DNA of 64,000 nucleotides, taken from Hanstruepera neustonica. Its GTDB lineage: Bacteria > Bacteroidota > Bacteroidia > Flavobacteriales > Flavobacteriaceae. The DNA lies in assembly GCF_002895005.1 (NCBI RefSeq), contig NZ_POWF01000001.1, positions 784,344 to 848,343 on the forward strand. Reading direction: 5' to 3'. The position numbers were made by a program, and so were the translations under genes. Below are positions 1 through 64,000 of this stretch, piece after piece. The notes under the pieces are model-generated. The model saw only the letters and a program-made list of their open reading frames with translations. It was not told where the DNA came from and did no database searches. Positions within the stretch are counted from its first letter, which is position 1. Each line of letters begins with the position of its first letter.

Positions 1-878
1 TAAGCGAAAAAGAAGTGTTACAATACATCGTTTCATTAAATACCAATAGCGAACATCCTTTGGCAGAAGCGACAGTTAAATATGGCAAAGAACACAACAC
101 AGAAATTTTAAAGTCCGAAGATTTTAGTGCAGTCACAGGAAAAGGTGTTGAAGCGACAATAAAAGATAAAAAAGTAACATTAGGTAATCCTAAAATGATG
201 GAATATGCTAAAGCAGATGTTACATCGACAATGAAAGACGAAGCTAAATCTTACCAAAAACAGGGTAAAACAGTTTCTTATTTGTCAATAGATGAAACCG
301 TCGTTGGATATGTAGTTATAGGCGATAAGATAAAAGAAACAAGTGCTAAAGCCATTAAAGCACTTCAAGATAAAGGCATTGATGTTATAATGCTTACAGG
401 CGATAATCACGATACTGCAAAAGCAGTAGCATCAGAACTTAATCTCGCAGATTTTAAAGCCAGTATGCTACCAGAAGATAAACTCAAAGAAGTAGAGAAA
501 CTGCAAGAAAAAGGGAAAGTGGTTGCTATGGCAGGTGATGGTATTAATGATGCACCAGCATTGGCAAAAAGTGATGTAGGTATTGCAATGGGAACAGGAA
601 CAGATGTAGCGATAGAAAGTGCTATGATAACTTTAGTAAAAGGCGATTTACACGGTATTGTAAAAGCAAAAAATTTGAGTAATGCTGTAATGAAGAACAT
701 TAAGCAAAACCTATTTTTTGCACTTATCTACAACACTTTAGGTGTACCTATTGCAGCAGGTGTGTTGTTTCCATTCTTCGGAATACTACTCTCGCCAATG
801 ATAGCAGCTTTAGCAATGAGTTTTAGCTCGGTTTCGGTAATAGGTAACGCATTACGATTAAGAACAAAAAACATTTAA
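1..878 (+). CDS. copA: Cu+-type heavy-metal P-type ATPase, C-terminal part (5' end outside window)
   Basis: The reading frame is open from the first bases, so the gene begins upstream of the window. What remains is the nucleotide-binding and phosphorylation-domain end of a P1B ATPase plus the last two membrane helices. Visible motifs are SEHPLAEA (the HP motif of heavy-metal ATPases), MLTGDN, and the hinge GDGINDAPAL. The final membrane part carries YN in FFALIYNTLG and MSFSS in the last helix, the pattern known for Cu+/Ag+ exporters (P1B-1). The DKTGT phosphorylation site and N-terminal metal domains lie outside. The protein would pump monovalent copper or silver out of the cytoplasm. It is followed after 4 bp by another metal gene on the same strand. 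Confidence 0.93.
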   Translation, partial: SEKEVLQYIVSLNTNSEHPLAEATVKYGKEHNTEILKSEDFSAVTGKGVEATIKDKKVTLGNPKMMEYAKADVTSTMKDEAKSYQKQGKTVSYLSIDETVVGYVVIGDKIKETSAKAIKALQDKGIDVIMLTGDNHDTAKAVASELNLADFKASMLPEDKLKEVEKLQEKGKVVAMAGDGINDAPALAKSDVGIAMGTGTDVAIESAMITLVKGDLHGIVKAKNLSNAVMKNIKQNLFFALIYNTLGVPIAAGVLFPFFGILLSPMIAALAMSFSSVSVIGNALRLRTKNI

Positions 879-882
879 TTAT

Positions 883-1674
883 ATGCAGAAAACAGTTTTC
901 AAAATATCAAAAATGGATTGTCCTTCTGAAGAAAATCTAATTAAGATGAAGCTATCTGATATAGATGGTATCAAACAACTTGATTTTAATTTAGAAGAAA
1001 GAATCTTAACACTATATCATAATTCAAATGTAAATGAAATTGGTAATGCCTTAAATGAATTAAAATTAAATGAAAGTTTAATCAGTTCAGAAGATACAGA
1101 CACAATTATTACTGAATCTACAAGGAGTCAATCCAAACTGTTGTGGACAGTTCTAATCATCAATTTTGCATTTTTTATTATCGAAATGAGTACAGGACTT
1201 ATTTCAAAATCAATGGGATTAGTTGCTGATAGTTTAGATATGTTGGCAGATTCATTTGTTTACGGATTGAGTTTAATAGCGGTTGGTGGTACAGTTTTAA
1301 AAAAGAAACGGATTGCAAAATATGCAGGCTATTTTCAGATAACACTTGCAATTATCGGAATCGTTGAGGTAATACGTAGATTTTTAGGCTATGAAGCTTT
1401 ACCTGTATTTTCAACAATGATTATAGTTTCAGTATTTGCTTTGATTGCAAATGGCATTTGCTTGTACCTCTTACAAAAATCTAAAAGTCAAGAAGCACAT
1501 ATGCGTGCCAGTATGATTTTTACCTCTAACGATATTATAATAAATCTTGGCGTAATTACAGCAGGCGTTTTAGTCAATTGGCTGCATTCTGGTATTCCAG
1601 ATTTAATTATAGGAATCATTGTATTTGGATTGGTGATACAAGGTGCATTCAGGATATTAAAATTAAGTAAGTAA
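883..1674 (+). CDS. HMA-domain cation transporter (CDF-like)
   Basis: This 263-residue protein has an N-terminal heavy-metal-associated ferredoxin-like domain (about residues 1-60) joined to a membrane domain with about six helices (about 85-260). The motif GLVADSLDMLADS near residue 115 resembles the metal site in the second helix of cation diffusion facilitators. The HMA loop reads MDCPSEE, so it keeps only the first cysteine of the usual CxxC. It probably exports a divalent metal or helps copper handling at the inner membrane; the substrate cannot be read from the sequence. It lies 4 bp after the copper ATPase and 26 bp before the DUF305 gene, consistent with one operon. Confidence 0.85.
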   Translation: MQKTVFKISKMDCPSEENLIKMKLSDIDGIKQLDFNLEERILTLYHNSNVNEIGNALNELKLNESLISSEDTDTIITESTRSQSKLLWTVLIINFAFFIIEMSTGLISKSMGLVADSLDMLADSFVYGLSLIAVGGTVLKKKRIAKYAGYFQITLAIIGIVEVIRRFLGYEALPVFSTMIIVSVFALIANGICLYLLQKSKSQEAHMRASMIFTSNDIIINLGVITAGVLVNWLHSGIPDLIIGIIVFGLVIQGAFRILKLSK

Positions 1675-1700
1675 AAAGTTTAACTATAAAATCAAAAAAT

Positions 1701-2183
1701 ATGGAAAATTCAAAAGAACACTCAAACAAAGGAAATTACAAAACCTTCTTTATAATGTTGGCTTGCTCATTTGTAGCAATGTACATAACGATGTATTTAA
1801 ACACCTATTCCATAGACCACGTATGGTTTAGTCTAACACGATTCTATATGACGTGTTTAGGGATTTCAACAATGGCAGTAATAATGTGGTTTTTTATGCG
1901 AAAAATGTATAATGATAAAAAGAAGAATATCGCAATACTCGCAAGTAGTTTCATTCTGTTTGTTGGTGCATTAGGGTTGGTAAGAACACAAGCACCCATT
2001 ATTGGTGATGTCCTTTGGATGAAAGCAATGATACCACATCATTCTATCGCTATTTTAACAAGTGAGAGAGCAGATATTCAAGACCCAGAAGTTAAAAAAT
2101 TAGCAGAAGACATTATAAAAGCACAACGTAAAGAAATAGAAGAAATGAAAGCAATGATAAAACGATTAGAGAATGAAAAATAA
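1701..2183 (+). CDS. DUF305 membrane protein
   Basis: A 160-residue protein with about three hydrophobic segments in the first 100 residues, followed by a periplasm-facing tail. The tail has the MIPHH signature (MKAMIPHHSIAI) and a charged helix (KKLAEDIIKAQRKEIEEM) typical of DUF305. DUF305 proteins occur often in copper-resistance loci, where the methionine/histidine motif is thought to bind metal. The biochemical role is not established. The 3' end overlaps the next gene by 11 bp, so translation of the two is probably coupled. Confidence 0.88.
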   Translation: MENSKEHSNKGNYKTFFIMLACSFVAMYITMYLNTYSIDHVWFSLTRFYMTCLGISTMAVIMWFFMRKMYNDKKKNIAILASSFILFVGALGLVRTQAPIIGDVLWMKAMIPHHSIAILTSERADIQDPEVKKLAEDIIKAQRKEIEEMKAMIKRLENEK

Positions 2184-3951
2184 TAAAATAGTCATATATA
2201 TTGGCATACTCGTAGTAGGTGTGTTATTGGGTTGGTTGCTTTTTGGTGGCTCGACAAATGAAGAAACAGACCATAATCACGATGCGGTTGCAGCAACCAA
2301 TCAAATGTGGACGTGTTCTATGCATCCACAAATTATGCAACCAGAACCAGGCGATTGTCCTATTTGTGGTATGGATTTAATTCCTGCGGAAAGCGGAAGT
2401 GATGGCTTAATGGCAGACCAATTTAAACTAACAGAAAATGCGATGGCATTAGCCAATATTCAAACAACTGTTGTAGGCAAGGGAAATGTTGAAGGCAACA
2501 CCATAAAGTTATCTGGTAAAATTGCTGAAAACGAAGAAGCCAATGCAGTACAGGTAAGTTATTTCGCTGGAAGAATTGAACGTTTGAATGTGAGTTTTAC
2601 AGGCGAAGAAGTTCGTAAAGGTCAATTATTGGCAACCATTTATTCGCCAGAACTCTATGCAGCACAACAAGAATTAATCACAGCAGCTTCTTTAAAAGAA
2701 TCTCAACCTGCTTTATACAAAGCAGTCCGTAATAAATTGAAATTATGGAAACTCTCTGAAAATCAAATCAACCAGATTGAAGAAACAGGAAAAGTAAAAG
2801 AAAACTTTCCTGTTTATGCAACCGTTTCGGGTACTGTTACAGAAAAATTGGTAGAGCAAGGCGATTACATCAAACAAGGACAACCCTTATTAAAAATTGC
2901 CAATCTCAACACAGTTTGGGGAAACTTTGATGTGTATGAAAATCAGATTGACCGCTTTAAAAAAGGACAGGAAGTGATGATAACAACCAATGCTTATCCT
3001 AATAAAGAGTTTAAAGGTAAAGTAGATTTCATTGACCCAGTTTTAAACACGAAAACAAGAACTGTAACCTTACGTGTTGTTTTAAGCAATAAGGACGATG
3101 TATTTAAACCAGGAATGTTTGTAACCGCAAATATTGAAGGCAGTACAGCTAAAAATGATGAAGTATTATCAATTCCTGCATCTTCTGTATTATGGACAGG
3201 TGAACGTTCTGTGGTGTACCTTAAAACAAATCCAGACCAACCTATTTTTGAAATGCGTGAAATTAAATTAGGCAATCAAATTGGTAATGAATATGAAGTT
3301 GTAGAAGGTTTATTTGTTGGAAATGAAATAGTGACTAACGGAACATTTACGGTTGATGCAGCAGCACAATTACAAGGCAAAAAGTCTATGATGAATAAAG
3401 ATGGTGGTAAAGTAATGACTGGACACGAAGGTCATTTAGGTATGGATAACAATGCATCTAACAAAGAAAGTGACCACACTAATATGAATGAGCGTTTGGA
3501 AGTATCAGAGAAATTTCAAGAGCAGTTAAATAGTGTTTACAATGCGTATATCAATTTAAAAGATGCTTTAGTAAAAGAAGATTCAATAAGTACTTCAGCA
3601 AACGCAACAACTTTATTAAATAAATTGAACAAAGTAGATATGAAATTGTTGTCAGATAATAAGGCGCATAACCATTGGATGTCATTAGAAGGCGAAATAA
3701 AATCTTCTGCAACTTCAATTTCTGAAACGTCCGATATAAAATCACAAAGAGACCATTTTAAACATTTATCATCACATCTAATCAATGCTGTACAACTATT
3801 TGGTATCAATGAAAAGGTCTATGTAGAATTTTGTCCAATGGCAGATAACAATAATGGTGCTTATTGGTTAAGCAAAGAAGAAAAAGTAATCAATCCATAT
3901 TTTGGCGAAGCAATGCTAACCTGTGGTGAAGTAAAACAAGTAATAGAATAA
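2173..3951 (+). CDS. CusB-like RND efflux periplasmic adaptor with metal-binding and DUF3347 domains
   Basis: This 592-residue protein has an N-terminal membrane anchor (about residues 5-25). A small heavy-metal-binding domain follows (about 45-75), with CSMHP and CPICGMDL motifs. Next comes a membrane-fusion core (about 100-405) with paired lipoyl and beta-barrel parts such as SGTVTEKLVEQGDYIKQGQP. After a His/Met-rich stretch (about 415-440) there is a DUF3347 domain (about 445-590) with CPMADNN and a late TCGEV cysteine. By family it links an inner-membrane RND pump to an outer-membrane channel for Cu/Ag efflux. No CusA-like pump or TolC-like channel lies in the window, so they may be upstream of position 1 or elsewhere. 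Confidence 0.92.
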   Translation: MKNNKIVIYIGILVVGVLLGWLLFGGSTNEETDHNHDAVAATNQMWTCSMHPQIMQPEPGDCPICGMDLIPAESGSDGLMADQFKLTENAMALANIQTTVVGKGNVEGNTIKLSGKIAENEEANAVQVSYFAGRIERLNVSFTGEEVRKGQLLATIYSPELYAAQQELITAASLKESQPALYKAVRNKLKLWKLSENQINQIEETGKVKENFPVYATVSGTVTEKLVEQGDYIKQGQPLLKIANLNTVWGNFDVYENQIDRFKKGQEVMITTNAYPNKEFKGKVDFIDPVLNTKTRTVTLRVVLSNKDDVFKPGMFVTANIEGSTAKNDEVLSIPASSVLWTGERSVVYLKTNPDQPIFEMREIKLGNQIGNEYEVVEGLFVGNEIVTNGTFTVDAAAQLQGKKSMMNKDGGKVMTGHEGHLGMDNNASNKESDHTNMNERLEVSEKFQEQLNSVYNAYINLKDALVKEDSISTSANATTLLNKLNKVDMKLLSDNKAHNHWMSLEGEIKSSATSISETSDIKSQRDHFKHLSSHLINAVQLFGINEKVYVEFCPMADNNNGAYWLSKEEKVINPYFGEAMLTCGEVKQVIE

Positions 3952-3983
3952 TAAATCAAGTAATAACAATTAAATTTTAAACA

Positions 3984-4478
3984 ATGAATTTTTCAAAGAA
4001 AAATCACGAACACAAAAACAAAAATGTAATCGACGTGAGTAAAAAAGTAATTTTAAGTGTAGCTGTAATTGCAGCATTAGGTTTAACAAGTTGTAAAAAC
4101 GAAACCAAAAAAGAAACAGAAACCACAACTACTGAAATGTCAAAAGATATGGCAATGACAGACCTGTCTTTTGGTGTAAGAGGAAATTGCGGAATGTGTA
4201 AAAACACTATCGAAAAAGCAGCTAACGGTGTTGAAGGTGTTGCAAGTGCTAATTGGGATGTCGATAAAAAGAAGATTGATGTGTCTTTTGATGATACAAA
4301 AACCGATGCAATGGCAATCCATAAAGCAATCGCAGCTTCAGGGTATGATACCGAAAAAGTAATGGGAGATAAAGAAGCCTACAATAATTTACCTGGTTGT
4401 TGTAAATATGATCATGAAATGGCAATGAATCAAGCTGGCGAAATGAAAAGTGATGACCATTCAAATCACGACCATTAA
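3984..4478 (+). CDS. HMA-domain lipoprotein with His-rich tail
   Basis: A 164-residue protein with a hydrophobic segment ending in LGLTSC, a lipoprotein signal. Translation from 3984 gives a long charged lead. A GTG at 4036 would give a conventional signal peptide beginning MSKKVILSVAV, so the true start is uncertain. A heavy-metal-associated domain follows (about residues 55-125) with a GNCGMC metal site. The tail contains GCCKYDHE and ends in SDDHSNHDH. It is likely an envelope copper chaperone or sink serving the adaptor encoded 32 bp upstream. A Rho-independent terminator follows directly, so this is the last gene of the metal operon. Confidence 0.85.
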   Translation: MNFSKKNHEHKNKNVIDVSKKVILSVAVIAALGLTSCKNETKKETETTTTEMSKDMAMTDLSFGVRGNCGMCKNTIEKAANGVEGVASANWDVDKKKIDVSFDDTKTDAMAIHKAIAASGYDTEKVMGDKEAYNNLPGCCKYDHEMAMNQAGEMKSDDHSNHDH

Positions 4479-4488
4479 GAAAATAATT

Positions 4489-4519
4489 AAAGAGTCTTTT
4501 TCATAAGGCTCTTTTTTTT
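4489..4519 (+). terminator. Terminator of the metal operon
   Basis: The arms AAGAGTC (4490-4496) and GGCTCTT (4507-4513), paired with one G-T, are followed by a run of T's. The site starts 11 bp after the HMA lipoprotein stop codon. Confidence 0.8.
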
Positions 4520-4540
4520 TGTTCAATTTTTAAATAACAG

Positions 4541-4560
4541 GTTGTCCCTGTTGTTGTCCC
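4541..4560. repeat. Two direct GTTGTCCC repeats beside the tRNA-Phe 3' end
   Basis: GTTGTCCC occurs at 4541-4548 and again at 4553-4560, a 12-bp period, between the metal operon terminator and the tRNA-Phe terminator. Short direct repeats of this type can be recombinase arm sites at element ends, but no integrase is in the window. The repeat is seen directly; the attachment-site reading is only inference. Confidence 0.35.
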
Positions 4561-4567
4561 CTTAAAA

Positions 4568-4603
4568 CTAAAAAACCCTGAAAAACAACGTTTTACAGGG
4601 TTT
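4568..4603 (-). terminator. Terminator of tRNA-Phe
   Basis: On the minus strand AAACCCTG pairs with CAGGGTTT (plus positions 4596-4603 and 4573-4580), followed by a T run. It begins 6 bp after the tRNA 3' end. Confidence 0.75.
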
Positions 4604-4608
4604 AAAAG

Positions 4609-4681
4609 TGGTGCCTCCAGGAATCGAACCAGGGACACAAGGATTTTCAGTCCTTTGCTCTACCAACTGAGCTAAGGCACC
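4609..4681 (-). tRNA. tRNA-Phe (anticodon GAA)
   Basis: The minus strand folds into a 73-nt cloverleaf. The acceptor arms are GGTGCCT and AGGCACC, the D arm is GCTC/GAGC, the anticodon arm is AAGGA-CTGAAAA-TCCTT giving GAA, and the T loop is TTCGATT. The T stem has one T-T mismatch. CCA is not encoded. The 3' end points toward the metal-resistance cluster, the side on which tRNA-targeting islands usually insert. A matching promoter lies upstream and a terminator downstream. Confidence 0.96.
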
Positions 4682-4700
4682 AGTTGCATTAATGCGGATG

Positions 4701-4732
4701 CAAATATAAGTTGTTTTTATTATCCTCCAAAA
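4701..4732 (-). promoter_or_regulatory. Bacteroidota-type promoter of tRNA-Phe
   Basis: On the minus strand TTTTG (4728-4732) and TATATTTG (4701-4708) are separated by 19 bp. This matches the known Bacteroidota pattern TTTG-N19-21-TAnnTTTG, and the -7 box lies about 20 bp before the tRNA. Confidence 0.7.
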
Positions 4733-4756
4733 GAAAAATTATAAAAAATCGTTTTG

Positions 4757-4764
4757 TAATTTTG
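4757..4764 (+). promoter_or_regulatory. Possible -7 box upstream of coaX
   Basis: TAATTTTG fits TAnnTTTG and lies 18 bp before the coaX start. No good -33 element is visible at the right distance, so this is tentative. Confidence 0.35.
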
Positions 4765-4781
4765 CCGTTTTTAATAGCGCT

Positions 4782-5513
4782 ATGAATTTAGTTGTTGATA
4801 TAGGAAATACGTTTGCCAAGTTCGCTGTTTTTCAAAATGATGACCTTGTTTTTAAAACAAGCTTTGAATTAGAGTCTTTTATTAAAGAACTCAATCATGT
4901 ACTTGAAAAATACAATTCCATTAGCCATTGTATTATTTCGTCTGTAGGTAAACTCCATGATGAAGGCAGTCAGTATTTAAATAACAAACTGCCTGTTTTG
5001 GAGCTTAATTCTAATACTCCTTTGCCGTTCAATAATGCATACCAAACACCTAAGACACTTGGCGTAGATAGATTAGCATTAGTATCGGCTGCCGTAAAAA
5101 ACTATCCAAAATCAAATGTATTGGTTATAGATGCTGGAACTTGTATAACCTATGATATGGTAACAGCTAACAACCAGTATCTGGGTGGTGGGATATCTCC
5201 TGGAATTGACATGCGATATAAGTCGCTTAACAATCTTACAGCCAACTTACCGTTATTAAAACCAACAGCTCCTGAAAATTTGGTTGGAAATACTACTAAT
5301 GAGGCTATTCACTCTGGAGTTATGAACGGTGTAATTCACGAAATTGACGGGCTAATTAGTGATTACAAGCAGGAATTCGAAGATTTAACAGTTATTTTAA
5401 CAGGAGGAAACGCTAATTTTTTGTCTAAACAATTAAAAAGTAGCATATTTGCGAACTCTAATTTCCTGTTAGAGGGCTTAAACTATATTTTACAATTTAA
5501 TTCAAAAGAATGA
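4782..5513 (+). CDS. coaX: Type III pantothenate kinase
   Basis: A cytoplasmic 243-residue enzyme that phosphorylates pantothenate, the first step of coenzyme A synthesis. The length is typical of CoaX. The N-terminal phosphate loop VDIGNTFAKFAV is at residues 5-16, TLGVDRLAL near residue 90, the ASKHA motif VIDAGTCITYD near 115, and GGGISPGIDMRYKSL near 132. Type III kinases differ from CoaA in fold and feedback behaviour and need a monovalent cation. It is the first gene of an envelope-protein operon and overlaps the next gene by four bases (ATGA), a conserved neighbourhood in flavobacteria as far as I recall. Confidence 0.96.
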   Translation: MNLVVDIGNTFAKFAVFQNDDLVFKTSFELESFIKELNHVLEKYNSISHCIISSVGKLHDEGSQYLNNKLPVLELNSNTPLPFNNAYQTPKTLGVDRLALVSAAVKNYPKSNVLVIDAGTCITYDMVTANNQYLGGGISPGIDMRYKSLNNLTANLPLLKPTAPENLVGNTTNEAIHSGVMNGVIHEIDGLISDYKQEFEDLTVILTGGNANFLSKQLKSSIFANSNFLLEGLNYILQFNSKE

Positions 5514-6826
5514 TTAAAAAACTTGTATTAGTTTTCATCGCTTTTTCTGCCATACAAATTTATGCCCAAAATGGTACAGCGTCACCTTACTCTTTTTACG
5601 GAATCGGTAGTTTAAAATTCAAAGGTACGGTTGAGAACAGAAGTATGGGTGGTTTAAGCATTTATACAGATAGTATCCATATTAATTTAAGAAACCCGGC
5701 TTCTTATGCAGGCAAGAATCTAGCTTTATATGCTAATGAAAGCAGACCAGTGAAGTTTTCTGTAGCAGGGTCCCATTCAAATTTAAAATTGAGTAGTAAT
5801 TCAGGGGAGGATAGATTGTCTTCTTCTACATTCGATTATTTATCGCTTGCAATTCCTGTAGGAAGGCTAGGTGTGGGTGTTGGATTGATACCGTACACAT
5901 CGGTAGGGTATAAATTGGAGACATTAAATGATGCCAATCAACTCAATGAGCGTTTCAGTGGTAAAGGAGGTTTGAATAGAACTTACTTATCATTGGGTTA
6001 TTTAATAAATGACAACTTTAGTGTTGGAGTTGATTTGAGTTACAATTTCGGTAACATTCAAAACAGTACGATTGTATTTGATTACAATACTGATGGTGAA
6101 TTAGTACAGTACCAGTCTCGTGAAAATAACCGTTCAGATTTAAGTGGTTTGAGTTTGAATTTAGGATTAACTTACAGAGCGATGATATCTGATAGGCTTG
6201 AATTAAAGTCTGGTTTTACCTATACTCCTGAAACCAATCTGCGTTCTAGAAATGAACGATCATTTAATACTATTGTAATCAATTCGACAACGAATCAAGA
6301 ATTCATTGTGAACACTATTGAAGCCAATTTAGCAGCGCAAGGGTTAGATGAAACTAATTTTTTGTTGCCTTCCAAATTTTCATTGGGAGCAGGTATCGGA
6401 CAGCCTCGAATTTGGTTTGTGGGTGCTGAATATACTTTTCAAAACACCAAAAATTTTGTAAATGAACTTCATGGCTCTAATGGTACTGTTTATACCAATA
6501 GTTCTAGTATTGCTCTTGGAGGCTTTTTCGTTCCTAAATACAACTCTTTTACAAGTTACTTCAGTCGTATGGTTTACAGAGCAGGATTGCGTTTTGAAGA
6601 TACGGGTTTAAACATTAATAATACAGGCATTAACGAGTTTGGCATATCTTTTGGAGTAGGATTACCAATAGGTAGCGCCAGAGACTTTTTCTCGAATGCC
6701 AACCTAGGTTTTGAAATAGGAAAACGTGGAACAACTAAAAACAATTTAATACAAGAGAATTTTATTAATTTCAATTTGAGTTTGTCCTTAAACGACAGAT
6801 GGTTCCAAAAAAGAAGATATGATTAA
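5510..6826 (+). CDS. Putative outer-membrane beta-barrel protein
   Basis: A 438-residue protein with a signal peptide ending near IQIYAQ (about residue 20). The sequence is rich in alternating hydrophobic and polar segments, glycine and aromatic residues. Early motifs are SPYSFYGIGSL and RNPASY, seen in FadL-like and related outer-membrane proteins of Bacteroidota, and the protein ends in a short basic tail. No transport substrate can be assigned. It overlaps coaX by four bases and the downstream TPR gene follows closely, so it is expressed with envelope-assembly genes. The barrel call is an inference from composition and signal peptide. Confidence 0.7.
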   Translation: MIKKLVLVFIAFSAIQIYAQNGTASPYSFYGIGSLKFKGTVENRSMGGLSIYTDSIHINLRNPASYAGKNLALYANESRPVKFSVAGSHSNLKLSSNSGEDRLSSSTFDYLSLAIPVGRLGVGVGLIPYTSVGYKLETLNDANQLNERFSGKGGLNRTYLSLGYLINDNFSVGVDLSYNFGNIQNSTIVFDYNTDGELVQYQSRENNRSDLSGLSLNLGLTYRAMISDRLELKSGFTYTPETNLRSRNERSFNTIVINSTTNQEFIVNTIEANLAAQGLDETNFLLPSKFSLGAGIGQPRIWFVGAEYTFQNTKNFVNELHGSNGTVYTNSSSIALGGFFVPKYNSFTSYFSRMVYRAGLRFEDTGLNINNTGINEFGISFGVGLPIGSARDFFSNANLGFEIGKRGTTKNNLIQENFINFNLSLSLNDRWFQKRRYD

Positions 6827-6845
6827 ACACTATAAATTTGATATT

Positions 6846-8231
6846 ATGAAAACGAAAATTACATGGTTAACGCTTGTGCTGGTTTTTTTGGCCTTTAATA
6901 GTGTTAATGCACAACAAGATGAAGAGTGTATGACAAACTTGTCTATTTTCTCTGAATATGCAAAAGCTAAAAATTATGATGCCGCTTTTGAGCCTTGGAT
7001 GAAAGTTAGAAACAAGTGTCCAAAATTAAACTTGAACATTTATTCTGCTGGTGAGGATATATTAGAACATAAAATTGATAAATCTAATGGAGCTGAAAAA
7101 GTAGCTTTCATAAATGATTTGAAAAAACTATGGGAAGAGCGTGCTATGCATTTTGCCAATAAAACCAAAAAGGGCGAATACGGTGCTAAATCTTGCCAAT
7201 TGCTATATGATAATAGGGAGTTGTTGAATTTGACCGATGAAGAACTTTATGATTGTTTTGATGCTGCTTACAAAGCAGACCCAGAAACTTTTACAAATCC
7301 AAAATCATTATACACCTATTTTTCTTTAATGGTGGACTTATATGATGCTGGTAAAAAATCGGCAGCAGAACTTTTTAACAAATATGATGATGTAACCGAA
7401 AAAGTTGAAACAGAAGTTGGTAACTTCTCTGAAGATTTAAATAAATTGGTTGCTAAAGAAGATGCTGGAACGGCTTTAACTAGTAAAGAAGAAAGATATA
7501 AAAGATATTACGAAAGCTATTTGAATGCTTACGATCAAATTTCAAGTAGTATAGATAAAAAATTAGGAGATCGTGCTAATTGCGAAAACTTAATTCCATT
7601 ATATACTAAAGACTTTGAAGCAAACAAAAATGATGCGGTGTGGTTACAACGTGCTGCTGGAAAAATGTCAGAAAAGGAATGTACAGACGATCCTTTATTC
7701 TTTAAGTTAGTAAATGCTTACCATGCCTTGAGCCCTTCAGCTAATTCAGCATACTATTTAGGTATTCTAAAAGATAAAGAAGGTAAATCAAATGAAGCTG
7801 TTAAGTTTTATGAGCAAGCTATTAGTTTAGAAACTGATAATTTCAAGAAAGCTAAATTGAATGAGAAAATTGGCGATAAATTAAGAAAGCGTGGAAGTTA
7901 TGGCAGTGCCAGAAGTTATTATGATAAAGCATTACAACTTAACCCGTCAAATGGTCGTCCACACTTGAAAATTGCTGACATGTACAACAGAAGTGCTAAT
8001 GATTGTGGTGACAACAATTTTAACAAGCGTGCCGTATTCTGGTTAGCTGCAGCCGAAGCTGAAAAAGCAGGTCGTGTAGATCCTACATTAAAAAGTTCTG
8101 CGTCTCAATCAGCTGCAAGTTACCGTGCCAAAGCACCGCAGAAAAGTGAAATTTTCAGCGAAGATATGTCTGGAAAGTCTATCAGCATTGGATGTTGGAT
8201 TGGTAGAACCATTACAGTTCCTAAAATCTAA
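6846..8231 (+). CDS. Secreted tetratricopeptide-repeat protein
   Basis: I chose the ATG at 6846 because it begins a clean signal peptide (MKTKITWLTLVLVF..., cut near NAQQ). An in-frame ATG at 6819 would add nine residues in front. The mature part is about 440 residues of alpha-helical repeats. TPR motifs are clearest at about residues 285-370, such as AYYLGILKDKEGKSNEA and GSYGSARSYYDKALQLNPS. It probably acts as a periplasmic scaffold. The gene sits between an outer-membrane protein gene and lptC and touches lptC by one base (TAATG), which suggests an envelope role, but no specific partner is known. Confidence 0.82.
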   Translation: MKTKITWLTLVLVFLAFNSVNAQQDEECMTNLSIFSEYAKAKNYDAAFEPWMKVRNKCPKLNLNIYSAGEDILEHKIDKSNGAEKVAFINDLKKLWEERAMHFANKTKKGEYGAKSCQLLYDNRELLNLTDEELYDCFDAAYKADPETFTNPKSLYTYFSLMVDLYDAGKKSAAELFNKYDDVTEKVETEVGNFSEDLNKLVAKEDAGTALTSKEERYKRYYESYLNAYDQISSSIDKKLGDRANCENLIPLYTKDFEANKNDAVWLQRAAGKMSEKECTDDPLFFKLVNAYHALSPSANSAYYLGILKDKEGKSNEAVKFYEQAISLETDNFKKAKLNEKIGDKLRKRGSYGSARSYYDKALQLNPSNGRPHLKIADMYNRSANDCGDNNFNKRAVFWLAAAEAEKAGRVDPTLKSSASQSAASYRAKAPQKSEIFSEDMSGKSISIGCWIGRTITVPKI

Positions 8232-8785
8232 TGTTTAGAACACAATATCAAATATATTTTAGCATAGTCATGGCATTAGCCATGACTATGTTTTTTTCAT
8301 GCAAAAGCAATTTAGATGAGGTCAACAAAATTGGTATTTCAGAAAATGAACCCATTGGTATTGCTGAAAATATCAATTTAAAATATACCGATTCTGGTCG
8401 TGTAACGGCTAACTTGTTGAGTCCTATAATGCTTGATTTTTCCAATAGGGATTTTGCATACAATGAATTTCCCGACGGTGCACACCTGATATTGTTTGAT
8501 GAAAACAATGAACAAAGTACCGTTACTGCCGATTATGCCATAGTTTATGATAAAACAGGCATCATTGATATGCAAGGCAACGTTATTTTGGCCTCTGCTC
8601 AAAAAGATACATTGTTTGCTGAACAATTGTATTATGACCAAGGGCGCGAATGGTTATTTACCAATAAACCTGTGACATTTAGAAGAGGTCAAGACGTTAT
8701 TAACGGCAAAGGTTTTGATTCTGACGCTAAATTTAATCAAGCGGAAGTCCTAGAAATAGATGGTGTCATTACACTAGATGAATAA
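8231..8785 (+). CDS. lptC: LPS export ABC transporter periplasmic protein LptC
   Basis: This 184-residue protein has an N-terminal hydrophobic segment ending in MFFSC, which may be a lipoprotein signal. An LptC/YrbK beta-jellyroll follows (about residues 40-180), with segments such as YTDSGRVTANLLSP and FPDGAHLILFDENNEQSTV. LptC takes lipopolysaccharide from the LptBFG extractor and hands it to the periplasmic bridge. The start codon overlaps the stop codon of the TPR gene. No other lpt gene is in the window. Similarity to divergent flavobacterial LptC proteins is the basis for the call. Confidence 0.85.
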   Translation: MFRTQYQIYFSIVMALAMTMFFSCKSNLDEVNKIGISENEPIGIAENINLKYTDSGRVTANLLSPIMLDFSNRDFAYNEFPDGAHLILFDENNEQSTVTADYAIVYDKTGIIDMQGNVILASAQKDTLFAEQLYYDQGREWLFTNKPVTFRRGQDVINGKGFDSDAKFNQAEVLEIDGVITLDE

Positions 8786-8841
8786 CTTATTTATCAGCCT
8801 CCTTTTTAGTATCTTTACATTAAATTTTAAACCTCCTATTA

Positions 8842-9024
8842 ATGAAAATCTATAAGTTTTTCCATTATGCCTATTTAATTTTTGCGGTACTATTTATTAT
8901 TGATGCCATTCAAAATTGGGATAGAGGCTCAAGAACATACATTTCATTGGGCTTGGCAGCTCTGGCAATTTTTGTATTTTTCTTCAGAAGAAAGTTTATG
9001 AAACGTTACGAAAACAAAAAGTAA
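8842..9024 (+). CDS. Small two-helix membrane protein
   Basis: A 60-residue protein with two predicted membrane helices, about residues 8-22 and 33-48, separated by a short polar loop (QNWDRGSRTY), and a strongly basic C-terminus (RRKFMKRYENKK). It lies between lptC and the CNNM/CBS gene, 9 bp before the latter, so it is probably translated. A TATCTTTA box about 25 bp upstream is close to the -7 consensus. I do not recognise a family with a known function. Confidence 0.65.
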   Translation: MKIYKFFHYAYLIFAVLFIIDAIQNWDRGSRTYISLGLAALAIFVFFFRRKFMKRYENKK

Positions 9025-9033
9025 CTGGAGCTT

Positions 9034-10323
9034 ATGTCTGCGGAAGTTCTCATTATTATTTCTTCACTAATTCTTTCGGCTTTTTTTTCAGGAATGGAAA
9101 TAGCCTATGTGTCTTCGAACAAGATTCACATAGAAATTGAAAAAAAGCAAAAAGGGCTTTTAGCCAAAATCCTATCTAGGTTAACGGAAAGCCCATCAAA
9201 ATTTATTGCAACCATGCTCATTGGTAATAATATCGCATTGGTTGTTTATGGATTTTTTATGGGTGATGTTTTAGTCAATTGGTTTCAATCCATGTTGCCT
9301 TCATCTTACAGTGTAGTTAATTATTTATTGATTGATTTGAGTCTTTTGACCCAAACCATTATTTCCACACTTATTATCTTGATTACGGCGGAATTTCTAC
9401 CAAAGGTATTTTTTCAAATTTATGCTAATTCACTTTTAAAAATACTAGCGTTACCAGCCTATATTTTTTATATACTCTTTACCTGGATTTCCGATTTTGT
9501 TATTTGGATTTCGGATTTCGTATTGAAAAAGTTCTTTAAAACAGATGGCGATCAAGTACAATTGGCTTTTACGAAGGTAGAATTGGGAAATTATATCAGT
9601 GAGCAAATGGAGAGCGTAGAGGCTCATGATGATATGGATACCGAAATTCAGATTTTTCAAAATGCTTTAGAATTTTCCGAAGTAAAAGCACGTGAAGTCA
9701 TGGTGCCCAGAACTGAAATTATAGCCGTTGAGGTTAAAGAATCTATTAAAGCTATGAATGCCTTGTTTACGGAAACGGGTATTTCTAAAATGGTGGTTTA
9801 CAAAGAAAACATTGATGATATTTTGGGTTACGTGCATTCTTTTGAGTTATTTAAAAAACCTAAGAATATCAAGTCGGTTATCATGCCTGTGGAATTTGTT
9901 CCGGAAACCATGTTGATTAAGGATATTTTGAACGTGCTTATAAAAAAACGCAAAAGTATAGCTGTGGTTTTGGATGAATATGGCGGTACTTCAGGTATTA
10001 TGACGGTTGAAGATATTGTTGAAGAGCTCTTTGGGGAAATTGAAGATGAACACGATACTGTCGTTCTCAAAGAGGAACAAATAGATGACTATAACTATGT
10101 GTTTTCGGCTAGATTAGAAGTGGATTATCTTAACGAAACCTATAAATTAGACTTGCCTGAGAGCGAAAATTATGAAACCTTAGGAGGACTCATTGTAGAC
10201 AGAACTGAAGGAATTCCGGAGCACAACGAAGTGGTGACTTTGGATGATTTTCAATTCACAATCTTGGAGGTCTCTAACACTAAAATTGACCTCGTTAAAC
10301 TAAAAATTCTGCAAGAGGACTAA
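9034..10323 (+). CDS. Hemolysin/CorC-family CNNM-CBS membrane protein
   Basis: A 429-residue protein with the standard three-part layout of the family. An N-terminal CNNM (DUF21) membrane domain covers about residues 1-185, starting with SALILSAFFSGMEIAYVS. A pair of CBS domains covers about 205-330, with VMVPRTEI and VVLDEYGGTSGIMTVEDIVEELFGEI split around residue 315. A C-terminal CorC_HlyC domain covers about 345-425. Relatives are linked to Mg2+ or Co2+ handling, and in flavobacteria one paralogue (GldE) affects gliding. There is no sequence reason here to assign GldE specifically. It is followed by the PpiD-like gene after about 100 bp. Confidence 0.9.
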   Translation: MSAEVLIIISSLILSAFFSGMEIAYVSSNKIHIEIEKKQKGLLAKILSRLTESPSKFIATMLIGNNIALVVYGFFMGDVLVNWFQSMLPSSYSVVNYLLIDLSLLTQTIISTLIILITAEFLPKVFFQIYANSLLKILALPAYIFYILFTWISDFVIWISDFVLKKFFKTDGDQVQLAFTKVELGNYISEQMESVEAHDDMDTEIQIFQNALEFSEVKAREVMVPRTEIIAVEVKESIKAMNALFTETGISKMVVYKENIDDILGYVHSFELFKKPKNIKSVIMPVEFVPETMLIKDILNVLIKKRKSIAVVLDEYGGTSGIMTVEDIVEELFGEIEDEHDTVVLKEEQIDDYNYVFSARLEVDYLNETYKLDLPESENYETLGGLIVDRTEGIPEHNEVVTLDDFQFTILEVSNTKIDLVKLKILQED

Positions 10324-10422
10324 TTTCCTGAATATTATATCAATTAAAGATATAATCTACTTTTATTATTAAATAGAAAATGGTATTTTCGCGCACTATA
10401 TCGTAAAAAATTTAAATGACAG

Positions 10423-12546
10423 ATGGCAGTTTTAAATAAAATTAGACAACGTTCACTTTTTTTAATATTAATAATCGCGTTAGCATTATTTTCATTTGTA
10501 TTATCTGATTTGTTCAGAAACAGCGATGCACTTTCAGCTAAATCGCAAAATGTTGTTGCAACCATTAACGGGAAAGACATCACCCGCGAAGATTTTTTAA
10601 GCAAGGTTGAGGCTGTTCAAAGACAGTTAGGACCTAACGGAACAGCTACACAAGCCATGAACCGTGTTTGGGATCAGGAAGTTAGAAAAGCCGTTATGGA
10701 AACGCAGTATGAAGCCTTGGGTATTACCGTTGAGCAAGATCAAATGCGTGACCTTTTAAAAACAACATTGGCTAACAATCCAGATTTTCAAAACGAAGCC
10801 GGATTATTTGATGAAGCTAAATTGTCAGAATACATTCAAAGTTTAAAAACCAGTTCGGAAGTAGCTTACCAACAATGGGTTGACTATGAGCAATCATTGG
10901 CTAATAATGCTCTGCAGACTAACTACATGAACATGGTTAAAGCTGGTATGATTGGTACCTTGGCTGAAGGAAAATTAGCTTATCATTTAGAAGGTGATAA
11001 GGTTGATTTGAGATTTGTTCAAATTCCTTTTTCCTCAATTCCTGATAGTACCATTACCGTTACTAAATCGGAAATAGCCAAGTATGTAGAAGAAAACAAA
11101 GAACAATACGAAGTAGAGGCTTCAAGAGATATCCAGTTTGTTGAATTCAAAGAAGTAGCCTCTGTAGAAGATGAAGCTGAAATTGAAAAATCTGTAGCAG
11201 CATTTAAAGAAGGAAAAGTGGAATATAATAATGGTAGAACAGATACCATTAAACCATTTGCTCAAGTTAAAGAGCATGCAAACTACATCAACTTTATTGC
11301 TGGTTCAGACATTAAGTTTGATAACCGATATGTTAAGAAAAACCAGTTGCCAACTGCATTTGCAGATAGTATTTATAATCTTAACGTAGGTGAAGTATTT
11401 GGCCCATATAAAGACAACGGACACTTCAAATTATCTAAAGTTGTAGCAGATATTCAAATGCCAGATTCAGTTAAAGCCAGACATATATTAATTCCTTTTG
11501 TAGGATCGCGTTCTGCAACGGATTCTACAACACAAAACGAAGTGCAAGCTAAAGCAACTGCTGATAGTTTGATGCGTATTGTTAAGGCTGATACAACAAA
11601 ATTTAAGGGGCTTTTAGACTTTTCAGCTGATAAAGTGAGCAACGAAAATGATGGTGTTTTAGATTGGTATACTTACAATGCCATGGTTCCAGAATTTAGA
11701 GATTATACGTTTGAAAATGAAGTAGGTGACATAGGTGTTGTTAAATCGGCTTTCGGATTCCATGTTATTGAAATATTAGGACAAAAGAACAAGCAACGTG
11801 CTATTAAAGTGGGCACTATTGCCAGAAAGATTGAACCATCTGAAGAAACAGTGAATGCTGTTTTTAGAGATGCCTCTAATTTTGAGATTGCTTTAGAAAA
11901 AGGAGATTTCCAAACCTTGGCTGAAGAGAATGAATATGTTGTTAGACCGGTTAATACAATCAAGGAATTGGATGAGAATATTCCTGGTTTAGGCAGTCAG
12001 CGTGCGATGGTAAGATGGGCTTTTGAAGATGAAACAGAAGTAGGTGAATTCAAACGATTCAATGTGCCTGGCGGCTATGCCATTGTACAATTAGTGGCTA
12101 AAAATAAAGCTGGTTTAATGAATACGGAAGAAGCTTCTATCACCGCTTTACCAGCTATCAGAAAGCAAAAGAAAGCAGAACAGATTAAGTCTCGAATCAC
12201 AGCCACTACGGTTGAGGATTTAGCAAAAGCTGAAAATTTAACGGCAAGAACCTCATTGGCACTAACTATGAAGAATCCAACACTTTCAGGAGTTGGTAGA
12301 GAGCCATTGGTTATTGGTACAGCTTTTGGAATGGAGCAAGATGAAACTTCAGGTTTGATTGAAGGCGAAACCGGTATTTTTATGATTAAGGTGGTGAAAA
12401 AAGAATTGGCTACAGAAATGGATAATTACCAAGGATTTGCCAATCAAGTGCAAACAGCAAAAGTAAATGCTGTGAACACGAGATTGTACAATGCTTTAAA
12501 AGAAGCAGCCGAGATTGAGGATAACAGAGCTAAAACAGTGCAATAG
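10423..12546 (+). CDS. PpiD/SurA-like peptidyl-prolyl isomerase
   Basis: A 707-residue membrane-anchored periplasmic folding factor. One helix near residues 12-30 (LFLILIIALALFSFVLSDLF) anchors it. A SurA_N-like chaperone domain (about 35-200) follows. A parvulin rotamase domain begins near SVKARHILIPF (about 348) and ends near GFHVIEIL (about 450). A long C-terminal region completes it. The architecture matches the PpiD group of Bacteroidota, which help newly exported outer-membrane proteins fold. A strong terminator follows 22 bp after the stop codon, so it closes the coaX-to-ppiD block. Confidence 0.9.
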   Translation: MAVLNKIRQRSLFLILIIALALFSFVLSDLFRNSDALSAKSQNVVATINGKDITREDFLSKVEAVQRQLGPNGTATQAMNRVWDQEVRKAVMETQYEALGITVEQDQMRDLLKTTLANNPDFQNEAGLFDEAKLSEYIQSLKTSSEVAYQQWVDYEQSLANNALQTNYMNMVKAGMIGTLAEGKLAYHLEGDKVDLRFVQIPFSSIPDSTITVTKSEIAKYVEENKEQYEVEASRDIQFVEFKEVASVEDEAEIEKSVAAFKEGKVEYNNGRTDTIKPFAQVKEHANYINFIAGSDIKFDNRYVKKNQLPTAFADSIYNLNVGEVFGPYKDNGHFKLSKVVADIQMPDSVKARHILIPFVGSRSATDSTTQNEVQAKATADSLMRIVKADTTKFKGLLDFSADKVSNENDGVLDWYTYNAMVPEFRDYTFENEVGDIGVVKSAFGFHVIEILGQKNKQRAIKVGTIARKIEPSEETVNAVFRDASNFEIALEKGDFQTLAEENEYVVRPVNTIKELDENIPGLGSQRAMVRWAFEDETEVGEFKRFNVPGGYAIVQLVAKNKAGLMNTEEASITALPAIRKQKKAEQIKSRITATTVEDLAKAENLTARTSLALTMKNPTLSGVGREPLVIGTAFGMEQDETSGLIEGETGIFMIKVVKKELATEMDNYQGFANQVQTAKVNAVNTRLYNALKEAAEIEDNRAKTVQ

Positions 12547-12568
12547 TTATCCATTCTATATAACTTAA

Positions 12569-12598
12569 AAAAAGCCTTTCTGAAAAGAAAGGCTTTTT
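12569..12598 (+). terminator. Terminator after the PpiD-like gene
   Basis: A perfect 12-bp stem (12569-12580 with 12587-12598, AAAAAGCCTTTC and its complement) with a 6-nt loop and a T tail. By symmetry it could work in both directions. Confidence 0.9.
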
Positions 12599-12644
12599 GT
12601 TTTCATGACCTTTCCTTAACTTGTAACAAGAGCAAAATAAAAAA

Positions 12645-13250
12645 ATGAGAAATATAATTTACTTAATAATCTTATTTTCATTGATTGTAAATTCCTGTAT
12701 AGCGCAAACTATTGTTAATTTAAATGCTTTTAACCAAGGAGATAATTCTGGTAAGTATTTTAAAGATATCGACAATAATTTCAATCCTTTTTTAGGAACA
12801 TGGGAATGGCAAAATGGAAATCAAATTTTTAGAGTAGAACTTTGGAAAGTTGAAATGAAGGAAAATAAAAATGGTAATGAACCATCTTTTTATCTTGATG
12901 AAATTCAGGGACATTTTGAAATGGTTGAGTCTGGGGTACAAGGTCAACAATTAGAAACTAATATCTATACTTCAAATAAAAATGTAGGTGATAAGGACTA
13001 TTATTGGCCTCCTGTCATTAACTTAAGTTCAATTGATGGAACTTCATGTGGTGGAATAATTATAGATAATATAGCTGTCAATAATGAATATTGGTATGGT
13101 CTAAAAGGTAAACTCATCATTGAATTAATTGATGGAACCAATCCTTTAAAAGCCAATTGGAAGGTAACTTTATTGGAAGGGATTTATGGCATTGATCAAC
13201 CTACAGAATTTATCATTCCAAGCAATATAGTTTTGACGAAAGCGGACTAG
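12645..13250 (+). CDS. Secreted protein resembling the DUF6705 group
   Basis: A 201-residue protein with a signal peptide ending near SCIAQT; a cysteine just before the cleavage region could also make it a lipoprotein. The mature part contains FLGTWEWQNGNQIFRVELWK and several beta-strand-like segments. I associate this with the flavobacterial DUF6705 group from memory, not from a search. No catalytic motif is seen. It stands alone between a terminator and the convergent GHMP kinase gene. Its AT-rich codon use and orphan position suggest an accessory gene. Confidence 0.7.
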   Translation: MRNIIYLIILFSLIVNSCIAQTIVNLNAFNQGDNSGKYFKDIDNNFNPFLGTWEWQNGNQIFRVELWKVEMKENKNGNEPSFYLDEIQGHFEMVESGVQGQQLETNIYTSNKNVGDKDYYWPPVINLSSIDGTSCGGIIIDNIAVNNEYWYGLKGKLIIELIDGTNPLKANWKVTLLEGIYGIDQPTEFIIPSNIVLTKAD

Positions 13251-13313
13251 AATGAAATGTTAGCACTAATATTTCAATTACATAATTAAGATGTTATCTT
13301 ATATAATGTTCAA

Positions 13314-14219
13314 TTATGATAATAGCATTTTTTGAAAAGGAATAACCGTTTCAAACCCTTTAGCTTGAAAGTAGGCTGAAGGGTTTTCGGTTGCGGTTGC
13401 TAAAATAAAGTCGCCACCCCAAGCACCGAGACTTTTAATGGCGCCTTGAAAATCATTAAACAGTCTATTTTTAATGGGTTCTTGTTTTAGAATAGTACCC
13501 ATGATTTCTTCATGTTGGGCAACCAAATCATTGAATTCTGATAAATTATTGCAGTTAATAATGCTTTCTGTAATCTTGTTTACAGAACTTATTGCTTCTG
13601 GCTTGTAAAATATGTTTTTTCGATAAGTCTCAATGGCATCTCGGCTATTTTGTTTTTTGTTCAAATACACAAAATAGAGATTGTCTTTAAAGTTTGGGTT
13701 AAAATCTACTTTTTGAATGTCTTGACCATCTTTTTTCAAACTATAGACAATCGGGTTGTTATTTGAAGCGCAAGCAATATCGTAGCCACTGCCACCAAAG
13801 GTTAATTTTAATAATTGGTAAGGGTCTATTTGCGCCCAAATGGCAAGGTTATTAATTAAGGTTGATGAGGATCCCAATCCCCAATCTTTAGGAAAGGTTA
13901 GTTTAGTTTCTACCGAGCAGCCTGCATTTAAAAAATCAGGATTTAATTGTATGGCAGCCTTTAAAATTTGAATGAGTCGTTTTTCAAAATCTGTGTTAGA
14001 ATCATCTGAAGAAAGATTATTCAGTTTAATATTTGTTTCAAACCAGATATCCTCGTTATGGTCATAACTTTTCCAATGGAGACTATTGGAATTATTCGAT
14101 TCAATAGTTAAATGTTGGCCATATTTGGTTGGTAAGGCCAAAGCTTTAGCACCATCTAAAACCAGATATTCACCAGTTAATAATAGTTTGCCGTTGCTGT
14201 AAAAGTTACTTTTCGACAC
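13314..14219 (-). CDS. GYDIA-family GHMP kinase (probable mevalonate-pathway kinase)
   Basis: A 301-residue GHMP kinase. The N-terminal GKLLLTGEYLVLDGAKALALP (split around residue 20) is the substrate and fold motif. GLGSSS at residues 114-119 is the ATP phosphate loop, and GYDIA at 145-149 gives the family its name. It lies directly downstream of HMG-CoA reductase with a 14-bp overlap, so it most likely phosphorylates a mevalonate-pathway intermediate for isoprenoid synthesis. Whether that is mevalonate, phosphomevalonate or another compound is not known to me. Two or more GHMP paralogues usually exist in flavobacteria, so substrate assignment from context alone is unsafe. Confidence 0.88.
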   Translation of the reverse strand: MSKSNFYSNGKLLLTGEYLVLDGAKALALPTKYGQHLTIESNNSNSLHWKSYDHNEDIWFETNIKLNNLSSDDSNTDFEKRLIQILKAAIQLNPDFLNAGCSVETKLTFPKDWGLGSSSTLINNLAIWAQIDPYQLLKLTFGGSGYDIACASNNNPIVYSLKKDGQDIQKVDFNPNFKDNLYFVYLNKKQNSRDAIETYRKNIFYKPEAISSVNKITESIINCNNLSEFNDLVAQHEEIMGTILKQEPIKNRLFNDFQGAIKSLGAWGGDFILATATENPSAYFQAKGFETVIPFQKMLLS

Positions 14220-15531
14220 GTCGTAAAATGTTTAAAGCATCCACAACAGCACTATGGGAAACTGTTTGGGTTTTAAAATGCTCAATAAGTTGCTCTTTTT
14301 CAGAGTTAGTCGCTTCGAACTGATTGAGAATATTCATCAAATGCATTTTCATGTGGCCTTCTTGAATTCCTGTTGTAATCAATGAACGCAACGCGCCAAA
14401 ATTTTGGGCCAGACCAGCTACCGAAACAATACCCATAAGCTCTTTTGCTGAAGGTTTATGAAGCAACTCTAAAGATAATTTAACCAGAGGATGCAAACCA
14501 GTCAGTCCTCCAACCGTACCTAGTGCCAAAGGAATTTCAATCCAAAACCTAAAAATGTCGTTCTCAATGGAAGCATGCGTTAAGCTGCTATATTGACCAT
14601 TTCTGGAGGCATAAGCATGAACGCCTGCTTCAACAGCTCTAAAGTCATTACCTGTAGCCAAAACGACGGCATCAATACCATTCATAATGCCCTTATTGTG
14701 AGTAACAGAGCGATAGGGCTCTACTTCAGCAATCTTGACAGCTTGTATAAACTTTTTGGCAAAGGTTCTAGGGTTTATTTTATCGTCATCACTCAAATCA
14801 TCCACAGGACAGGAAACTTCCGCTCTCACCAAACAATTCGGAACATAATTGGAGAGAATGCTCATGACAATGTCTATATTTTTTTCTGCATCAGAAAAAT
14901 CAGCATAGGCTTTGGCTTCCGTTTTAAAGGTTTTGGCAAATTGTTCCAAACAGGAGTTAATGAAGTTGGCACCCATGGCATCCTGTGTTTCAAAGGTAGC
15001 ATGAAGCTGATAGTAATTGGGAATATCAGCAGTTTTGTCTTTGAGTTCAATATCTAAAATACCACCACCACGTTTTTCCATATTCTTGGTAATGGGTTTG
15101 CTATCACTAATGAGTTTGGGTTTTACCTGGCTGAAAAAATGTTGTAATTTTTCAAAATCACCAGAATACATAAAATGGACCTGACCAATTTTGGTTGTTG
15201 AGATGATGGTGGTTTTGAAGCCACCACGATCGAGCCAAAATTTAGCTGCTTTACTAGCCGCAGCAACCACAGAACTTTCTTCAATGGCCATTGGAATGGT
15301 GTGTAATTTGCCATTGATTAAGAAATTGGGAGCAACACCAAGCGGTAAATAGTAATTGGTAATCGTATTTTCAATAAACTCATCATGAAGTTGTTGCAGC
15401 TTGTCGTTAGAATTCCAGTATTGTTTGATAATGTTTTTTGCATTCGTATTTTGTGCAAAATACGTATCGACTATCCAATCAATTTTTTTGGATTTTGATA
15501 GTTTAGAAAAGCCAGAAATAGGTTTGCCCAT
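14206..15531 (-). CDS. mvaA: Hydroxymethylglutaryl-CoA reductase, class II (degradative-type)
   Basis: A 441-residue class II enzyme that interconverts HMG-CoA and mevalonate. Catalytic elements are visible: MAIEESSVVAAAS (Glu84/85), NKGIMNGIDAVVLATGND (catalytic Lys and Asp), and EGHMKMH (catalytic His). It has no membrane anchor, as expected for this class. Family members are called degradative after the Pseudomonas enzyme, but in Bacteroidota the reductive direction for isoprenoid synthesis is expected. It is the first gene of a two-gene minus-strand operon with the GHMP kinase. A TATCTTTG box lies about 20 bp upstream of its start. Confidence 0.95.
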   Translation of the reverse strand: MGKPISGFSKLSKSKKIDWIVDTYFAQNTNAKNIIKQYWNSNDKLQQLHDEFIENTITNYYLPLGVAPNFLINGKLHTIPMAIEESSVVAAASKAAKFWLDRGGFKTTIISTTKIGQVHFMYSGDFEKLQHFFSQVKPKLISDSKPITKNMEKRGGGILDIELKDKTADIPNYYQLHATFETQDAMGANFINSCLEQFAKTFKTEAKAYADFSDAEKNIDIVMSILSNYVPNCLVRAEVSCPVDDLSDDDKINPRTFAKKFIQAVKIAEVEPYRSVTHNKGIMNGIDAVVLATGNDFRAVEAGVHAYASRNGQYSSLTHASIENDIFRFWIEIPLALGTVGGLTGLHPLVKLSLELLHKPSAKELMGIVSVAGLAQNFGALRSLITTGIQEGHMKMHLMNILNQFEATNSEKEQLIEHFKTQTVSHSAVVDALNILRRVEK

Positions 15532-15550
15532 GACAATAAAATTGAAAAAA

Positions 15551-15558
15551 CAAAGATA
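15551..15558 (-). promoter_or_regulatory. -7 box upstream of mvaA
   Basis: TATCTTTG on the minus strand fits TAnnTTTG and lies 20 bp before the HMG-CoA reductase start. No matching -33 element is clear. The rest of the 224-bp gap to the divergent peptide transporter shows no other recognisable element. Confidence 0.45.
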
Positions 15559-15755
15559 CTATTATTGTGTGAGTTCTGTTGTGAATGGCTATTTAACTGT
15601 TAATAATTACGGTTTTTTGCTTAATTTTTAGTAAACTTGGCATTATTTTATCAATACCATATCTTAAATGAAATTTTATACCTATTTCGTCCTTTTAAGT
15701 TACGTGGCTACTTCACTTGGTAATTCAATAATAAAAACTAACTAACACAAAAACT

Positions 15756-17273
15756 ATGGCAGATCAATTAGACCATTTTAAAGAAGAACCTCAATTACTA
15801 GGGCATCCTAAAGGATTATTCTATTTGTTTTTTGCGGAACTATGGGAGCGTTTTAGTTTCTATGGGATGCGAGCACTGCTCACGCTATATATGGTTGATG
15901 TTGTCTTTGAAGCCCTATCAAATAGAGATTATGCCGCAGCAGCTGTTTATGCGTCTTATGGTTCCTTGGTTTATGCTTCCACCGTTATTGGAGGTAAGAT
16001 ATCCGATAGTATTTTAGGGATGCGACATTCCATATTTTTGGGAGGTATATTGATGGCTATCGGTCATTTTGTTTTGGCTATTGAAAATGATATAGCGTTT
16101 TATTTGGCTTTAGCCTTTATTGTTGTTGGAAACGGCTTTTTTAAACCTAATATTTCAACGTTTGTTGGTTCTCTTTACAAAGAAGGTGACCCTCGAAAAG
16201 ACTCTGGATTCACCATATTTTATATGGGTATTAACATTGGTGCATTTGTTTCTCCTTTATTGTGTGGCTGGTTAGGGAGCGAGTACGGCTGGCATTATGG
16301 GTTTGCCCTTGCAGGATTTGGAATGATGTTAGGGCTTATTTTCTTTTGGAGCGGGATTAAAAAGAATGTTTTTGGAGATAGAGGTATGCCAACCAATACC
16401 GAGGTTTACAGTAATGTTAAGTTTGGGTTGAAAAACAGTCAGTTGGTTACGGTACTTGCTTTTTTATCGGTGCCATTAATTGCTTTTTTATTATCGTCAT
16501 ATCAACCAGTTTATGGAGATCAAAATATTGTAAATGTTATCTTTAAAGGGATTGGGATTGTTGTTTTGGCCTATCTTATTTATGAAATGGCGAGGGCTAC
16601 TGTTGTTGAACGCAAAAAGCTTATTGTAGCAGTCTTCCTTACTTTATTTATGACTATTTTTTGGGGATTTCATGAACTTTCAGGTAGTGTCATTACATTA
16701 TTTGCCTCAAGAAATGTAAATCTGTCTTATATTAATGCAGCTCAAACAAACTCAATTAATGCCTTATATATTATCGTTTTAGCTGTGCCAATATCCCTCT
16801 TATGGCAATATTTATCTAAAAAGAAAATAAATCCAAGAACACCTTATAAATTTGCTATTGGTTTGGCTTTTGCTGCCATTAGTTTTTATGTGTTAGCTAT
16901 TAGTGCGGAAAGCGCTGATGACAACGGGAGAGTACCATTTTCATTTTTAATGATTATGTATTTTATCCTGTCTGTTGGGGAATTATTTATGTCGCCTGTT
17001 GGGCTGTCTAAAATGACAGATTTAGCACCTGCAAGATTAATTGCCTTTATTATGGGCGTATGGTTTTTGTCATCTGCATTTGCATTCCAAATTGTTGGAT
17101 TCATTGGAAAAGAGCTTGCTGTAGAAAGTACTGATAAGAATGTAGGAGGATTTGATTCTTTAGGAATTTATACCGATGGATTCCATCTCATTGCCATGTA
17201 TGCTGGAGGTGCAGCCATCATTACCTTAATTCTGGCCCCAATTTTAAAGCGTTTAATGGGTAACGTACACTAA
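15756..17273 (+). CDS. POT/PTR-family peptide transporter (MFS), first copy
   Basis: A 505-residue major facilitator protein with about 12-14 membrane helices. Diagnostic POT motifs are ELWERFSFYGMR near residue 30 (the ExxERF proton site), GGKISDSILG near 80, and FKPNISTFVG and FTIFYMGINIGAF near 130-165. These transporters import di- and tripeptides with protons. It stands 25 bp upstream of a second, longer POT gene, suggesting tandem duplication and co-expression. The gene diverges from the mvaA operon. Confidence 0.93.
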   Translation: MADQLDHFKEEPQLLGHPKGLFYLFFAELWERFSFYGMRALLTLYMVDVVFEALSNRDYAAAAVYASYGSLVYASTVIGGKISDSILGMRHSIFLGGILMAIGHFVLAIENDIAFYLALAFIVVGNGFFKPNISTFVGSLYKEGDPRKDSGFTIFYMGINIGAFVSPLLCGWLGSEYGWHYGFALAGFGMMLGLIFFWSGIKKNVFGDRGMPTNTEVYSNVKFGLKNSQLVTVLAFLSVPLIAFLLSSYQPVYGDQNIVNVIFKGIGIVVLAYLIYEMARATVVERKKLIVAVFLTLFMTIFWGFHELSGSVITLFASRNVNLSYINAAQTNSINALYIIVLAVPISLLWQYLSKKKINPRTPYKFAIGLAFAAISFYVLAISAESADDNGRVPFSFLMIMYFILSVGELFMSPVGLSKMTDLAPARLIAFIMGVWFLSSAFAFQIVGFIGKELAVESTDKNVGGFDSLGIYTDGFHLIAMYAGGAAIITLILAPILKRLMGNVH

Positions 17274-17298
17274 TAGAAATTAACTAAACTAACTATAT

Positions 17299-19080
17299 AT
17301 GAATACGGATATTGAAAATTTATTTAAGGATAAGGTCATAGGGCATCCTGCTGGATTGTTTGTGTTATTTTTTACGGAAATGTGGGAGCGTTTTTCGTTC
17401 TATGGGATGCGGATATTATTGGTTTTATTCTTGACGGCTCCAATTTTAAGTGACAACCCAGGTTGGGAATGGCCCAGAGAACATGCATTAGCCCTAATTG
17501 GAACCTATGCCTCGTTGTTATATTTAACACCAATTATAGGAGGATGGATAGCCGATAAAATTACGGGTTATCGCATAGCAGTTGTTATAGGCTGTGTAAT
17601 CATGACTTTAGGACATGCTTCCATGGCTTTAGAAACAACCATGTCCTTTTATTTAGGGTTGGCTTTGTTGGTTATTGGAACAGGATTTTTCAAGCCTAAC
17701 ATCACTTCTATCATTTCAACTATGTATAAGGGTAAAGAATCTAAAAAAGATGGTGCCTATACCATTTTCTACATGGGTGTAAATGCTGGAGCGTTTTTCG
17801 GTATGATGCTTTGTGGTTATTTAGCTGAAAATTTTGGATGGTCTTATGGATTTGGATTGGCAGGAATTTTTATGTTATTAGGTATGCTGCAATTCTGGTT
17901 AGCTGGTAGTCTATTTGGAAGTATTGGAGCGAAACCAACAAAAGTTCATGAAGTAGAGTTGCCACAGAATATTAATGAAGAGGCTCCTAAAGAACATGAT
18001 GCAGAATCTGATGAAAAGTTAAATCCCTTTACCATGTTCGATAAGGTTCTTATTGTACTTTCTTCAATAGGAGGGTTGTTATACTTGTTCAACGATCCCA
18101 TGGAAAAAATAGGCAATATCAATATGTTGCCATTTGAATTGGGTGGCTTAAGTGGTTCCAATGTAGTTGTTTTAGCAGCATTAGTGTTGTTTTTAGTGTT
18201 ATTGGTTACGCGTATTGCCAGATATATTCCTGTTGTGAGAGATCGTATTATTGCGGTTTCTATTTTTGGTGTGTTTACGGTGTTTTTCTTTGCGTTTTTC
18301 GAGCAATCTCTTGGTTCAATGACATTATTTGCTCGCGATTATACCGATCGAATGTTGGTTGGAAATTCAGCTATGGTATTTAAGGTTATTGATGCCTTAT
18401 TAACGACCGTTCCATTGATTATCATTACCTGGGTACTTATTTTATTGGCTAAAAAGACATTTTCAAGAATTGGTTTATCAAATATTATTTTGGCAATAGC
18501 ATTTATTGGTTTGTGGATTTTGGTACTTTATAGACTGAATGATAAGTTTTCACAAGAAGGAAATGAGGTAGAAGCTACCTGGTTCGGAATCTTGAATTCT
18601 TTCTTTATTATCACGCTGGCACCACTCTTCTCAAGATGGTGGGAAAGTAAGTATAACCCAAGTGCTGCCATGAAATATGGGATTGGTTTAATTCTTTTGG
18701 GATTAGGTTTTGCCTTTTTATCTTATGGAGCCGGCGAAATACCTTCAGGTGCTAAAACGGCTTCTGTAAGTATGGTGTTTTTAATTATGGCTTATTTATT
18801 CCATACTATGGGGGAATTATGTATTTCGCCTGTAGGGTTATCGTATTTAAGTAAATTAGTTCCCGCCCGAATGATAGGGTTTATGTTTGGTATTTGGTAT
18901 CTGGCCATTGCTGTTGGTCAAAAAGCTGCTGGTACCATGGGAGGTATGATTGATAAGATTTCGGAAGAGTATTCCATGAGTACCTTCTTTTTAATATTTA
19001 CATTGGTACCAATTGGAGCTGGTTTTGTAGCCATTGTATTAAATCCATTATTAAAACGTTTAATGCACGGTGTTCGTTAA
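17299..19080 (+). CDS. POT/PTR-family peptide transporter (MFS), second copy
   Basis: A 593-residue paralogue of the preceding transporter, with EMWERFSFYGMR, GGWIADKITG, FFKPNITSII and YTIFYMGVNAGAFFG in the expected order. It is longer mainly because of an extra hydrophilic stretch rich in Glu and Asp at about residues 215-245, between helices 6 and 7. The two copies differ enough that the duplication is not recent. The pair probably widens peptide uptake. A hairpin terminator lies 25 bp after the stop codon. Confidence 0.93.
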   Translation: MNTDIENLFKDKVIGHPAGLFVLFFTEMWERFSFYGMRILLVLFLTAPILSDNPGWEWPREHALALIGTYASLLYLTPIIGGWIADKITGYRIAVVIGCVIMTLGHASMALETTMSFYLGLALLVIGTGFFKPNITSIISTMYKGKESKKDGAYTIFYMGVNAGAFFGMMLCGYLAENFGWSYGFGLAGIFMLLGMLQFWLAGSLFGSIGAKPTKVHEVELPQNINEEAPKEHDAESDEKLNPFTMFDKVLIVLSSIGGLLYLFNDPMEKIGNINMLPFELGGLSGSNVVVLAALVLFLVLLVTRIARYIPVVRDRIIAVSIFGVFTVFFFAFFEQSLGSMTLFARDYTDRMLVGNSAMVFKVIDALLTTVPLIIITWVLILLAKKTFSRIGLSNIILAIAFIGLWILVLYRLNDKFSQEGNEVEATWFGILNSFFIITLAPLFSRWWESKYNPSAAMKYGIGLILLGLGFAFLSYGAGEIPSGAKTASVSMVFLIMAYLFHTMGELCISPVGLSYLSKLVPARMIGFMFGIWYLAIAVGQKAAGTMGGMIDKISEEYSMSTFFLIFTLVPIGAGFVAIVLNPLLKRLMHGVR

Positions 19081-19105
19081 TCGAAAAAATCGTTAAAATA
19101 TCCTC

Positions 19106-19133
19106 AAAACACGTCATTCTTGACGTGTTTTTT
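19106..19133 (+). terminator. Terminator after the peptide transporter pair
   Basis: AAAACACGTCA (19106-19116) pairs perfectly with TGACGTGTTTT (19121-19131) around a 4-nt loop, followed by more T's. Confidence 0.9.
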
Positions 19134-19195
19134 ATATTTTAGGAACGGTTTTTGAAAGTTTCCTTTCTAAATCCGACAATTAATAAAACAGAAAC

Positions 19196-19741
19196 ATGAA
19201 AAGAGTATTCCTATTAGCAACCGTATTGTTTTTTGCAGTTCAGGTTCATGCACAAGAAATAAATTGGGTGTCTTTGGAAGAGGCTGTTGCCCTTCAAAAA
19301 AAGAACCCTAAAAAAATAATGATGGATGTTTATACCAACTGGTGTGGTCCCTGTAAAATGTTAGATAAAAACACCTTCCATAATAAAGATGTGGTGGATT
19401 ATGTCAACAAAAACTATTATGCAGTCAAGTTTAATGCCGAAGGTGATGAAACCATCACGTTCAACGGACAAACGTTTAACAATCCACAATACGATCCAGC
19501 TAAGGCCAATAGACGAAACAGTGTTCACGAATTGGCAAGGCATTTTAGCATAAGATCTTATCCTACTATTGTGTTTTTAGGAGAATCAGCAGAGTATTTA
19601 ACTCCAGTAATTGGCTACAAGACACCAAGACAACTGGAATTATATTTAAAGTTGTTTAAAAATGACGACCATAAGGACTTTAAATCTCAAGATGATTTTA
19701 CAGCCTACTATAATGCCTTTAAACCTGAATTTTCTGAATAG
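19196..19741 (+). CDS. Periplasmic thioredoxin-like protein
   Basis: A 181-residue protein with a signal peptide (cut near VHAQ, about residue 20) and a thioredoxin fold carrying the active site WCGPC near residue 50 in VYTNWCGPCKMLDKNTF. A later cis-proline region reads RSYPTIVFLG. It resembles the thioredoxin_7/DUF255-like thiol proteins common in Bacteroidota and should reduce or oxidise disulfides in exported proteins; partners are unknown. Its own terminator hairpin lies inside the 3' coding end of the convergent comEC gene. Confidence 0.9.
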   Translation: MKRVFLLATVLFFAVQVHAQEINWVSLEEAVALQKKNPKKIMMDVYTNWCGPCKMLDKNTFHNKDVVDYVNKNYYAVKFNAEGDETITFNGQTFNNPQYDPAKANRRNSVHELARHFSIRSYPTIVFLGESAEYLTPVIGYKTPRQLELYLKLFKNDDHKDFKSQDDFTAYYNAFKPEFSE

Positions 19742-19748
19742 GAAAATA

Positions 19749-21788
19749 TCACTTAACAATATAAGCTCCCTTTTCACCGGTATAGTGAAAAGGGAGTTTT
19801 CTTTTTTTACAGGTTTGTTCCCATCGATTGATATAGGATTTGTAGTTGCTACCATCGGCAATGATACAAATAGGATTTAGACTATCGATTAATCGTGTTA
19901 GATTAATTTTTGGAGAGTTTCTCAATAGGATATAGTCAGGATTAAAACGTAAGTTTTGATAAATACCTAGACTGTCAATAATCAATAGCTTTTTGTTTTT
20001 AAATTGATAGACGTTTTTTAAGGTATCATATTCCGTTTTTTGAATGAAGTTGCCAACTTCATAGTTGGCGATAATCGGGTTATTCTTTAAAATAGTGCTA
20101 TCTAAATTATGGCAAATATTCAAATGGTTTCCATTTTTGATACCTACAAGGCTAAATCTGCTTTTATGAAAAACAACCATTTCATCATGTGACTCCACTT
20201 GCCATTTGTTATAAGTTAATAGTATTTGAAAGATCAAAATAGAGATTAGTACAGCAGATAAATTTTTATAGTGTTTCGATTTAAAATAGTTAATGATAGT
20301 TAAAATCATAACATACAACCCGATAGCCAAAAACCAATTCATGGGAATATCTTTAAACAAAAAAGCTTCTTGGTGGGCAACCCACTTAAAAAGAGAATTC
20401 ATGGCATGAATGATAAAACCGTAAATATCGAATAGGATGTTTTGGGGTGTGTTCAATACAGCTAAAAGGATGATAAAGAAACCAAAACCTAGAATAAATC
20501 CCAAAATAGGAATGATTAAGACATTTGAAATAAAGAACAAACTTGGAAATTGATGAAAGTAAAATAGACTTAACGGAAGAATACCAATTTGAGCTGCAAA
20601 CGATACAGCAAGTAACTCCCAAATTTTGTTGGGCACTTTATAGTTAAATCGTAACAAAGGCTTCAGCATCGGGTAAATTATCACAATACCTATTACTGCT
20701 AAATAACTCAATTGAAAACCAACCTCAAACAAGAAAAATGGATTAATAAGTAGTAACAAAAAAGCTGAAATGGCCAGTGTGTTCATAGTATTGTGAGGCC
20801 GTTTTAGGTTCATGCCAAATGCAAATACACTGAACATAGTTGTGGCTCTTAAGATAGAAGGAGATAATCCAGCAATTAACGCAAAGCTCCACAAGAGTAT
20901 TAAAATGAATGTCGTCTTGAAGGCTAAACCATATTTGAACCTTCTTAAAAAACCAAATAAATAATTTAGCATTATTAAGATAATGCCAATATGTAAACCG
21001 GAAATAGCTAAAATATGAATGGCTCCAGCATTGGCGTAATCTTCATAAAGGTTTTTGCTAATATCTTGTCGGTAGCCCAGCAACAGCGCTTTAATTACTG
21101 CTAGTTCTTCGGGCCTAAAGTTGTAATTTTCTAATTTGGTAATTATGGACTGCCTGATAGTATTTGCAAAACCAAGAACACTGGGGTTAGTAGTTTTTAG
21201 AACTGTTAAGCTATTATGATCACTATTAATCTGTGCATGGATGTTTTTGTTTTCCAAATAAGCTTTATAATTAAATTGAAAAGGATTTAAAGGCGGTTTT
21301 AAGGCTTGTAATTTTGAGCTTATTAAAATTTGATGGTCAACTGGTAATTTTGAATTCGTCAAATCTTTTGAAATATTGAGTTGTACTTTACCATGGACTA
21401 AACCAGAATCTATTTGAATGATATTTGCAATGTACCGGTCGTGATAGGTTGTTGGTTTTAGCTGTTCTCTAATGCTTAAAATTATTTGAGAATCATTTGG
21501 GTTCTCATAATCATAGAAATGATTATAGTGTTTTTTTTGATTTTGTTGATTGTGAAAGTTTACGATCAATATACCTATTGAAATAGTAGTGAGTAGAGCA
21601 AACAAACCAAACCATACAGTCTTTTTGAATTTGTTTTTGGAAATAATATAATTAACTAAAGTAGCCAAGAGTAGGACACATGAAGTCACCATCGTTTCAG
21701 AAAACGTAAAACTTGTTTTCGAACCAATAATAATGCCTACGATGAGGCAGAGTGTCAGTTTTACTATAGGGAAATCAAGTAACTTCAT
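19749..21788 (-). CDS. comEC: ComEC/Rec2-family DNA-uptake channel protein
   Basis: A 679-residue inner-membrane protein. It has an N-terminal DUF4131-like region (helices plus an OB-like part, about residues 1-210). The Competence channel domain follows (about 225-500), with GAIHILAISGLHIGIILIML split near residue 260 and several helices after it. The C-terminal part (about 545-679) is in the position of the metallo-beta-lactamase-like nuclease domain but lacks an HxHxDH motif; it retains IIADGSNYKSYI. Known ComEC proteins move single-stranded DNA into the cytoplasm during transformation. Lack of the nuclease residues suggests strand degradation is done elsewhere. Confidence 0.9.
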   Translation of the reverse strand: MKLLDFPIVKLTLCLIVGIIIGSKTSFTFSETMVTSCVLLLATLVNYIISKNKFKKTVWFGLFALLTTISIGILIVNFHNQQNQKKHYNHFYDYENPNDSQIILSIREQLKPTTYHDRYIANIIQIDSGLVHGKVQLNISKDLTNSKLPVDHQILISSKLQALKPPLNPFQFNYKAYLENKNIHAQINSDHNSLTVLKTTNPSVLGFANTIRQSIITKLENYNFRPEELAVIKALLLGYRQDISKNLYEDYANAGAIHILAISGLHIGIILIMLNYLFGFLRRFKYGLAFKTTFILILLWSFALIAGLSPSILRATTMFSVFAFGMNLKRPHNTMNTLAISAFLLLLINPFFLFEVGFQLSYLAVIGIVIIYPMLKPLLRFNYKVPNKIWELLAVSFAAQIGILPLSLFYFHQFPSLFFISNVLIIPILGFILGFGFFIILLAVLNTPQNILFDIYGFIIHAMNSLFKWVAHQEAFLFKDIPMNWFLAIGLYVMILTIINYFKSKHYKNLSAVLISILIFQILLTYNKWQVESHDEMVVFHKSRFSLVGIKNGNHLNICHNLDSTILKNNPIIANYEVGNFIQKTEYDTLKNVYQFKNKKLLIIDSLGIYQNLRFNPDYILLRNSPKINLTRLIDSLNPICIIADGSNYKSYINRWEQTCKKRKLPFHYTGEKGAYIVK
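19766..19807 (+). terminator. Terminator of the thioredoxin-like gene inside comEC coding sequence
   Basis: CTCCCTTTTCAC (19766-19777) pairs perfectly with GTGAAAAGGGAG (19785-19796), followed by a T-rich tail. The whole hairpin lies in the last codons of the convergent comEC gene (about LPFHYTGEKGAY), which ends at 19749. Confidence 0.85.
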
Positions 21789-21810
21789 AACAGGAAGTTA
21801 CAAAAAATTC

Positions 21811-22329
21811 TTACAAAATGCGCCTAGCTTGTACAAAGGCAAAATACCAATACTTTTCCGATAAAAGAGATGTTATCACACCTTTACTGGTTGTAGAATG
21901 TATAAAAGCCACATAGCCGGGTCTGGCTTCCGTAACAATGCCAACGTGATTGACATTGCGACTATTTTTTTTGGTTGCAAAAAACAGTAAGTCACCTTTT
22001 TGAACTTCTTTTACATCCACCCAGTCACCTGTAACTGCAAGCTGTGATGTCGTTCTTGGTAATGCAATAGCCTCCTTTTGATATGCAGTGGTTACCAATC
22101 CAGAACAATCCATGCCCTTTTTAGTCGTGCCACCATATTTGTATTTAACACCTTCAAAAGTTTCGGCATAGTCTACAATAGCATTTACTTTATTATTGTA
22201 ATCCGAACTCCTGCCTTCATAGGTTGAAACCGTTTGATGCGATTTTCTGGTGGAAGATTTAGCCGTCTTTTTCGATTTGCAAGACGAAAGAACCAATAAG
22301 CAACAAAGTATCAGGGCTATTTTTTGCAT
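21811..22329 (-). CDS. NlpC/P60 (C40) peptidase lipoprotein
   Basis: I chose the ATG whose translation begins MQKIALILCCLLVLSSC, a lipoprotein signal with Cys17. The frame also runs 24 residues further upstream, but that would bury the signal. The mature protein has an NlpC/P60 domain with catalytic Cys75 in MDCSGLV, His near 128 in NHVGIV, and a third polar residue in AFIHSTT. Such enzymes cut peptide stems of peptidoglycan, usually between D-Glu and the diamino acid. It lies 22 bp upstream of comEC on the same strand and may be co-transcribed with it. The 519-bp gene encodes about 172 residues. Confidence 0.88.
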   Translation of the reverse strand: MQKIALILCCLLVLSSCKSKKTAKSSTRKSHQTVSTYEGRSSDYNNKVNAIVDYAETFEGVKYKYGGTTKKGMDCSGLVTTAYQKEAIALPRTTSQLAVTGDWVDVKEVQKGDLLFFATKKNSRNVNHVGIVTEARPGYVAFIHSTTSKGVITSLLSEKYWYFAFVQARRIL

Positions 22330-22437
22330 GCATCGAAAATAAACAATTTTGTTATTAAAAAAATAATAACCTTTGAAAAACTTGATTTGTCTTACATACA
22401 AAATCTCTTATTTTTAACACTCAATTTAAAATAATCT

Positions 22438-23607
22438 ATGAATGTAGTTGATTTGTTTTCTGGATGTGGTGGATTGGCATTAGGCTTTAAATGGGCTGGT
22501 TGTAACACGCTTTTGGCCAGTGATGTGGATGAAAATTGTGAAAAAACGTATACACATAATTTTCCCAATGTACCGTTTTTAAAAGGTGATTTACGAACTA
22601 TTACAACCAAACAGATAAAAAATCAAATAAGTGACTCTGTTGATATGGTTATTGGTGGGCCACCATGTCAAGGTTTTTCGTTAGCCAATAAAAATAGAAA
22701 CAAAGTCAAGGATGACCCAAGAAATGAATTGTTCTATGAGTTTGTAAGAGTTGTTACCGATTTGCAGCCCAAAGCCTTTGTAATGGAAAATGTGCGAGGA
22801 CTACTGTCCATGCAAAAAGGGAAGGTCATTCAGTTAATGAAGGAAGAATTTGAAAATGCTGGTTTGGGTTACCAAGTTGATTTCAAAGTACTGTTGGCTT
22901 CTGATTATGGTGTTCCCCAAAACAGACAACGGGTCATCATGATGGGAATTAGAAAAGATTTAGATGTAAAGCCGGAATTTCCAACAAAAACCTACGCAAA
23001 ACCTATTACCGTATGGGAAGCTATTTCAGACTTGCCTCAAATACAAGCTTCTGAAGGCGAGGAAAAAATGAGCTATGAAAGTGAGCCTCAAAACACCTAT
23101 CAAGAGCTCATGAGGAAATCATCGGCATCCGTTTTCAATCATGTGGCCATGCGTCATACCAAGCGTTTAATAGAACGCTTTAAAGTTATTAAGGCTGGAC
23201 AATCATTAGCACATGTGCCACAACAACACGCGGCCGTGAAACGTGGTAAGCCAACCGAAAAATCAAAAATTGTCTTCTCTCAAAACAATCAACGGTTACA
23301 TGCTGATAAGCCAGCTCCAACCATAGCGGCGTCGTTTCAAAGTAATTTTATTCACCCGTATCTAAATCGAAATTTTACGGCTAGGGAAGGTGCGCGAATG
23401 CAATCATTTCCAGATGATTTTGTTTTTCAGGGCATGCGAACCAAAATGAGCTGGGAAAAGGGTTTGAGTCAATATCAACAAATAGGCAATGCCGTTCCGC
23501 CACTGATGGGTTATGCCATTGCGAGTAAAATAATGGATCTTTTGAATGGGTCAGAAACAATTTTAGAAAAACAGCAACTTTTTAAGCAGGCTGAAGCTAT
23601 TGGCTGA
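22438..23607 (+). CDS. Solitary C5 DNA cytosine methyltransferase
   Basis: A 389-residue C5-cytosine methyltransferase with all main motifs in order: I (DLFSGCGGLALGF, residues 5-17), IV (GGPPCQGFS, catalytic Cys77), VI (MENVRGL), VIII (QNRQRV), IX (REGARMQSFPDDF) and X (QIGNAVPP). The target-recognition region between VIII and IX is about 110-130 residues, so a single specificity is expected. The target sequence cannot be read. No restriction endonuclease, Vsr nuclease or mobile gene is adjacent; neighbours are core envelope genes. It may be a regulatory or orphan methylase. Its last 11 bp overlap the convergent lpxB. Confidence 0.94.
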   Translation: MNVVDLFSGCGGLALGFKWAGCNTLLASDVDENCEKTYTHNFPNVPFLKGDLRTITTKQIKNQISDSVDMVIGGPPCQGFSLANKNRNKVKDDPRNELFYEFVRVVTDLQPKAFVMENVRGLLSMQKGKVIQLMKEEFENAGLGYQVDFKVLLASDYGVPQNRQRVIMMGIRKDLDVKPEFPTKTYAKPITVWEAISDLPQIQASEGEEKMSYESEPQNTYQELMRKSSASVFNHVAMRHTKRLIERFKVIKAGQSLAHVPQQHAAVKRGKPTEKSKIVFSQNNQRLHADKPAPTIAASFQSNFIHPYLNRNFTAREGARMQSFPDDFVFQGMRTKMSWEKGLSQYQQIGNAVPPLMGYAIASKIMDLLNGSETILEKQQLFKQAEAIG

Positions 23608-24715
23608 TAGACTCATAAATGAGTTTGGCTGTTTTGGCACTGGCTCCCTTGCCACCCAGTTTTTTCTCCAGTTCATAGTACGACATAAAAAACTTGGTGC
23701 GTTCATAACTATCTAATATGCGATCTAGTTCTGCTTTTAAACGCTTTGAATTGAAGTCATCTTGTATCAATTCCGTTACGACTTCCTGATCCATAATCAA
23801 ATTGACTAAAGAAATATATTTTATGTGTTTTACAAGGCGTTTGCCAATTTGATAGGACAACCAACTACCTTTATAGCATACTACTTCTGGCACTTTGAAA
23901 AGCGCAGTTTCTAATGTTGCTGTACCTGATGTTACCAATGCGGCTGAAGACACACTCAATAAATCATAAGTTCTGTTTGAAACAAAATGAACATTGGCAT
24001 TCTTGATGAACTGCTGGTAAAAACTGTAATCCTGACTTGGTGCACCAGCAATCACAAATTGGTAATTAGGGTAATTATTGACCACACTCAACATGACAGA
24101 AAGCATTTTTTTAATTTCTTGCTTTCGGCTTCCTGGAAGTAAGGCGATTATAGGTTTTTCGTTTAGTTCATAATCTGCTCTAAATGTATATTCATCCACT
24201 TGGGTTCTATTGGCTATGGCATCAATTAGTGGGTGACCTACAAATTCAACAGGATAGTTGTGTTTGTTTTCGTAAAAATCTTTTTCAAATGGCAGAATAA
24301 CGTACATGTTGTCAACATCTCGTTTTATGTCCTTAATCCGGTTTTCCTTCCAGGCCCAAATTTGTGGCGAGATATAATAATGGGTTTTAAAACCTTTTTG
24401 TTTTGCCCATTTGGCAATCCGAAGATTGAAACCCGGGTAATCAATGAATATGATTACATCAGGATTGTACTCCTCAATATCCTTTTTGCAAAACGCTAAA
24501 TTTCGGGTGATGGTTCGAAGATTCATAATCACTTCAGCAAAACCCATAAACGCTAAATCCTTGTAATGCTTAATTAGATTGTTGGAAACCTCCTGCATTA
24601 AATCGCCACCCCAAAATCTAAATTCAGCATTTACATCTTCTTTGAGTAAAGCCTTCATTAAGTTGGAACCATGTAAATCACCTGACGCTTCTCCAGCAAT
24701 AATGTAGTATTTCAT
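23597..24715 (-). CDS. lpxB: Lipid-A-disaccharide synthase
   Basis: A 372-residue GT-B glycosyltransferase that joins UDP-2,3-diacylglucosamine and lipid X in lipid A synthesis at the inner membrane. The N-terminal YIIAGEASGDLHGSNLM is the family signature. Other conserved parts are FIDYPGFNLR near residue 90, LLPGSRKQEIKK near 193, and TSGTATLETAL near 260. The length is standard. It is the last gene of the minus-strand group surE - membrane protein - lpxB and overlaps the methyltransferase gene tail to tail. Confidence 0.96.
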   Translation of the reverse strand: MKYYIIAGEASGDLHGSNLMKALLKEDVNAEFRFWGGDLMQEVSNNLIKHYKDLAFMGFAEVIMNLRTITRNLAFCKKDIEEYNPDVIIFIDYPGFNLRIAKWAKQKGFKTHYYISPQIWAWKENRIKDIKRDVDNMYVILPFEKDFYENKHNYPVEFVGHPLIDAIANRTQVDEYTFRADYELNEKPIIALLPGSRKQEIKKMLSVMLSVVNNYPNYQFVIAGAPSQDYSFYQQFIKNANVHFVSNRTYDLLSVSSAALVTSGTATLETALFKVPEVVCYKGSWLSYQIGKRLVKHIKYISLVNLIMDQEVVTELIQDDFNSKRLKAELDRILDSYERTKFFMSYYELEKKLGGKGASAKTAKLIYESISQ

Positions 24716-24721
24716 CTATAA

Positions 24722-25006
24722 TTACATGAATTTAGTAACAAAGGTAAAAATAGCAACAATAACAGTTGCCAACAAAACACCCCTAGCACGATAATCTTGC
24801 TTTTTTTTAATAAAAACAAAAAAGGCCAATAAGTTTAAAATAGCACCTAAACTTATTAATTTACCAAGAAAACCTTCAGATGAGGCAGATTTCAACACAG
24901 AAATAAAACCTTCGCCATTACCCAATATTAAGGTGGCCAGATAAAGACCGATAACATTGGCAATGAGACCTACGAGTAACCCTTTAAATACTTCTTGCTT
25001 AATCAT
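24722..25006 (-). CDS. Small membrane protein between surE and lpxB
   Basis: A 94-residue protein with about three hydrophobic helices (residues 8-28, 48-66, 75-93). No catalytic motif is seen. It overlaps surE by 8 bp and ends 6 bp before lpxB, so it is co-translated with them. I recall a similar small protein in this place in other flavobacteria, but its function is unknown. The conserved position suggests a role tied to lipid A or the inner membrane. Confidence 0.75.
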   Translation of the reverse strand: MIKQEVFKGLLVGLIANVIGLYLATLILGNGEGFISVLKSASSEGFLGKLISLGAILNLLAFFVFIKKKQDYRARGVLLATVIVAIFTFVTKFM

Positions 25007-25775
25007 CGAAATTCCATGTGTTTAATTGTTGAATACAGTGATGAGCTGTTAAATCAAATTGAACTGGTACAACAGAAACATAACTATTTGTTAAAGCCCA
25101 TTCATCAGTATCTTCACCATGATCTAAATTAACAAATTTCCCCGTTAACCAATAATAATCTTTTCCTTGAGGGGTTTTTCGTTTATCAAATTCTTCTTCC
25201 CAGTTTGCACGTGCCTGACGACAAATTTTAATGCCTTTTATCATTGATTTTTTCAAGTTAGGTATGTTGACGTTTAAGACCACATCTTTAGGCATGCCGT
25301 TTTTTAATACGTTTTTAGCTATTTGCTTTACAAATGATTCCGAAGCTTCAAAATCAGCATTGTAATTATAATCCAATAACGAAAAGCCAATAGCAGGAAT
25401 GCCTTCAATTCCAGCCTCCAAAGCTGCACTCATGGTTCCAGAATAAATCACATTAATTGAAGAGTTAGACCCATGATTGATACCAGAGACACATAAATCA
25501 GGTCTTCTGTCCAGTATTTCATTGACTGCCAATTTAACACAATCAGCTGGTGTGCCAGAGCAGCTATATTCCGGTTGGTCACCAGAATCAATATGAACAC
25601 GTTCTAAATGCAATGTGGAATTGATGGTGATGGCATGACCCATGGCGCTTTGAGGGCTATCCGGTGCTACCACAACAACGTTACCTAATTCTTTCATAAC
25701 TTTAATCAATGTTCTAATTCCTGGAGCGGTAATGCCATCGTCGTTAGTGACTAGTATTAAAGGCTTTTTGGACAT
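24999..25775 (-). CDS. surE: 5'/3'-nucleotidase SurE
   Basis: A 258-residue metal-dependent phosphatase acting on nucleoside monophosphates. The signature ILVTNDDGITAPGIRTL at residues 7-23 holds the metal-binding Asp pair, and SGINHGSNSS near residue 98 and YSGTMSAALEG-type residues near 110 complete the active site. The length is typical. It heads the surE - small membrane protein - lpxB operon on the minus strand and diverges from the prc gene. Confidence 0.96.
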   Translation of the reverse strand: MSKKPLILVTNDDGITAPGIRTLIKVMKELGNVVVVAPDSPQSAMGHAITINSTLHLERVHIDSGDQPEYSCSGTPADCVKLAVNEILDRRPDLCVSGINHGSNSSINVIYSGTMSAALEAGIEGIPAIGFSLLDYNYNADFEASESFVKQIAKNVLKNGMPKDVVLNVNIPNLKKSMIKGIKICRQARANWEEEFDKRKTPQGKDYYWLTGKFVNLDHGEDTDEWALTNSYVSVVPVQFDLTAHHCIQQLNTWNFDD

Positions 25776-25929
25776 ATTTGTTTCTTAATAGTTGTTGTGC
25801 TAAAATACACAAATTCGAGTGCTTTCAGATATTATTTAGTGTTTAACAAAAAATTAGTACCATTTGATTATATTGGCATAGTTTTTTCTTTAATTTAGTG
25901 AAAAATATATGATGTTTATTTTAAGAATT

Positions 25930-28071
25930 ATGAAAAGGAATTATAATATTTTGATACTAATGCTTCTTCTGGCATTTGCATCATGCAGCTTTACCACGAA
26001 AACATTTAGTGACCCTAATAAAGATAAGCTTTTAATACAGGTTATAACCTACGTCTTGGAAAGAGGTCACTTTGACCCCAAGGACATGGACGATGCCTTT
26101 TCAGCGGAAGTATATTCTGACTATTTAGACCAGATAGATCCTTTGAAACAATATTTCTACCAGTCTGATATCAAGGAGTTTGAAAAATACAAAACAGAAA
26201 TTGATGACCAATTAAAGGCTCTGGATATTTCATTTTTCAATTTAACTCATGATAGACTCATGCAACGTATTGAAGAAGCCAAAGTGATTTATCGAGAAGT
26301 GTTGGCTCAACCCTTTGATTACACCATTGATGAAACGTTCGATTCTGATTATGAATCTTTAGATTTTGTAAGCAACAAAAAAGAAATGAAAGAACGTTGG
26401 AGACAGCGTCTAAAATATACCAATTTGGCCAACTATGATGACTTGATTTATGCTCAGGAAAATGCGGAAAATAATGCTGAAAATGCGGAGCCAGTTGAAC
26501 CAAAATCGTTGGATGAAATTGAAGCAGAGTCCAGAAAGGAAACCTTAAAAACAATCGATATTTATTATAACGATTACATTGATGACATGGAACGCAAAGA
26601 TTGGTTTGTAGTTTACATCAATGCCATTACTCAAGAATTTGACCCACATACTACCTATTTTGCACCAGAGGATAAAGAAGTTTTTAATCAAGGTATTTCT
26701 GGTCAATTGGAAGGAATTGGTGCCAGACTTCAAAAACGTATGGATAATATCAAAATTGTTGAACTGATTTCTGGAGGTCCTGCCTGGAGAGGGAAAGAAT
26801 TAGAGGTTGGAGATATAATTTTAAAAGTAAAGCAAGAAGATGAAGAAGCTCCAGTGAGTATTGTTGGTATGCGAATTGACGATGCTATTAAACTCATCAA
26901 AGGTCCAAAAGGAACAAATGTGTATTTAACCGTAAAAAAAGTTGATGGTACAATTGAAGAAATTAAGATTACCAGAGATATTGTAGAATTAGAGGAAACG
27001 CATGCTAAATCGTCTATTGTGACTAAAAACGAAAAGAAATTTGGCATTATTAATCTGCCTAAATTCTATGCCGATTTTGAACATTATGATAAGTTAAATG
27101 CCGCAGCAGATGTCAAATTAGAGATTGAACGGCTTAAAGATCAAGGTATGGAAGGATTGGTACTTGATTTAAGAGGCAATGGTGGTGGATCCTTGACAAC
27201 AGTTGTTGAAATGGCTGGCTTGTTTATCGAACAAGGGCCAGTTGTTCAGGTACGTTCTACAGATGAGCCCAAAGAAGTATTAAAGGATACAGATAAATCC
27301 ATTACTTGGGATGGGCCTTTAGTTATATTGGTTAATGAGTTTTCGGCATCAGCTTCAGAGATTTTAGCGGCTGCCATGCAGGATTACAAGCGTGCTATAA
27401 TAATCGGAAGTAAGCAAACATATGGAAAAGGAACCGTACAATCATTTTTCGATTTAAATCGTATGATTCGTAACAATAAGGATGGTGATTTGGGAGCACT
27501 AAAAGTGACGCGACAAAAATACTACAGAATCAACGGTGGATCTGTGCAGTTAGAAGGTGTGAAAAGTGATGTAGTTGTTCCAGACCGATACAGTTTTATT
27601 GATATTGGTGAAAAGGATCAAGAAAATCCATTGAGTTGGGATGAAATTGACGCTGCTGAATTTTCATTTTGGGATGGGTATTTTGATTATGATACGACCA
27701 TTAAAAAAAGTAATGAAAGAATGCGTAATAATCCACAACTGAAATTAATTGAAGAAAACGCAAAATGGGTGAAGGAACGTATGGATGAGAAGCAATACTC
27801 ATTAAATTATGAAAAATACAAGGCTAAATTAGATTTGAATGAAGAAGAGGCTAAACAGTTTGATGAAATTTCAAATTATGAAACCAATTTGACATTTGAA
27901 TCATTGCCCTATGAATTACGATTATTTGAGCAGGATACCGTTTTAAAAGATAAGCGTATTCGCTGGCACGAAAGTTTGAGTAAGGATGTATATGTTGAAG
28001 AAGCCTTACATGTTCTTGAGGATTTAAAAGCATCTTATACCATAAAGAAAGTGGCAACCATCAAGGACTAA
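25930..28071 (+). CDS. prc: Carboxy-terminal processing protease (Prc/Tsp, S41)
   Basis: I chose the ATG at 25930, which begins MKRNYNILILMLLLAFASC, a lipoprotein signal; another ATG lies seven codons upstream at 25909. The protein of about 713 residues has an N-terminal Tsp-type helical region, a PDZ domain (about 225-320) and an S41 protease core. The catalytic Ser lies in FSASASEIL and the catalytic Lys in KQTYGKGT, both near residues 475-500. A long C-terminal region follows. Prc enzymes cut unfolded or tagged periplasmic proteins and peptidoglycan hydrolases. A permease gene follows after 8 bp, probably in the same transcript. Confidence 0.94.
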   Translation: MKRNYNILILMLLLAFASCSFTTKTFSDPNKDKLLIQVITYVLERGHFDPKDMDDAFSAEVYSDYLDQIDPLKQYFYQSDIKEFEKYKTEIDDQLKALDISFFNLTHDRLMQRIEEAKVIYREVLAQPFDYTIDETFDSDYESLDFVSNKKEMKERWRQRLKYTNLANYDDLIYAQENAENNAENAEPVEPKSLDEIEAESRKETLKTIDIYYNDYIDDMERKDWFVVYINAITQEFDPHTTYFAPEDKEVFNQGISGQLEGIGARLQKRMDNIKIVELISGGPAWRGKELEVGDIILKVKQEDEEAPVSIVGMRIDDAIKLIKGPKGTNVYLTVKKVDGTIEEIKITRDIVELEETHAKSSIVTKNEKKFGIINLPKFYADFEHYDKLNAAADVKLEIERLKDQGMEGLVLDLRGNGGGSLTTVVEMAGLFIEQGPVVQVRSTDEPKEVLKDTDKSITWDGPLVILVNEFSASASEILAAAMQDYKRAIIIGSKQTYGKGTVQSFFDLNRMIRNNKDGDLGALKVTRQKYYRINGGSVQLEGVKSDVVVPDRYSFIDIGEKDQENPLSWDEIDAAEFSFWDGYFDYDTTIKKSNERMRNNPQLKLIEENAKWVKERMDEKQYSLNYEKYKAKLDLNEEEAKQFDEISNYETNLTFESLPYELRLFEQDTVLKDKRIRWHESLSKDVYVEEALHVLEDLKASYTIKKVATIKD

Positions 28072-28078
28072 TGTTTTT

Positions 28079-29173
28079 ATGAGTCAGCCAACAAGCTCAT
28101 TAAGTAAACTAGCGCTCCAGAAATTCAAAAGAAATTTCTGGGGCGTTTTTAGTTTTGTGTTTATTGTAATCATTGGCTTGATTTCCATATTTGCCTACAT
28201 TTTAGCCCCTGATAATTCACAGCACGCTAATCAGATGCACTTGGCAATACATTCTCAAAAGCCAGGATTCACAGTTGATATGCTTGTGATTCCTGAATCA
28301 AAAAAAAGTGAACAAGCTTTAATGAACAAGCTTTTTTTTGGTTATCAAAATTCTGATACTGAAATCCCCGTTGCAGAACATGTGCTGGAAAACAACCAAT
28401 TAACCTACACGGAGTATGCCGCCGATAATTTGAAAGGGTTGACTAAAACCATCGATTTGAGTATTTATGCTGAAAATTCCACGAAACCGTTTGTTGAAGA
28501 ACGAACATTTATGTTTGGAACGGATAAATACGGAAGAGACTTGTTGAGTAGGGTGCTGGTTGGTGCTAGAATTTCATTTTTTATAGGCTTTATTGCGGTA
28601 TTTATATCACTGGTTGTAGGTATCCTAATGGGGAGTTTGGCTGGTTACTTTGGCGGTAAGGTTGATGCTGTTATAATGTGGATTATTAATGTATCATGGT
28701 CTATACCAACCTTACTTTTAGTCATTGCTATTACGCTGGCTTTGGGTAAGGGCTTTTGGCAAGTATTTATTGCCGTTGGATTGACTATGTGGGTTGAAGT
28801 GGCTAGAGTAGTGAGAGGGCAGGTTATTAGTGTTAAGGAAATGCAATATGTTACGGCTGCCAGAGCTTTGGGTTTCAATGATTACAGAATTATAACCAAA
28901 CACATCCTCCCAAATATTATGGCACCTGTCATTGTTATCTCGGCAGCTAATTTTGCTGCTGCTATTTTAATTGAAAGCGGTTTGAGTTTCCTGGGTATTG
29001 GTGCACAGCCACCTATGTCAAGTTGGGGAGCAATGATAAAAGATCATTATAATTATATTATTCTTGGTAAGCCCTATCTGGCGTTAATACCCGGATTTTG
29101 TATTATGAGCTTGGTTATGGCGTTTATGCTTATGGGTAATGCTCTACGAGATGCTCTGGATGTGAGAAGTTAA
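28079..29173 (+). CDS. Peptide-type ABC transporter permease (DppC/OppC-like)
   Basis: A 364-residue inner-membrane permease. It has an OppC_N helix (about residues 22-45), an unusually long external segment (about 50-145), and a BPD_transp_1 domain with FGTDKYGRDLLSRVLVGAR near 150. The EAA-type loop reads ARALGFNDYRIITKHILPN near 265. Family members pair with a DppB permease, ATPases and a solute-binding protein to import peptides. None of these partners is next to it; it follows the prc protease by 8 bp and converges on a hypothetical gene. Its partner genes must lie elsewhere. Confidence 0.9.
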   Translation: MSQPTSSLSKLALQKFKRNFWGVFSFVFIVIIGLISIFAYILAPDNSQHANQMHLAIHSQKPGFTVDMLVIPESKKSEQALMNKLFFGYQNSDTEIPVAEHVLENNQLTYTEYAADNLKGLTKTIDLSIYAENSTKPFVEERTFMFGTDKYGRDLLSRVLVGARISFFIGFIAVFISLVVGILMGSLAGYFGGKVDAVIMWIINVSWSIPTLLLVIAITLALGKGFWQVFIAVGLTMWVEVARVVRGQVISVKEMQYVTAARALGFNDYRIITKHILPNIMAPVIVISAANFAAAILIESGLSFLGIGAQPPMSSWGAMIKDHYNYIILGKPYLALIPGFCIMSLVMAFMLMGNALRDALDVRS

Positions 29174-29174
29174 T

Positions 29175-29846
29175 TTAATCCTTTGTCTCAAAAAACAAGT
29201 TCCAATTTTCAGGCAATAAGTGTTGAGCCATCCAATCAGCACGGTATTCACCATTTCTGATTAATGTCTGACCATTTGGTTTTATAAGAGCTCTAGATCC
29301 ACACATCGTAGGATTTGTAAATATTCTTTCTCTAAAAAAATTATTTTTATCAATAAAAAAATACTCCCCTTTTTTATTTGGATTATTATGTAGTGTCATA
29401 TTTCTCTCATATAAAACAAGGTATATAATATTTTCTTTTTCGAGTTTTTTTCTAATGGGATTAGTAAAATCTTTTCTTTCTGAAATTTCAATTTTACTCC
29501 AATTATTATCCCAACGTGAAGTGCAGAGATCGTCGGTGTAATAATATTCCAATAGAATAGTTTTATTCTCTTGAATTTGCCTATTAATTATCTTTTCAAC
29601 TTGCTCTTTAGCTTCTTGATAGGCAAAAAAGGTAATCATGTAAAGGTCTTTTTTTAGAGTAGCATATCGCTTATTGTCTTTGCCAATTGAGTCCCATCTA
29701 CTCAAGAGCAACTCACTATCAAGCCATTTTTTTCTGAATTTAGTCTCATTGACCTTATTGCCTTTTTCATCAAGATGTATTATTTCTTGCCCAAAAGCTG
29801 AATCAATACCAAAAGATATAAAAACTATAAATGGTAATATTTTCAT
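29175..29846 (-). CDS. Secreted protein of unknown function
   Basis: A 223-residue protein with a signal peptide cut near SAFGQ (residue 20). The mature part is charged and mainly alpha/beta in appearance, with a pair of cysteines (DDLCTSRW and TMCGSRA) that could form a disulfide. I do not recognise a family. Its start overlaps the engB stop by 4 bp, and its stop lies 1 bp from the end of the convergent ABC permease gene, so there is no room for a terminator between them. Confidence 0.65.
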
Positions 29847-30445
29847 ATTTTGAAATTATTATTTACGGAATCAATGTAATCCAAAACATCATCCTTACCA
29901 ATGGATTTTGAAGATGATGTCACGAAATAATTTGGCATGTCTTCCCAAGTTTCCAGTAGTTTGGTTTTGTAATTTTCTACATGACGGGTTATGGCATTTG
30001 GTTTTAATTTGTCGGCTTTTGTGAAAATTATGGAGAATGGGATGCCATTTTCGCCTAACCATTGCATAAATTCTAAATCTATGGGTTGCGCATCATGTCT
30101 AATATCTACCAAAACAAAGGCAGATACCAATTGCTCTCTTAAACTAAAATATTGTGTTATAAATTTTTGAAATGTTTTTTTGGCACTTTTGGATACGCGC
30201 GCATAGCCATAACCAGGTAAGTCTACTAAATACCAGTTTTTATTGATTAAAAAATGATTAATTAGTTGCGTCTTTCCGGGTCTTCCAGATGTTTTGGCCA
30301 AACTTTTTCTATTGGTCAGCATATTGATTAATGATGATTTGCCAACATTACTCCTGCCAATAAAGGCATATTCTGGCAGTAAATTTTTTGGGCATTTCAT
30401 CACATCAGAATTACTCATTATAAATTCTGCCGATTTAATTTCCAT
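29843..30445 (-). CDS. engB: Ribosome-assembly GTPase EngB/YsxC
   Basis: A 200-residue GTPase needed for assembly of the large ribosomal subunit. G1 is GRSNVGKSS near residue 29, switch I is [10 protein letters not shown] near 52, G3 is [10 protein letters not shown] near 76, G4 is TKADK near 143, and G5 includes TSSSK near 175. The length is standard for EngB. It is transcribed after the alpha/beta hydrolase gene (16-bp gap) and overlaps the downstream orphan by 4 bp. Confidence 0.96.
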
Positions 30446-30461
30446 GACTAATAAATTGGGT

Positions 30462-31226
30462 TTAGAAATTTCTTTTGGTTAACCAGGAATCAAGAATTTC
30501 ATTGAATTCATCAGGATGTTCCATCATGGCCGCATGCCCACATTTGTCTATCCAGAACAATTCAGAATCTGGCAAAAGTTCATCGAATTCTTCAGCAACT
30601 TCTGGTGGTGTTACGGTATCATTCTTGCCCCAAATGATACATGTAGGTGTTTGCATATTGGGTAGGTCTTTAGCCATATTATGCCTGATGGCACTTTTAG
30701 CAATAGCCAAGGTCTTTATAAGTTTATTTCTGTCATTGACAGTTTCAAAAACTTCGTCAACTATCTCTTTGGTGGCCACTGCAGGATCATAAAACACATC
30801 TTGAGCTTTCTTTTTTATAACCTCATAATCACTTCGCTTCGTATAGCCACCACCCATGGCACTTTCGTATAATCCAGAACTACCAGTTATTATAAGGGCT
30901 TTGACTTTTTGCGGGTATAGCTTGGTATGATATAGACCAATATGCCCACCCAAAGAATTGCCTAATAAAATAACTTCCTGAAAGCCTTTGAATTCAATAA
31001 AATCATGAAGGTATTTCGCAAAGCTTTTTACATTGGTTTTCAAAAGTGACATGCTGTAAATAGGTAATTCTGGTATTATGACACGATACCCTTTTTTACT
31101 AAAATAATTGGTGACAGAATCAAAATTGCTTAAACCACCCATAAGGCCGTGAAGAACAATAATTGGAGTCCCTTCGCCAACTTCAATATAACTGTAACTT
31201 TTTTCTTTTTTTAATCTGTGCGCCAT
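30462..31226 (-). CDS. Alpha/beta hydrolase
   Basis: A 254-residue cytoplasmic alpha/beta hydrolase. The oxyanion region is VLHGLMGG near residue 25, the nucleophile elbow is GNSLGGH near residue 92 (Ser), an acid lies near [10 protein letters not shown], and the catalytic His is in [12 protein letters not shown] near 235. The substrate is not known; esterase or lactonase activity is likely. It precedes engB by 16 bp and is probably the first gene of that transcript. A TATATTTG box lies 26 bp upstream of its start. Confidence 0.88.
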
Positions 31227-31251
31227 TATTTGGTTTAGCTGTTCTTTAAGG

Positions 31252-31259
31252 CAAATATA
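31252..31259 (-). promoter_or_regulatory. -7 box upstream of the alpha/beta hydrolase
   Basis: TATATTTG on the minus strand fits TAnnTTTG and lies 26 bp before the hydrolase start codon. A -33 element at 19-21 bp is not evident. Between this box and the MraZ repeats (31260-31445) I see AT-rich sequence with no clear element. Confidence 0.5.
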
Positions 31260-31445
31260 GTCAATTCATTCACAATATATGGATAAATATTAGCGCCTGG
31301 CAAAAGCCAATTCTTTAAAATATTAACATTGATATTGGGACTATGGAGATCTTATGTTAACTCTCTGAAATTAAGCTTTTAAGATGTTTTTGACAAAATT
31401 TCAAATCGCAAAAAATATGCTGTTAATCGAAAAATTATCAACAAA

Positions 31446-31470
31446 GTGGTAAAATGTGGTAAAATGTGGT
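31446..31470 (+). promoter_or_regulatory. Three GTGGT repeats: probable MraZ operator
   Basis: GTGGT occurs three times at exactly 10-bp spacing (31446, 31456, 31466) with AAAAT between copies. MraZ proteins are known to bind direct TGGG-type repeats with 5-bp spacers just upstream of their own gene and repress the division cluster. The array lies 12 bp upstream of a TATATTTG box and about 50 bp before mraZ, so autoregulation of the dcw cluster is the likely role. Confidence 0.75.
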
Positions 31471-31481
31471 ATAATTTTCAA

Positions 31482-31489
31482 TATATTTG
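31482..31489 (+). promoter_or_regulatory. -7 box of the division cluster
   Basis: TATATTTG fits TAnnTTTG and lies 32 bp upstream of mraZ. The region where a -33 element would sit is occupied by the GTGGT repeats, so MraZ binding there would block RNA polymerase. Confidence 0.6.
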
Positions 31490-31521
31490 AAACTTAATCC
31501 CTAGAATTAGAAAATAGCGGT

Positions 31522-31992
31522 TTGAACTCATTAATAGGAACATACGAATGCAAGGTGGACTCAAAAGGTCGATTGATGTTGCCTGCTGCTTTAAAAAAGC
31601 AGTTGTCACCCGTGCTTCAAAATGGGTTTGTTCTCAAACGAGCAGTATTTCAACCGTGTTTAGAGTTGTACCCTATGACGGAATGGGAATCTCTCATGCA
31701 AAAAGTTAATAAACTCAACCGTTTTAAGAAAAAGAACAATGATTTCATCCGTCGATTTACTGCTGGAGTGAAAATGATTGAAGTTGATTCTACAGGGCGA
31801 TTATTGATTCCAAAAGATTTGGTGGTGTTTGCAAATATTTCGAAAGAAATAGTGGTGTCTTCAGCCATTAACATTGTTGAGATTTGGGATAAAACAAAAT
31901 ATGAACAGGCTATTGATGATGCTACAGGCGATTTTGCTGATTTAGCTGAAGAAGTAATGGGACAAGATGACGATGACCATGGAATATCATAA
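31522..31992 (+). CDS. mraZ: Transcriptional regulator MraZ
   Basis: A 156-residue DNA-binding protein with two SpoVT/AbrB-like repeats: TYECKVDSKGRLMLPA near residue 7 and MIEVDSTGRLLIPKDL near 85. It forms a ring and binds repeats upstream of its own gene. The start codon is TTG, since no in-frame ATG or GTG precedes the conserved MNSLIGTYECK start. It is the first gene of the dcw cluster; its 3' end overlaps rsmH. The C-terminal tail is acidic (DDDDHGIS). Confidence 0.94.
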   Translation: MNSLIGTYECKVDSKGRLMLPAALKKQLSPVLQNGFVLKRAVFQPCLELYPMTEWESLMQKVNKLNRFKKKNNDFIRRFTAGVKMIEVDSTGRLLIPKDLVVFANISKEIVVSSAINIVEIWDKTKYEQAIDDATGDFADLAEEVMGQDDDDHGIS

Positions 31993-32875
31993 TCCCGTTT
32001 TACTCAAGGAAACAGTTGATGGCTTAAATATAGTTGAAGATGGGGTTTATGTTGATGTCACTTTTGGTGGCGGCGGACATAGTCGGGAGATCTTAAAAAG
32101 ATTGGGAAAAAATGGCAGACTATATGCATTTGACCAAGACCCAGACGCTCTTTTAAATACAATTGATGATGATCGTTTTACGCTTATTCATGAAAACTTC
32201 AGATACCTGAAACGGTTTTTAAGGTTTTATGGTGTCAAAGAAGTGCATGGGATTTTGGCTGATTTTGGTGTGTCCTCACATCAGTTTGATGTAGCAGAAC
32301 GCGGTTTTTCAACCCGATTTGAAGCCGATTTGGACATGCGAATGAATCAAAATGATGCGCTTTCAGCTTTTCATGTTGTTAATGAATATGATGAAGATCA
32401 ATTGAGGCAGTTGTTGTGGCAATATGGTGAATTGCGTCAAGCACCAGCTATGGCAAGGGTGATTGTTGAAAATAGGAATACTGGTTTCATAAAAACCAGT
32501 GATCAGCTAAAAGAGGTTTTGAAGCCATTTTTGAATCATAAAAAAGAAAATAAAGTGTTAGCTCAAATTTTTCAGGCCATACGAATAGAGGTGAATCAAG
32601 AAATTGATGTTTTAAAAGAATTCTTGATACAAACACCAGAGGTTCTTAAAAAAGGTGGGCGATTAAGTGTGATTTCATATCACTCGCTAGAAGACCGACT
32701 GGTAAAACGATTTATTAGAAATGGACTATTTGAAGGAGAGCCAGAAAGGGATGTGTATGGAAATTATGAGGTGCCATTCAAAAAAGTAGGTGGGTTAATT
32801 GTTCCAACATCTGAAGAAATTAAAAATAACAACCGTGCACGAAGTGCCAAATTAAGAATAGCTGAAAAGTTATAA
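31979..32875 (+). CDS. rsmH: 16S rRNA (cytosine-1402-N4)-methyltransferase
   Basis: An enzyme that methylates C1402 of 16S rRNA using S-adenosylmethionine. The start was placed at the ATG giving MEYHNPVLLKETVDGL, the conserved beginning; ATGs at 31967 and 31973 would add two to four residues. VDVTFGGGGHSREIL near residue 25 is the SAM loop, GVSSHQFD near 100 and SYHSLEDRLVKRF near 230 are family motifs. It overlaps mraZ by 14 bp and ends with a one-base overlap of ftsL, so the genes are translationally linked. Confidence 0.96.
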   Translation: MEYHNPVLLKETVDGLNIVEDGVYVDVTFGGGGHSREILKRLGKNGRLYAFDQDPDALLNTIDDDRFTLIHENFRYLKRFLRFYGVKEVHGILADFGVSSHQFDVAERGFSTRFEADLDMRMNQNDALSAFHVVNEYDEDQLRQLLWQYGELRQAPAMARVIVENRNTGFIKTSDQLKEVLKPFLNHKKENKVLAQIFQAIRIEVNQEIDVLKEFLIQTPEVLKKGGRLSVISYHSLEDRLVKRFIRNGLFEGEPERDVYGNYEVPFKKVGGLIVPTSEEIKNNNRARSAKLRIAEKL

Positions 32876-33192
32876 TGAAAAAGGGATTATATAGCATTTT
32901 AAAAGGAACATTTTTAGTCAGTGATGACGCTTTTAAAAATTGGAGAATGATCTTGTTTTTGTCGGCGCTGGCTATAATCATGATTGCAAGTTCGCATAGC
33001 GCAGATAAAAAAGTACATGAAATTGCACGTTTAAATAATGAGGCTAAAGAAATGCGATCAGCTTTTGTTGATGGTCGTAAAAAGCTCATGGAATTAAAAA
33101 AGGAGACAGTTGTGGAAAGGAAGATGAAGGAAATGGGATTAGCTATATCAGAAATACCGCCCACAAAAATTAAAGTTAAATCACAAAATTGA
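32875..33192 (+). CDS. ftsL: FtsL-like cell division protein
   Basis: A 105-residue bitopic membrane protein: a cytoplasmic lead of about 25 residues, one helix at about 26-43 (ILFLSALAIIMIASS), then a coiled-coil-like charged periplasmic part. Length, topology and its place between rsmH and ftsI fit FtsL, which joins FtsB and FtsQ to recruit the septal synthase. Sequence similarity within FtsL is weak, so the call rests mainly on position and topology. Confidence 0.85.
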   Translation: MKKGLYSILKGTFLVSDDAFKNWRMILFLSALAIIMIASSHSADKKVHEIARLNNEAKEMRSAFVDGRKKLMELKKETVVERKMKEMGLAISEIPPTKIKVKSQN

Positions 33193-33199
33193 GTTCAAC

Positions 33200-35206
33200 T
33201 TGGCAGTAAACGAGAAGAACATATTGAACCGATTGTATTTTATAGCAGGATGTATGTTCATCTTCGCCTTAGCTGTAATCTTTAAACTGTTAAGTATTCA
33301 ATTTTTACAGGGTGATAAATATCGCAGTTTAGCCGAAGAGCGAACTATAAAAAATGTGGTTATTCCTGCCAATCGTGGTAATGTATATTCTGCCAATGGA
33401 AATCTTTTGGCTACTTCAATTCCAAAATACGATATCCGGATTGATGCCATGACACCATCTTCGACAACTTTTGAAAAATATTTAAAACCACTTTGTGATT
33501 CACTATCAGCTTTTTCAGGTAAACCTTCGTCTTATTATGAACGATCGATTCGAAAAGCACGAGCCAATAAAAATAGATACCTGTTATTGAGTCGAAACAT
33601 TGGTTATTCAGAATATATCCGAGTTAGAAACTTTCCATTATTAAATCAAGGAGCCTTTAAAGGCGGATTAATTGTAGAGCAAAATACTAAACGAGAGCAC
33701 CCAATGGGTGGAATTGCACAGCGTTCCATTGGGTATGAACGATCAGATGAAGATGGCAATGTCACTAGAGCAGGATTGGATGGTGCTTTTGGGACTAAAT
33801 ATTTGAGAGGGAAAGATGGCCACCGATTAAAACAAAGAATCGGAAAAGGGCAATGGAAACCCATAGCTGATTACAACCAAGTTGAACCAAAAGATGGCTA
33901 TGATATTTATACAACAATTAGTGTCAACATTCAGGATATTGCCCATCATGCCTTGTTGCAACAATTGGAATATTATGAAGCGGAACATGGTTGTGTTGTA
34001 GTTATGGAAGTTGCAACTGGTGAGGTAAGAGCTATTTCTAATCTGGGAAGAACCGAGAAGGGAACCTATTATGAAAAATTGAATTATGCTGTTGGGGAAT
34101 CTCATGAGCCAGGATCTACTTTCAAGGTGATGTCGTTGATGGCAGCATTGGAAGATAAAGTTATTGATACGTCAACAATTGTGGACACAAAAAGAGGGCG
34201 TAAAATGTTTTATGGTCGATATCTAACTGATTCTCACCGCGGTGGTTACGGTAAAATATCCGCGGCTCGAGCATTAGAGGTCTCTTCAAATATTGGTTTA
34301 GCTACAATTATTGATGATAACTATGCCAATTCACCTGAAAAATTTCTAAATAGATTAAAAAGTTGGAAGTTGGATCAGCCTCTGGGATTGCCAATTATCG
34401 GAGAGGGCATGCCAGTAATTTATGCACCTGGACATAAAAATTGGAGTAAAAACGCATTGCCTTCGATGTCCTATGGTTATAATTTAGAGTTGACACCGTT
34501 GCAAACTTTAACCTTTTACAATGCCATTGCCAACAATGGTGTCATGGTAAAACCACGATTTATCAGAGAGGTCAAGGAGTTGGATAGGCAAATTGAAAGT
34601 TTTGATCGGGAGATTATGAACAATAAAATTTGTTCAGATAAAACACTCAAAGAAATTCAAGCTATTCTTAAAAATGTTGTGGTGAGAGGTACAGGTAAGT
34701 CTTTGTATTCCCCTTATTTTTCAATCGCAGGTAAAACAGGAACGGCGAAAACCGAATATTGGATGCCTGATTGGGAAAAGAATAGACGATATGTGTCGTC
34801 TTTTGCGGGTTATTTTCCAGCCGAGAACCCAAAATATTCCTGTATAGTTGTTATTCATAAGCCTAGTGTTGTAAAAGGTTATTACGGAGCTGATGTAACA
34901 GGACCTGTATTCAAAAGAATTGCTCAAAAAATATTTACGGATACGCCTTTGATTGATGAGGTGGAATCCTTGGAAATCCAACATGCTGCTATTGATAAGG
35001 AGTATGAACGCTATTATGATATTTCTGAAAAGCATAAAACGATCATGCCTAATGTTGTTGGATTGCCAACCATGGATGCCGTTGCCATACTTGAAAATAT
35101 GGGTCTTAAGGTCAGAACTCAAGGTGTTGGTGAAGTAAAATCACAGTCTATAACTAAAGGCGATAAAATTAAACGGAATCAAACAGTAATAATAAACGCA
35201 TCATGA
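33200..35206 (+). CDS. ftsI: Septal peptidoglycan transpeptidase (PBP3/FtsI) with PASTA domain
   Basis: A 668-residue class B penicillin-binding protein. It has an N-terminal helix (about residues 12-30), a dimerisation domain, and a transpeptidase domain with SxxK in EPGSTFK (about 304), SxN in VSSN (about 361) and KTG in AGKTGTAKTEYW (about 510). One PASTA domain follows at the C-terminus (about 612-668), starting MPNVVGLPTMDAV. The start codon is TTG, giving MAVNEKNILNRLYF; no ATG lies before the membrane helix. It crosslinks septal wall with FtsW. Its stop codon overlaps the murE start. Confidence 0.95.
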   Translation: MAVNEKNILNRLYFIAGCMFIFALAVIFKLLSIQFLQGDKYRSLAEERTIKNVVIPANRGNVYSANGNLLATSIPKYDIRIDAMTPSSTTFEKYLKPLCDSLSAFSGKPSSYYERSIRKARANKNRYLLLSRNIGYSEYIRVRNFPLLNQGAFKGGLIVEQNTKREHPMGGIAQRSIGYERSDEDGNVTRAGLDGAFGTKYLRGKDGHRLKQRIGKGQWKPIADYNQVEPKDGYDIYTTISVNIQDIAHHALLQQLEYYEAEHGCVVVMEVATGEVRAISNLGRTEKGTYYEKLNYAVGESHEPGSTFKVMSLMAALEDKVIDTSTIVDTKRGRKMFYGRYLTDSHRGGYGKISAARALEVSSNIGLATIIDDNYANSPEKFLNRLKSWKLDQPLGLPIIGEGMPVIYAPGHKNWSKNALPSMSYGYNLELTPLQTLTFYNAIANNGVMVKPRFIREVKELDRQIESFDREIMNNKICSDKTLKEIQAILKNVVVRGTGKSLYSPYFSIAGKTGTAKTEYWMPDWEKNRRYVSSFAGYFPAENPKYSCIVVIHKPSVVKGYYGADVTGPVFKRIAQKIFTDTPLIDEVESLEIQHAAIDKEYERYYDISEKHKTIMPNVVGLPTMDAVAILENMGLKVRTQGVGEVKSQSITKGDKIKRNQTVIINAS

Positions 35207-36666
35207 TGACTTTAAAAGATATTTTATACAAAGTTACTTTGAATGCTGTTGCTGGTTCAACAAATGTTCCGGTCAATAAAATTGAGTTTGATTCCAGGAA
35301 AGTATCAAAAAACGATGTCTTTGTGGCCATTGTAGGGACCCAGTCAAACGGACACGATTTTATTGAAAAGGCTTTGTCTAATGGTTGTACCGCAGTTATC
35401 TGTGAAAAACTACCAATAAAATTAGAACCAGAAGTAACTTATGTGGAGGTCGAAAACTCTTCAAGTGCTTTGGCAATTATGGCGTCAAATTATTACGGTA
35501 CGCCTTCTGATAATTTACGATTGGTAGGTGTCACGGGAACTAATGGCAAAACAACAATTGCTACGCTCCTGTATCAGTTATTCAAAAGAGCAGGCTACAA
35601 AGTAGGGTTACTATCAACTGTAAGAATTATGGTTGATGATATTGAATACAAAGCAACACATACAACACCTGATTCATTGACAATTAATAAGTATTTAATG
35701 GAGATGAGCGAAGTTGGTGTTGAATATTGTTTTATGGAGGTTAGTTCTCATGGAATACATCAAAAACGAACCGAAGGGCTGAAGTTTGAAGGGGGTATTT
35801 TTACCAACCTTTCTCACGATCATTTAGATTATCATAAAAGTTTTGCCGAATACCGAGATGTTAAAAAGTCGTTTTTTGATGGGTTGTCTGAAAAAGCTTT
35901 TGCTTTGGTCAATATTGATGACAAGAATGGACTTGTCATGCTTCAAAATACCAAAGCCAGAAAATTCACCTATGCTCTTAAAAGTTATGGAGATTATAAC
36001 GCTCAAATTCTTGAAAATCAATTTGGCGGACTACTGCTTAAAATAAATGACAGTGAAGTCTGGACAAGATTGATTGGAAACTTTAACGCTTATAATGTTC
36101 TTGCTATTTACGCAACAGCCGAATTACTTGGTCTGGAAAAAGTTGAGATTTTAAGGCTTATTAGTGAGTTAGAAAGTGTCTCAGGGCGCTTTCAGTATTT
36201 GATTTCTGATGATAAAATTACAGCTATTGTGGACTATGCTCATACACCAGATGCCTTAAAAAATGTCCTTGAAACTATTAACAGTATTCGTACAAAGAAT
36301 GAAGAGCTTATAACAGTTGTTGGTTGTGGTGGAGATCGAGATAAAACGAAACGGCCTAAAATGGGGCATATCGCTTCTGCCTTGAGTACCAAGGTGATTT
36401 TCACCAGCGATAATCCAAGAAGTGAAAATCCTGAAACAATTATTAGTGAGATAGAAGCCGGTGTGGAACCTCAAAATTTCAAAAAAACCATTTCCATAAC
36501 CGATAGAAAACAGGCTATTAAAACAGCCTGCCAAATGGCTAATAGTAATGATATTATCCTAATAGCTGGAAAAGGTCATGAAACCTATCAGGAAATAAGG
36601 GGAGAGCGATTTGATTTTGATGATTTTAAAATAGTGAAAGAATTTTTAAAGCAATTACAGAAATAA
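35203..36666 (+). CDS. murE: UDP-MurNAc-tripeptide synthetase MurE
   Basis: A 487-residue cytoplasmic ligase adding the third amino acid to UDP-MurNAc-L-Ala-D-Glu. The ATP loop [10 protein letters not shown] is near residue 107. DNPRSENP near 403 is the motif that selects meso-diaminopimelate (lysine enzymes have DNPA), so this organism's wall should contain meso-DAP. Two adjacent ATGs (35203, 35206) are possible starts; both overlap the ftsI stop. It lies 7 bp upstream of mraY. Confidence 0.96.
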
Positions 36667-36673
36667 AGACCAT

Positions 36674-37915
36674 ATGTTGTATTACCTATTTGAATATCTA
36701 GAAAAACAGTACCAATTTCCTGGAGCATCATTATTTGGGTTTATAACCTTTAGAGCTGCTATGGCTATCATACTGTCGTTGCTGATATCGACCATTTTTG
36801 GGAAACGCATCATCAAGTTTCTAAGAAGACAACAAGTTGGTGAAACCATACGGGATTTAGGTCTAGAAGGGCAAGTTGAAAAAGCAGGAACCCCAACAAT
36901 GGGAGGAATCATTATCATTTTAGCAACGCTTATCCCTGTTTTGTTATTGGCAAAACTTGAAAATATTTATGTCATCCTATTAATAGTCACAACTGTTTGG
37001 ATGGGAACCATTGGCTTTATTGACGATTACATTAAAAAGTTTAAAAATGATAAGGAAGGCTTGAAAGGGAGGTTTAAGGTATTAGGTCAGGTTGGTCTAG
37101 GAATCATTGTTGGAGCAACACTATTCTTTAGTAATGATGTAACTATTAAAGAAGAACTGCCTATTGAGGAACAAAGAGTTTTGCTTGCTGAAAATCCAGA
37201 TTTACCGGCTGCTAAATTGTTTGATGTAGAAGAAAAATCTACAAAAACCACTATCCCTTTTGTTAAAAATAATGAGTTTGATTACTCCGACTTAATCACT
37301 TGGATTAGCCCAAATTTAAAGCAATATGCTTGGGTTATTTTCATTTTGGTGAGCATTTTTATTATAACCGCTGTTTCAAACGGCGCCAACTTGACTGACG
37401 GTATAGATGGACTTGCTGCTGGTACATCGGCCATTATCGTATTGACTTTAGGAATATTTGCTTGGGTTTCAGGTAATATCATTTTCTCTCAATATTTGAA
37501 CATCATGTATATACCTAGAGTTGAAGAAATTACCATTTACATAGCTGCATTTGTAGGAGCATTAATTGGGTTTTTATGGTATAACACCTATCCAGCTCAA
37601 GTTTTTATGGGAGATACAGGAAGTTTGACCATTGGCGGCATTATAGCAGTGATAGCTATAGCAGTCAGGAAGGAATGGTTGATACCTGTATTGTGCGGCA
37701 TTTTTCTGGCCGAAAATTTATCGGTGGTCATGCAGGTCAGTTGGTTTAAATATACCAGAAAAAAATATGGTGAAGGAAGGCGCATTTTTAAAATGTCGCC
37801 ACTACATCATCACTATCAAAAATCAGGATATCATGAAAGTAAAATTGTTACCAGATTCTGGATTGTCGGGATACTGTTAGCCATTATTTCTATTGTGACA
37901 TTGAAAATTAGATAG
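36674..37915 (+). CDS. mraY: Phospho-MurNAc-pentapeptide transferase MraY
   Basis: A 413-residue polytopic enzyme that makes lipid I from UDP-MurNAc-pentapeptide and undecaprenyl phosphate. Motifs are GTPTMGG near residue 73, FIDDYIK near 115, [12 protein letters not shown] near 238, MGDTGSL near 315 and [10 protein letters not shown] near 376. It is about 50 residues longer than typical MraY because of a hydrophilic insert near residues 158-208. It begins 7 bp after murE and ends 1 bp before murD. Confidence 0.96.
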
Positions 37916-37916
37916 C

Positions 37917-39248
37917 ATGAAAAGGCTTGTGGTTTTAGGTGGAGGAGAAAGCGGTGTTGGAACTGCTTTATTAGGTAAGGCCAAAGGATATGAAGTTTTT
38001 GTTTCCGATAAGGGGAAAATTAAACCAAAATATCAAGACGTTCTTGAAAATAATGAGATTGATTGGGAAGACGAAAAGCATACGGAATCCAAAATTTTGA
38101 ATGCAGATTTAGTAATGAAAAGCCCTGGTATTCCGCCAAAGGTGGATTTGGTCCAGAGATTAATAGCAGCCAACATTCCCGTGATTTCCGAAATAGAATT
38201 TGCATCAAAATATACCGATGCTACTATTGTGGGAATCACTGGGAGTAACGGCAAAACTACCACGGCATCATTGACCTATCATATTCTTAAGCAGCAACTG
38301 TCAGTAGGTTTAGGAGGTAATATAGGCACCAGTTTTGCAAAACAAGTTTTAGAAGATGATTTTGAGAATTACGTATTGGAAATCAGCAGTTTTCAATTGG
38401 ATGATTGTAAGGATTTTAAACCACATATAGCGGTAATTACAAACATCACACCAGATCATTTAGATAGATACGATTATAAATTTGAAAACTACATAGCCTC
38501 CAAATTTAGGATTGCTATGAATCAAGATTCAAATGACTATCTAATTTATGATGGGGATGACCCTGTTATATCAAATTGGTTAGAGCTGCACCCAATTCAA
38601 TCAACTTTATTGCCTTTTTCATTGGTTCAAACTTTTGAAAATGGTGCTTTTTTAGAAAATGAAAACATAAAAATAACAATTGATAACAACCAGATAATTA
38701 TGCCAACAAAGGATTTAGCATTAGAAGGAAAACACAATATTAAAAATGCCATGGCAGCTTCTACAGTTGCTCACTTATTAAAAATTAGAAAACAGACTAT
38801 TAGAGAGAGCTTGGAAAATTTTCACGGTGTGGAGCATCGGTTAGAACATGTATTGAAAATCAACAAAGTTCAGTATATCAATGACTCAAAAGCAACTAAT
38901 GTCAATGCAACCTATTATGCTTTGGAAAGCATGGAAGCGCCAACTGTTTGGATTGTGGGTGGCCAAGATAAAGGTAACGACTACACTGAATTGTTTCCCT
39001 TTGTCAATGAAAAAGTAAAGGCCATTATCTGTTTGGGTGTTGATAATCAAAAATTACTTGAGAATTTTTCATCAATGGTTGATATTATTGTGGAAACACA
39101 ATACATGAGTGAGGCAGTTAAAATAGCTTATAAAATTGCAAAATCAGGTGACAATGTTTTACTCTCACCAGCCTGTGCAAGTTTCGATTTGTTTGAAAAC
39201 TATGAAGACCGAGGAAGACAGTTTAAAGATGCTGTAAGAAACCTATAG
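37917..39248 (+). CDS. murD: UDP-MurNAc-L-alanine--D-glutamate ligase
   Basis: A 443-residue Mur ligase adding D-glutamate. The N-terminal UDP-binding region has VLGGGESGVGTALLG, and the ATP loop is GITGSNGKTTT near residue 104. The central NITPDHLDRY is near 182, the C-terminal INDSKATNVNATYYAL near 323, and the near-terminal SPACASFD is near 420. Length and motif order are standard. It lies between mraY (1 bp) and ftsW (7 bp). Confidence 0.96.
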   Translation: MKRLVVLGGGESGVGTALLGKAKGYEVFVSDKGKIKPKYQDVLENNEIDWEDEKHTESKILNADLVMKSPGIPPKVDLVQRLIAANIPVISEIEFASKYTDATIVGITGSNGKTTTASLTYHILKQQLSVGLGGNIGTSFAKQVLEDDFENYVLEISSFQLDDCKDFKPHIAVITNITPDHLDRYDYKFENYIASKFRIAMNQDSNDYLIYDGDDPVISNWLELHPIQSTLLPFSLVQTFENGAFLENENIKITIDNNQIIMPTKDLALEGKHNIKNAMAASTVAHLLKIRKQTIRESLENFHGVEHRLEHVLKINKVQYINDSKATNVNATYYALESMEAPTVWIVGGQDKGNDYTELFPFVNEKVKAIICLGVDNQKLLENFSSMVDIIVETQYMSEAVKIAYKIAKSGDNVLLSPACASFDLFENYEDRGRQFKDAVRNL

Positions 39249-39255
39249 GATTTAT

Positions 39256-40449
39256 ATGCAAGCAGTATTTAAAAACATTAAAGGTGATCGGTTAATTTGG
39301 GCAATAGCGGCATTATTGGCTATTTTCTCGTTTTTGCCTGTTTATAGTGCTGCCAGTAATCTAGCTTACATTGGAGGTAACGGGAATACATTTACCTACT
39401 TCGTTAAGCACTTAATGCACTTGTTTTTAGGTTTTGCCATTATGTATGGGGTTCATAAAATACCCTATAGGTATTTTAAAGGGTTATCCATGATTATGAT
39501 GCCAGTGGTGATCGTACTACTGGTTATAACCATGCTGCAAGGAACAACTATAGAAGGGGCAAATGCTAGTAGATGGATTCAAATACCTATTGTGAACATG
39601 TCTTTTCAAACATCGACTTTTGCATTTGTGGTTTTAATGGTTTATGTGGCAAGATATATGTCTAAAGTAAAGGATAAGGACATCACATTTAAAGAATCCA
39701 TATTGCCGCTTTGGATTCCTGTTTTCTTGGTTTTGGTGCTGATTTTGCCTGCCAATTTCTCAACTGCTGCGATCATGTTTTTAATGGTGATTGTGCTAGT
39801 TTTCTTAGGAGGTTATCCGATTAAGTATTTAGGAATCATTATTGGTTCAGGAATTATTGGATTGGTGTTTTTTGTACTTATAGCAAAAGCATTTCCGGAT
39901 GTTATGCCCAATAGAATTGACACATGGATGAGTCGAATTGAAAACTTCTCATCTGATGAAGTAACTGAAGCTGACTATCAAATCGAAAAAGCTAAAATAG
40001 CCATTGCTTCAGGAGGTGTCAGAGGCGTGGGTCCAGGTAAGAGTAAGCAGAAAAACTTTTTGCCGCAATCATCTTCTGATTTCATATTTGCAATTATAGT
40101 CGAAGAATACGGGTTGTTAGGAGGTTTTACATTAATGATTTTCTATTTGTGGCTTTTGTTTAGAATAGTTATTGCCTCTCAAAAATCAGATACCATATTT
40201 GGCAAGTTATTGGTATTGGGTGTTGGACTTCCTATAGTGTTTCAAGCATTGATAAACATGGCTGTTGCTGTGGAGCTGTTTCCTGTTACTGGTCAAACGT
40301 TACCGTTAATTAGTAGTGGTGGAACATCTATTTGGATGACGTGTTTAGCCATTGGAATCATATTGAGTGTCAGTGCCAAAAGAGAAGAGCTAAAAGAGCA
40401 GGAATTGGACAATGAAAATCCGTTAGAAATTTTATCTGAAACGATTTAA
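39256..40449 (+). CDS. ftsW: Septal peptidoglycan polymerase FtsW
   Basis: A 397-residue SEDS-family glycosyltransferase with about ten membrane helices. Family motifs are ASRWIQIP near residue 95, the catalytic-loop area [16 protein letters not shown] near 273, and [10 protein letters not shown] near 355. It polymerises lipid II at the septum together with FtsI. A cytoplasmic tail of about 25 acidic residues follows the last helix. It overlaps murG by one base (TAATG). Confidence 0.95.
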
Positions 40450-41549
40450 TGAGTAACTACAAAATCATATTATCAGGAGGTGGAACAGGAGGTCACATCT
40501 ATCCGGCTATTGCTATTGCCAATGAATTAAAATCCCGTCATCAAAATGCTGAATTTTTATTTGTTGGAGCCAAAGATCGTATGGAAATGGATAAAGTTCC
40601 TCAAGCAGGTTATGATATTGTTGGATTATGGATTTCAGGCATACAAAGAAAACTAACCCTTAAAAACTTGAGCTTTCCTTTTAAGCTGTTGAGTAGTTTA
40701 TATAAGGCTAGAAAAGTTGTAAAACGATTTAAGCCTGACGTTGTTATTGGAACTGGAGGGTTTGCGAGTGGGCCTTTATTACAAGTGGCAACTTCAAAAG
40801 GGATTCCGTCATTAATTCAAGAACAAAATTCTTATCCTGGTATAACCAACAAGTTGCTGTCTAAAAAAGCCAATACCATTTGTGTGGCTTATGATGGTTT
40901 GGAACGCTTTTTTCCTAAGGATAAAATCATAAAAACTGGGAATCCTGTAAGGCAAGATCTGTTGGATATTGAAAATAAAAGGCAGGATGCATTTGCCTTA
41001 TTCGGTTTAGAAAAAGAGAAGAGAACATTGCTGGTGTTAGGAGGAAGTTTAGGGTCTAGACGGATTAATGAATTGATTGAAAAGGAACTGGACTATTTGC
41101 TGACGCATAATATTCAGATTATTTGGCAGTGTGGTAAGCTATACTACGACCAGTATAAAATTTATGGTCATACCAAGCATATTCAGGTGCACGCTTTTAT
41201 AAATGACATGGCATGCGCCTATGCAACTGCTGATATCATTATTTCAAGAGCAGGTGCCAGTTCGGTATCTGAATTATGTATCGTTGGTAAGCCAGTTATT
41301 TTTATTCCGTCTCCAAATGTAGCTGAAGATCATCAAGCCAAAAATGCTCAAGCGATTGTTGATGAAGATGCTGCAGTATTGATAAGAGAGGCAGATTTGG
41401 AAGTTGATTTTCAAAATAAGTTTACCCAATTAATGGTATCGCCTGAAAGACAGAAGCAATTAGGACAAAATATAAGAAAATTAGCCTTGGTTAATGCAAC
41501 GAGTCAAATAGCTGATGAAGTTGATAAATTATTGAAAGTAAAAAAATGA
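40449..41549 (+). CDS. murG: Lipid II synthase MurG
   Basis: A 366-residue GT-B glycosyltransferase that adds GlcNAc to lipid I on the cytoplasmic face of the inner membrane. The N-terminal glycine loop is [15 protein letters not shown], with [11 protein letters not shown] near residue 100, EQNSYPG near 123, [10 protein letters not shown] near 198 and [10 protein letters not shown] near 268. Length and order are standard. It overlaps murC by four bases (ATGA). Confidence 0.96.
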
Positions 41550-42898
41550 ATCTAGAAACCATTGATAATGTTTATTTTATTGGGATTGGAGGTATTGGCA
41601 TGAGTGCTCTTGCTCGGTATTTTCATGCTAATAAAAAACAGGTTTCTGGATACGATAAAACCAAATCAGATATAACAGATTCATTGATAGGTTTGGGTAT
41701 GTCCGTACATTTTGAGGATGCTGTAAATAATATTGAATCCACATTTTTAGATCCAAGTAAAACTTTAGTTGTCTATACACCTGCCATTCCAAAAAACCAC
41801 GCGGAATTGGCGTATTTCAATGAAAATGGATTTAAGGTTATGAAACGTGCAGCAGTTTTAGGCCTCATTACTGAAAACACGCAATGTTTGGCAGTAGCAG
41901 GAACCCACGGAAAAACAACAACAACCAGTATTTTGGGGCACCTGCTAAATGCATGTGATGTTCCAGTTACGGCATTTTTAGGGGGTATCAGTGAAAATTA
42001 CCAATCTAATTTAATTATCAATGGCACAGAAGTGACTGTTGTCGAAGCCGATGAATTCGATCGGTCATTTTTGACCCTCTCTCCTGATTTTGCTTGTATC
42101 ACATCAATGGATGCTGATCATTTAGATATTTACGGTGATGCCGAAGAGTTACAAAAGTCTTTTAAAGAATTCGCAAATAAAATAAAACAAAATGGTAAAC
42201 TATTTGTTAAGAGTGGATTGCCAATAAATGGAATTACCTATGGAATTGAAGACGATTCCGATTATTCCATTGTCAATTTAAAAATAGAAAATGGAGTTTA
42301 TGTTTTTGATGTCAAAACACCAAAAACAACTCTTGAAAAATTCAAATTTAACCTACCTGGTAGACATAATCTGTCGAATGCATTAATAGCCTTGGCGATG
42401 GCTGCAGAGTTTGGTTGCCCTCACCAGCAGCTCGCCAAAGCTTTAGCATCTTATAAAGGGGTTAAAAGACGTTTTTCTTATCACATAAAAAATGATGATG
42501 TGGTGTACATTGATGATTATGCCCATCATCCCGAAGAAATTAATGCGGTACACCAAGCTGTAAGGGAAATGTATCCAACTAAAAAAGTTTTAGCTGTATT
42601 TCAACCGCATTTGTATAGTAGAACTCGGGATTTTGTTGAAGAATTTGCAGAGAGTCTTTCAAAGTTTGACGAAGTCATTTTATTGGATATTTATCCAGCA
42701 AGAGAACTGCCTATTCCGGGAGTGACTTCACAATGGTTGTTAGATAAAATTAAAAATTCCAATAAGCAATTAGTTAAAAAAGCAAATTTAATCTCTAAAA
42801 TTAAAGAAAGTACAGCAAATGTCGTACTTACAATTGGAGCTGGAGATATTGGTGATGAAGTAAAACATATAAAACAAGCACTATTGCATGCGAGTTAA
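41546..42898 (+). CDS. murC: UDP-MurNAc--L-alanine ligase
   Basis: A 450-residue Mur ligase adding L-alanine to UDP-MurNAc. It begins [17 protein letters not shown], the MurC nucleotide-sugar motif. [11 protein letters not shown] near residue 118 binds [12 protein letters not shown] near 170 holds metal ligands, and [10 protein letters not shown] near 325 and [11 protein letters not shown] near 353 are typical. It overlaps murG at the start and ftsQ by 11 bp at the end. Confidence 0.96.
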
Positions 42899-43607
42899 TT
42901 GGAACTACATAAAAATGATTGTTATACTACTGTTGGTGGTAGTGTTGTATGCGTTTTCAAGTGCCAAAAATAGTAAACGAAAAGTATCGGAAACCGAGAT
43001 AATTTTTAAAGGCGAGGAAAATCTTTTTATCACGCATGAGGCTGTTAGTAAATTGTTAATACAAAATCAAGCAGGTGTTAAGAATGTCCCTAAAGAAATT
43101 TTAGATTTGAATCAATTGGAGACTGCCCTAAATTTAAATCCAATGATTCGTTCAGCTGAAGTGTTTGTTGGGGTTAACGGCAAATTGACAGCTGAAATAG
43201 AACAAAAAAAACCTATCGCGCGAGTGCAAAACTCGTCGCCCTTTTATATAGACGACCAAGGAAGTTTTATGCCTTTGTCAACAAATTATACTGCTAGAGT
43301 ACCAATTGTTGCGGGACATGTAGATAAAAATAACTTGCAGAATGTCTATAAAATGGCAAGAAAAGTTGAAGAGGATATTTTTTTAAAGAAACACGTGACA
43401 ACAATTAATCAAGATTCTGATGGAAATATCTCGTTACGATTGAGACAATGCAATTTTGAGGTGTTTGTTGGTAGTTTAAAACAATTAGATAAAAAAATAA
43501 ATAATCTAAAAGTGTTTTATAAAAAAGCAACCAAAGAAAATTTAATGGATAAATATAGTAGGATTAATCTACAATTTGATAGTCAAGTGATAGGCACTAA
43601 ATCTTAA
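42888..43607 (+). CDS. ftsQ: Cell division protein FtsQ
   Basis: A 239-residue bitopic protein with one membrane helix (about residues 6-22). A POTRA-like region (about 30-105) reads IIFKGEENLFITHEAV... and LETALNLNPMIRSAEV, followed by a FtsQ/DivIB beta domain (about 110-235). FtsQ links early and late divisome proteins with FtsL and FtsB. Sequence is divergent from proteobacterial FtsQ, but position and topology are decisive. It overlaps murC by 11 bp and lies 3 bp before ftsA. Confidence 0.9.
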   Translation: MRVNWNYIKMIVILLLVVVLYAFSSAKNSKRKVSETEIIFKGEENLFITHEAVSKLLIQNQAGVKNVPKEILDLNQLETALNLNPMIRSAEVFVGVNGKLTAEIEQKKPIARVQNSSPFYIDDQGSFMPLSTNYTARVPIVAGHVDKNNLQNVYKMARKVEEDIFLKKHVTTINQDSDGNISLRLRQCNFEVFVGSLKQLDKKINNLKVFYKKATKENLMDKYSRINLQFDSQVIGTKS

Positions 43608-43610
43608 ACT

Positions 43611-44933
43611 ATGGAAGGAAATATTGCAATAGGATTAGATATTGGAACCACTAAAATAGTGGCCATGATAGGTCGAAAGAATGAGTATGGTAAAGTTGAG
43701 ATTTTAGGTATTGGAAAATCAAAAAGTCTTGGTGTCCATAGAGGCGTTGTGAATAATATAACACAGACTATCCAATCTATTCAATTAGCGGTTCAGGAAG
43801 CCGAGTTGGCATCCGAGATGAAAATAGAAGATGTAACCGTTGGTATTGCTGGTCAACATATAAGAAGTTTACAACACAGTGATTATATCACACGCCCAAA
43901 TTCTGATTTGGTTATTGATGAAGATGATATTGATAGGCTCATCAATCAAGTTCACAAATTGGTCATGTTACCAGGCGAAGAAATTATTCATGTGCTTCCT
44001 CAAGAATATAAAGTCGATGGTCAAGCAGAAATAAAAGAGCCTATAGGTATGTATGGCGGTCGATTGGAGGCTAACTTTCACGTTGTGGTTGGACAGGTAT
44101 CATCCATTAGAAATATAGGTCGTTGTGTTCAAAGTGCTGGTTTGAATTTGGAAGGAATCACATTAGAGCCTTTGGCTTCTTCGAATGCAGTATTAAGTCA
44201 AGAAGAAAAAGAAGCTGGTGTTGCGCTAATCGATATTGGAGGCGGAACAACAGATTTGGCCATATTTAGAGATGGTATCATTCGTCATACGGCTGTTATT
44301 CCGTTTGGCGGTAATGTTATAACGGAAGATATCAAGGAAGGTTGTTCTATTATAGAAAAGCAAGCTGAACTATTAAAAATTAAGTTTGGATCAGCTTGGC
44401 CAGGAGAAAACAAAGAAAATGAAATTGTGTCTATACCTGGATTGAGAGGTAGAGAGCCCAAGGAAATAACTTTAAAGAACCTTTCTAAAATTATTCATGC
44501 TCGGGTAGTTGAAATTATTGAACAGGTTTATGTTGAAATTAAAAATTACGGGCACGAAGAACAAAAGAAAAAATTAATCGCTGGTATTGTTTTAACAGGA
44601 GGCGGAAGCCAACTTAAACATTTAAAACAGTTGGTTGAATATATTACCGGAATGGATACCCGAATTGGATTTCCAAATGAGCATTTGGCTGGTGATAGTG
44701 ATGATGAAGTTACCAGTCCGTTATATGCCACGGCTGTAGGGTTGGTAATGGACGGATTGAAAAGACAAGAACGTAAGAAAGTGGAGGCAGCCTATGTAGA
44801 GGCCGTGAATGAACAAGAGTCCAACGAAAACGTAGAAAGCGAAGACGTCATTGAAGCCCCAAAACCAGAAAGACGATCATTTTTAGACAAATTAACTGAT
44901 CGCGTAAAAGATTTTTTAGATAACGCAGAATAG
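43611..44933 (+). CDS. ftsA: Cell division protein FtsA
   Basis: A 440-residue actin-like ATPase that anchors FtsZ to the membrane. GLDIGTTKIVAMIG at residues 8-21 is phosphate loop 1, ALIDIGGGTTDLAIF near 205 is phosphate loop 2, and IVLTGGGSQLKHL near 325 is the adenosine motif. The C-terminus ends in a basic, amphipathic segment (SFLDKLTDRVKDFLDNAE), the expected membrane-targeting helix. It precedes ftsZ by 45 bp. Confidence 0.95.
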   Translation: MEGNIAIGLDIGTTKIVAMIGRKNEYGKVEILGIGKSKSLGVHRGVVNNITQTIQSIQLAVQEAELASEMKIEDVTVGIAGQHIRSLQHSDYITRPNSDLVIDEDDIDRLINQVHKLVMLPGEEIIHVLPQEYKVDGQAEIKEPIGMYGGRLEANFHVVVGQVSSIRNIGRCVQSAGLNLEGITLEPLASSNAVLSQEEKEAGVALIDIGGGTTDLAIFRDGIIRHTAVIPFGGNVITEDIKEGCSIIEKQAELLKIKFGSAWPGENKENEIVSIPGLRGREPKEITLKNLSKIIHARVVEIIEQVYVEIKNYGHEEQKKKLIAGIVLTGGGSQLKHLKQLVEYITGMDTRIGFPNEHLAGDSDDEVTSPLYATAVGLVMDGLKRQERKKVEAAYVEAVNEQESNENVESEDVIEAPKPERRSFLDKLTDRVKDFLDNAE

Positions 44934-44978
44934 TCAATAGACAATTAAAAAAAAATAAAAATTAAATAAACGTAATTC

Positions 44979-46940
44979 ATGAGCAGCAACAAGGAATTCG
45001 AACCAAGTATTTCATTTGATTTACCAAAGAATCAATCAAATGTTATCAAAGTTATTGGAGTTGGTGGCGGTGGTAGTAATGCCATTAATCACATGTTCCA
45101 GCAAGGCATCAAAGGAGTTGATTTTGTTATCTGTAATACAGATGCACAAGCTCTTCAAAACAGTGGTGTGCCAAATAAGATTCAATTGGGTGTCAACCTG
45201 ACGGAAGGACTGGGAGCAGGTGCTAACCCTGATGTTGGGGAAAAAGCCGCTGTAGAAAGTTTTGAAGACATTCAAGGAATGTTAGATACCAACACCAAAA
45301 TGGTATTTATAACTGCAGGAATGGGTGGTGGTACTGGCACAGGTGCTGCACCTATCATTGCAAAAATGGCTAAAGATTTAGATATCCTTACGGTGGGAAT
45401 TGTTACTATGCCATTTCAGTTTGAGGGTAAAATGCGTAACCAACAAGCTCAAATTGGTATCGAAAAACTTCGTGATGTTGTAGATTCTTTGGTTGTAATA
45501 AACAATAATAAACTTCGTGAGGTCTATGGAAACCTAGGCTTTAAAGCCGGATTCTCAAAAGCAGATGAGGTATTATCAACTGCTGCTAGAGGTATTGCTG
45601 AAGTCATTACGCATCACTATACTCAAAATATCGATTTACGTGATGCCAAAACGGTTTTAAGCAATAGTGGGACTGCCATTATGGGTTCTTCTACAGCTTC
45701 CGGTCAAGACCGTGCAAAAGAAGCTATTAGAAAGGCTTTGGATTCACCGTTATTGAATGATAATAAAATTACAGGTGCTAAAAACGTATTGCTGCTAATA
45801 GTATCTGGATCACAAGAAATTACTATTGATGAAATAGGTGAAATAAATGATCACATTCAAGATGAAGCAGGTCATGGAGCCAATATTATCATGGGTGTAG
45901 GTGAAGATGAGGCTTTAGAAGAATCTATTGCAGTAACTATTATTGCTACAGGATTTGATATGGATCAACAGGATGAAATATCCAATACAGAGGCTAAAAA
46001 GGTGATTCATGCTTTAGAGGATGATCAATCAATGGAACAGGACCTATCTAGAAAAATGCGCGAGCCTGCCATTATTACACCAAATATTGAGTTAGAAGAA
46101 AGGCAAGAGAATCCAGTAGTAAAGCATACTTTAGATTTAGATGAATTGGATGAAGTGGACGAGACTACATCTAAAACAAATCATATAGAAAATGATTTGA
46201 TTGCCACAACCGATGAAATCAAAAATATTGATGTTGTTTATGATGAGTTTTTAACCGAGGTCCAAGAAGATGACTTCGTAATAACTGAAATGAATACCAA
46301 GATTGAGGTTGAAGATGTTGTTGATGAATCGGAAGAAGAACAACAAATCACATTGACATTTGATTTACCTATTAGTGAATCTGCTTCAATTGAAAATAAA
46401 GGTGATGATATGGTAGTCCACGAATTAGAGGAAAATATTAAAAAGCTTCCTGTAAAAGACTACATAGAGCTCATAACCGTTACGGAATCTAATGAAGAAG
46501 GTGAAGTGCGTTATGCACTTGACGACTATATTGAATTGGAGTCCAATATGAATCAAACCCAAGCAGAACCGCAGGTAAAAGAAAAAATTGAAATAGAGGA
46601 TTCTGAAGTGGTATTTGAAAAAAAGGTGGTTGAATCAAAAGTCAAAGAAGAAGAAAAGCAGGAAGAAGAGTTTGATCCTATGAATAGTCCTATTTCAGAA
46701 ATGCTTAAAGAACGAGCTGAAGAAAGACGTCGTAAGATGAAGGATTTCAATTATAAGTTTAACAACGCCAAGATTGATGATATCGAGAAGGTGCCTGCTT
46801 ATAAAAGACAAGGGGTTGATTTAGATGATTCAAAACCGTCATCAGAATCAAACAGGTCTAGCACCAGTTTGAGTTTAGATGATAATGATGATATCCAATT
46901 GAGGAACAATAATTCGTTTTTGCACGACAACGTAGATTAA
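44979..46940 (+). CDS. ftsZ: Tubulin-like division GTPase FtsZ with long acidic linker
   Basis: A 653-residue protein whose N-terminal 330 residues are the tubulin-like GTPase: GVGGGGSNAINHM near residue 27, the GTP loop GMGGGTGTGAAP near 113, and NNNKLREVYG near 170. A strongly acidic linker of about 240-260 residues follows. It is rich in Glu, Asp and Val and has no obvious repeats. Next are a basic helix (EMLKERAEERRRKMKDF), VPAYKRQGVDL, and a final NNNSFLHDNVD peptide. Typical FtsZ is about 380-400 residues; long forms are known in flavobacteria. A terminator follows. Confidence 0.95.
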   Translation: MSSNKEFEPSISFDLPKNQSNVIKVIGVGGGGSNAINHMFQQGIKGVDFVICNTDAQALQNSGVPNKIQLGVNLTEGLGAGANPDVGEKAAVESFEDIQGMLDTNTKMVFITAGMGGGTGTGAAPIIAKMAKDLDILTVGIVTMPFQFEGKMRNQQAQIGIEKLRDVVDSLVVINNNKLREVYGNLGFKAGFSKADEVLSTAARGIAEVITHHYTQNIDLRDAKTVLSNSGTAIMGSSTASGQDRAKEAIRKALDSPLLNDNKITGAKNVLLLIVSGSQEITIDEIGEINDHIQDEAGHGANIIMGVGEDEALEESIAVTIIATGFDMDQQDEISNTEAKKVIHALEDDQSMEQDLSRKMREPAIITPNIELEERQENPVVKHTLDLDELDEVDETTSKTNHIENDLIATTDEIKNIDVVYDEFLTEVQEDDFVITEMNTKIEVEDVVDESEEEQQITLTFDLPISESASIENKGDDMVVHELEENIKKLPVKDYIELITVTESNEEGEVRYALDDYIELESNMNQTQAEPQVKEKIEIEDSEVVFEKKVVESKVKEEEKQEEEFDPMNSPISEMLKERAEERRRKMKDFNYKFNNAKIDDIEKVPAYKRQGVDLDDSKPSSESNRSSTSLSLDDNDDIQLRNNNSFLHDNVD

Positions 46941-46977
46941 TAGCAAATTAAGTTTAGTGTTTAAACTTCATTGAAAG

Positions 46978-47016
46978 CCCGAGAAACTTCTTAAGTAATT
47001 TTCGGGTTTTCTTTTT
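46978..47016 (+). terminator. Terminator of the division cluster
   Basis: CCCGAGAA (46978-46985) pairs with TTTTCGGG (46999-47006, one G-T), followed by a T-rich tail, 38 bp after the ftsZ stop. Confidence 0.7.
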
Positions 47017-47041
47017 ATCTTCGCAACAAATTTAAAGTAGT

Positions 47042-47494
47042 ATGAGTTTACAGGATGATGTTATGACTGCCATGAAAGAGGCAATGAAAACTAAAAATCA
47101 AACAGCTTTAACAGCATTACGAGCAATTAAATCTGCAATTTTGTTAGCAAAAACAGAAACGGGAGCACAAACAGATTTAACCGAAGAACAAGAGCTTAAA
47201 ATATTACAAAAGCAGGTTAAACAGCGTAAGGATAGTGCTGCCATTTTTATTGAACAAGGTAGAGAAGATTTAGCTGCACCGGAATTGGCTGAAGCTGAAG
47301 TAATAAGTCAGTTTTTACCGGAAGCATTGTCTGAAGAGGAGATAGAAGGTGTTGTGGTAGCTACAATTGATAGTATAGGTGCTGAAGGGATGAAAGATAT
47401 GGGTAGAGTGATGGGTATTGTCAGCAAAGAGCTGGCAGGTCAAGCCGATGGAAAAACCATTTCAAATATTGTTAAAGCCAAACTTTCACAATAA
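47042..47494 (+). CDS. GatB/YqeY domain protein
   Basis: A 150-residue helical protein of the YqeY family. The first half has ALTALRAIKSAILLAKTE, the middle QVKQRKDSAAIFIEQGREDLA, and the end DMGRVMGIVSKELAGQADGKTIS. The domain is shared with the tail of GatB, part of the tRNA-dependent amidotransferase, and suggests tRNA binding, but the free-standing protein has no settled role. It follows ftsZ after its terminator, as I recall it doing in related genomes, and lies just upstream of the broken tRNA-Arg copy. Confidence 0.92.
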   Translation: MSLQDDVMTAMKEAMKTKNQTALTALRAIKSAILLAKTETGAQTDLTEEQELKILQKQVKQRKDSAAIFIEQGREDLAAPELAEAEVISQFLPEALSEEEIEGVVVATIDSIGAEGMKDMGRVMGIVSKELAGQADGKTISNIVKAKLSQ

Positions 47495-47501
47495 TAAAAT
47501 A

Positions 47502-47559
47502 GGCTGCGTAGTTCAACTGGATACCTGCCTGCCGGCAGGCAGGGAATATCAGATTTCGG
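47502..47559 (+). pseudogene. Broken 5' half of tRNA-Arg(UCG) with palindrome insertion
   Basis: The bases 47502-47523 and 47544-47559 together match the first 38 nt of the intact tRNA-Arg at 47816 with one difference (C for T in the D loop). The match starts at the mature 5' end (plus one flanking A) and stops at anticodon-loop position 37, after TTTCGG. There is no 3' half, so no tRNA can form. A 20-bp palindrome splits the remnant between D loop and D stem. Confidence 0.93.
47524..47543. repeat. Perfect 20-bp palindrome inserted in the tRNA remnant
   Basis: Half-site CCTGCCTGCC followed directly by its reverse complement, GC-rich (16 of 20) in an AT-rich genome. The intact tRNA copy lacks it, so it is an insertion. 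Elements of this sequence, whose translation gives peptides like PACRQAG or CLPAGR, recur in Bacteroidota genomes as far as I recall. No other copy was noticed in this window. Confidence 0.85.
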
Positions 47560-47853
47560 TTTATGGACAAGTATTTTAAATACGTATTGAGTAGTGAAGT
47601 TGATGGTAGATTGTACAAAGGGCATACAGATAATTTGGATAACCGAATAATAGAACATAATGTAGGAAAAACTAAATCCACTAAAGGTTACTTGCCATGG
47701 GAGCTGGTTTATTTCGAAACGTTTGAAACTAGAGAAGAATCTATAGAAAGAGAGAAATATTTTAAAACAGGTGTTGGTCGGCAATTCCTAAAACAAAAAT
47801 TAAAAATAAAGTGAAGGCTGCGTAGTTCAATTGGATAGAATATCAGATTTCGG
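47560..47853 (+). mobile_element. Candidate minimal GIY-YIG element inserted in tRNA-Arg
   Basis: A 294-bp unit made of a 256-bp segment almost filled by the GIY-YIG gene (47560-47815) plus a fresh copy of the tRNA 5' half (47816-47853). Insertion at anticodon-loop position 37 would have left the old 5' half stranded at 47502-47559 and rebuilt a complete tRNA downstream. The arrangement is seen directly; mobility is inferred. It has no transposase, no terminal inverted repeats and no visible intron structure. Confidence 0.6.
47563..47814 (+). CDS. Small GIY-YIG nuclease
   Basis: An 83-residue single-domain GIY-YIG protein. The GIY position reads YVL (residues 7-9) and the YIG position YKG (18-20). 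Arg28 in DNLDNRIIEHN is in the place of the catalytic arginine, and Glu64 in ESIEREKYFK is in the place of the metal-binding glutamate. KSTKGYLPWELVYFE near 38-52 is typical of the UPF0213/YhbQ-like group. It has no DNA-binding tail, unlike classical homing endonucleases. The start codon lies 4 nt after the broken tRNA half and the stop is 1 nt before the intact tRNA-Arg, so transcripts may span all three. It probably cuts or nicks DNA at tRNA genes; this is inference. Confidence 0.9.
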   Translation: MDKYFKYVLSSEVDGRLYKGHTDNLDNRIIEHNVGKTKSTKGYLPWELVYFETFETREESIEREKYFKTGVGRQFLKQKLKIK

Positions 47854-47889
47854 CTCTGAGGGTTGGGGGTTCGAATCCCTCCGCGGTCA
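47816..47889 (+). tRNA. tRNA-Arg (anticodon TCG)
   Basis: A 74-nt cloverleaf. The acceptor is GGCTGCG with CGCGGTC (two G-T pairs), the D arm GTTC/GAAT, the anticodon arm TCAGA-TTTCGGC-TCTGA giving TCG, and the T arm GGGGG-TTCGAAT-CCCTC (one G-T). CCA is not encoded. It follows the GIY-YIG stop codon by 1 nt, so it has no separate upstream promoter space other than the 3' end of that gene. A terminator lies 18 bp downstream. Confidence 0.94.
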
Positions 47890-47906
47890 CTAATAATTGT
47901 CAAAAT

Positions 47907-47939
47907 AAAAAATGCCAAGTTTACTTGAGCATTTTTTTT
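47907..47939 (+). terminator. Terminator after tRNA-Arg
   Basis: AAAAATGCCAAG (47908-47919) pairs with CTTGAGCATTTTT (from 47924) with one bulged A, followed by T's. The stretch from here to the next start at 48111 holds AT-rich sequence with only a near-consensus TATATTTC about 65 bp before that gene. Confidence 0.75.
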
Positions 47940-48110
47940 GTTTAGACAATATCCAAAAAGGGATGTCTTTTGGAAAATATATATTCAAAACACACTATTT
48001 TGATTTCATTTAAACTGTGTGGTAAACATTTCGGATAAATTCGTATATTTCATTCCCTCTTTTTTATTATTCCCTCATAATTTTAATAGCCACAGCAACG
48101 TTACTAGTTT

Positions 48111-48968
48111 ATGTTATACCAAAACCTGTTGTTAATTCAAGATAACGCAATGATCAGTAAGGTCATTCTCGGGTCTTTATTTGCCATACTTTTTTACATG
48201 ATGTTCCATTATGCATTTAAAATGTATGAAATGACCTATGTCATGAAGAAAAAAAAACCATTGTATAGGCATGGTTTGGGAATAATGAGAACCTTATCCA
48301 AAGACCAAAAGTCATTACTGAAAAATGAGTTTTCATTTTTCAACAAATTACATGATAAGGAACAGCGCTATTTTGAGCATCGAGTAGCCTCTTTTATTAA
48401 GGATAAAACATTTATAGGTAGAGAGGGTTTGGCTGTTACAGACCAAATGAAAGTGCTTATTTCAGCTACAGCAGTTATGCTTACTTTTGGGTTTAGGGAT
48501 TTTTATATTGGGTTGGTTGGTAAAATATTTATTTATCCTGATGAATTTTTTTCCAATGTCAATGGTGCATATCATAAAGGAGAATTAAATCCCAAATTAG
48601 GAGCATTGGTGTTTTCTTGGAAGCATTTTTTAGAAGGTTATGATATTGAAAATGATAATTTAAATTTGGGAATTCATGAGTTTGCTCATGCCATTCATAT
48701 CAACAGTATGAAGGAACGTGATGTGAGCTCTACTATTTTTTCTGATTCGTTTAGGGAGCTAACTGATTTATTATCTAATGAAAAATCTTTAAGAGAACGA
48801 TTAATAGCATCACAGTATTTTCGTGAATATGCGTTTACGAACCAATATGAGTTTATAGCAGTAATTATTGAGACTTTTATTGAAACGCCTGTTGAATTCA
48901 GAAACCAATTCCCACATATTTATCATAAAACCAAGCAGATGCTTAATTTTAATTTTGCTGGATATTAA
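48111..48968 (+). CDS. MtfA-like zinc peptidase (M90)
   Basis: A 285-residue protein with one N-terminal membrane helix (about residues 15-38) and a soluble peptidase domain. HEFAHAIH near residue 189 is the zinc HExxH site, and the later EFIAVIIETFIETP supplies the probable third ligand. This fits the MtfA/M90 family, cytoplasmic or membrane-bound aminopeptidases first linked to glucose-transporter control in E. coli. The substrate here is unknown. It stands alone between tRNA-Arg and the CBS gene. Confidence 0.86.
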   Translation: MLYQNLLLIQDNAMISKVILGSLFAILFYMMFHYAFKMYEMTYVMKKKKPLYRHGLGIMRTLSKDQKSLLKNEFSFFNKLHDKEQRYFEHRVASFIKDKTFIGREGLAVTDQMKVLISATAVMLTFGFRDFYIGLVGKIFIYPDEFFSNVNGAYHKGELNPKLGALVFSWKHFLEGYDIENDNLNLGIHEFAHAIHINSMKERDVSSTIFSDSFRELTDLLSNEKSLRERLIASQYFREYAFTNQYEFIAVIIETFIETPVEFRNQFPHIYHKTKQMLNFNFAGY

Positions 48969-49045
48969 ATGGTGTACATGACTTTTATCATACTTTTTGG
49001 TAGTTAAGATTCATAATTTTAAAGGTGAATTTAAAACTTCAAGTC

Positions 49046-49465
49046 ATGAAAAAAAGAACACCAATTTCAGAAATAATGACTAAAAAAGTCATTACCCTAA
49101 ATACTACAGATGATTTAGAAACCGCCGAGCGTTTGTTTAAAAAATACCATATCAGACATATACCTGTGGTTAGTGGTAACCACATTAAAGGCATGTTAAG
49201 CTATACTGATTTGTTGCGCATAAGTTTTGCTGATGCTATTGATGAAGATGAAGATACAGTGGACACTATAGTTTACAATATGTTTACGATTGAACAGGTT
49301 ATGGCCAAAAATTTAATTAGTGTTTCTTCAAGTGCAACAATAAAAGAAGTCGCAGAAATATTATCTAAAAGAGAATTTCATGCGTTGCCAGTAGAAGATA
49401 ATGGTGAGTTAGTTGGTATTGTAACGACTACAGATTTAATAAACTATCTTTTAGAACAATATTAA
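49046..49465 (+). CDS. CBS-pair protein
   Basis: I chose the ATG at 49046 (MKKRTPISEIMTKKVITL) over a GTG seven codons earlier. About 139 residues form two CBS domains: MTKKVITLNTTDDLETAERLF with HIRHIPVVSGN (about residues 9-60), and VMAKNLISVSSSATIKEVAEIL with FHALPVEDNGELVGIVTTTDL (about 80-135). CBS pairs bind adenine nucleotides and sense energy state. With no fused domain, the target is unknown. A terminator follows and it converges on rpe. Confidence 0.9.
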   Translation: MKKRTPISEIMTKKVITLNTTDDLETAERLFKKYHIRHIPVVSGNHIKGMLSYTDLLRISFADAIDEDEDTVDTIVYNMFTIEQVMAKNLISVSSSATIKEVAEILSKREFHALPVEDNGELVGIVTTTDLINYLLEQY

Positions 49466-49472
49466 ATAAAAG

Positions 49473-49495
49473 AGCTCCAACATGGAGCTTTTTTT
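49473..49495. terminator. Terminator between the CBS gene and rpe
   Basis: AGCTCCA (49473-49479) pairs with TGGAGCT (49483-49489) with T's on one side and an A-rich side opposite. It can serve both convergent genes; its T run overlaps the rpe stop codon. Confidence 0.8.
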
Positions 49496-50156
49496 ATGAG
49501 TTAGCAAGTGTTTTTAATTGCTTAATTGTTTCTGTTGGATCAGGGTTTTTGAAAACATGACTTCCAGCGACGAATACATCTGCGCCAGCATCAACTAATT
49601 GTTTAATATTTTTATCAGTAACACCGCCATCAACTTCAATTCGAGTATCTAGACCGCGCTCATCAATCATTTTACGAAGTTTAGTTATCCTATGATAAGT
49701 TATGTCCTCAAATTTTTGACCGCCAAAACCTGGATTTATAGACATTAATAACACCATATAGCATTTTGGTAAAATATCTTCCAATACCGAAACAGGTGTT
49801 GTTAAATTTAAAACTACACCAGCCTTACACCCTGCATCTTCAATTTGGGTTAAAGTTCTATGTAAATGAATCGTTGATTCATAATGCACGGTAATAATAT
49901 CGGCGCCTACTTTAGCAAACTCCTCAATATAGCGTTCAGGTTTTTCAATCATTAAATGCACATCCAAAGGTTTGGTTGCGTGTTTTTTAATGGCTTGAAT
50001 AACTGGCATACCATAAGAAATATTGGGTACAAAATGGCCATCCATGACATCAATATGGAACCAGTCGGCTTCACTGTTATTAACCATTTCCGTATCACGT
50101 TGTAGATTGCCAAAATCGGCAGCTAGCATGGAGGGTGCTATTAATTTAGAACTCAT
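49494..50156 (-). CDS. rpe: Ribulose-phosphate 3-epimerase
   Basis: A 220-residue TIM-barrel enzyme interconverting ribulose-5-phosphate and xylulose-5-phosphate in the pentose phosphate pathway. SMLAADFGNL near residue 9, HIDVMDGHFVPNIS near 34 (metal ligands and Asp), HLMIEKPERYI near 66, MSINPGFGGQKF near 138 and EVDGGVTDKNI near 173 are the family motifs. Length is standard. It lies downstream of rpoD but is separated from it by two terminators, so it has its own transcript. Confidence 0.97.
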   Translation of the reverse strand: MSSKLIAPSMLAADFGNLQRDTEMVNNSEADWFHIDVMDGHFVPNISYGMPVIQAIKKHATKPLDVHLMIEKPERYIEEFAKVGADIITVHYESTIHLHRTLTQIEDAGCKAGVVLNLTTPVSVLEDILPKCYMVLLMSINPGFGGQKFEDITYHRITKLRKMIDERGLDTRIEVDGGVTDKNIKQLVDAGADVFVAGSHVFKNPDPTETIKQLKTLANS

Positions 50157-50191
50157 TTTTAGTGTGTTGTTTGTTTGCGCAAAAATAGTGC

Positions 50192-50226
50192 AAAAAAGTG
50201 AACCCTCGGTAATCAGCCGAGGGTTC
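50192..50226 (-). terminator. Distal terminator after rpoD
   Basis: On the minus strand GAACCCTCGG pairs perfectly with CCGAGGGTTC (50200-50209 and 50217-50226), followed by ACTTTTTT. Confidence 0.85.
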
Positions 50227-50235
50227 TTTCATCAA

Positions 50236-50268
50236 TCAAAAAACGAACAGTTATGTTTTGTAACTGTT
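50236..50268 (-). terminator. Proximal terminator after rpoD
   Basis: AACAGTTA and TAACTGTT (50246-50253 and 50261-50268) form a perfect 8-bp stem followed on the minus strand by a T run (50238-50243). It lies between the rpoD stop and the distal terminator. Confidence 0.75.
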
Positions 50269-50298
50269 TGTTACGGTTATTTAGTCGTAATTAGCTTA

Positions 50299-51162
50299 CT
50301 AACCTAAATATGTTTTCAATATTTTACTTCTAGACGTATGTTTTAATCTACGAATAGCTTTTTCTTTAATTTGTCTGACACGTTCGCGTGTTAAATCGAA
50401 GGTTTCACCAATTTCTTCCAAAGTCATTGGGTGTTGGTTTCCTAAACCAAAATATAAGCGAATAACATCAGCCTCACGAGGTGTTAATGTTTCTAGGGCA
50501 CGTTCAATTTCTGTACGTAAAGATTCGTGCAATAATTCCTTGTCTGGATTAGGTGATTCACCAGAATTCAATACATCGTATAAGTTAGAATCTTCACCTT
50601 CAACCAAAGGCGCATCCATACTCACATGACGACCAGAATTCTTCATGGATTCTTTAACATCATTAATGGTCATATCCAATTCCTTGGCGATTTCTTCAGC
50701 ACTTGGTGGACGCTCATGAGCCTGCTCTAAAAATGCAAAAGTCTTATTGATTTTGTTGATAGAACCAATTTTGTTCAATGGTAAACGTACAATTCGCGAT
50801 TGTTCTGCCAGTGCCTGTAGAATAGATTGACGAATCCACCATACAGCATACGAAATGAATTTGAAACCACGTGTTTCATCAAAACGTTGCGCGGCTTTAA
50901 TTAAGCCTAAATTACCTTCATTAATTAAGTCAGGTAAGGTTAAACCTTGGTTTTGGTATTGCTTTGCTACCGATACAACGAAACGTAAGTTAGCCTTTGT
51001 AAGCTTTTCTAGAGCTATTTGATCTCCAGCTTTGATACGCTGTGCTAATTCTACTTCTTCGTCTGCGGTAATTAAGTCAACTTTTCCAATTTCTTGAAGA
51101 TATTTGTCTAACGAAGCAGTTTCCCTGTTGGTAACCTGCTTGGTAATTTTAAGTTGTCTCAT
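50299..51162 (-). CDS. rpoD: Primary sigma factor RpoD (sigma-ABfr type)
   Basis: A 287-residue sigma-70 factor with regions 1.2 to 4.2 and no region 1.1, the short form typical of Bacteroidota. [14 protein letters not shown] near residue 15 is region 1.2. [23 protein letters not shown] and the following [15 protein letters not shown] near 75-115 form region 2. The C-terminal [23 protein letters not shown] near 247-270 is the region 4.2 helix-turn-helix. It recognises the TTTG/TAnnTTTG promoters noted in this window. Two tandem terminators follow. The 184-bp upstream gap shows no clear consensus promoter. Confidence 0.96.
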
Positions 51163-51346
51163 GTAAAGAATTTAGTGTTTAAATTGTTTGGAACATAAGG
51201 GTTCCATATAGTTATACGTATAAACAGAAGATTTTGTTACAAAAAGATGAAAAAACTTTAAAGAATTTGCGATATTCAGCTGCCTTTGGTATTAATTTAT
51301 TGAAATGTAGTATCTTGTCATTAGATTTAACCTTAAAAAATTTATC

Positions 51347-51733
51347 ATGAAGAAACTACTTATTCTATTTTTTGCACTAGGTGTGATGCCTGTTATGGGG
51401 CAAAATATAACACCGTTAAATCAATCTGCTGGCAAATCGATGTTAGAAGTATTGGCAGATGATCAAGTACAGATTTTAACCTCTAGACTAAATTTAAACG
51501 AAAAGCAACAAGCACAAGTTTCTGCATTAGTTCTAAAAAGTCTGAAAAGTGCAAAATTTCAAAAGCTATTAGGGGTAAAAGGTGAAGGATCGCTTTCAAA
51601 TGCTGATAGTATCGGAACCCAATCTGAAAAAATTCAAAACACCTTGCTTTTGGACAAAGATTTTCAAAAAGACATGAGTTCTGTTTTAGACGACAAACAA
51701 ATGGAAACTATGAAAGACTATATGCCTAAATAG
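51347..51733 (+). CDS. Small secreted helical protein of unknown function
   Basis: A 128-residue protein with a signal peptide cut near PVMGQ (about residue 18). The mature part is predicted helical, with QILTSRLNLNEKQQAQVSALVLKSL (split near residue 55), a spacing loosely like Spy/CpxP-type LTxxQ proteins, though the match is weak. No cysteines remain in the mature protein. It is a single-gene unit with its own terminator between rpoD and pnp. Confidence 0.7.
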   Translation: MKKLLILFFALGVMPVMGQNITPLNQSAGKSMLEVLADDQVQILTSRLNLNEKQQAQVSALVLKSLKSAKFQKLLGVKGEGSLSNADSIGTQSEKIQNTLLLDKDFQKDMSSVLDDKQMETMKDYMPK

Positions 51734-51751
51734 TATTAACAAATAGAAAAT

Positions 51752-51784
51752 AAAAATCCCACCAAATTTGGTGGGATTTTTTTT
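51752..51784. terminator. Bidirectional terminator between the small secreted gene and pnp
   Basis: A perfect 30-bp palindrome (51752-51781) with core ATCCCACC and AAATTT at its centre, followed by T's. It serves the plus-strand gene and the convergent pnp. Confidence 0.9.
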
Positions 51785-51800
51785 ATCTGAAAAATCAGAA

Positions 51801-54044
51801 TTAATCGTCATTTCTGTTTTCTCTTGGCTTACGATCATCACGACGGTTGTCACGTCCTCGATTATCGCGCCCGCGATTGTTGTTGCCTCCACGGTTATTG
51901 TCACGTTTCGGTCTATCTTGCCATCCTTCTGGTTTTGGTAAAATAGCTTTGCGAGATACCTTTTCCTTTTTGGTTCTTGGGTCAATACCAAAGTATTTTA
52001 CATCAAATACATCTCCCATGTTAACCACGTCTGACACATTCTCTGTACGTTCCCAAGCTAATTCACTAACATGTAAAAGCACTTCATTTCCAGGTGCTTC
52101 CGTATATTCAACAACAGCACCAAAATCAAGCATTTTGATAACTTTCACCTCATAAATGCTACCAACTTCAGGTTTGAATTTCAAGGAATCAATTTTGGCT
52201 AATACCGCATCTATGCCTTCTTGATCAGTACCAAGAATCTCAACAATACCTTCTTCAGTAACTGGATCTTCATTGATAACAATGGTGGTTTTGGTTTCTT
52301 TTTGTAATTCTTGAATCACTTTTCCACCAGGTCCAATAAATGCTCCAATGAGTTCATTTGGTAAAATGGCTGTAACCATTTTAGGTGCATGTGGCTTAAC
52401 ATCTGCGTTAGGTACCGCAATAGTATCGGTTAATTTTTCAAGAATGTGTAAACGACCATCTCGTGCTTGTTTTAGGGCTTTAACCAAAATCTCATAAGAC
52501 AATCCTTTAACTTTGATATCCATTTGACAAGCCGTAATACCATCGGCAGTTCCTGTTACCTTAAAGTCCATATCACCTAAATGATCTTCATCACCTAATA
52601 TATCTGATAAAACAGCATATTTGTCACCTTCAGAAATTAATCCCATGGCAATACCTGAAACAGGTTTTTTCAATTGGACACCAGCATCCATTAATGCCAT
52701 AGTACCTGAACAAACGGTTGCCATAGACGATGAACCATTAGATTCCAATACTTCTGAAACGACACGCACAGTATACGGACAATCTTCTGGAACCATACCT
52801 TTTAAGGCACGTTGTGCCAAGTTTCCATGACCAACCTCACGACGCGATGTTCCTCTAATGGGTCTTGCCTCACCAGTTGAAAATGGTGGGAAATTATAAT
52901 GAAGATAAAAACGTTCTTCACCTTCAAAAGATGGCATATCAATTTGGTTGGCTTCTCTACTTGTTCCTAACGTTACAGTTGCCAATGCTTGCGTTTCACC
53001 ACGAGTAAAGATAGCTGAACCATGAGTAGAAGGTAAATAATCAACCTCACACCAAATTGGTCTGATATCGGTTGTTTTACGACCATCTAATCGTAGACCT
53101 TCATTCAACGTTAAATCACGGACAGCGGCTTTTTCAGCTTTTCCGTAGTATTTGGATACTAATCCACCGATATCTTCTAATTCTTCTTCAGAAAAAGAAG
53201 CCATGATTTCATCTTTTATTTCTGCAAAAGCCGCACCTCTTTCATGTTTAGATGATCCTGCTTTAGCAACAGCATATACTTTATCATATGCCATATCATG
53301 AATTTTCTTTGCCAAATCTTCATCTTCACGTTCTGGCTCATATTCACGTGTTTCTTTTTTTCCAACAGCTTCAGCAAGTCTTACTTGAGCAGCGCATTGT
53401 ACTTTAATGGCTTCATGGGCAGCTTTAATGGCTTCAGTCATTTCTTCTTCAGAAATTTCATCCATTTCACCTTCCACCATCATAACAGAATCGGCAGAAG
53501 CACCAATAACCATATCAATATCACTCTCTGCTAATTGTGCAAAGGAAGGATTAATGATAAACTCACCATTAATACGACCAACACGCACTTCTGAAATTGG
53601 ACATTCAAAAGGAAAATCGGATAATTGGATTGCGGCCGAAGCAGCCAAACCAGCCATAGCATCTGGCATCACATTTTCATCATGAGACATTAATTGAATC
53701 ATGACTTGTGTTTCACTGTGATAATCTTTTGGGAATAATGGACGTAAAACGCGATCTACAAGTCGCATAGTCAATACTTCACCATCACTTGGTCTTGCTT
53801 CTCTTTTGAAGAACCCACCAGGGTAACGTCCTGCAGCAGCAAATTTTTCTCTGTAATCTACCGTTAGTGGTAAAAAGTCTACATCACTTTGTTTGTAATT
53901 GGAAACGACTGTACATAAAAGCATACAGTTTCCAGATTGCACAACAACAGAACCATGTGCCTGCTTTGCTAATTTTCCGGTTTCAATAGAAATCTCTCTA
54001 CCGTCACCAAGGTCAATGACCTCTCTAAATACTTTTGGAATCAT
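51801..54044 (-). CDS. pnp: Polynucleotide phosphorylase
   Basis: A 747-residue 3'-5' exoribonuclease that degrades RNA with phosphate. Two RNase PH domains (about residues 10-225 and 300-540) are joined by a helical domain. A KH domain (about 550-610, with [15 protein letters not shown]) and an S1 domain (about 618-690) follow. The C-terminus adds an Arg/Gly/Asn/Asp-rich tail ([18 protein letters not shown]) of about 50 residues not found in E. coli PNPase, probably extra RNA-binding surface. It lies downstream of rpsO, the same order as in enterobacteria, but a terminator and structured leader separate them. Confidence 0.96.
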
Positions 54045-54060
54045 AAATTTTAATTCTAAT

Positions 54061-54135
54061 ATCTATACACTTAAGCATATAGATTTTGTTAAACAATGGT
54101 CGTTGTGTTGTTGTGTAGTTGTTGTTTGACCAATG
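54061..54135 (-). promoter_or_regulatory. Structured pnp 5' leader
   Basis: Two inverted repeats precede pnp. ATCTATA/TATAGAT lies at 54061-54067 and 54078-54084. A larger pair, CAATGGTC/GACCAATG with one mismatch, lies at 54094-54101 and 54128-54135 and encloses an A/C-rich loop on the transcribed strand. PNPase autoregulates through a leader stem in E. coli; a similar role here is a guess. No terminator tail is present. Confidence 0.35.
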
Positions 54136-54221
54136 AAAAACCCATTTGTTTCAAGATTACTACTTGAAAACTAGCTTCTTATTTACGATTGTTAGACTCT
54201 TTCGTATGAGTGTTATTTAAA

Positions 54222-54245
54222 CAAAAAAGAGGCGCGAAGCCTCTT
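54222..54245 (-). terminator. Terminator after rpsO
   Basis: On the minus strand AAGAGGC pairs with GCCTCTT (54239-54245 and 54227-54233) around a 5-nt loop, followed by a T run. It lies 9 bp after the rpsO stop codon. Confidence 0.8.
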
Positions 54246-54253
54246 ATTTGTGA

Positions 54254-54523
54254 TTATTTTCTTAATCCTAATTCTTTAACAATGGCACGATATCTCATGA
54301 TATCCTTTTTAGTTAAGTAATCTAGTAAAGCACGACGCTTACCTACTAACTTTACCAAAGAACGCTCGGTATTGAAATCTTTACGATTGTTTTTTAAGTG
54401 TTCTGTTAAGTGATTAATTCTGTGCGTAAATAACGCAATTTGACCTTCTGCAGAACCTGTATCGTTTTTACCGTTACCGTACTTTGAGAAAATCTCTTCT
54501 TTTACTTCTTTAGTTAAATACAT
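54254..54523 (-). CDS. rpsO: 30S ribosomal protein S15
   Basis: An 89-residue primary 16S rRNA-binding protein. The start is the ATG giving MYLTKEVKEEIF; the open frame extends 19 residues upstream, but that part is not S15-like. NDTGSAEGQIALFTHRINHLTEHL near residues 20-43 (shown split by helix) and LVGKRRALLDYL near 63 are conserved rRNA-contact parts. It has a consensus promoter and its own terminator ahead of pnp. Confidence 0.97.
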   Translation of the reverse strand: MYLTKEVKEEIFSKYGNGKNDTGSAEGQIALFTHRINHLTEHLKNNRKDFNTERSLVKLVGKRRALLDYLTKKDIMRYRAIVKELGLRK

Positions 54524-54577
54524 GCTAATATTTTTGTAAATGATTGTTATGTATATGAAAGGTTTTCTTTCAAGCGG

Positions 54578-54606
54578 CAAATATAGTAATTTTTAGCCAT
54601 TTGCAA
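54578..54606 (-). promoter_or_regulatory. Bacteroidota-type promoter of rpsO
   Basis: On the minus strand TTG (54604-54606) and TATATTTG (54578-54585) are 18 bp apart, close to the expected 19-21. The -7 box lies about 55 bp before the S15 start codon. Confidence 0.6.
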
Positions 54607-54703
54607 GTTTTCCTAAAGAATAATTATTTCCCCAAAAAAATAATTTTCATTAAACCTTTGCGTTATAATAACGTCTTAACATTATATTAACTATAAAAAA
54701 GTA

Positions 54704-55549
54704 ATGATGAAAACATTAAAAGTAACAAAGGTGGTTTTAGCTCTTGTGGTTTTAGGGCTGACATTTACCGCGTGCACCGAGAATGATTCTACGGACGTTG
54801 TGCCACAAGAACAGGGTGTGTCTGAAATGATGCAAGCCGCTGAAATGGATGAAGTTTCAGCAGCATTAGAAGATTTTATTATTGAAACTTACGAAAATCA
54901 GGAAGCTGATGAAACTCGTGGAACTAATAATTCATTTGCTAAAATGCCGGATTGCGTAACTCGGACGTTAGTAATGCAACAAAACTTCAGAGAATTGACT
55001 ATTGACTTTGCCGAAAGTGGCTGTATGATTCGTGGCCATTTATATAGAGGTCAAATTGTAATTACTTGGGAACGTGACCCTCAAGCTCAACAGGTTAGTT
55101 TGGACTATGTGTTAAATGATTTTTATTTTGATGCTAAAAACGTCATTGGAAATAACTCAATCTTAAGGGTTTTGTCCAATGAAAATGGTAATCCACAGTT
55201 TACACATACAGTAGATATTACCGTTATTTGGCCTAATGGAGTTGAAGCATCTCGTGATGGGCAAATAGTAAGGGAATGGATTGAAGGATTCGGCAGTGGT
55301 GTGTTTACAGATAATGTTTTTGAAGTTACAGGATACTGGAATGCTACGTTTAGAAACGGTTACAGTCATGCTTATGAAGTGGTTTTGCCGTTACGTAGAG
55401 AGGTTACTTGTTATCATTTTGTAGGAGGCTCACTAGATGTTGAAAGAACCTTTTTTGGAGGCGTATTAGATTATGGAGATGGAGCTTGTGATAATCAAGC
55501 TACTTTTACTTTTAATAATGGCGAAACAATCGATATTATTTTGAGATAA
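54704..55549 (+). CDS. Lipoprotein of unknown function
   Basis: A 281-residue protein with a lipoprotein signal ending LTFTAC (Cys about residue 24). Two adjacent ATGs (54704, 54707) are possible starts. After a low-complexity acidic lead (about 25-75) the rest is rich in beta-strand patterns and contains four cysteines (PDCVTR, SGCMIRG, VTCYHF, GACDNQ) that could form two disulfides. It ends TFTFNNGETIDI. I do not recognise a family. It is a single-gene unit with a terminator. Confidence 0.72.
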   Translation: MMKTLKVTKVVLALVVLGLTFTACTENDSTDVVPQEQGVSEMMQAAEMDEVSAALEDFIIETYENQEADETRGTNNSFAKMPDCVTRTLVMQQNFRELTIDFAESGCMIRGHLYRGQIVITWERDPQAQQVSLDYVLNDFYFDAKNVIGNNSILRVLSNENGNPQFTHTVDITVIWPNGVEASRDGQIVREWIEGFGSGVFTDNVFEVTGYWNATFRNGYSHAYEVVLPLRREVTCYHFVGGSLDVERTFFGGVLDYGDGACDNQATFTFNNGETIDIILR

Positions 55550-55571
55550 TAGAATAAAAATTTATCATAAG

Positions 55572-55600
55572 AAAAAAGCGACCAATCGGTCGCTTTTTTT
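55572..55600. terminator. Bidirectional terminator between the lipoprotein gene and accD
   Basis: AAAAAAGCGACC (55572-55583) pairs perfectly with GGTCGCTTTTTT (55588-55599) around AATC. Its end overlaps the accD stop codon. Confidence 0.9.
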
Positions 55601-56456
55601 ATTCTCTTAAAGGTTGATTGGTTATTAAATCAATATATAAATTTACTTTCTTTTTCAGGTCTTTTCTATGGGATATGAAATCCAAAAAGCCATGCTCCAA
55701 CAAGAATTCAGATGTTTGAAAGCCTTCAGGTAGCTCCTGACCCGTGGTGTCACGTACAACTCGTGGACCAGCAAAGCCAATTAAAGCACCAGGTTCAGCA
55801 ATATTGATGTCTCCTAACATGGCAAATGATGCCGTAGTACCTCCTGTAGTTGGGTCAGTACACAGAGAAATATATGGAATACCTGCATCAGCCAATTGCG
55901 CTAACTTAACAGAGGTTTTAGCCAACTGCATTAAAGACAAAGCCGCTTCCATCATACGTGCCCCTCCAGATTTAGAGATAATCATGAAAGGTATTTTTTT
56001 CTTTAAAGAATAATCAGCAGCTCGTGCAATTTTTTCGCCCACAACACTTCCCATGGAACCGCCAATAAAACTAAAATCCATACAAGCGACAACCAAATCT
56101 TTTCCTTTAGATTTTCCAACGGCTGTTCTTACAGCGTCCTTAAGTTTGGTCTTTTCTTGGGCAGCTTTTAGTCGATCTGGATATTTTTTAGTATCCTCAA
56201 ACTTTAGAGGGTCTTTAGATTCTAATTTGATATCTAGTTCCTTGAATTTATTATCATCAAAAAGGATACTGAAGTATTCATTACTACCAATTCGGACATG
56301 GTATCCATCTTCAGGGCTTACAAAGTAGTTTTGTTCCAATTCTTTGGCGTCAACTATTTTGCCAGTAGGTGATTTGTACCACAGTCCTTTGGGTGTGTCT
56401 TTCTTTTCTTCTGTTGACGTTTGAATCCCCTTTTCTTTTCTTTTAAACCAAGACAT
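55599..56456 (-). CDS. accD: Acetyl-CoA carboxylase carboxyltransferase beta subunit lacking the zinc ribbon
   Basis: A 285-residue subunit that, with AccA, transfers carboxyl from biotin to acetyl-CoA for fatty acid synthesis. The crotonase-like core is standard ([11 protein letters not shown] near residue 132, [11 protein letters not shown] near 161, [13 protein letters not shown] near 202, GFAGPRVV near 227). The N-terminal zinc ribbon of E. coli AccD has four cysteines; here the same region reads WYKSPTGK and [13 protein letters not shown], with none. I recall the same in other flavobacteria. A minus-strand TAACTTTG (56487-56494) lies 31 bp upstream and could be its own -7 box. Confidence 0.95.
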
Positions 56457-56491
56457 ACAATGCTTATTTTAAAGTTAGTTAGCGTGCAAAG

Positions 56492-57559
56492 TTATAAAGT
56501 ATTTACATTATTAAGGTCTTCAAAAGCCTTTTTTAACCTTTCAACAAACGTGTTTTCACCTTTACGAAGCCAAACACGTGGGTCATAATACTTTTTGTTC
56601 GGAACATCATCACCTTCAGGATTTCCAATCTGCGATTGTAAATAAGCTTCATGTTCTTTCATATAATCACGTACACCACTCATAAAAGCATATTGCATAT
56701 CCGTATCAATATTCATTTTAATAACACCATAACCTATAGCTTCACGAATTTCTTCAACTGAAGAACCTGAACCTCCATGAAACACAAAATCAATGTGATT
56801 ATGACCAACATTAAATTTTTGACTCACGTATTCTTGAGAGTTTTTAAGGATTTTTGGAGTAAGCTTCACATTTCCTGGTTTGTAAACTCCATGGACATTA
56901 CCAAATGCTGCAGCAATGGTAAACTGATTGCTAATTTTACTTAATTCTTCAAAGGCATAGGCAACTTCTTCAGGTTGGGTGTAGAGTTTGGAATCATCCA
57001 CATCGGTATTGTCAACACCATCTTCTTCGCCACCAGTTATTCCTAACTCAATCTCTAAAGTCATGCCCATCTTGCTCATTCTTGATAGGTATTGTTTACA
57101 GATTTCAATATTTTCTTCAAGAGGTTCTTCGCTCAAATCAATCATGTGCGAACTGTATAGTGGTTTTCCAGTTTCTGCATAATGTTTTTCACTGGCATCT
57201 AAAAGACCATCAATCCAAGGTAAGAGTTTTTTTGCGCAATGATCTGTGTGTAAAATTACAGGAACACCATAAGCTTCTGCTAAAAGATGCACATGTTTAG
57301 CACCTGCAATAGAACCCGCTATGGCAGCTTTTTGATTGTCATTACTTAATCCTTTTCCTGCATTAAAAACGCCACCGCCATTTGAAAACTGAATAATTAC
57401 AGGCGCATTAAGATCCCTAGCAGTTTCTAATACACCATTGATACTATTTGATCCAACAACGTTAACGGCAGGCAGCGCAAAACCTTTTTCTTTGGCCAGT
57501 TTAAAAATAGCTTGAACTTCATTTCCAGTTGCAACTCCTGGTTTTATATTATGAGACAT
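56492..57559 (-). CDS. fbaA: Class II fructose-bisphosphate aldolase
   Basis: A 355-residue zinc-dependent aldolase of glycolysis and gluconeogenesis. HTDHCAKKLLPWIDGLL near residue 107 holds the catalytic Asp and a zinc His, GGEEDGVDN near 175 another ligand region, FGNVHGVY near 220 and FHGGSGSS near 260 the phosphate and zinc sites. Length fits the class IIA E. coli type. It is flanked by tamL (43 bp upstream) and accD (35 bp downstream) on the same strand. Confidence 0.96.
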   Translation of the reverse strand: MSHNIKPGVATGNEVQAIFKLAKEKGFALPAVNVVGSNSINGVLETARDLNAPVIIQFSNGGGVFNAGKGLSNDNQKAAIAGSIAGAKHVHLLAEAYGVPVILHTDHCAKKLLPWIDGLLDASEKHYAETGKPLYSSHMIDLSEEPLEENIEICKQYLSRMSKMGMTLEIELGITGGEEDGVDNTDVDDSKLYTQPEEVAYAFEELSKISNQFTIAAAFGNVHGVYKPGNVKLTPKILKNSQEYVSQKFNVGHNHIDFVFHGGSGSSVEEIREAIGYGVIKMNIDTDMQYAFMSGVRDYMKEHEAYLQSQIGNPEGDDVPNKKYYDPRVWLRKGENTFVERLKKAFEDLNNVNTL

Positions 57560-57601
57560 ATTTTAAAAATTTAGATAAACAAAAATAATAAAATTAAACG
57601 G

Positions 57602-60127
57602 CTAAAAGGGGTAATTGATACCTATATTGTAAACAGCACTTTTGAAGTTGTAATCATTAAACCATCTATTGGCGTTTTGGTAAGAAGGATCATAGGTTTT
57701 AAAACCAGTATCAAAACGAAAAACTACAAACCCGAAATCATATCTTAAGCCAAACCCTGAACCGAGTGCTATATCTTTCAATGAGCTAAAACTATCGAAG
57801 GTGGCATTTTCATCTTCAACATTATCCAATACATTCCAGATATTCCCAGCATCAGCAAAAAAGGCTCCATAAAAATCTTCAAAAATATTAAATCGATATT
57901 CTAGGTTTAAAGCAATTTTTAAATTAGCCTCGTTAAATTCGTCATTGCTGTCCGAACTACCAGGCCCTAAACTATAAGCTGTCCAAGCTCTATTATCATT
58001 GGTTCCTCCAGCAAAAAAACTTTTAGAAAAAGGAATACTGTTTGAGTTTCCGTAGGGAATTGCAATACCAAAGAAGGTTCGGAAAGCTAAAACTTTTTTT
58101 CTGCCAAAATCCCAATGCTTAATATAATCCAACTCTGGTTTTATATATTGAGAGTAGGCAACATTAAAAATTTCATAGTTGCCATTGTCATTTTTTTCTA
58201 AATCAAAAACGCTGGAAGCTAAAGACAATACATTGCCAGCAGATTCTAGCTTGACCCTGAAAATTGAAAAATTTTCATCAAATAAACTGGTTCTATTATC
58301 TCGTACATAATTAAAACTAGAAGATATAATCAGGTTATTTTCGGTTAGTCTTGTTTGTCTCTCATCTATATTGTTGATGGTTTGAATGTCATCTGGGCTT
58401 AAACCTGAAGGAGGATTATTGCTCAAGGCTTCGCTAATAAATTGATTGGCTTGATCTGGTATTCCTAATTCTTCATCAGGACCAACGTATCCAATATCTT
58501 GTGCAATATCATTCAAGGTATTAAAAGAGGTGCTGTAAACGTTAAAATAGTTATCCGGATTAAGATTTCTAACATACTGTGAACTTAATAAATCAAATCT
58601 ATTGGTTACTTTGTCATTTGGACGCCATTTATAATTTATGGCACCAGTAAACGTTCGTTTGTCCAAACCAATATTAGTTTGGTTTGAAGTTGAGAGACTG
58701 ATTCGTGTACTTGGTGACATGCTTTTTGGTATGATTTTCTCCGTATTTAGTGGAAAAAATATTCTTGGTATGGTTAACTTGAGATCCCCTCCCCATTCTT
58801 GAATATCAAAAAAACGATCTTCATCATTTGCGGCGTCCTTAGATGCTCCAATACTTCCGAAAGCCGTTAATTCAAGTGTTTCGGCTCCACCAAAAACGTT
58901 TCTCATTAATACAGATGGGTTGAATGACAATCCAATTTGTTGGATATTGCTTTGAGAAACTTCGGCGCTAAAACTAAGACCAAACTTCTTGAGAGGAGTT
59001 AGATATACATTGGCAGTGAGTGTTGTATCGGCATTTTCAATGTATTCAATATTTGGATACTTGAATGTTCTCAATTCAGAAATGTGTCGGTATGACATGG
59101 TTCGATCATTATCTCTAAAAACCGAACCAGGTTTTATAAAAACAGCATCAGTTAAGGCTTTTGGTTTAAACCGAAGTTTATCATTACTAAATAAATCATA
59201 GCCTTCATAACTAGCAGAATCTATTATGGCTTTATTCCTTTTTCTATATGAATAATCAGTAAATATGTTAACATTCTTAATTTTGTAAATGTTAAAAGGA
59301 ACTCTTTTAGACGAATCCTCCGTTTTTACTAATCGATTTTGGATTTGTAGATCAACTTTGACTTTTTTGTTAGTTTCAACCGTATCCATTTCAAAAAAGA
59401 CATAATCTTCACTGAAATGATAAACGCCGTGATTTCTAAAATAGGTTGTTAGTCTATCTTTTTCAAGCTCAAATGTGGCTGTTTCATATTGTTTGTTAAG
59501 TTTTATGTGTGACTTGCTTGTTGATTGGGTGTAAAGCGAATCAATGATTGGAGAATCAATTTTGGTTGAAAGCGAATCTACTATATAGGGCTCCCCAGTT
59601 GTAATGTAATAATCAACTGTCGCTTTCCGATTATCATCCTTATTTATTTTAGATGAAGCTTTCGCATTAAACCAGCCATGGTGAAAATAGTAAGCCTCCA
59701 AGCGGTTAACTGATCGTTCAATTTTTTTATCATCAATTAACACAGGTGCTTCCCCTGTTTTTTTTAACCAGTTATTGAAGCCAATACGAGATTCTACATA
59801 CTTGTCTAATTGCTTTTTAGATAAGAATCGTTCTAATCGTTCTCTTTTTTTTGGTTTTTTATCAATATTGGAATTGACAATGGAATCAATATTGGGTCTG
59901 GCAGTATTGTAAATGTATAACCTAAAAGGGATGCCTAATAGATTTCTGTTTTCTTTTTGGTATAACAGATTATTGATGGTTTCTGTTTTATTAACTTTGT
60001 CATTAACGTAAACTGTATTTTTTACCAATAAATGTTCGTCTTCAGCAACACGTTTTATTGAATTACATGATGCAAATAGCAATACAATGATAATATTTAA
60101 TACTATTTTTGGAGCGCCTTTTTTCAA
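57602..60127 (-). CDS. tamL: TamL-type lipoprotein Omp85 (BamA/TamA family)
   Basis: An 841-residue outer-membrane Omp85 protein. The N-terminus is a lipoprotein signal ending LLFASC (Cys about residue 21), unusual for Omp85 proteins but known for the TamL group of Bacteroidota. POTRA-like repeats occupy about residues 35-440. A 16-strand-type barrel follows (about 450-841), with FFAGGTNDNRAWTAYSLGPG, the conserved lid-lock area, split near residue 705, and a terminal aromatic residue (INYPF). It likely helps insert proteins into the outer membrane with TamB. It leads the tamL-fbaA-accD strand group. Confidence 0.9.
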   Translation of the reverse strand: MKKGAPKIVLNIIIVLLFASCNSIKRVAEDEHLLVKNTVYVNDKVNKTETINNLLYQKENRNLLGIPFRLYIYNTARPNIDSIVNSNIDKKPKKRERLERFLSKKQLDKYVESRIGFNNWLKKTGEAPVLIDDKKIERSVNRLEAYYFHHGWFNAKASSKINKDDNRKATVDYYITTGEPYIVDSLSTKIDSPIIDSLYTQSTSKSHIKLNKQYETATFELEKDRLTTYFRNHGVYHFSEDYVFFEMDTVETNKKVKVDLQIQNRLVKTEDSSKRVPFNIYKIKNVNIFTDYSYRKRNKAIIDSASYEGYDLFSNDKLRFKPKALTDAVFIKPGSVFRDNDRTMSYRHISELRTFKYPNIEYIENADTTLTANVYLTPLKKFGLSFSAEVSQSNIQQIGLSFNPSVLMRNVFGGAETLELTAFGSIGASKDAANDEDRFFDIQEWGGDLKLTIPRIFFPLNTEKIIPKSMSPSTRISLSTSNQTNIGLDKRTFTGAINYKWRPNDKVTNRFDLLSSQYVRNLNPDNYFNVYSTSFNTLNDIAQDIGYVGPDEELGIPDQANQFISEALSNNPPSGLSPDDIQTINNIDERQTRLTENNLIISSSFNYVRDNRTSLFDENFSIFRVKLESAGNVLSLASSVFDLEKNDNGNYEIFNVAYSQYIKPELDYIKHWDFGRKKVLAFRTFFGIAIPYGNSNSIPFSKSFFAGGTNDNRAWTAYSLGPGSSDSNDEFNEANLKIALNLEYRFNIFEDFYGAFFADAGNIWNVLDNVEDENATFDSFSSLKDIALGSGFGLRYDFGFVVFRFDTGFKTYDPSYQNANRWFNDYNFKSAVYNIGINYPF

Positions 60128-60210
60128 GTGCTTATCATTTATATTTAAAGTTGATTAATAAATATTACGTATTACTCTGTTTTGTTGCAAACTGTACCGA
60201 ATATTGAATT

Positions 60211-60218
60211 CAAAAGTA
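60211..60218 (-). promoter_or_regulatory. Possible -7 box upstream of tamL
   Basis: TACTTTTG on the minus strand fits TAnnTTTG, 83 bp before the tamL start. The nearest TTTG elements are 14 or 24 bp away, outside the normal spacing, so support is weak. Confidence 0.3.
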
Positions 60219-60319
60219 CATTTTTTATGTGACAAATGTTATCAAATAATATAACCATAAAACGGAATACACAATAATGACTAATTCGCGTTAAGTTCTT
60301 AAAATACTAATAAAGAATC

Positions 60320-61048
60320 ATGCTTTCAAAAAATCAGATAAAATTAATAACTAGTCTAAAAAACAAAAAGTTTAGACAGGAACATCAACTTTTTGTTGTT
60401 GAAGGCATTAAAACTATTACAGAATTTTTGAACTCAAATTACGAGTTAGAACAATTGTTCACTGTAAGCTCCTTCAATATTGATGCCAAAAAAGAAACGA
60501 TTATTTCTGAAAGCGATTTGAAAAAAATTAGCTTTTTGAAATCTCCCAATCAAGCACTAGGAGTTTTTAAAATACCAAGAGGCAAGCCCGTTGATATAAA
60601 TCAATTGATAGTTGCCTTAGATGCTGTTAGAGATCCTGGTAATTTAGGAACGATAATTAGATTGTGTGATTGGTTTGGTATTTCAGAATTAGTGTGTAGC
60701 GAAACGACCGTTGACTGTTATAATCCAAAAGTCATTCAAGCCTCCATGGGTTCTTTAACCCGAGTAAATGTTTCATATAAAAATCTTGAAATATTCATAG
60801 ATGAAGTAAAATTGCCGACTTTTGGAGCATACATGGATGGCAAAAATGTTTATCAAACAAGGCTGCCTAAAACTGGGATTTTAATCATGGGTAATGAGGC
60901 CAATGGTATTTCTAAAAGTTTAGAAAAAAAGATATCACACAAAATCAGTATCCCAAGATTTGGGGAACTACAAAAAACAGAAAGCTTGAATGTGGCCACT
61001 GCTACAGCCATTTTGTTAAGTGAATTTAAAAGAACTGTGTTTTATTGA
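60320..61048 (+). CDS. SpoU/TrmH-family RNA 2'-O-methyltransferase
   Basis: A 242-residue enzyme of the SPOUT class that methylates ribose in rRNA or tRNA. An N-terminal substrate-binding part (about residues 1-80) precedes the knotted domain. ALDAVRDPGNLGTIIRLCDWFG near 95-115 (split), MGNEANGIS near 190 and ESLNVATATAILLSEF near 220 are the three SpoU motifs. The RNA target is not clear; the architecture is close to RlmB/TsnR-like members. Its last 7 bp overlap the convergent porT gene. Confidence 0.92.
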   Translation: MLSKNQIKLITSLKNKKFRQEHQLFVVEGIKTITEFLNSNYELEQLFTVSSFNIDAKKETIISESDLKKISFLKSPNQALGVFKIPRGKPVDINQLIVALDAVRDPGNLGTIIRLCDWFGISELVCSETTVDCYNPKVIQASMGSLTRVNVSYKNLEIFIDEVKLPTFGAYMDGKNVYQTRLPKTGILIMGNEANGISKSLEKKISHKISIPRFGELQKTESLNVATATAILLSEFKRTVFY

Positions 61049-61758
61049 AACGTAAAGTTTATAAAAACACCTCTCGTTTTCATGCTTGTCACATTTCCAG
61101 TCCATGGACTATTTGGGTCCATATCACGTACCAATTCATCATTAATAGCAAAAACGCCTCTTATAGATGGGGTAAACTTGAAGTAGTATAAGTAAAAGTC
61201 AATTCCGAAACCTACTTCATAAAAATACATGTTCCTTTTAGTTCTAAATTGGCCAGCACTATTATCATCAGGGTTTTTTTCGTTGCTAGACAAATTTAAA
61301 GCCGTTGAAACACCACCTACAATAAAGGGCTTAAAATTATTTAATCGTTTAGTGGAGAATTTTACCAGCAGAGGAACATGAATGTATGTAGACTTAACCT
61401 CTCTAGTTAAATCTGATTCTTTAAAATCGTCGTAACCTTCAAAATAACTTTCGTCATACTCTAAAGTTCTCGTTGAGATATATAATCCAGGCTCTAACCG
61501 GAGGTCTATATATTCATGAATTCGCATATTTCCTATAAGTCCAACGTTAAAACCAGTTCCTTTTTGAACAAGAATGTCTGCACGATCTCTTTCATAGTCA
61601 AAATTAAAATCATAACTATTAAACCCAAGAAAATAACCATAACTCAAAAACTTCTTATCCTCATTATCTAAATTTCTAATTTTTTCTTTTGAGAATAGTT
61701 GAGCAGAAACCGATTGAAAGGTTAAAATAAATACGAGTAGAACAAATATATTCTTCAT
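61042..61758 (-). CDS. porT: Type IX secretion protein PorT/SprT
   Basis: The start is the ATG giving MKNIFVLLVFILTFQSVSAQ, a signal peptide; upstream frame reads back into ubiE. The protein of about 238 residues is an outer-membrane-type barrel with LSYGYFLGFNSYDFNFDYE near residue 40 (split), GFNVGLIGNMRIHEYIDLRLEPG near 75 (split) and a C-terminal FINFTF. This matches my memory of flavobacterial PorT/SprT, needed for type IX secretion and gliding. The neighbourhood ubiE-porT is also as I recall in relatives. It starts 4 bp after ubiE ends. Confidence 0.85.
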   Translation of the reverse strand: MKNIFVLLVFILTFQSVSAQLFSKEKIRNLDNEDKKFLSYGYFLGFNSYDFNFDYERDRADILVQKGTGFNVGLIGNMRIHEYIDLRLEPGLYISTRTLEYDESYFEGYDDFKESDLTREVKSTYIHVPLLVKFSTKRLNNFKPFIVGGVSTALNLSSNEKNPDDNSAGQFRTKRNMYFYEVGFGIDFYLYYFKFTPSIRGVFAINDELVRDMDPNSPWTGNVTSMKTRGVFINFTFQ

Positions 61759-61762
61759 AGTT

Positions 61763-62488
61763 TTATTTAGATGACGTATAAATGGTAGCCACACCAAAAG
61801 TTTGTGGTAAATCATTAACATTAATAAACCCAATTTTACGTAAAATATTGTTTAAAGCCTCACCAAAAGGAAATACAGAAGCTGATTCGTATAAATATTT
61901 ATAAGCGCTTTTATCTTTTGAGAAGATTTTACCAATAACTGGCAAAATATTTTTTGTATAAAAGTTATAGCCTTGTTTGTAAGGAGTTTTTGTGGGCATT
62001 GAAGTTTCTAAAATAACAAAGACACCTCCAGGCTTTAAAACCCGATATATTTCAGTAAGACCCTTTTCAAGGGTTTCAAAGTTACGAACACCAAAGGCAA
62101 CCGTAATGGCATCAAAATAATTGTCTTCAAAAGGCATATTTTCTGAATCTCCTAACACCATTTCTATGGTATTTTCCAATTCTTTTTTCAAGACTTTTTG
62201 TTTGCCAATCTCCAGCATACCACTACTGATGTCCAATCCCACAATTCTTTTAGCCTTGGTTTCAGCTAAATTAATAGCCAAATCACCTGTTCCAGTAGCA
62301 ATATCCAAAACGGTTTGTGGGTTGGAAGCTTTTACAATAGCAACGACCTTTTTTCTCCAAGATACGTCAATACCAAATGAAATGACACGATTTAGCCCGT
62401 CGTAATTTTCAGAAATGTTATCGAACATTTGGGTTACCTGTTCCTTTTTACCCAAGTTACTGTCTTTATATGGTTTTACTTTTGACAA
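61763..62488 (-). CDS. ubiE: Demethylmenaquinone methyltransferase
   Basis: A SAM-dependent methyltransferase of about 241 residues making menaquinone from demethylmenaquinone, also called Men[17 protein letters not shown] near residue 55 is SAM motif [14 protein letters not shown] near 120 and [13 protein letters not shown] near 147 are the other signatures. No in-frame ATG precedes the conserved [17 protein letters not shown] favour the TTG at 62486-62488, giving [10 protein letters not shown], because a TTG seven codons further up lies within a -7 box and would be untranscribed. It precedes porT by 4 bp. Confidence 0.93.
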
Positions 62489-62506
62489 ATTCTGAATTTT
62501 TTTAGG

Positions 62507-62538
62507 CAAATATAAACTATTAGCAAAGGATTAAGCAA
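62507..62538 (-). promoter_or_regulatory. Bacteroidota-type promoter of ubiE-porT
   Basis: On the minus strand TTG (62536-62538) and TATATTTG (62507-62514) are 21 bp apart, matching TTTG-N19-21-TAnnTTTG. The start of transcription would fall near 62500, just upstream of the TTG start chosen for ubiE. Confidence 0.65.
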
Positions 62539-62594
62539 CTAGTTAGTAATTTATTATAAAGCCCTAAATAATATGGCAATAGTAATTTTTACTT

Positions 62595-62602
62595 TATATT
62601 TG
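62595..62602 (+). promoter_or_regulatory. -7 box upstream of trkA
   Basis: TATATTTG fits TAnnTTTG, 128 bp before the trkA start. The -33 element is not evident. The leader between here and trkA shows no clear structure. Confidence 0.45.
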
Positions 62603-62730
62603 TATAGCTTTTTAGTAAAACTACACATGAAACCGAAACTAATTAAATTATTGTAATGCAATGCGAGATTATTGTGTATTTAGTTATTTGAGGTTACATC
62701 TAACCTTATAAAAACAATAAAAGTTAGTAG

Positions 62731-64000
62731 ATGAAAATAATTATTGCTGGTGCTGGTGAAGTGGGATTTCATTTAGCAAAATTATTGTCTTACGAATCAC
62801 AAGAAATAACCCTAATAGATACTAATAAAGATAGTTTGCTTTATGCAGATAATCATTTGGATATCAAAGTTATTAAAGGAGATGCTACCTCTATATCCAT
62901 TTTAAAGGATGCACGCGTTGAGTCCAGTGACTTGGTTATAGCCGTAACCTCATCAGAAACCACCAATATTACTGTTTGCGTTTTAGCAAAACAACTGGGA
63001 GCAAAACGGACCATTGCTAGAATTTCCAATACCGAATTTATTAATCATAAAGATGAGGTTGGTTTTACCAAATTTGGAATTGATGAGTTAATTTCTCCTG
63101 AAGCATTGGCAGCATCTGAAATTAGATTATTACTAGATCAATCAGCTTTTAGTGATACCTACGCTTTTGAAGGTGGCGCCTTAACTATGGTTGGATTTGA
63201 TTTGTCCAGAACAATGGCTTTTGCTGGTAAAACTGTTAAGGAGGCGGCTCAAATATTTCCGGAGATACATTTTGTGCCAATAGCTATTCAACGTTTTGGA
63301 ACGCAGTTTACGATTATTCCAAGAGGAGACACGCAACTGAAAGAGGGCGACCATGTTGTTTTTATTACTTCGGAAGGTGGTGCAGAAGAGCTTTGCAGAA
63401 TTACTGGTAAAGCCAATACTGATATCAAGAATGTCATGATTTTAGGTGGTAGTAAAATTGGTTATAAAACGGCTCGCGATTTAGCTAATAGTAAATTCAA
63501 TGTTAAGTTAATTGAAAAAGATAAGACACGTGCATTTGATATAGCCGATGAATTACCCAATGTATTAGTTATCAACGGAGATGGAAGAAATGTTGATTTA
63601 CTGGAAGAAGAAAATATAGCAGATATGGATGCCTTTATTGCTGTTACTGGTAATAGTGAAATTAATATCATGTCGAGTTTAGTGGCAAAATCTAAAAATG
63701 TCAATAAAACCATTTCACTAGTAGAGAACATGGACTATTTTGAGTTGTCCCAATCCATAGGAATAGATACACTTATCAATAAAAAGCTTTTGGCAGCCAA
63801 TAATATTTTTAGATATGTTAGACGAGGTGATGTGGTTGCCATGACCAAGCTTAACAACATGAATGCCGAACTTTTGGAATTTAAAGTGAAATCAACTTCG
63901 AAAATTTGCAATAAACTCATCAAGGATGCTGGTTTTCCAAGATCGGCTATTATAGGAGGCGTTATACGAGATAATATTGGCTATATAGCCTTGGGTGATT
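62731..64000 (+). CDS. trkA: Trk potassium uptake regulatory subunit TrkA (3' end outside window)
   Basis: The frame is open from the ATG at 62731 to the window end, about 423 codons; a full TrkA is about 450. Two RCK units are visible. The first begins MKIIIAGAGEVGFHLAKLL with the NAD glycine motif and LIDTNKD acid; the second begins near residue 230 with VMILGGSKIGYKTARDLA. Each is followed by a TrkA_C domain. TrkA sits on the cytoplasmic face of a TrkH/KtrB-type channel and gates K+ uptake with NAD(H) or ATP. The partner trkH probably lies just downstream, outside the window. Confidence 0.94.
   Translation, partial: MKIIIAGAGEVGFHLAKLLSYESQEITLIDTNKDSLLYADNHLDIKVIKGDATSISILKDARVESSDLVIAVTSSETTNITVCVLAKQLGAKRTIARISNTEFINHKDEVGFTKFGIDELISPEALAASEIRLLLDQSAFSDTYAFEGGALTMVGFDLSRTMAFAGKTVKEAAQIFPEIHFVPIAIQRFGTQFTIIPRGDTQLKEGDHVVFITSEGGAEELCRITGKANTDIKNVMILGGSKIGYKTARDLANSKFNVKLIEKDKTRAFDIADELPNVLVINGDGRNVDLLEEENIADMDAFIAVTGNSEINIMSSLVAKSKNVNKTISLVENMDYFELSQSIGIDTLINKKLLAANNIFRYVRRGDVVAMTKLNNMNAELLEFKVKSTSKICNKLIKDAGFPRSAIIGGVIRDNIGYIALGD

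Follow-up and report, generated by a model that had tools for sequence, protein, structure and literature searches.

The window analyzed here, a 64,000-nt stretch of Hanstruepera neustonica DNA, contains a small GIY-YIG nuclease gene lodged between two copies of a tRNA-Arg(UCG) gene. On the + strand, yqeY (47042–47494; Pfam YqeY), the conserved upstream neighbor that frames the insertion site, is followed by a dead tRNA-Arg 5′ stub (47502–47559), the nuclease ORF (47563–47814, 83 aa) and an intact tRNA-Arg(UCG) (47816–47890 as called by ARAGORN; 47816–47889 by Rfam RF00005, 62.4 bits, E 3.6e-13). The ORF stops 1 nt before the start of the intact tRNA. The stub consists of tRNA positions 1–22 (47502–47523, + strand), a perfect 20-bp palindrome CCTGCCTGCCGGCAGGCAGG at the 3′ border of the dead copy's D-loop (47524–47543, no strand), and tRNA positions 23–38 (47544–47559, + strand, compared with 47838–47853). 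Its 38 tRNA nt therefore cover 58 bases, because the palindrome is inserted after position 22. Over the first 22 positions the stub differs from the intact copy only at position 16, which is C in the stub and T in the intact gene. An earlier note on this DNA had described a broken 38-nt half, a GIY-YIG gene and an intact tRNA; this order is correct, but the half is itself interrupted by the palindrome, which had been missed. The same note was right that there is no intron and that the tRNA is whole at the DNA level, since an Rfam scan of 47400–48000 returned no intron family and the intact tRNA was called. Single-strand folding of the stub is unremarkable (z −1.8). On the minus strand, spurious ORFs at 47440–47784 and 47472–47681 translate the palindrome as CLPAGR / CRQAG, and this motif probably contaminates many annotations.

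The protein encoded by the ORF is a member of the GIY-YIG nuclease superfamily and comprises the catalytic domain only, as assessed by Pfam, alignment, structural model and fold. Its sole Pfam match is PF01541 (50.6 bits, E 2.5e-13). Across 45 aligned relatives Tyr7, Tyr18, Gly20, Arg28 and Glu64 are invariant, and we take the two tyrosines, the Arg and the Glu to fill the catalytic roles assigned to such residues. The predicted structure (pLDDT 93.8) has the Slx1/I-TevI/UPF0213 fold. In searches of mobile DNA, tblastn of phages at E ≤ 1e-3 gave six weak records, listed as Listeria and Staphylococcus phages, and a plasmid search gave seven weak matches. There was no T-even phage among these phage matches, and close kinship to the T-even nuclease SegB was thus not found. 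Elsewhere in the same genome, at C9 (L003:980–1740), another GIY-YIG gene lies directly after the tmRNA gene, with no visible tmRNA remnant.

The association with tRNA genes is not peculiar to this locus. Scanning contigs with five nucleases gave a first sample consisting of the best 79 of 392 loci, in which a tRNA lies within 400 nt of the nuclease gene in 74/79 cases, compared with 2/509 control positions taken from these loci ≥1 kb away from the nuclease gene. Because the scan favored near relatives, this figure speaks for the clade and not for every GIY-YIG gene. Among the remaining five, L077 and L078 terminate within the start of a tRNA, hairpin-bearing tRNA copies are present in L063 and L082, and L129 shows no tRNA. 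Flanking direct repeats (E ≤ 1e-3) are present in 50 of 76 loci from these best 79 of 392 and in 2 of 252 controls. For a second sample, a profile of 45 nucleases was run against 148 genomes of the phylum (E ≤ 1e-15), 54 of which were matched, and 50 loci were inspected (30 supplied by the search and 20 hand-picked from the list). A tRNA or tmRNA lies within 400 nt in 44 of them and is absent in six; removal of our own locus and of a double-counted one (L252 is L265) leaves 42/48, one of these being a tmRNA. The targets include Arg, Leu, Ser, Ala, Cys, Val, Met, Asn, Asp, Pro, Gly and Thr genes. Two suggestions of the earlier note, that such elements are widespread in Bacteroidota and that the half-tRNA layout recurs at other tRNAs, are borne out by both samples. 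The possibility that any small GIY-YIG gene is linked to tRNAs was not supported: 2 of 30 general PF01541 loci of the class are near a tRNA (three of the 30 are long and UvrC-like, and strand assignment by the script may be wrong for several). Of the 26 general loci that could be scored, 16 nevertheless had direct repeats on their flanks at E ≤ 1e-3.

These data bear on the simplest alternative, an old tandem tRNA duplication in which the broken copy drifted beside an ordinary small GIY-YIG gene. A duplicate tRNA sequence is indeed present, and these genomes often carry small GIY-YIG genes belonging to other clades. A chance neighborhood is nevertheless very improbable given the contrast between 74/79 and 2/509, the same break point in most loci, the many different tRNAs concerned, and the empty sites, mirror form and protein-gene version described below. 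According to the earlier note, partial tRNAs without a GIY-YIG gene would have spoken for such a duplication. They do occur (L082, L152 and L153), but they adjoin or stand apart from ORF-bearing copies, so the link between tRNA and nuclease gene is not overturned. L082 has units lacking the ORF. In L152 and L153, a dead remnant of tRNA-Thr contains the palindrome; tRNA genes lie nearby, and neither locus has a GIY-YIG gene.

Two layouts account for most loci. A stub upstream with the intact tRNA after the ORF, as in the window, is seen in 59 of the best 79 of 392 loci. In 46 of the resulting 60 upstream-stub loci (59 and the window), a script detected a GC-rich insert after tRNA position 21 or 22. 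When the other 14 were inspected by eye, 11 had a hairpin there or elsewhere, in two (L090 and L128) it was partly visible and one (L105) had none. The length of tRNA similarity past the hairpin varies among stubs. The D-loop is the likely junction of the upstream-stub form, and the anticodon-loop insertion proposed in the earlier note is not supported, given this variable length and the insert lying at position 21/22 in most loci. In some loci the T-loop or anticodon arm is used instead. In a mirror form (15 of the best 79 of 392 loci), the intact tRNA comes first and the dead copy lies downstream. By eye, this dead 3′ copy has a hairpin in 10/15 loci, usually one that separates GGTTC from GA in the T-loop. 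In L072, L087, L122 and others, the ORF stop lies inside the intact tRNA by 9 to 50 nt (offsets −9, −22 and −50), so that complete mRNA and mature tRNA may be mutually exclusive products. In the second sample, a hairpin is present in the dead copy in 13 of 14 printed loci; it is usually a GC-rich hairpin different from the palindrome of the window, which a CCTGCC-type pattern recognizes in 15/50 loci. A loose script found an interrupted remnant in 43/43 second-sample loci, with 6 hits in the reversed control as well and a few cases (L239, L266 and L272 among them) that are near-uninterrupted tRNA copies; by this script, hairpin arms of at least 5 bp occur in 26/43 loci compared with 8 expected from shuffles. 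In another genome (G004, L010:1326–1900), a GIY-YIG gene beside tRNA-Pro is accompanied by several tRNA-Pro-derived copies in which a hairpin replaces the anticodon arm.

Comparison of the yqeY site between species reveals both empty and occupied states. In all four other genomes of the genus (L139–L142), yqeY is followed by a short gap and a tRNA-Arg, with no GIY-YIG match. At the family level we retrieved 30 of 41 yqeY loci and found a tRNA-Arg in 29, our own included; 25 of these 29 have no room for a gene between yqeY and tRNA-Arg. The four occupied sites are our own (L030), L032, L033 and L052, all with stub, hairpin and ORF, and L052 has two units in tandem. The single intact tRNA-Arg that the earlier note expected in relatives lacking the insertion is thus found in 4/4 genus and 25/29 family loci. 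The site varies in presence and absence as that of a free-standing homing endonuclease gene should, the comparison being between species, with one genome per species and several hosts represented by metagenome bins. Within the genus, L139–L142 carry two quite different tRNA-Arg(UCG) alleles at this site, which suggests, from the sequences, that whole tRNAs may be replaced.

Units also occur in arrays. At least two same-strand nuclease matches within 2.5 kb are found in 15, and at least two near-full copies in 10, of the best 79 of 392 loci, the latter count including L129, which lacks a tRNA, and L092, which may be one broken copy. L133 has three units of 317 bp with 98% identity, and L081 has three of 310 bp with 97–98% identity. 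The longest series, L264 (G198:C34:6000–11000), has eight nuclease ORFs ∼360 bp apart; between them lie hairpins and remnants that look tRNA-Met-like by eye, with no intact tRNA in the 5-kb stretch. Arrays are what a target-regenerating insertion predicts, and recombination between direct repeats would also yield them. Their content bears on a further alternative, that a phage or island of the integrase type once used the tRNA as its attachment site and left this locus as a scar. tRNA genes are common attachment sites of integrative elements, and two of five relatives in viral contigs adjoin a tRNA. An origin of this kind is nonetheless highly unlikely, because the unit is ∼300 bp, no integrase gene is present inside the window unit or the tandem units of relatives (the latter hold the nuclease gene alone), and the duplicated part of the tRNA is the 5′ one in one mirror form and the 3′ one in the other.

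Nuclease clades follow their targets. On a nuclease tree of 88 rows, in which many forks are unresolved, the target tRNA changes 19 times compared with at least 32 in 200 shuffles, indicating that clades keep to a tRNA. The side of the stub follows the tree weakly (12 changes, with 4/200 shuffles as low). In 39/46 loci the local tRNA matches the stub at least as well as that of any other host. Seven loci depart from this, among them that of the window, where the stub has the more common base at position 16.

Which of the two gene ends is the newcomer is hard to read from tRNAs. The first 21–22 nt of stub and intact copy are identical in 33/41 upstream-stub loci and so point to neither as the newcomer. 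When we compared acceptor pairing in the eight differing loci, the stub never paired better with the 3′ strand of the host (8/8), and their sequence differences read as decay of the stub or homogenization. This comparison lent no support to the replacement 5′ half of the tRNA that the earlier note had proposed. A sister clade found at protein-coding genes is suggestive. In five loci (L009, L174, L176, L177 and L179), the elements sit at glycine-loop codons of epimerase/dehydratase-like genes, in the order stub ending in GG-TT, then AACCC, ORF, and gene with its own start codon. As at the tRNA loci, the unit bears a duplicate of one target-gene end, with its counterpart left stranded. The L174 stub encodes MYHTNDLSGLNFLVTGGAGF, a peptide similar to that of the uninterrupted G003 gene (MYHSTDLSRLNFLVTGGGGF), and the working gene begins MIEQELHNYSFLVTGGAGF; by hand count, 14 of the last 18 residues match G003 for the stub and nine for the working end. 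At the DNA level the contrast is slight (29 and 26 of 42 nt, respectively). At the peptide level, this one case suggests that the stub may be native and that the working gene may have acquired another 5′ end. G004 has a 3′ end remnant of such an ORF directly before its epimerase gene, and in L009 both gene ends are alike, as after a second insertion.

The palindrome itself is the sole match in the window with up to three mismatches (100 shuffles gave none), and it has a single exact copy in the 3.05-Mb genome. Two further palindromes, with two mismatches, sit in repeats beside a second GIY-YIG gene at C15; this gene (L005:700–2100) is flanked by long CATTGCGAGG...GCAATGACG-type repeats. Exact copies are present in 17/100 family genomes, up to 18 per genome. 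We rejected the palindrome as an exclusive mark of the elements, because its copies lie mostly away from GIY-YIG genes. An REP-like system, in which the nuclease chiefly spreads GC-rich hairpins, with tRNA genes serving just as landing places for autonomous copies, has to be weighed against these data. Stubs nearly always have a hairpin, the sequence of which varies between hosts and recurs elsewhere in the same genomes, and the two imperfect palindromes above adjoin a GIY-YIG gene. Palindrome and nuclease profile occur together in 11 of the 100 family genomes (palindrome in 17, nuclease in 23; P 5e-5), or in eight (P 0.0012) after removing three genomes whose only palindrome is at the locus. 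On the other hand, a GIY-YIG gene is present within 2 of 16 single 3-kb palindrome loci from other genomes, 6/17 palindrome genomes have no nuclease profile match at the threshold used, and the hairpin sequence is inconstant within the clade, all of which make such a system rather unlikely. The likeness to REPs and RAYTs lies in small hairpins that accompany a nuclease gene and are scattered through the genome as well. RAYTs are HUH transposases thought to spread REPs, whereas the element here has a GIY-YIG domain and resides in tRNA genes; no HUH (Y1) transposase was found by Pfam search of the encoded protein. A related reading, which we consider less likely than not, is that a stem-loop-reading, Slx1-like GIY-YIG domain inserts REP-like hairpins along with its own gene at the edges of tRNA-gene loops. 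This would be a new transposition system in which stem-loops would be recognized as DNA, the target would be rebuilt each time, arrays would grow, and hairpins would seed dispersed repeats across Bacteroidota.

We favor a different mechanism, and consider it probable that the locus represents an intronless, self-restoring, minimal GIY-YIG mobile element aimed at conserved tRNA loops, its cutting and movement being inferred. In brief, the nuclease would (i) cut a tRNA gene at a conserved loop, i.e. the D-loop at 21/22 in the window or, in the mirror form, the T-loop at GGTTC^GA, and (ii) recombination repair would copy in a unit ending in the same gene segment, so that (iii) each insertion would restore a working tRNA and strand a hairpin-marked stub. 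Since this would leave a target in place, further units could be added in tandem. The intact tRNA retains the presumed target, and self-cutting must therefore be limited somehow; published enzymes of the free-standing GIY-YIG type are reported to cleave their donor allele inefficiently (PMC13096335).

The closest parallels are found in phages and fungal mitochondria. SegB of T-even phages is a GIY-YIG nuclease that cleaves within tRNA genes and gives rise to tandemly amplified tRNA-Tyr plus segB, and homologs near tRNAs are reported in phages, those of Bacteroidota included (PMC13096335). In T4, its gene lies between tRNA-Arg and tRNA-Ile (PMC2988022). Like SegB, the window element is free-standing, tRNA-linked and without an intron, and the reported SegB motif RAWTSGAAC is, as we read it, the reverse complement of the T-loop sequence GTTCSAWTY, the site used by the mirror form. 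SegB differs in being phage-borne and larger, and the SegB text available to us describes neither a hairpin-marked stub nor a restored tRNA. In fungal mitochondria, mobile ORFs replace the ends of Allomyces atp6 and Glomus atp6, atp9, cox2 and nad3 (PMC3630166). There too an endonuclease ORF with a copy of a gene end enters an essential gene, which stays whole while its native end is stranded. These ORFs differ in their mitochondrial location, in replacing the C-terminal end and in being mostly LAGLIDADG, and the accessible portion of that report mentions neither a tRNA target nor a terminal hairpin. Mobile introns and inteins differ in that no splicing element surrounds the window nuclease. 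To our knowledge, UPF0213/YhbQ-type GIY-YIG proteins and Slx1 are not known as tRNA-linked mobile elements, and we found no description of hairpin-marked tRNA stubs in bacterial chromosomes in the open-licence literature. It appears to be a type of minimal mobile element that had not been described before.

If the self-restoring mechanism holds, essential tRNA genes would host selfish DNA with neither intron nor intein, because the insert rebuilds its target, and the element would be a chromosomal counterpart of phage SegB. It would explain the partial, hairpin-interrupted tRNA genes of many Bacteroidota and offer a source for orphan palindromic repeats. Nucleases of ∼80 residues would then appear to tell tRNA genes apart, with clades following tRNA identity, and the mechanism would bear on the movement between species of pieces of tRNA genes and of gene 5′ ends. 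In L129 and L171, GIY-YIG genes seem to split one further gene, presumably four-helix-bundle-like, which is a possible third target.
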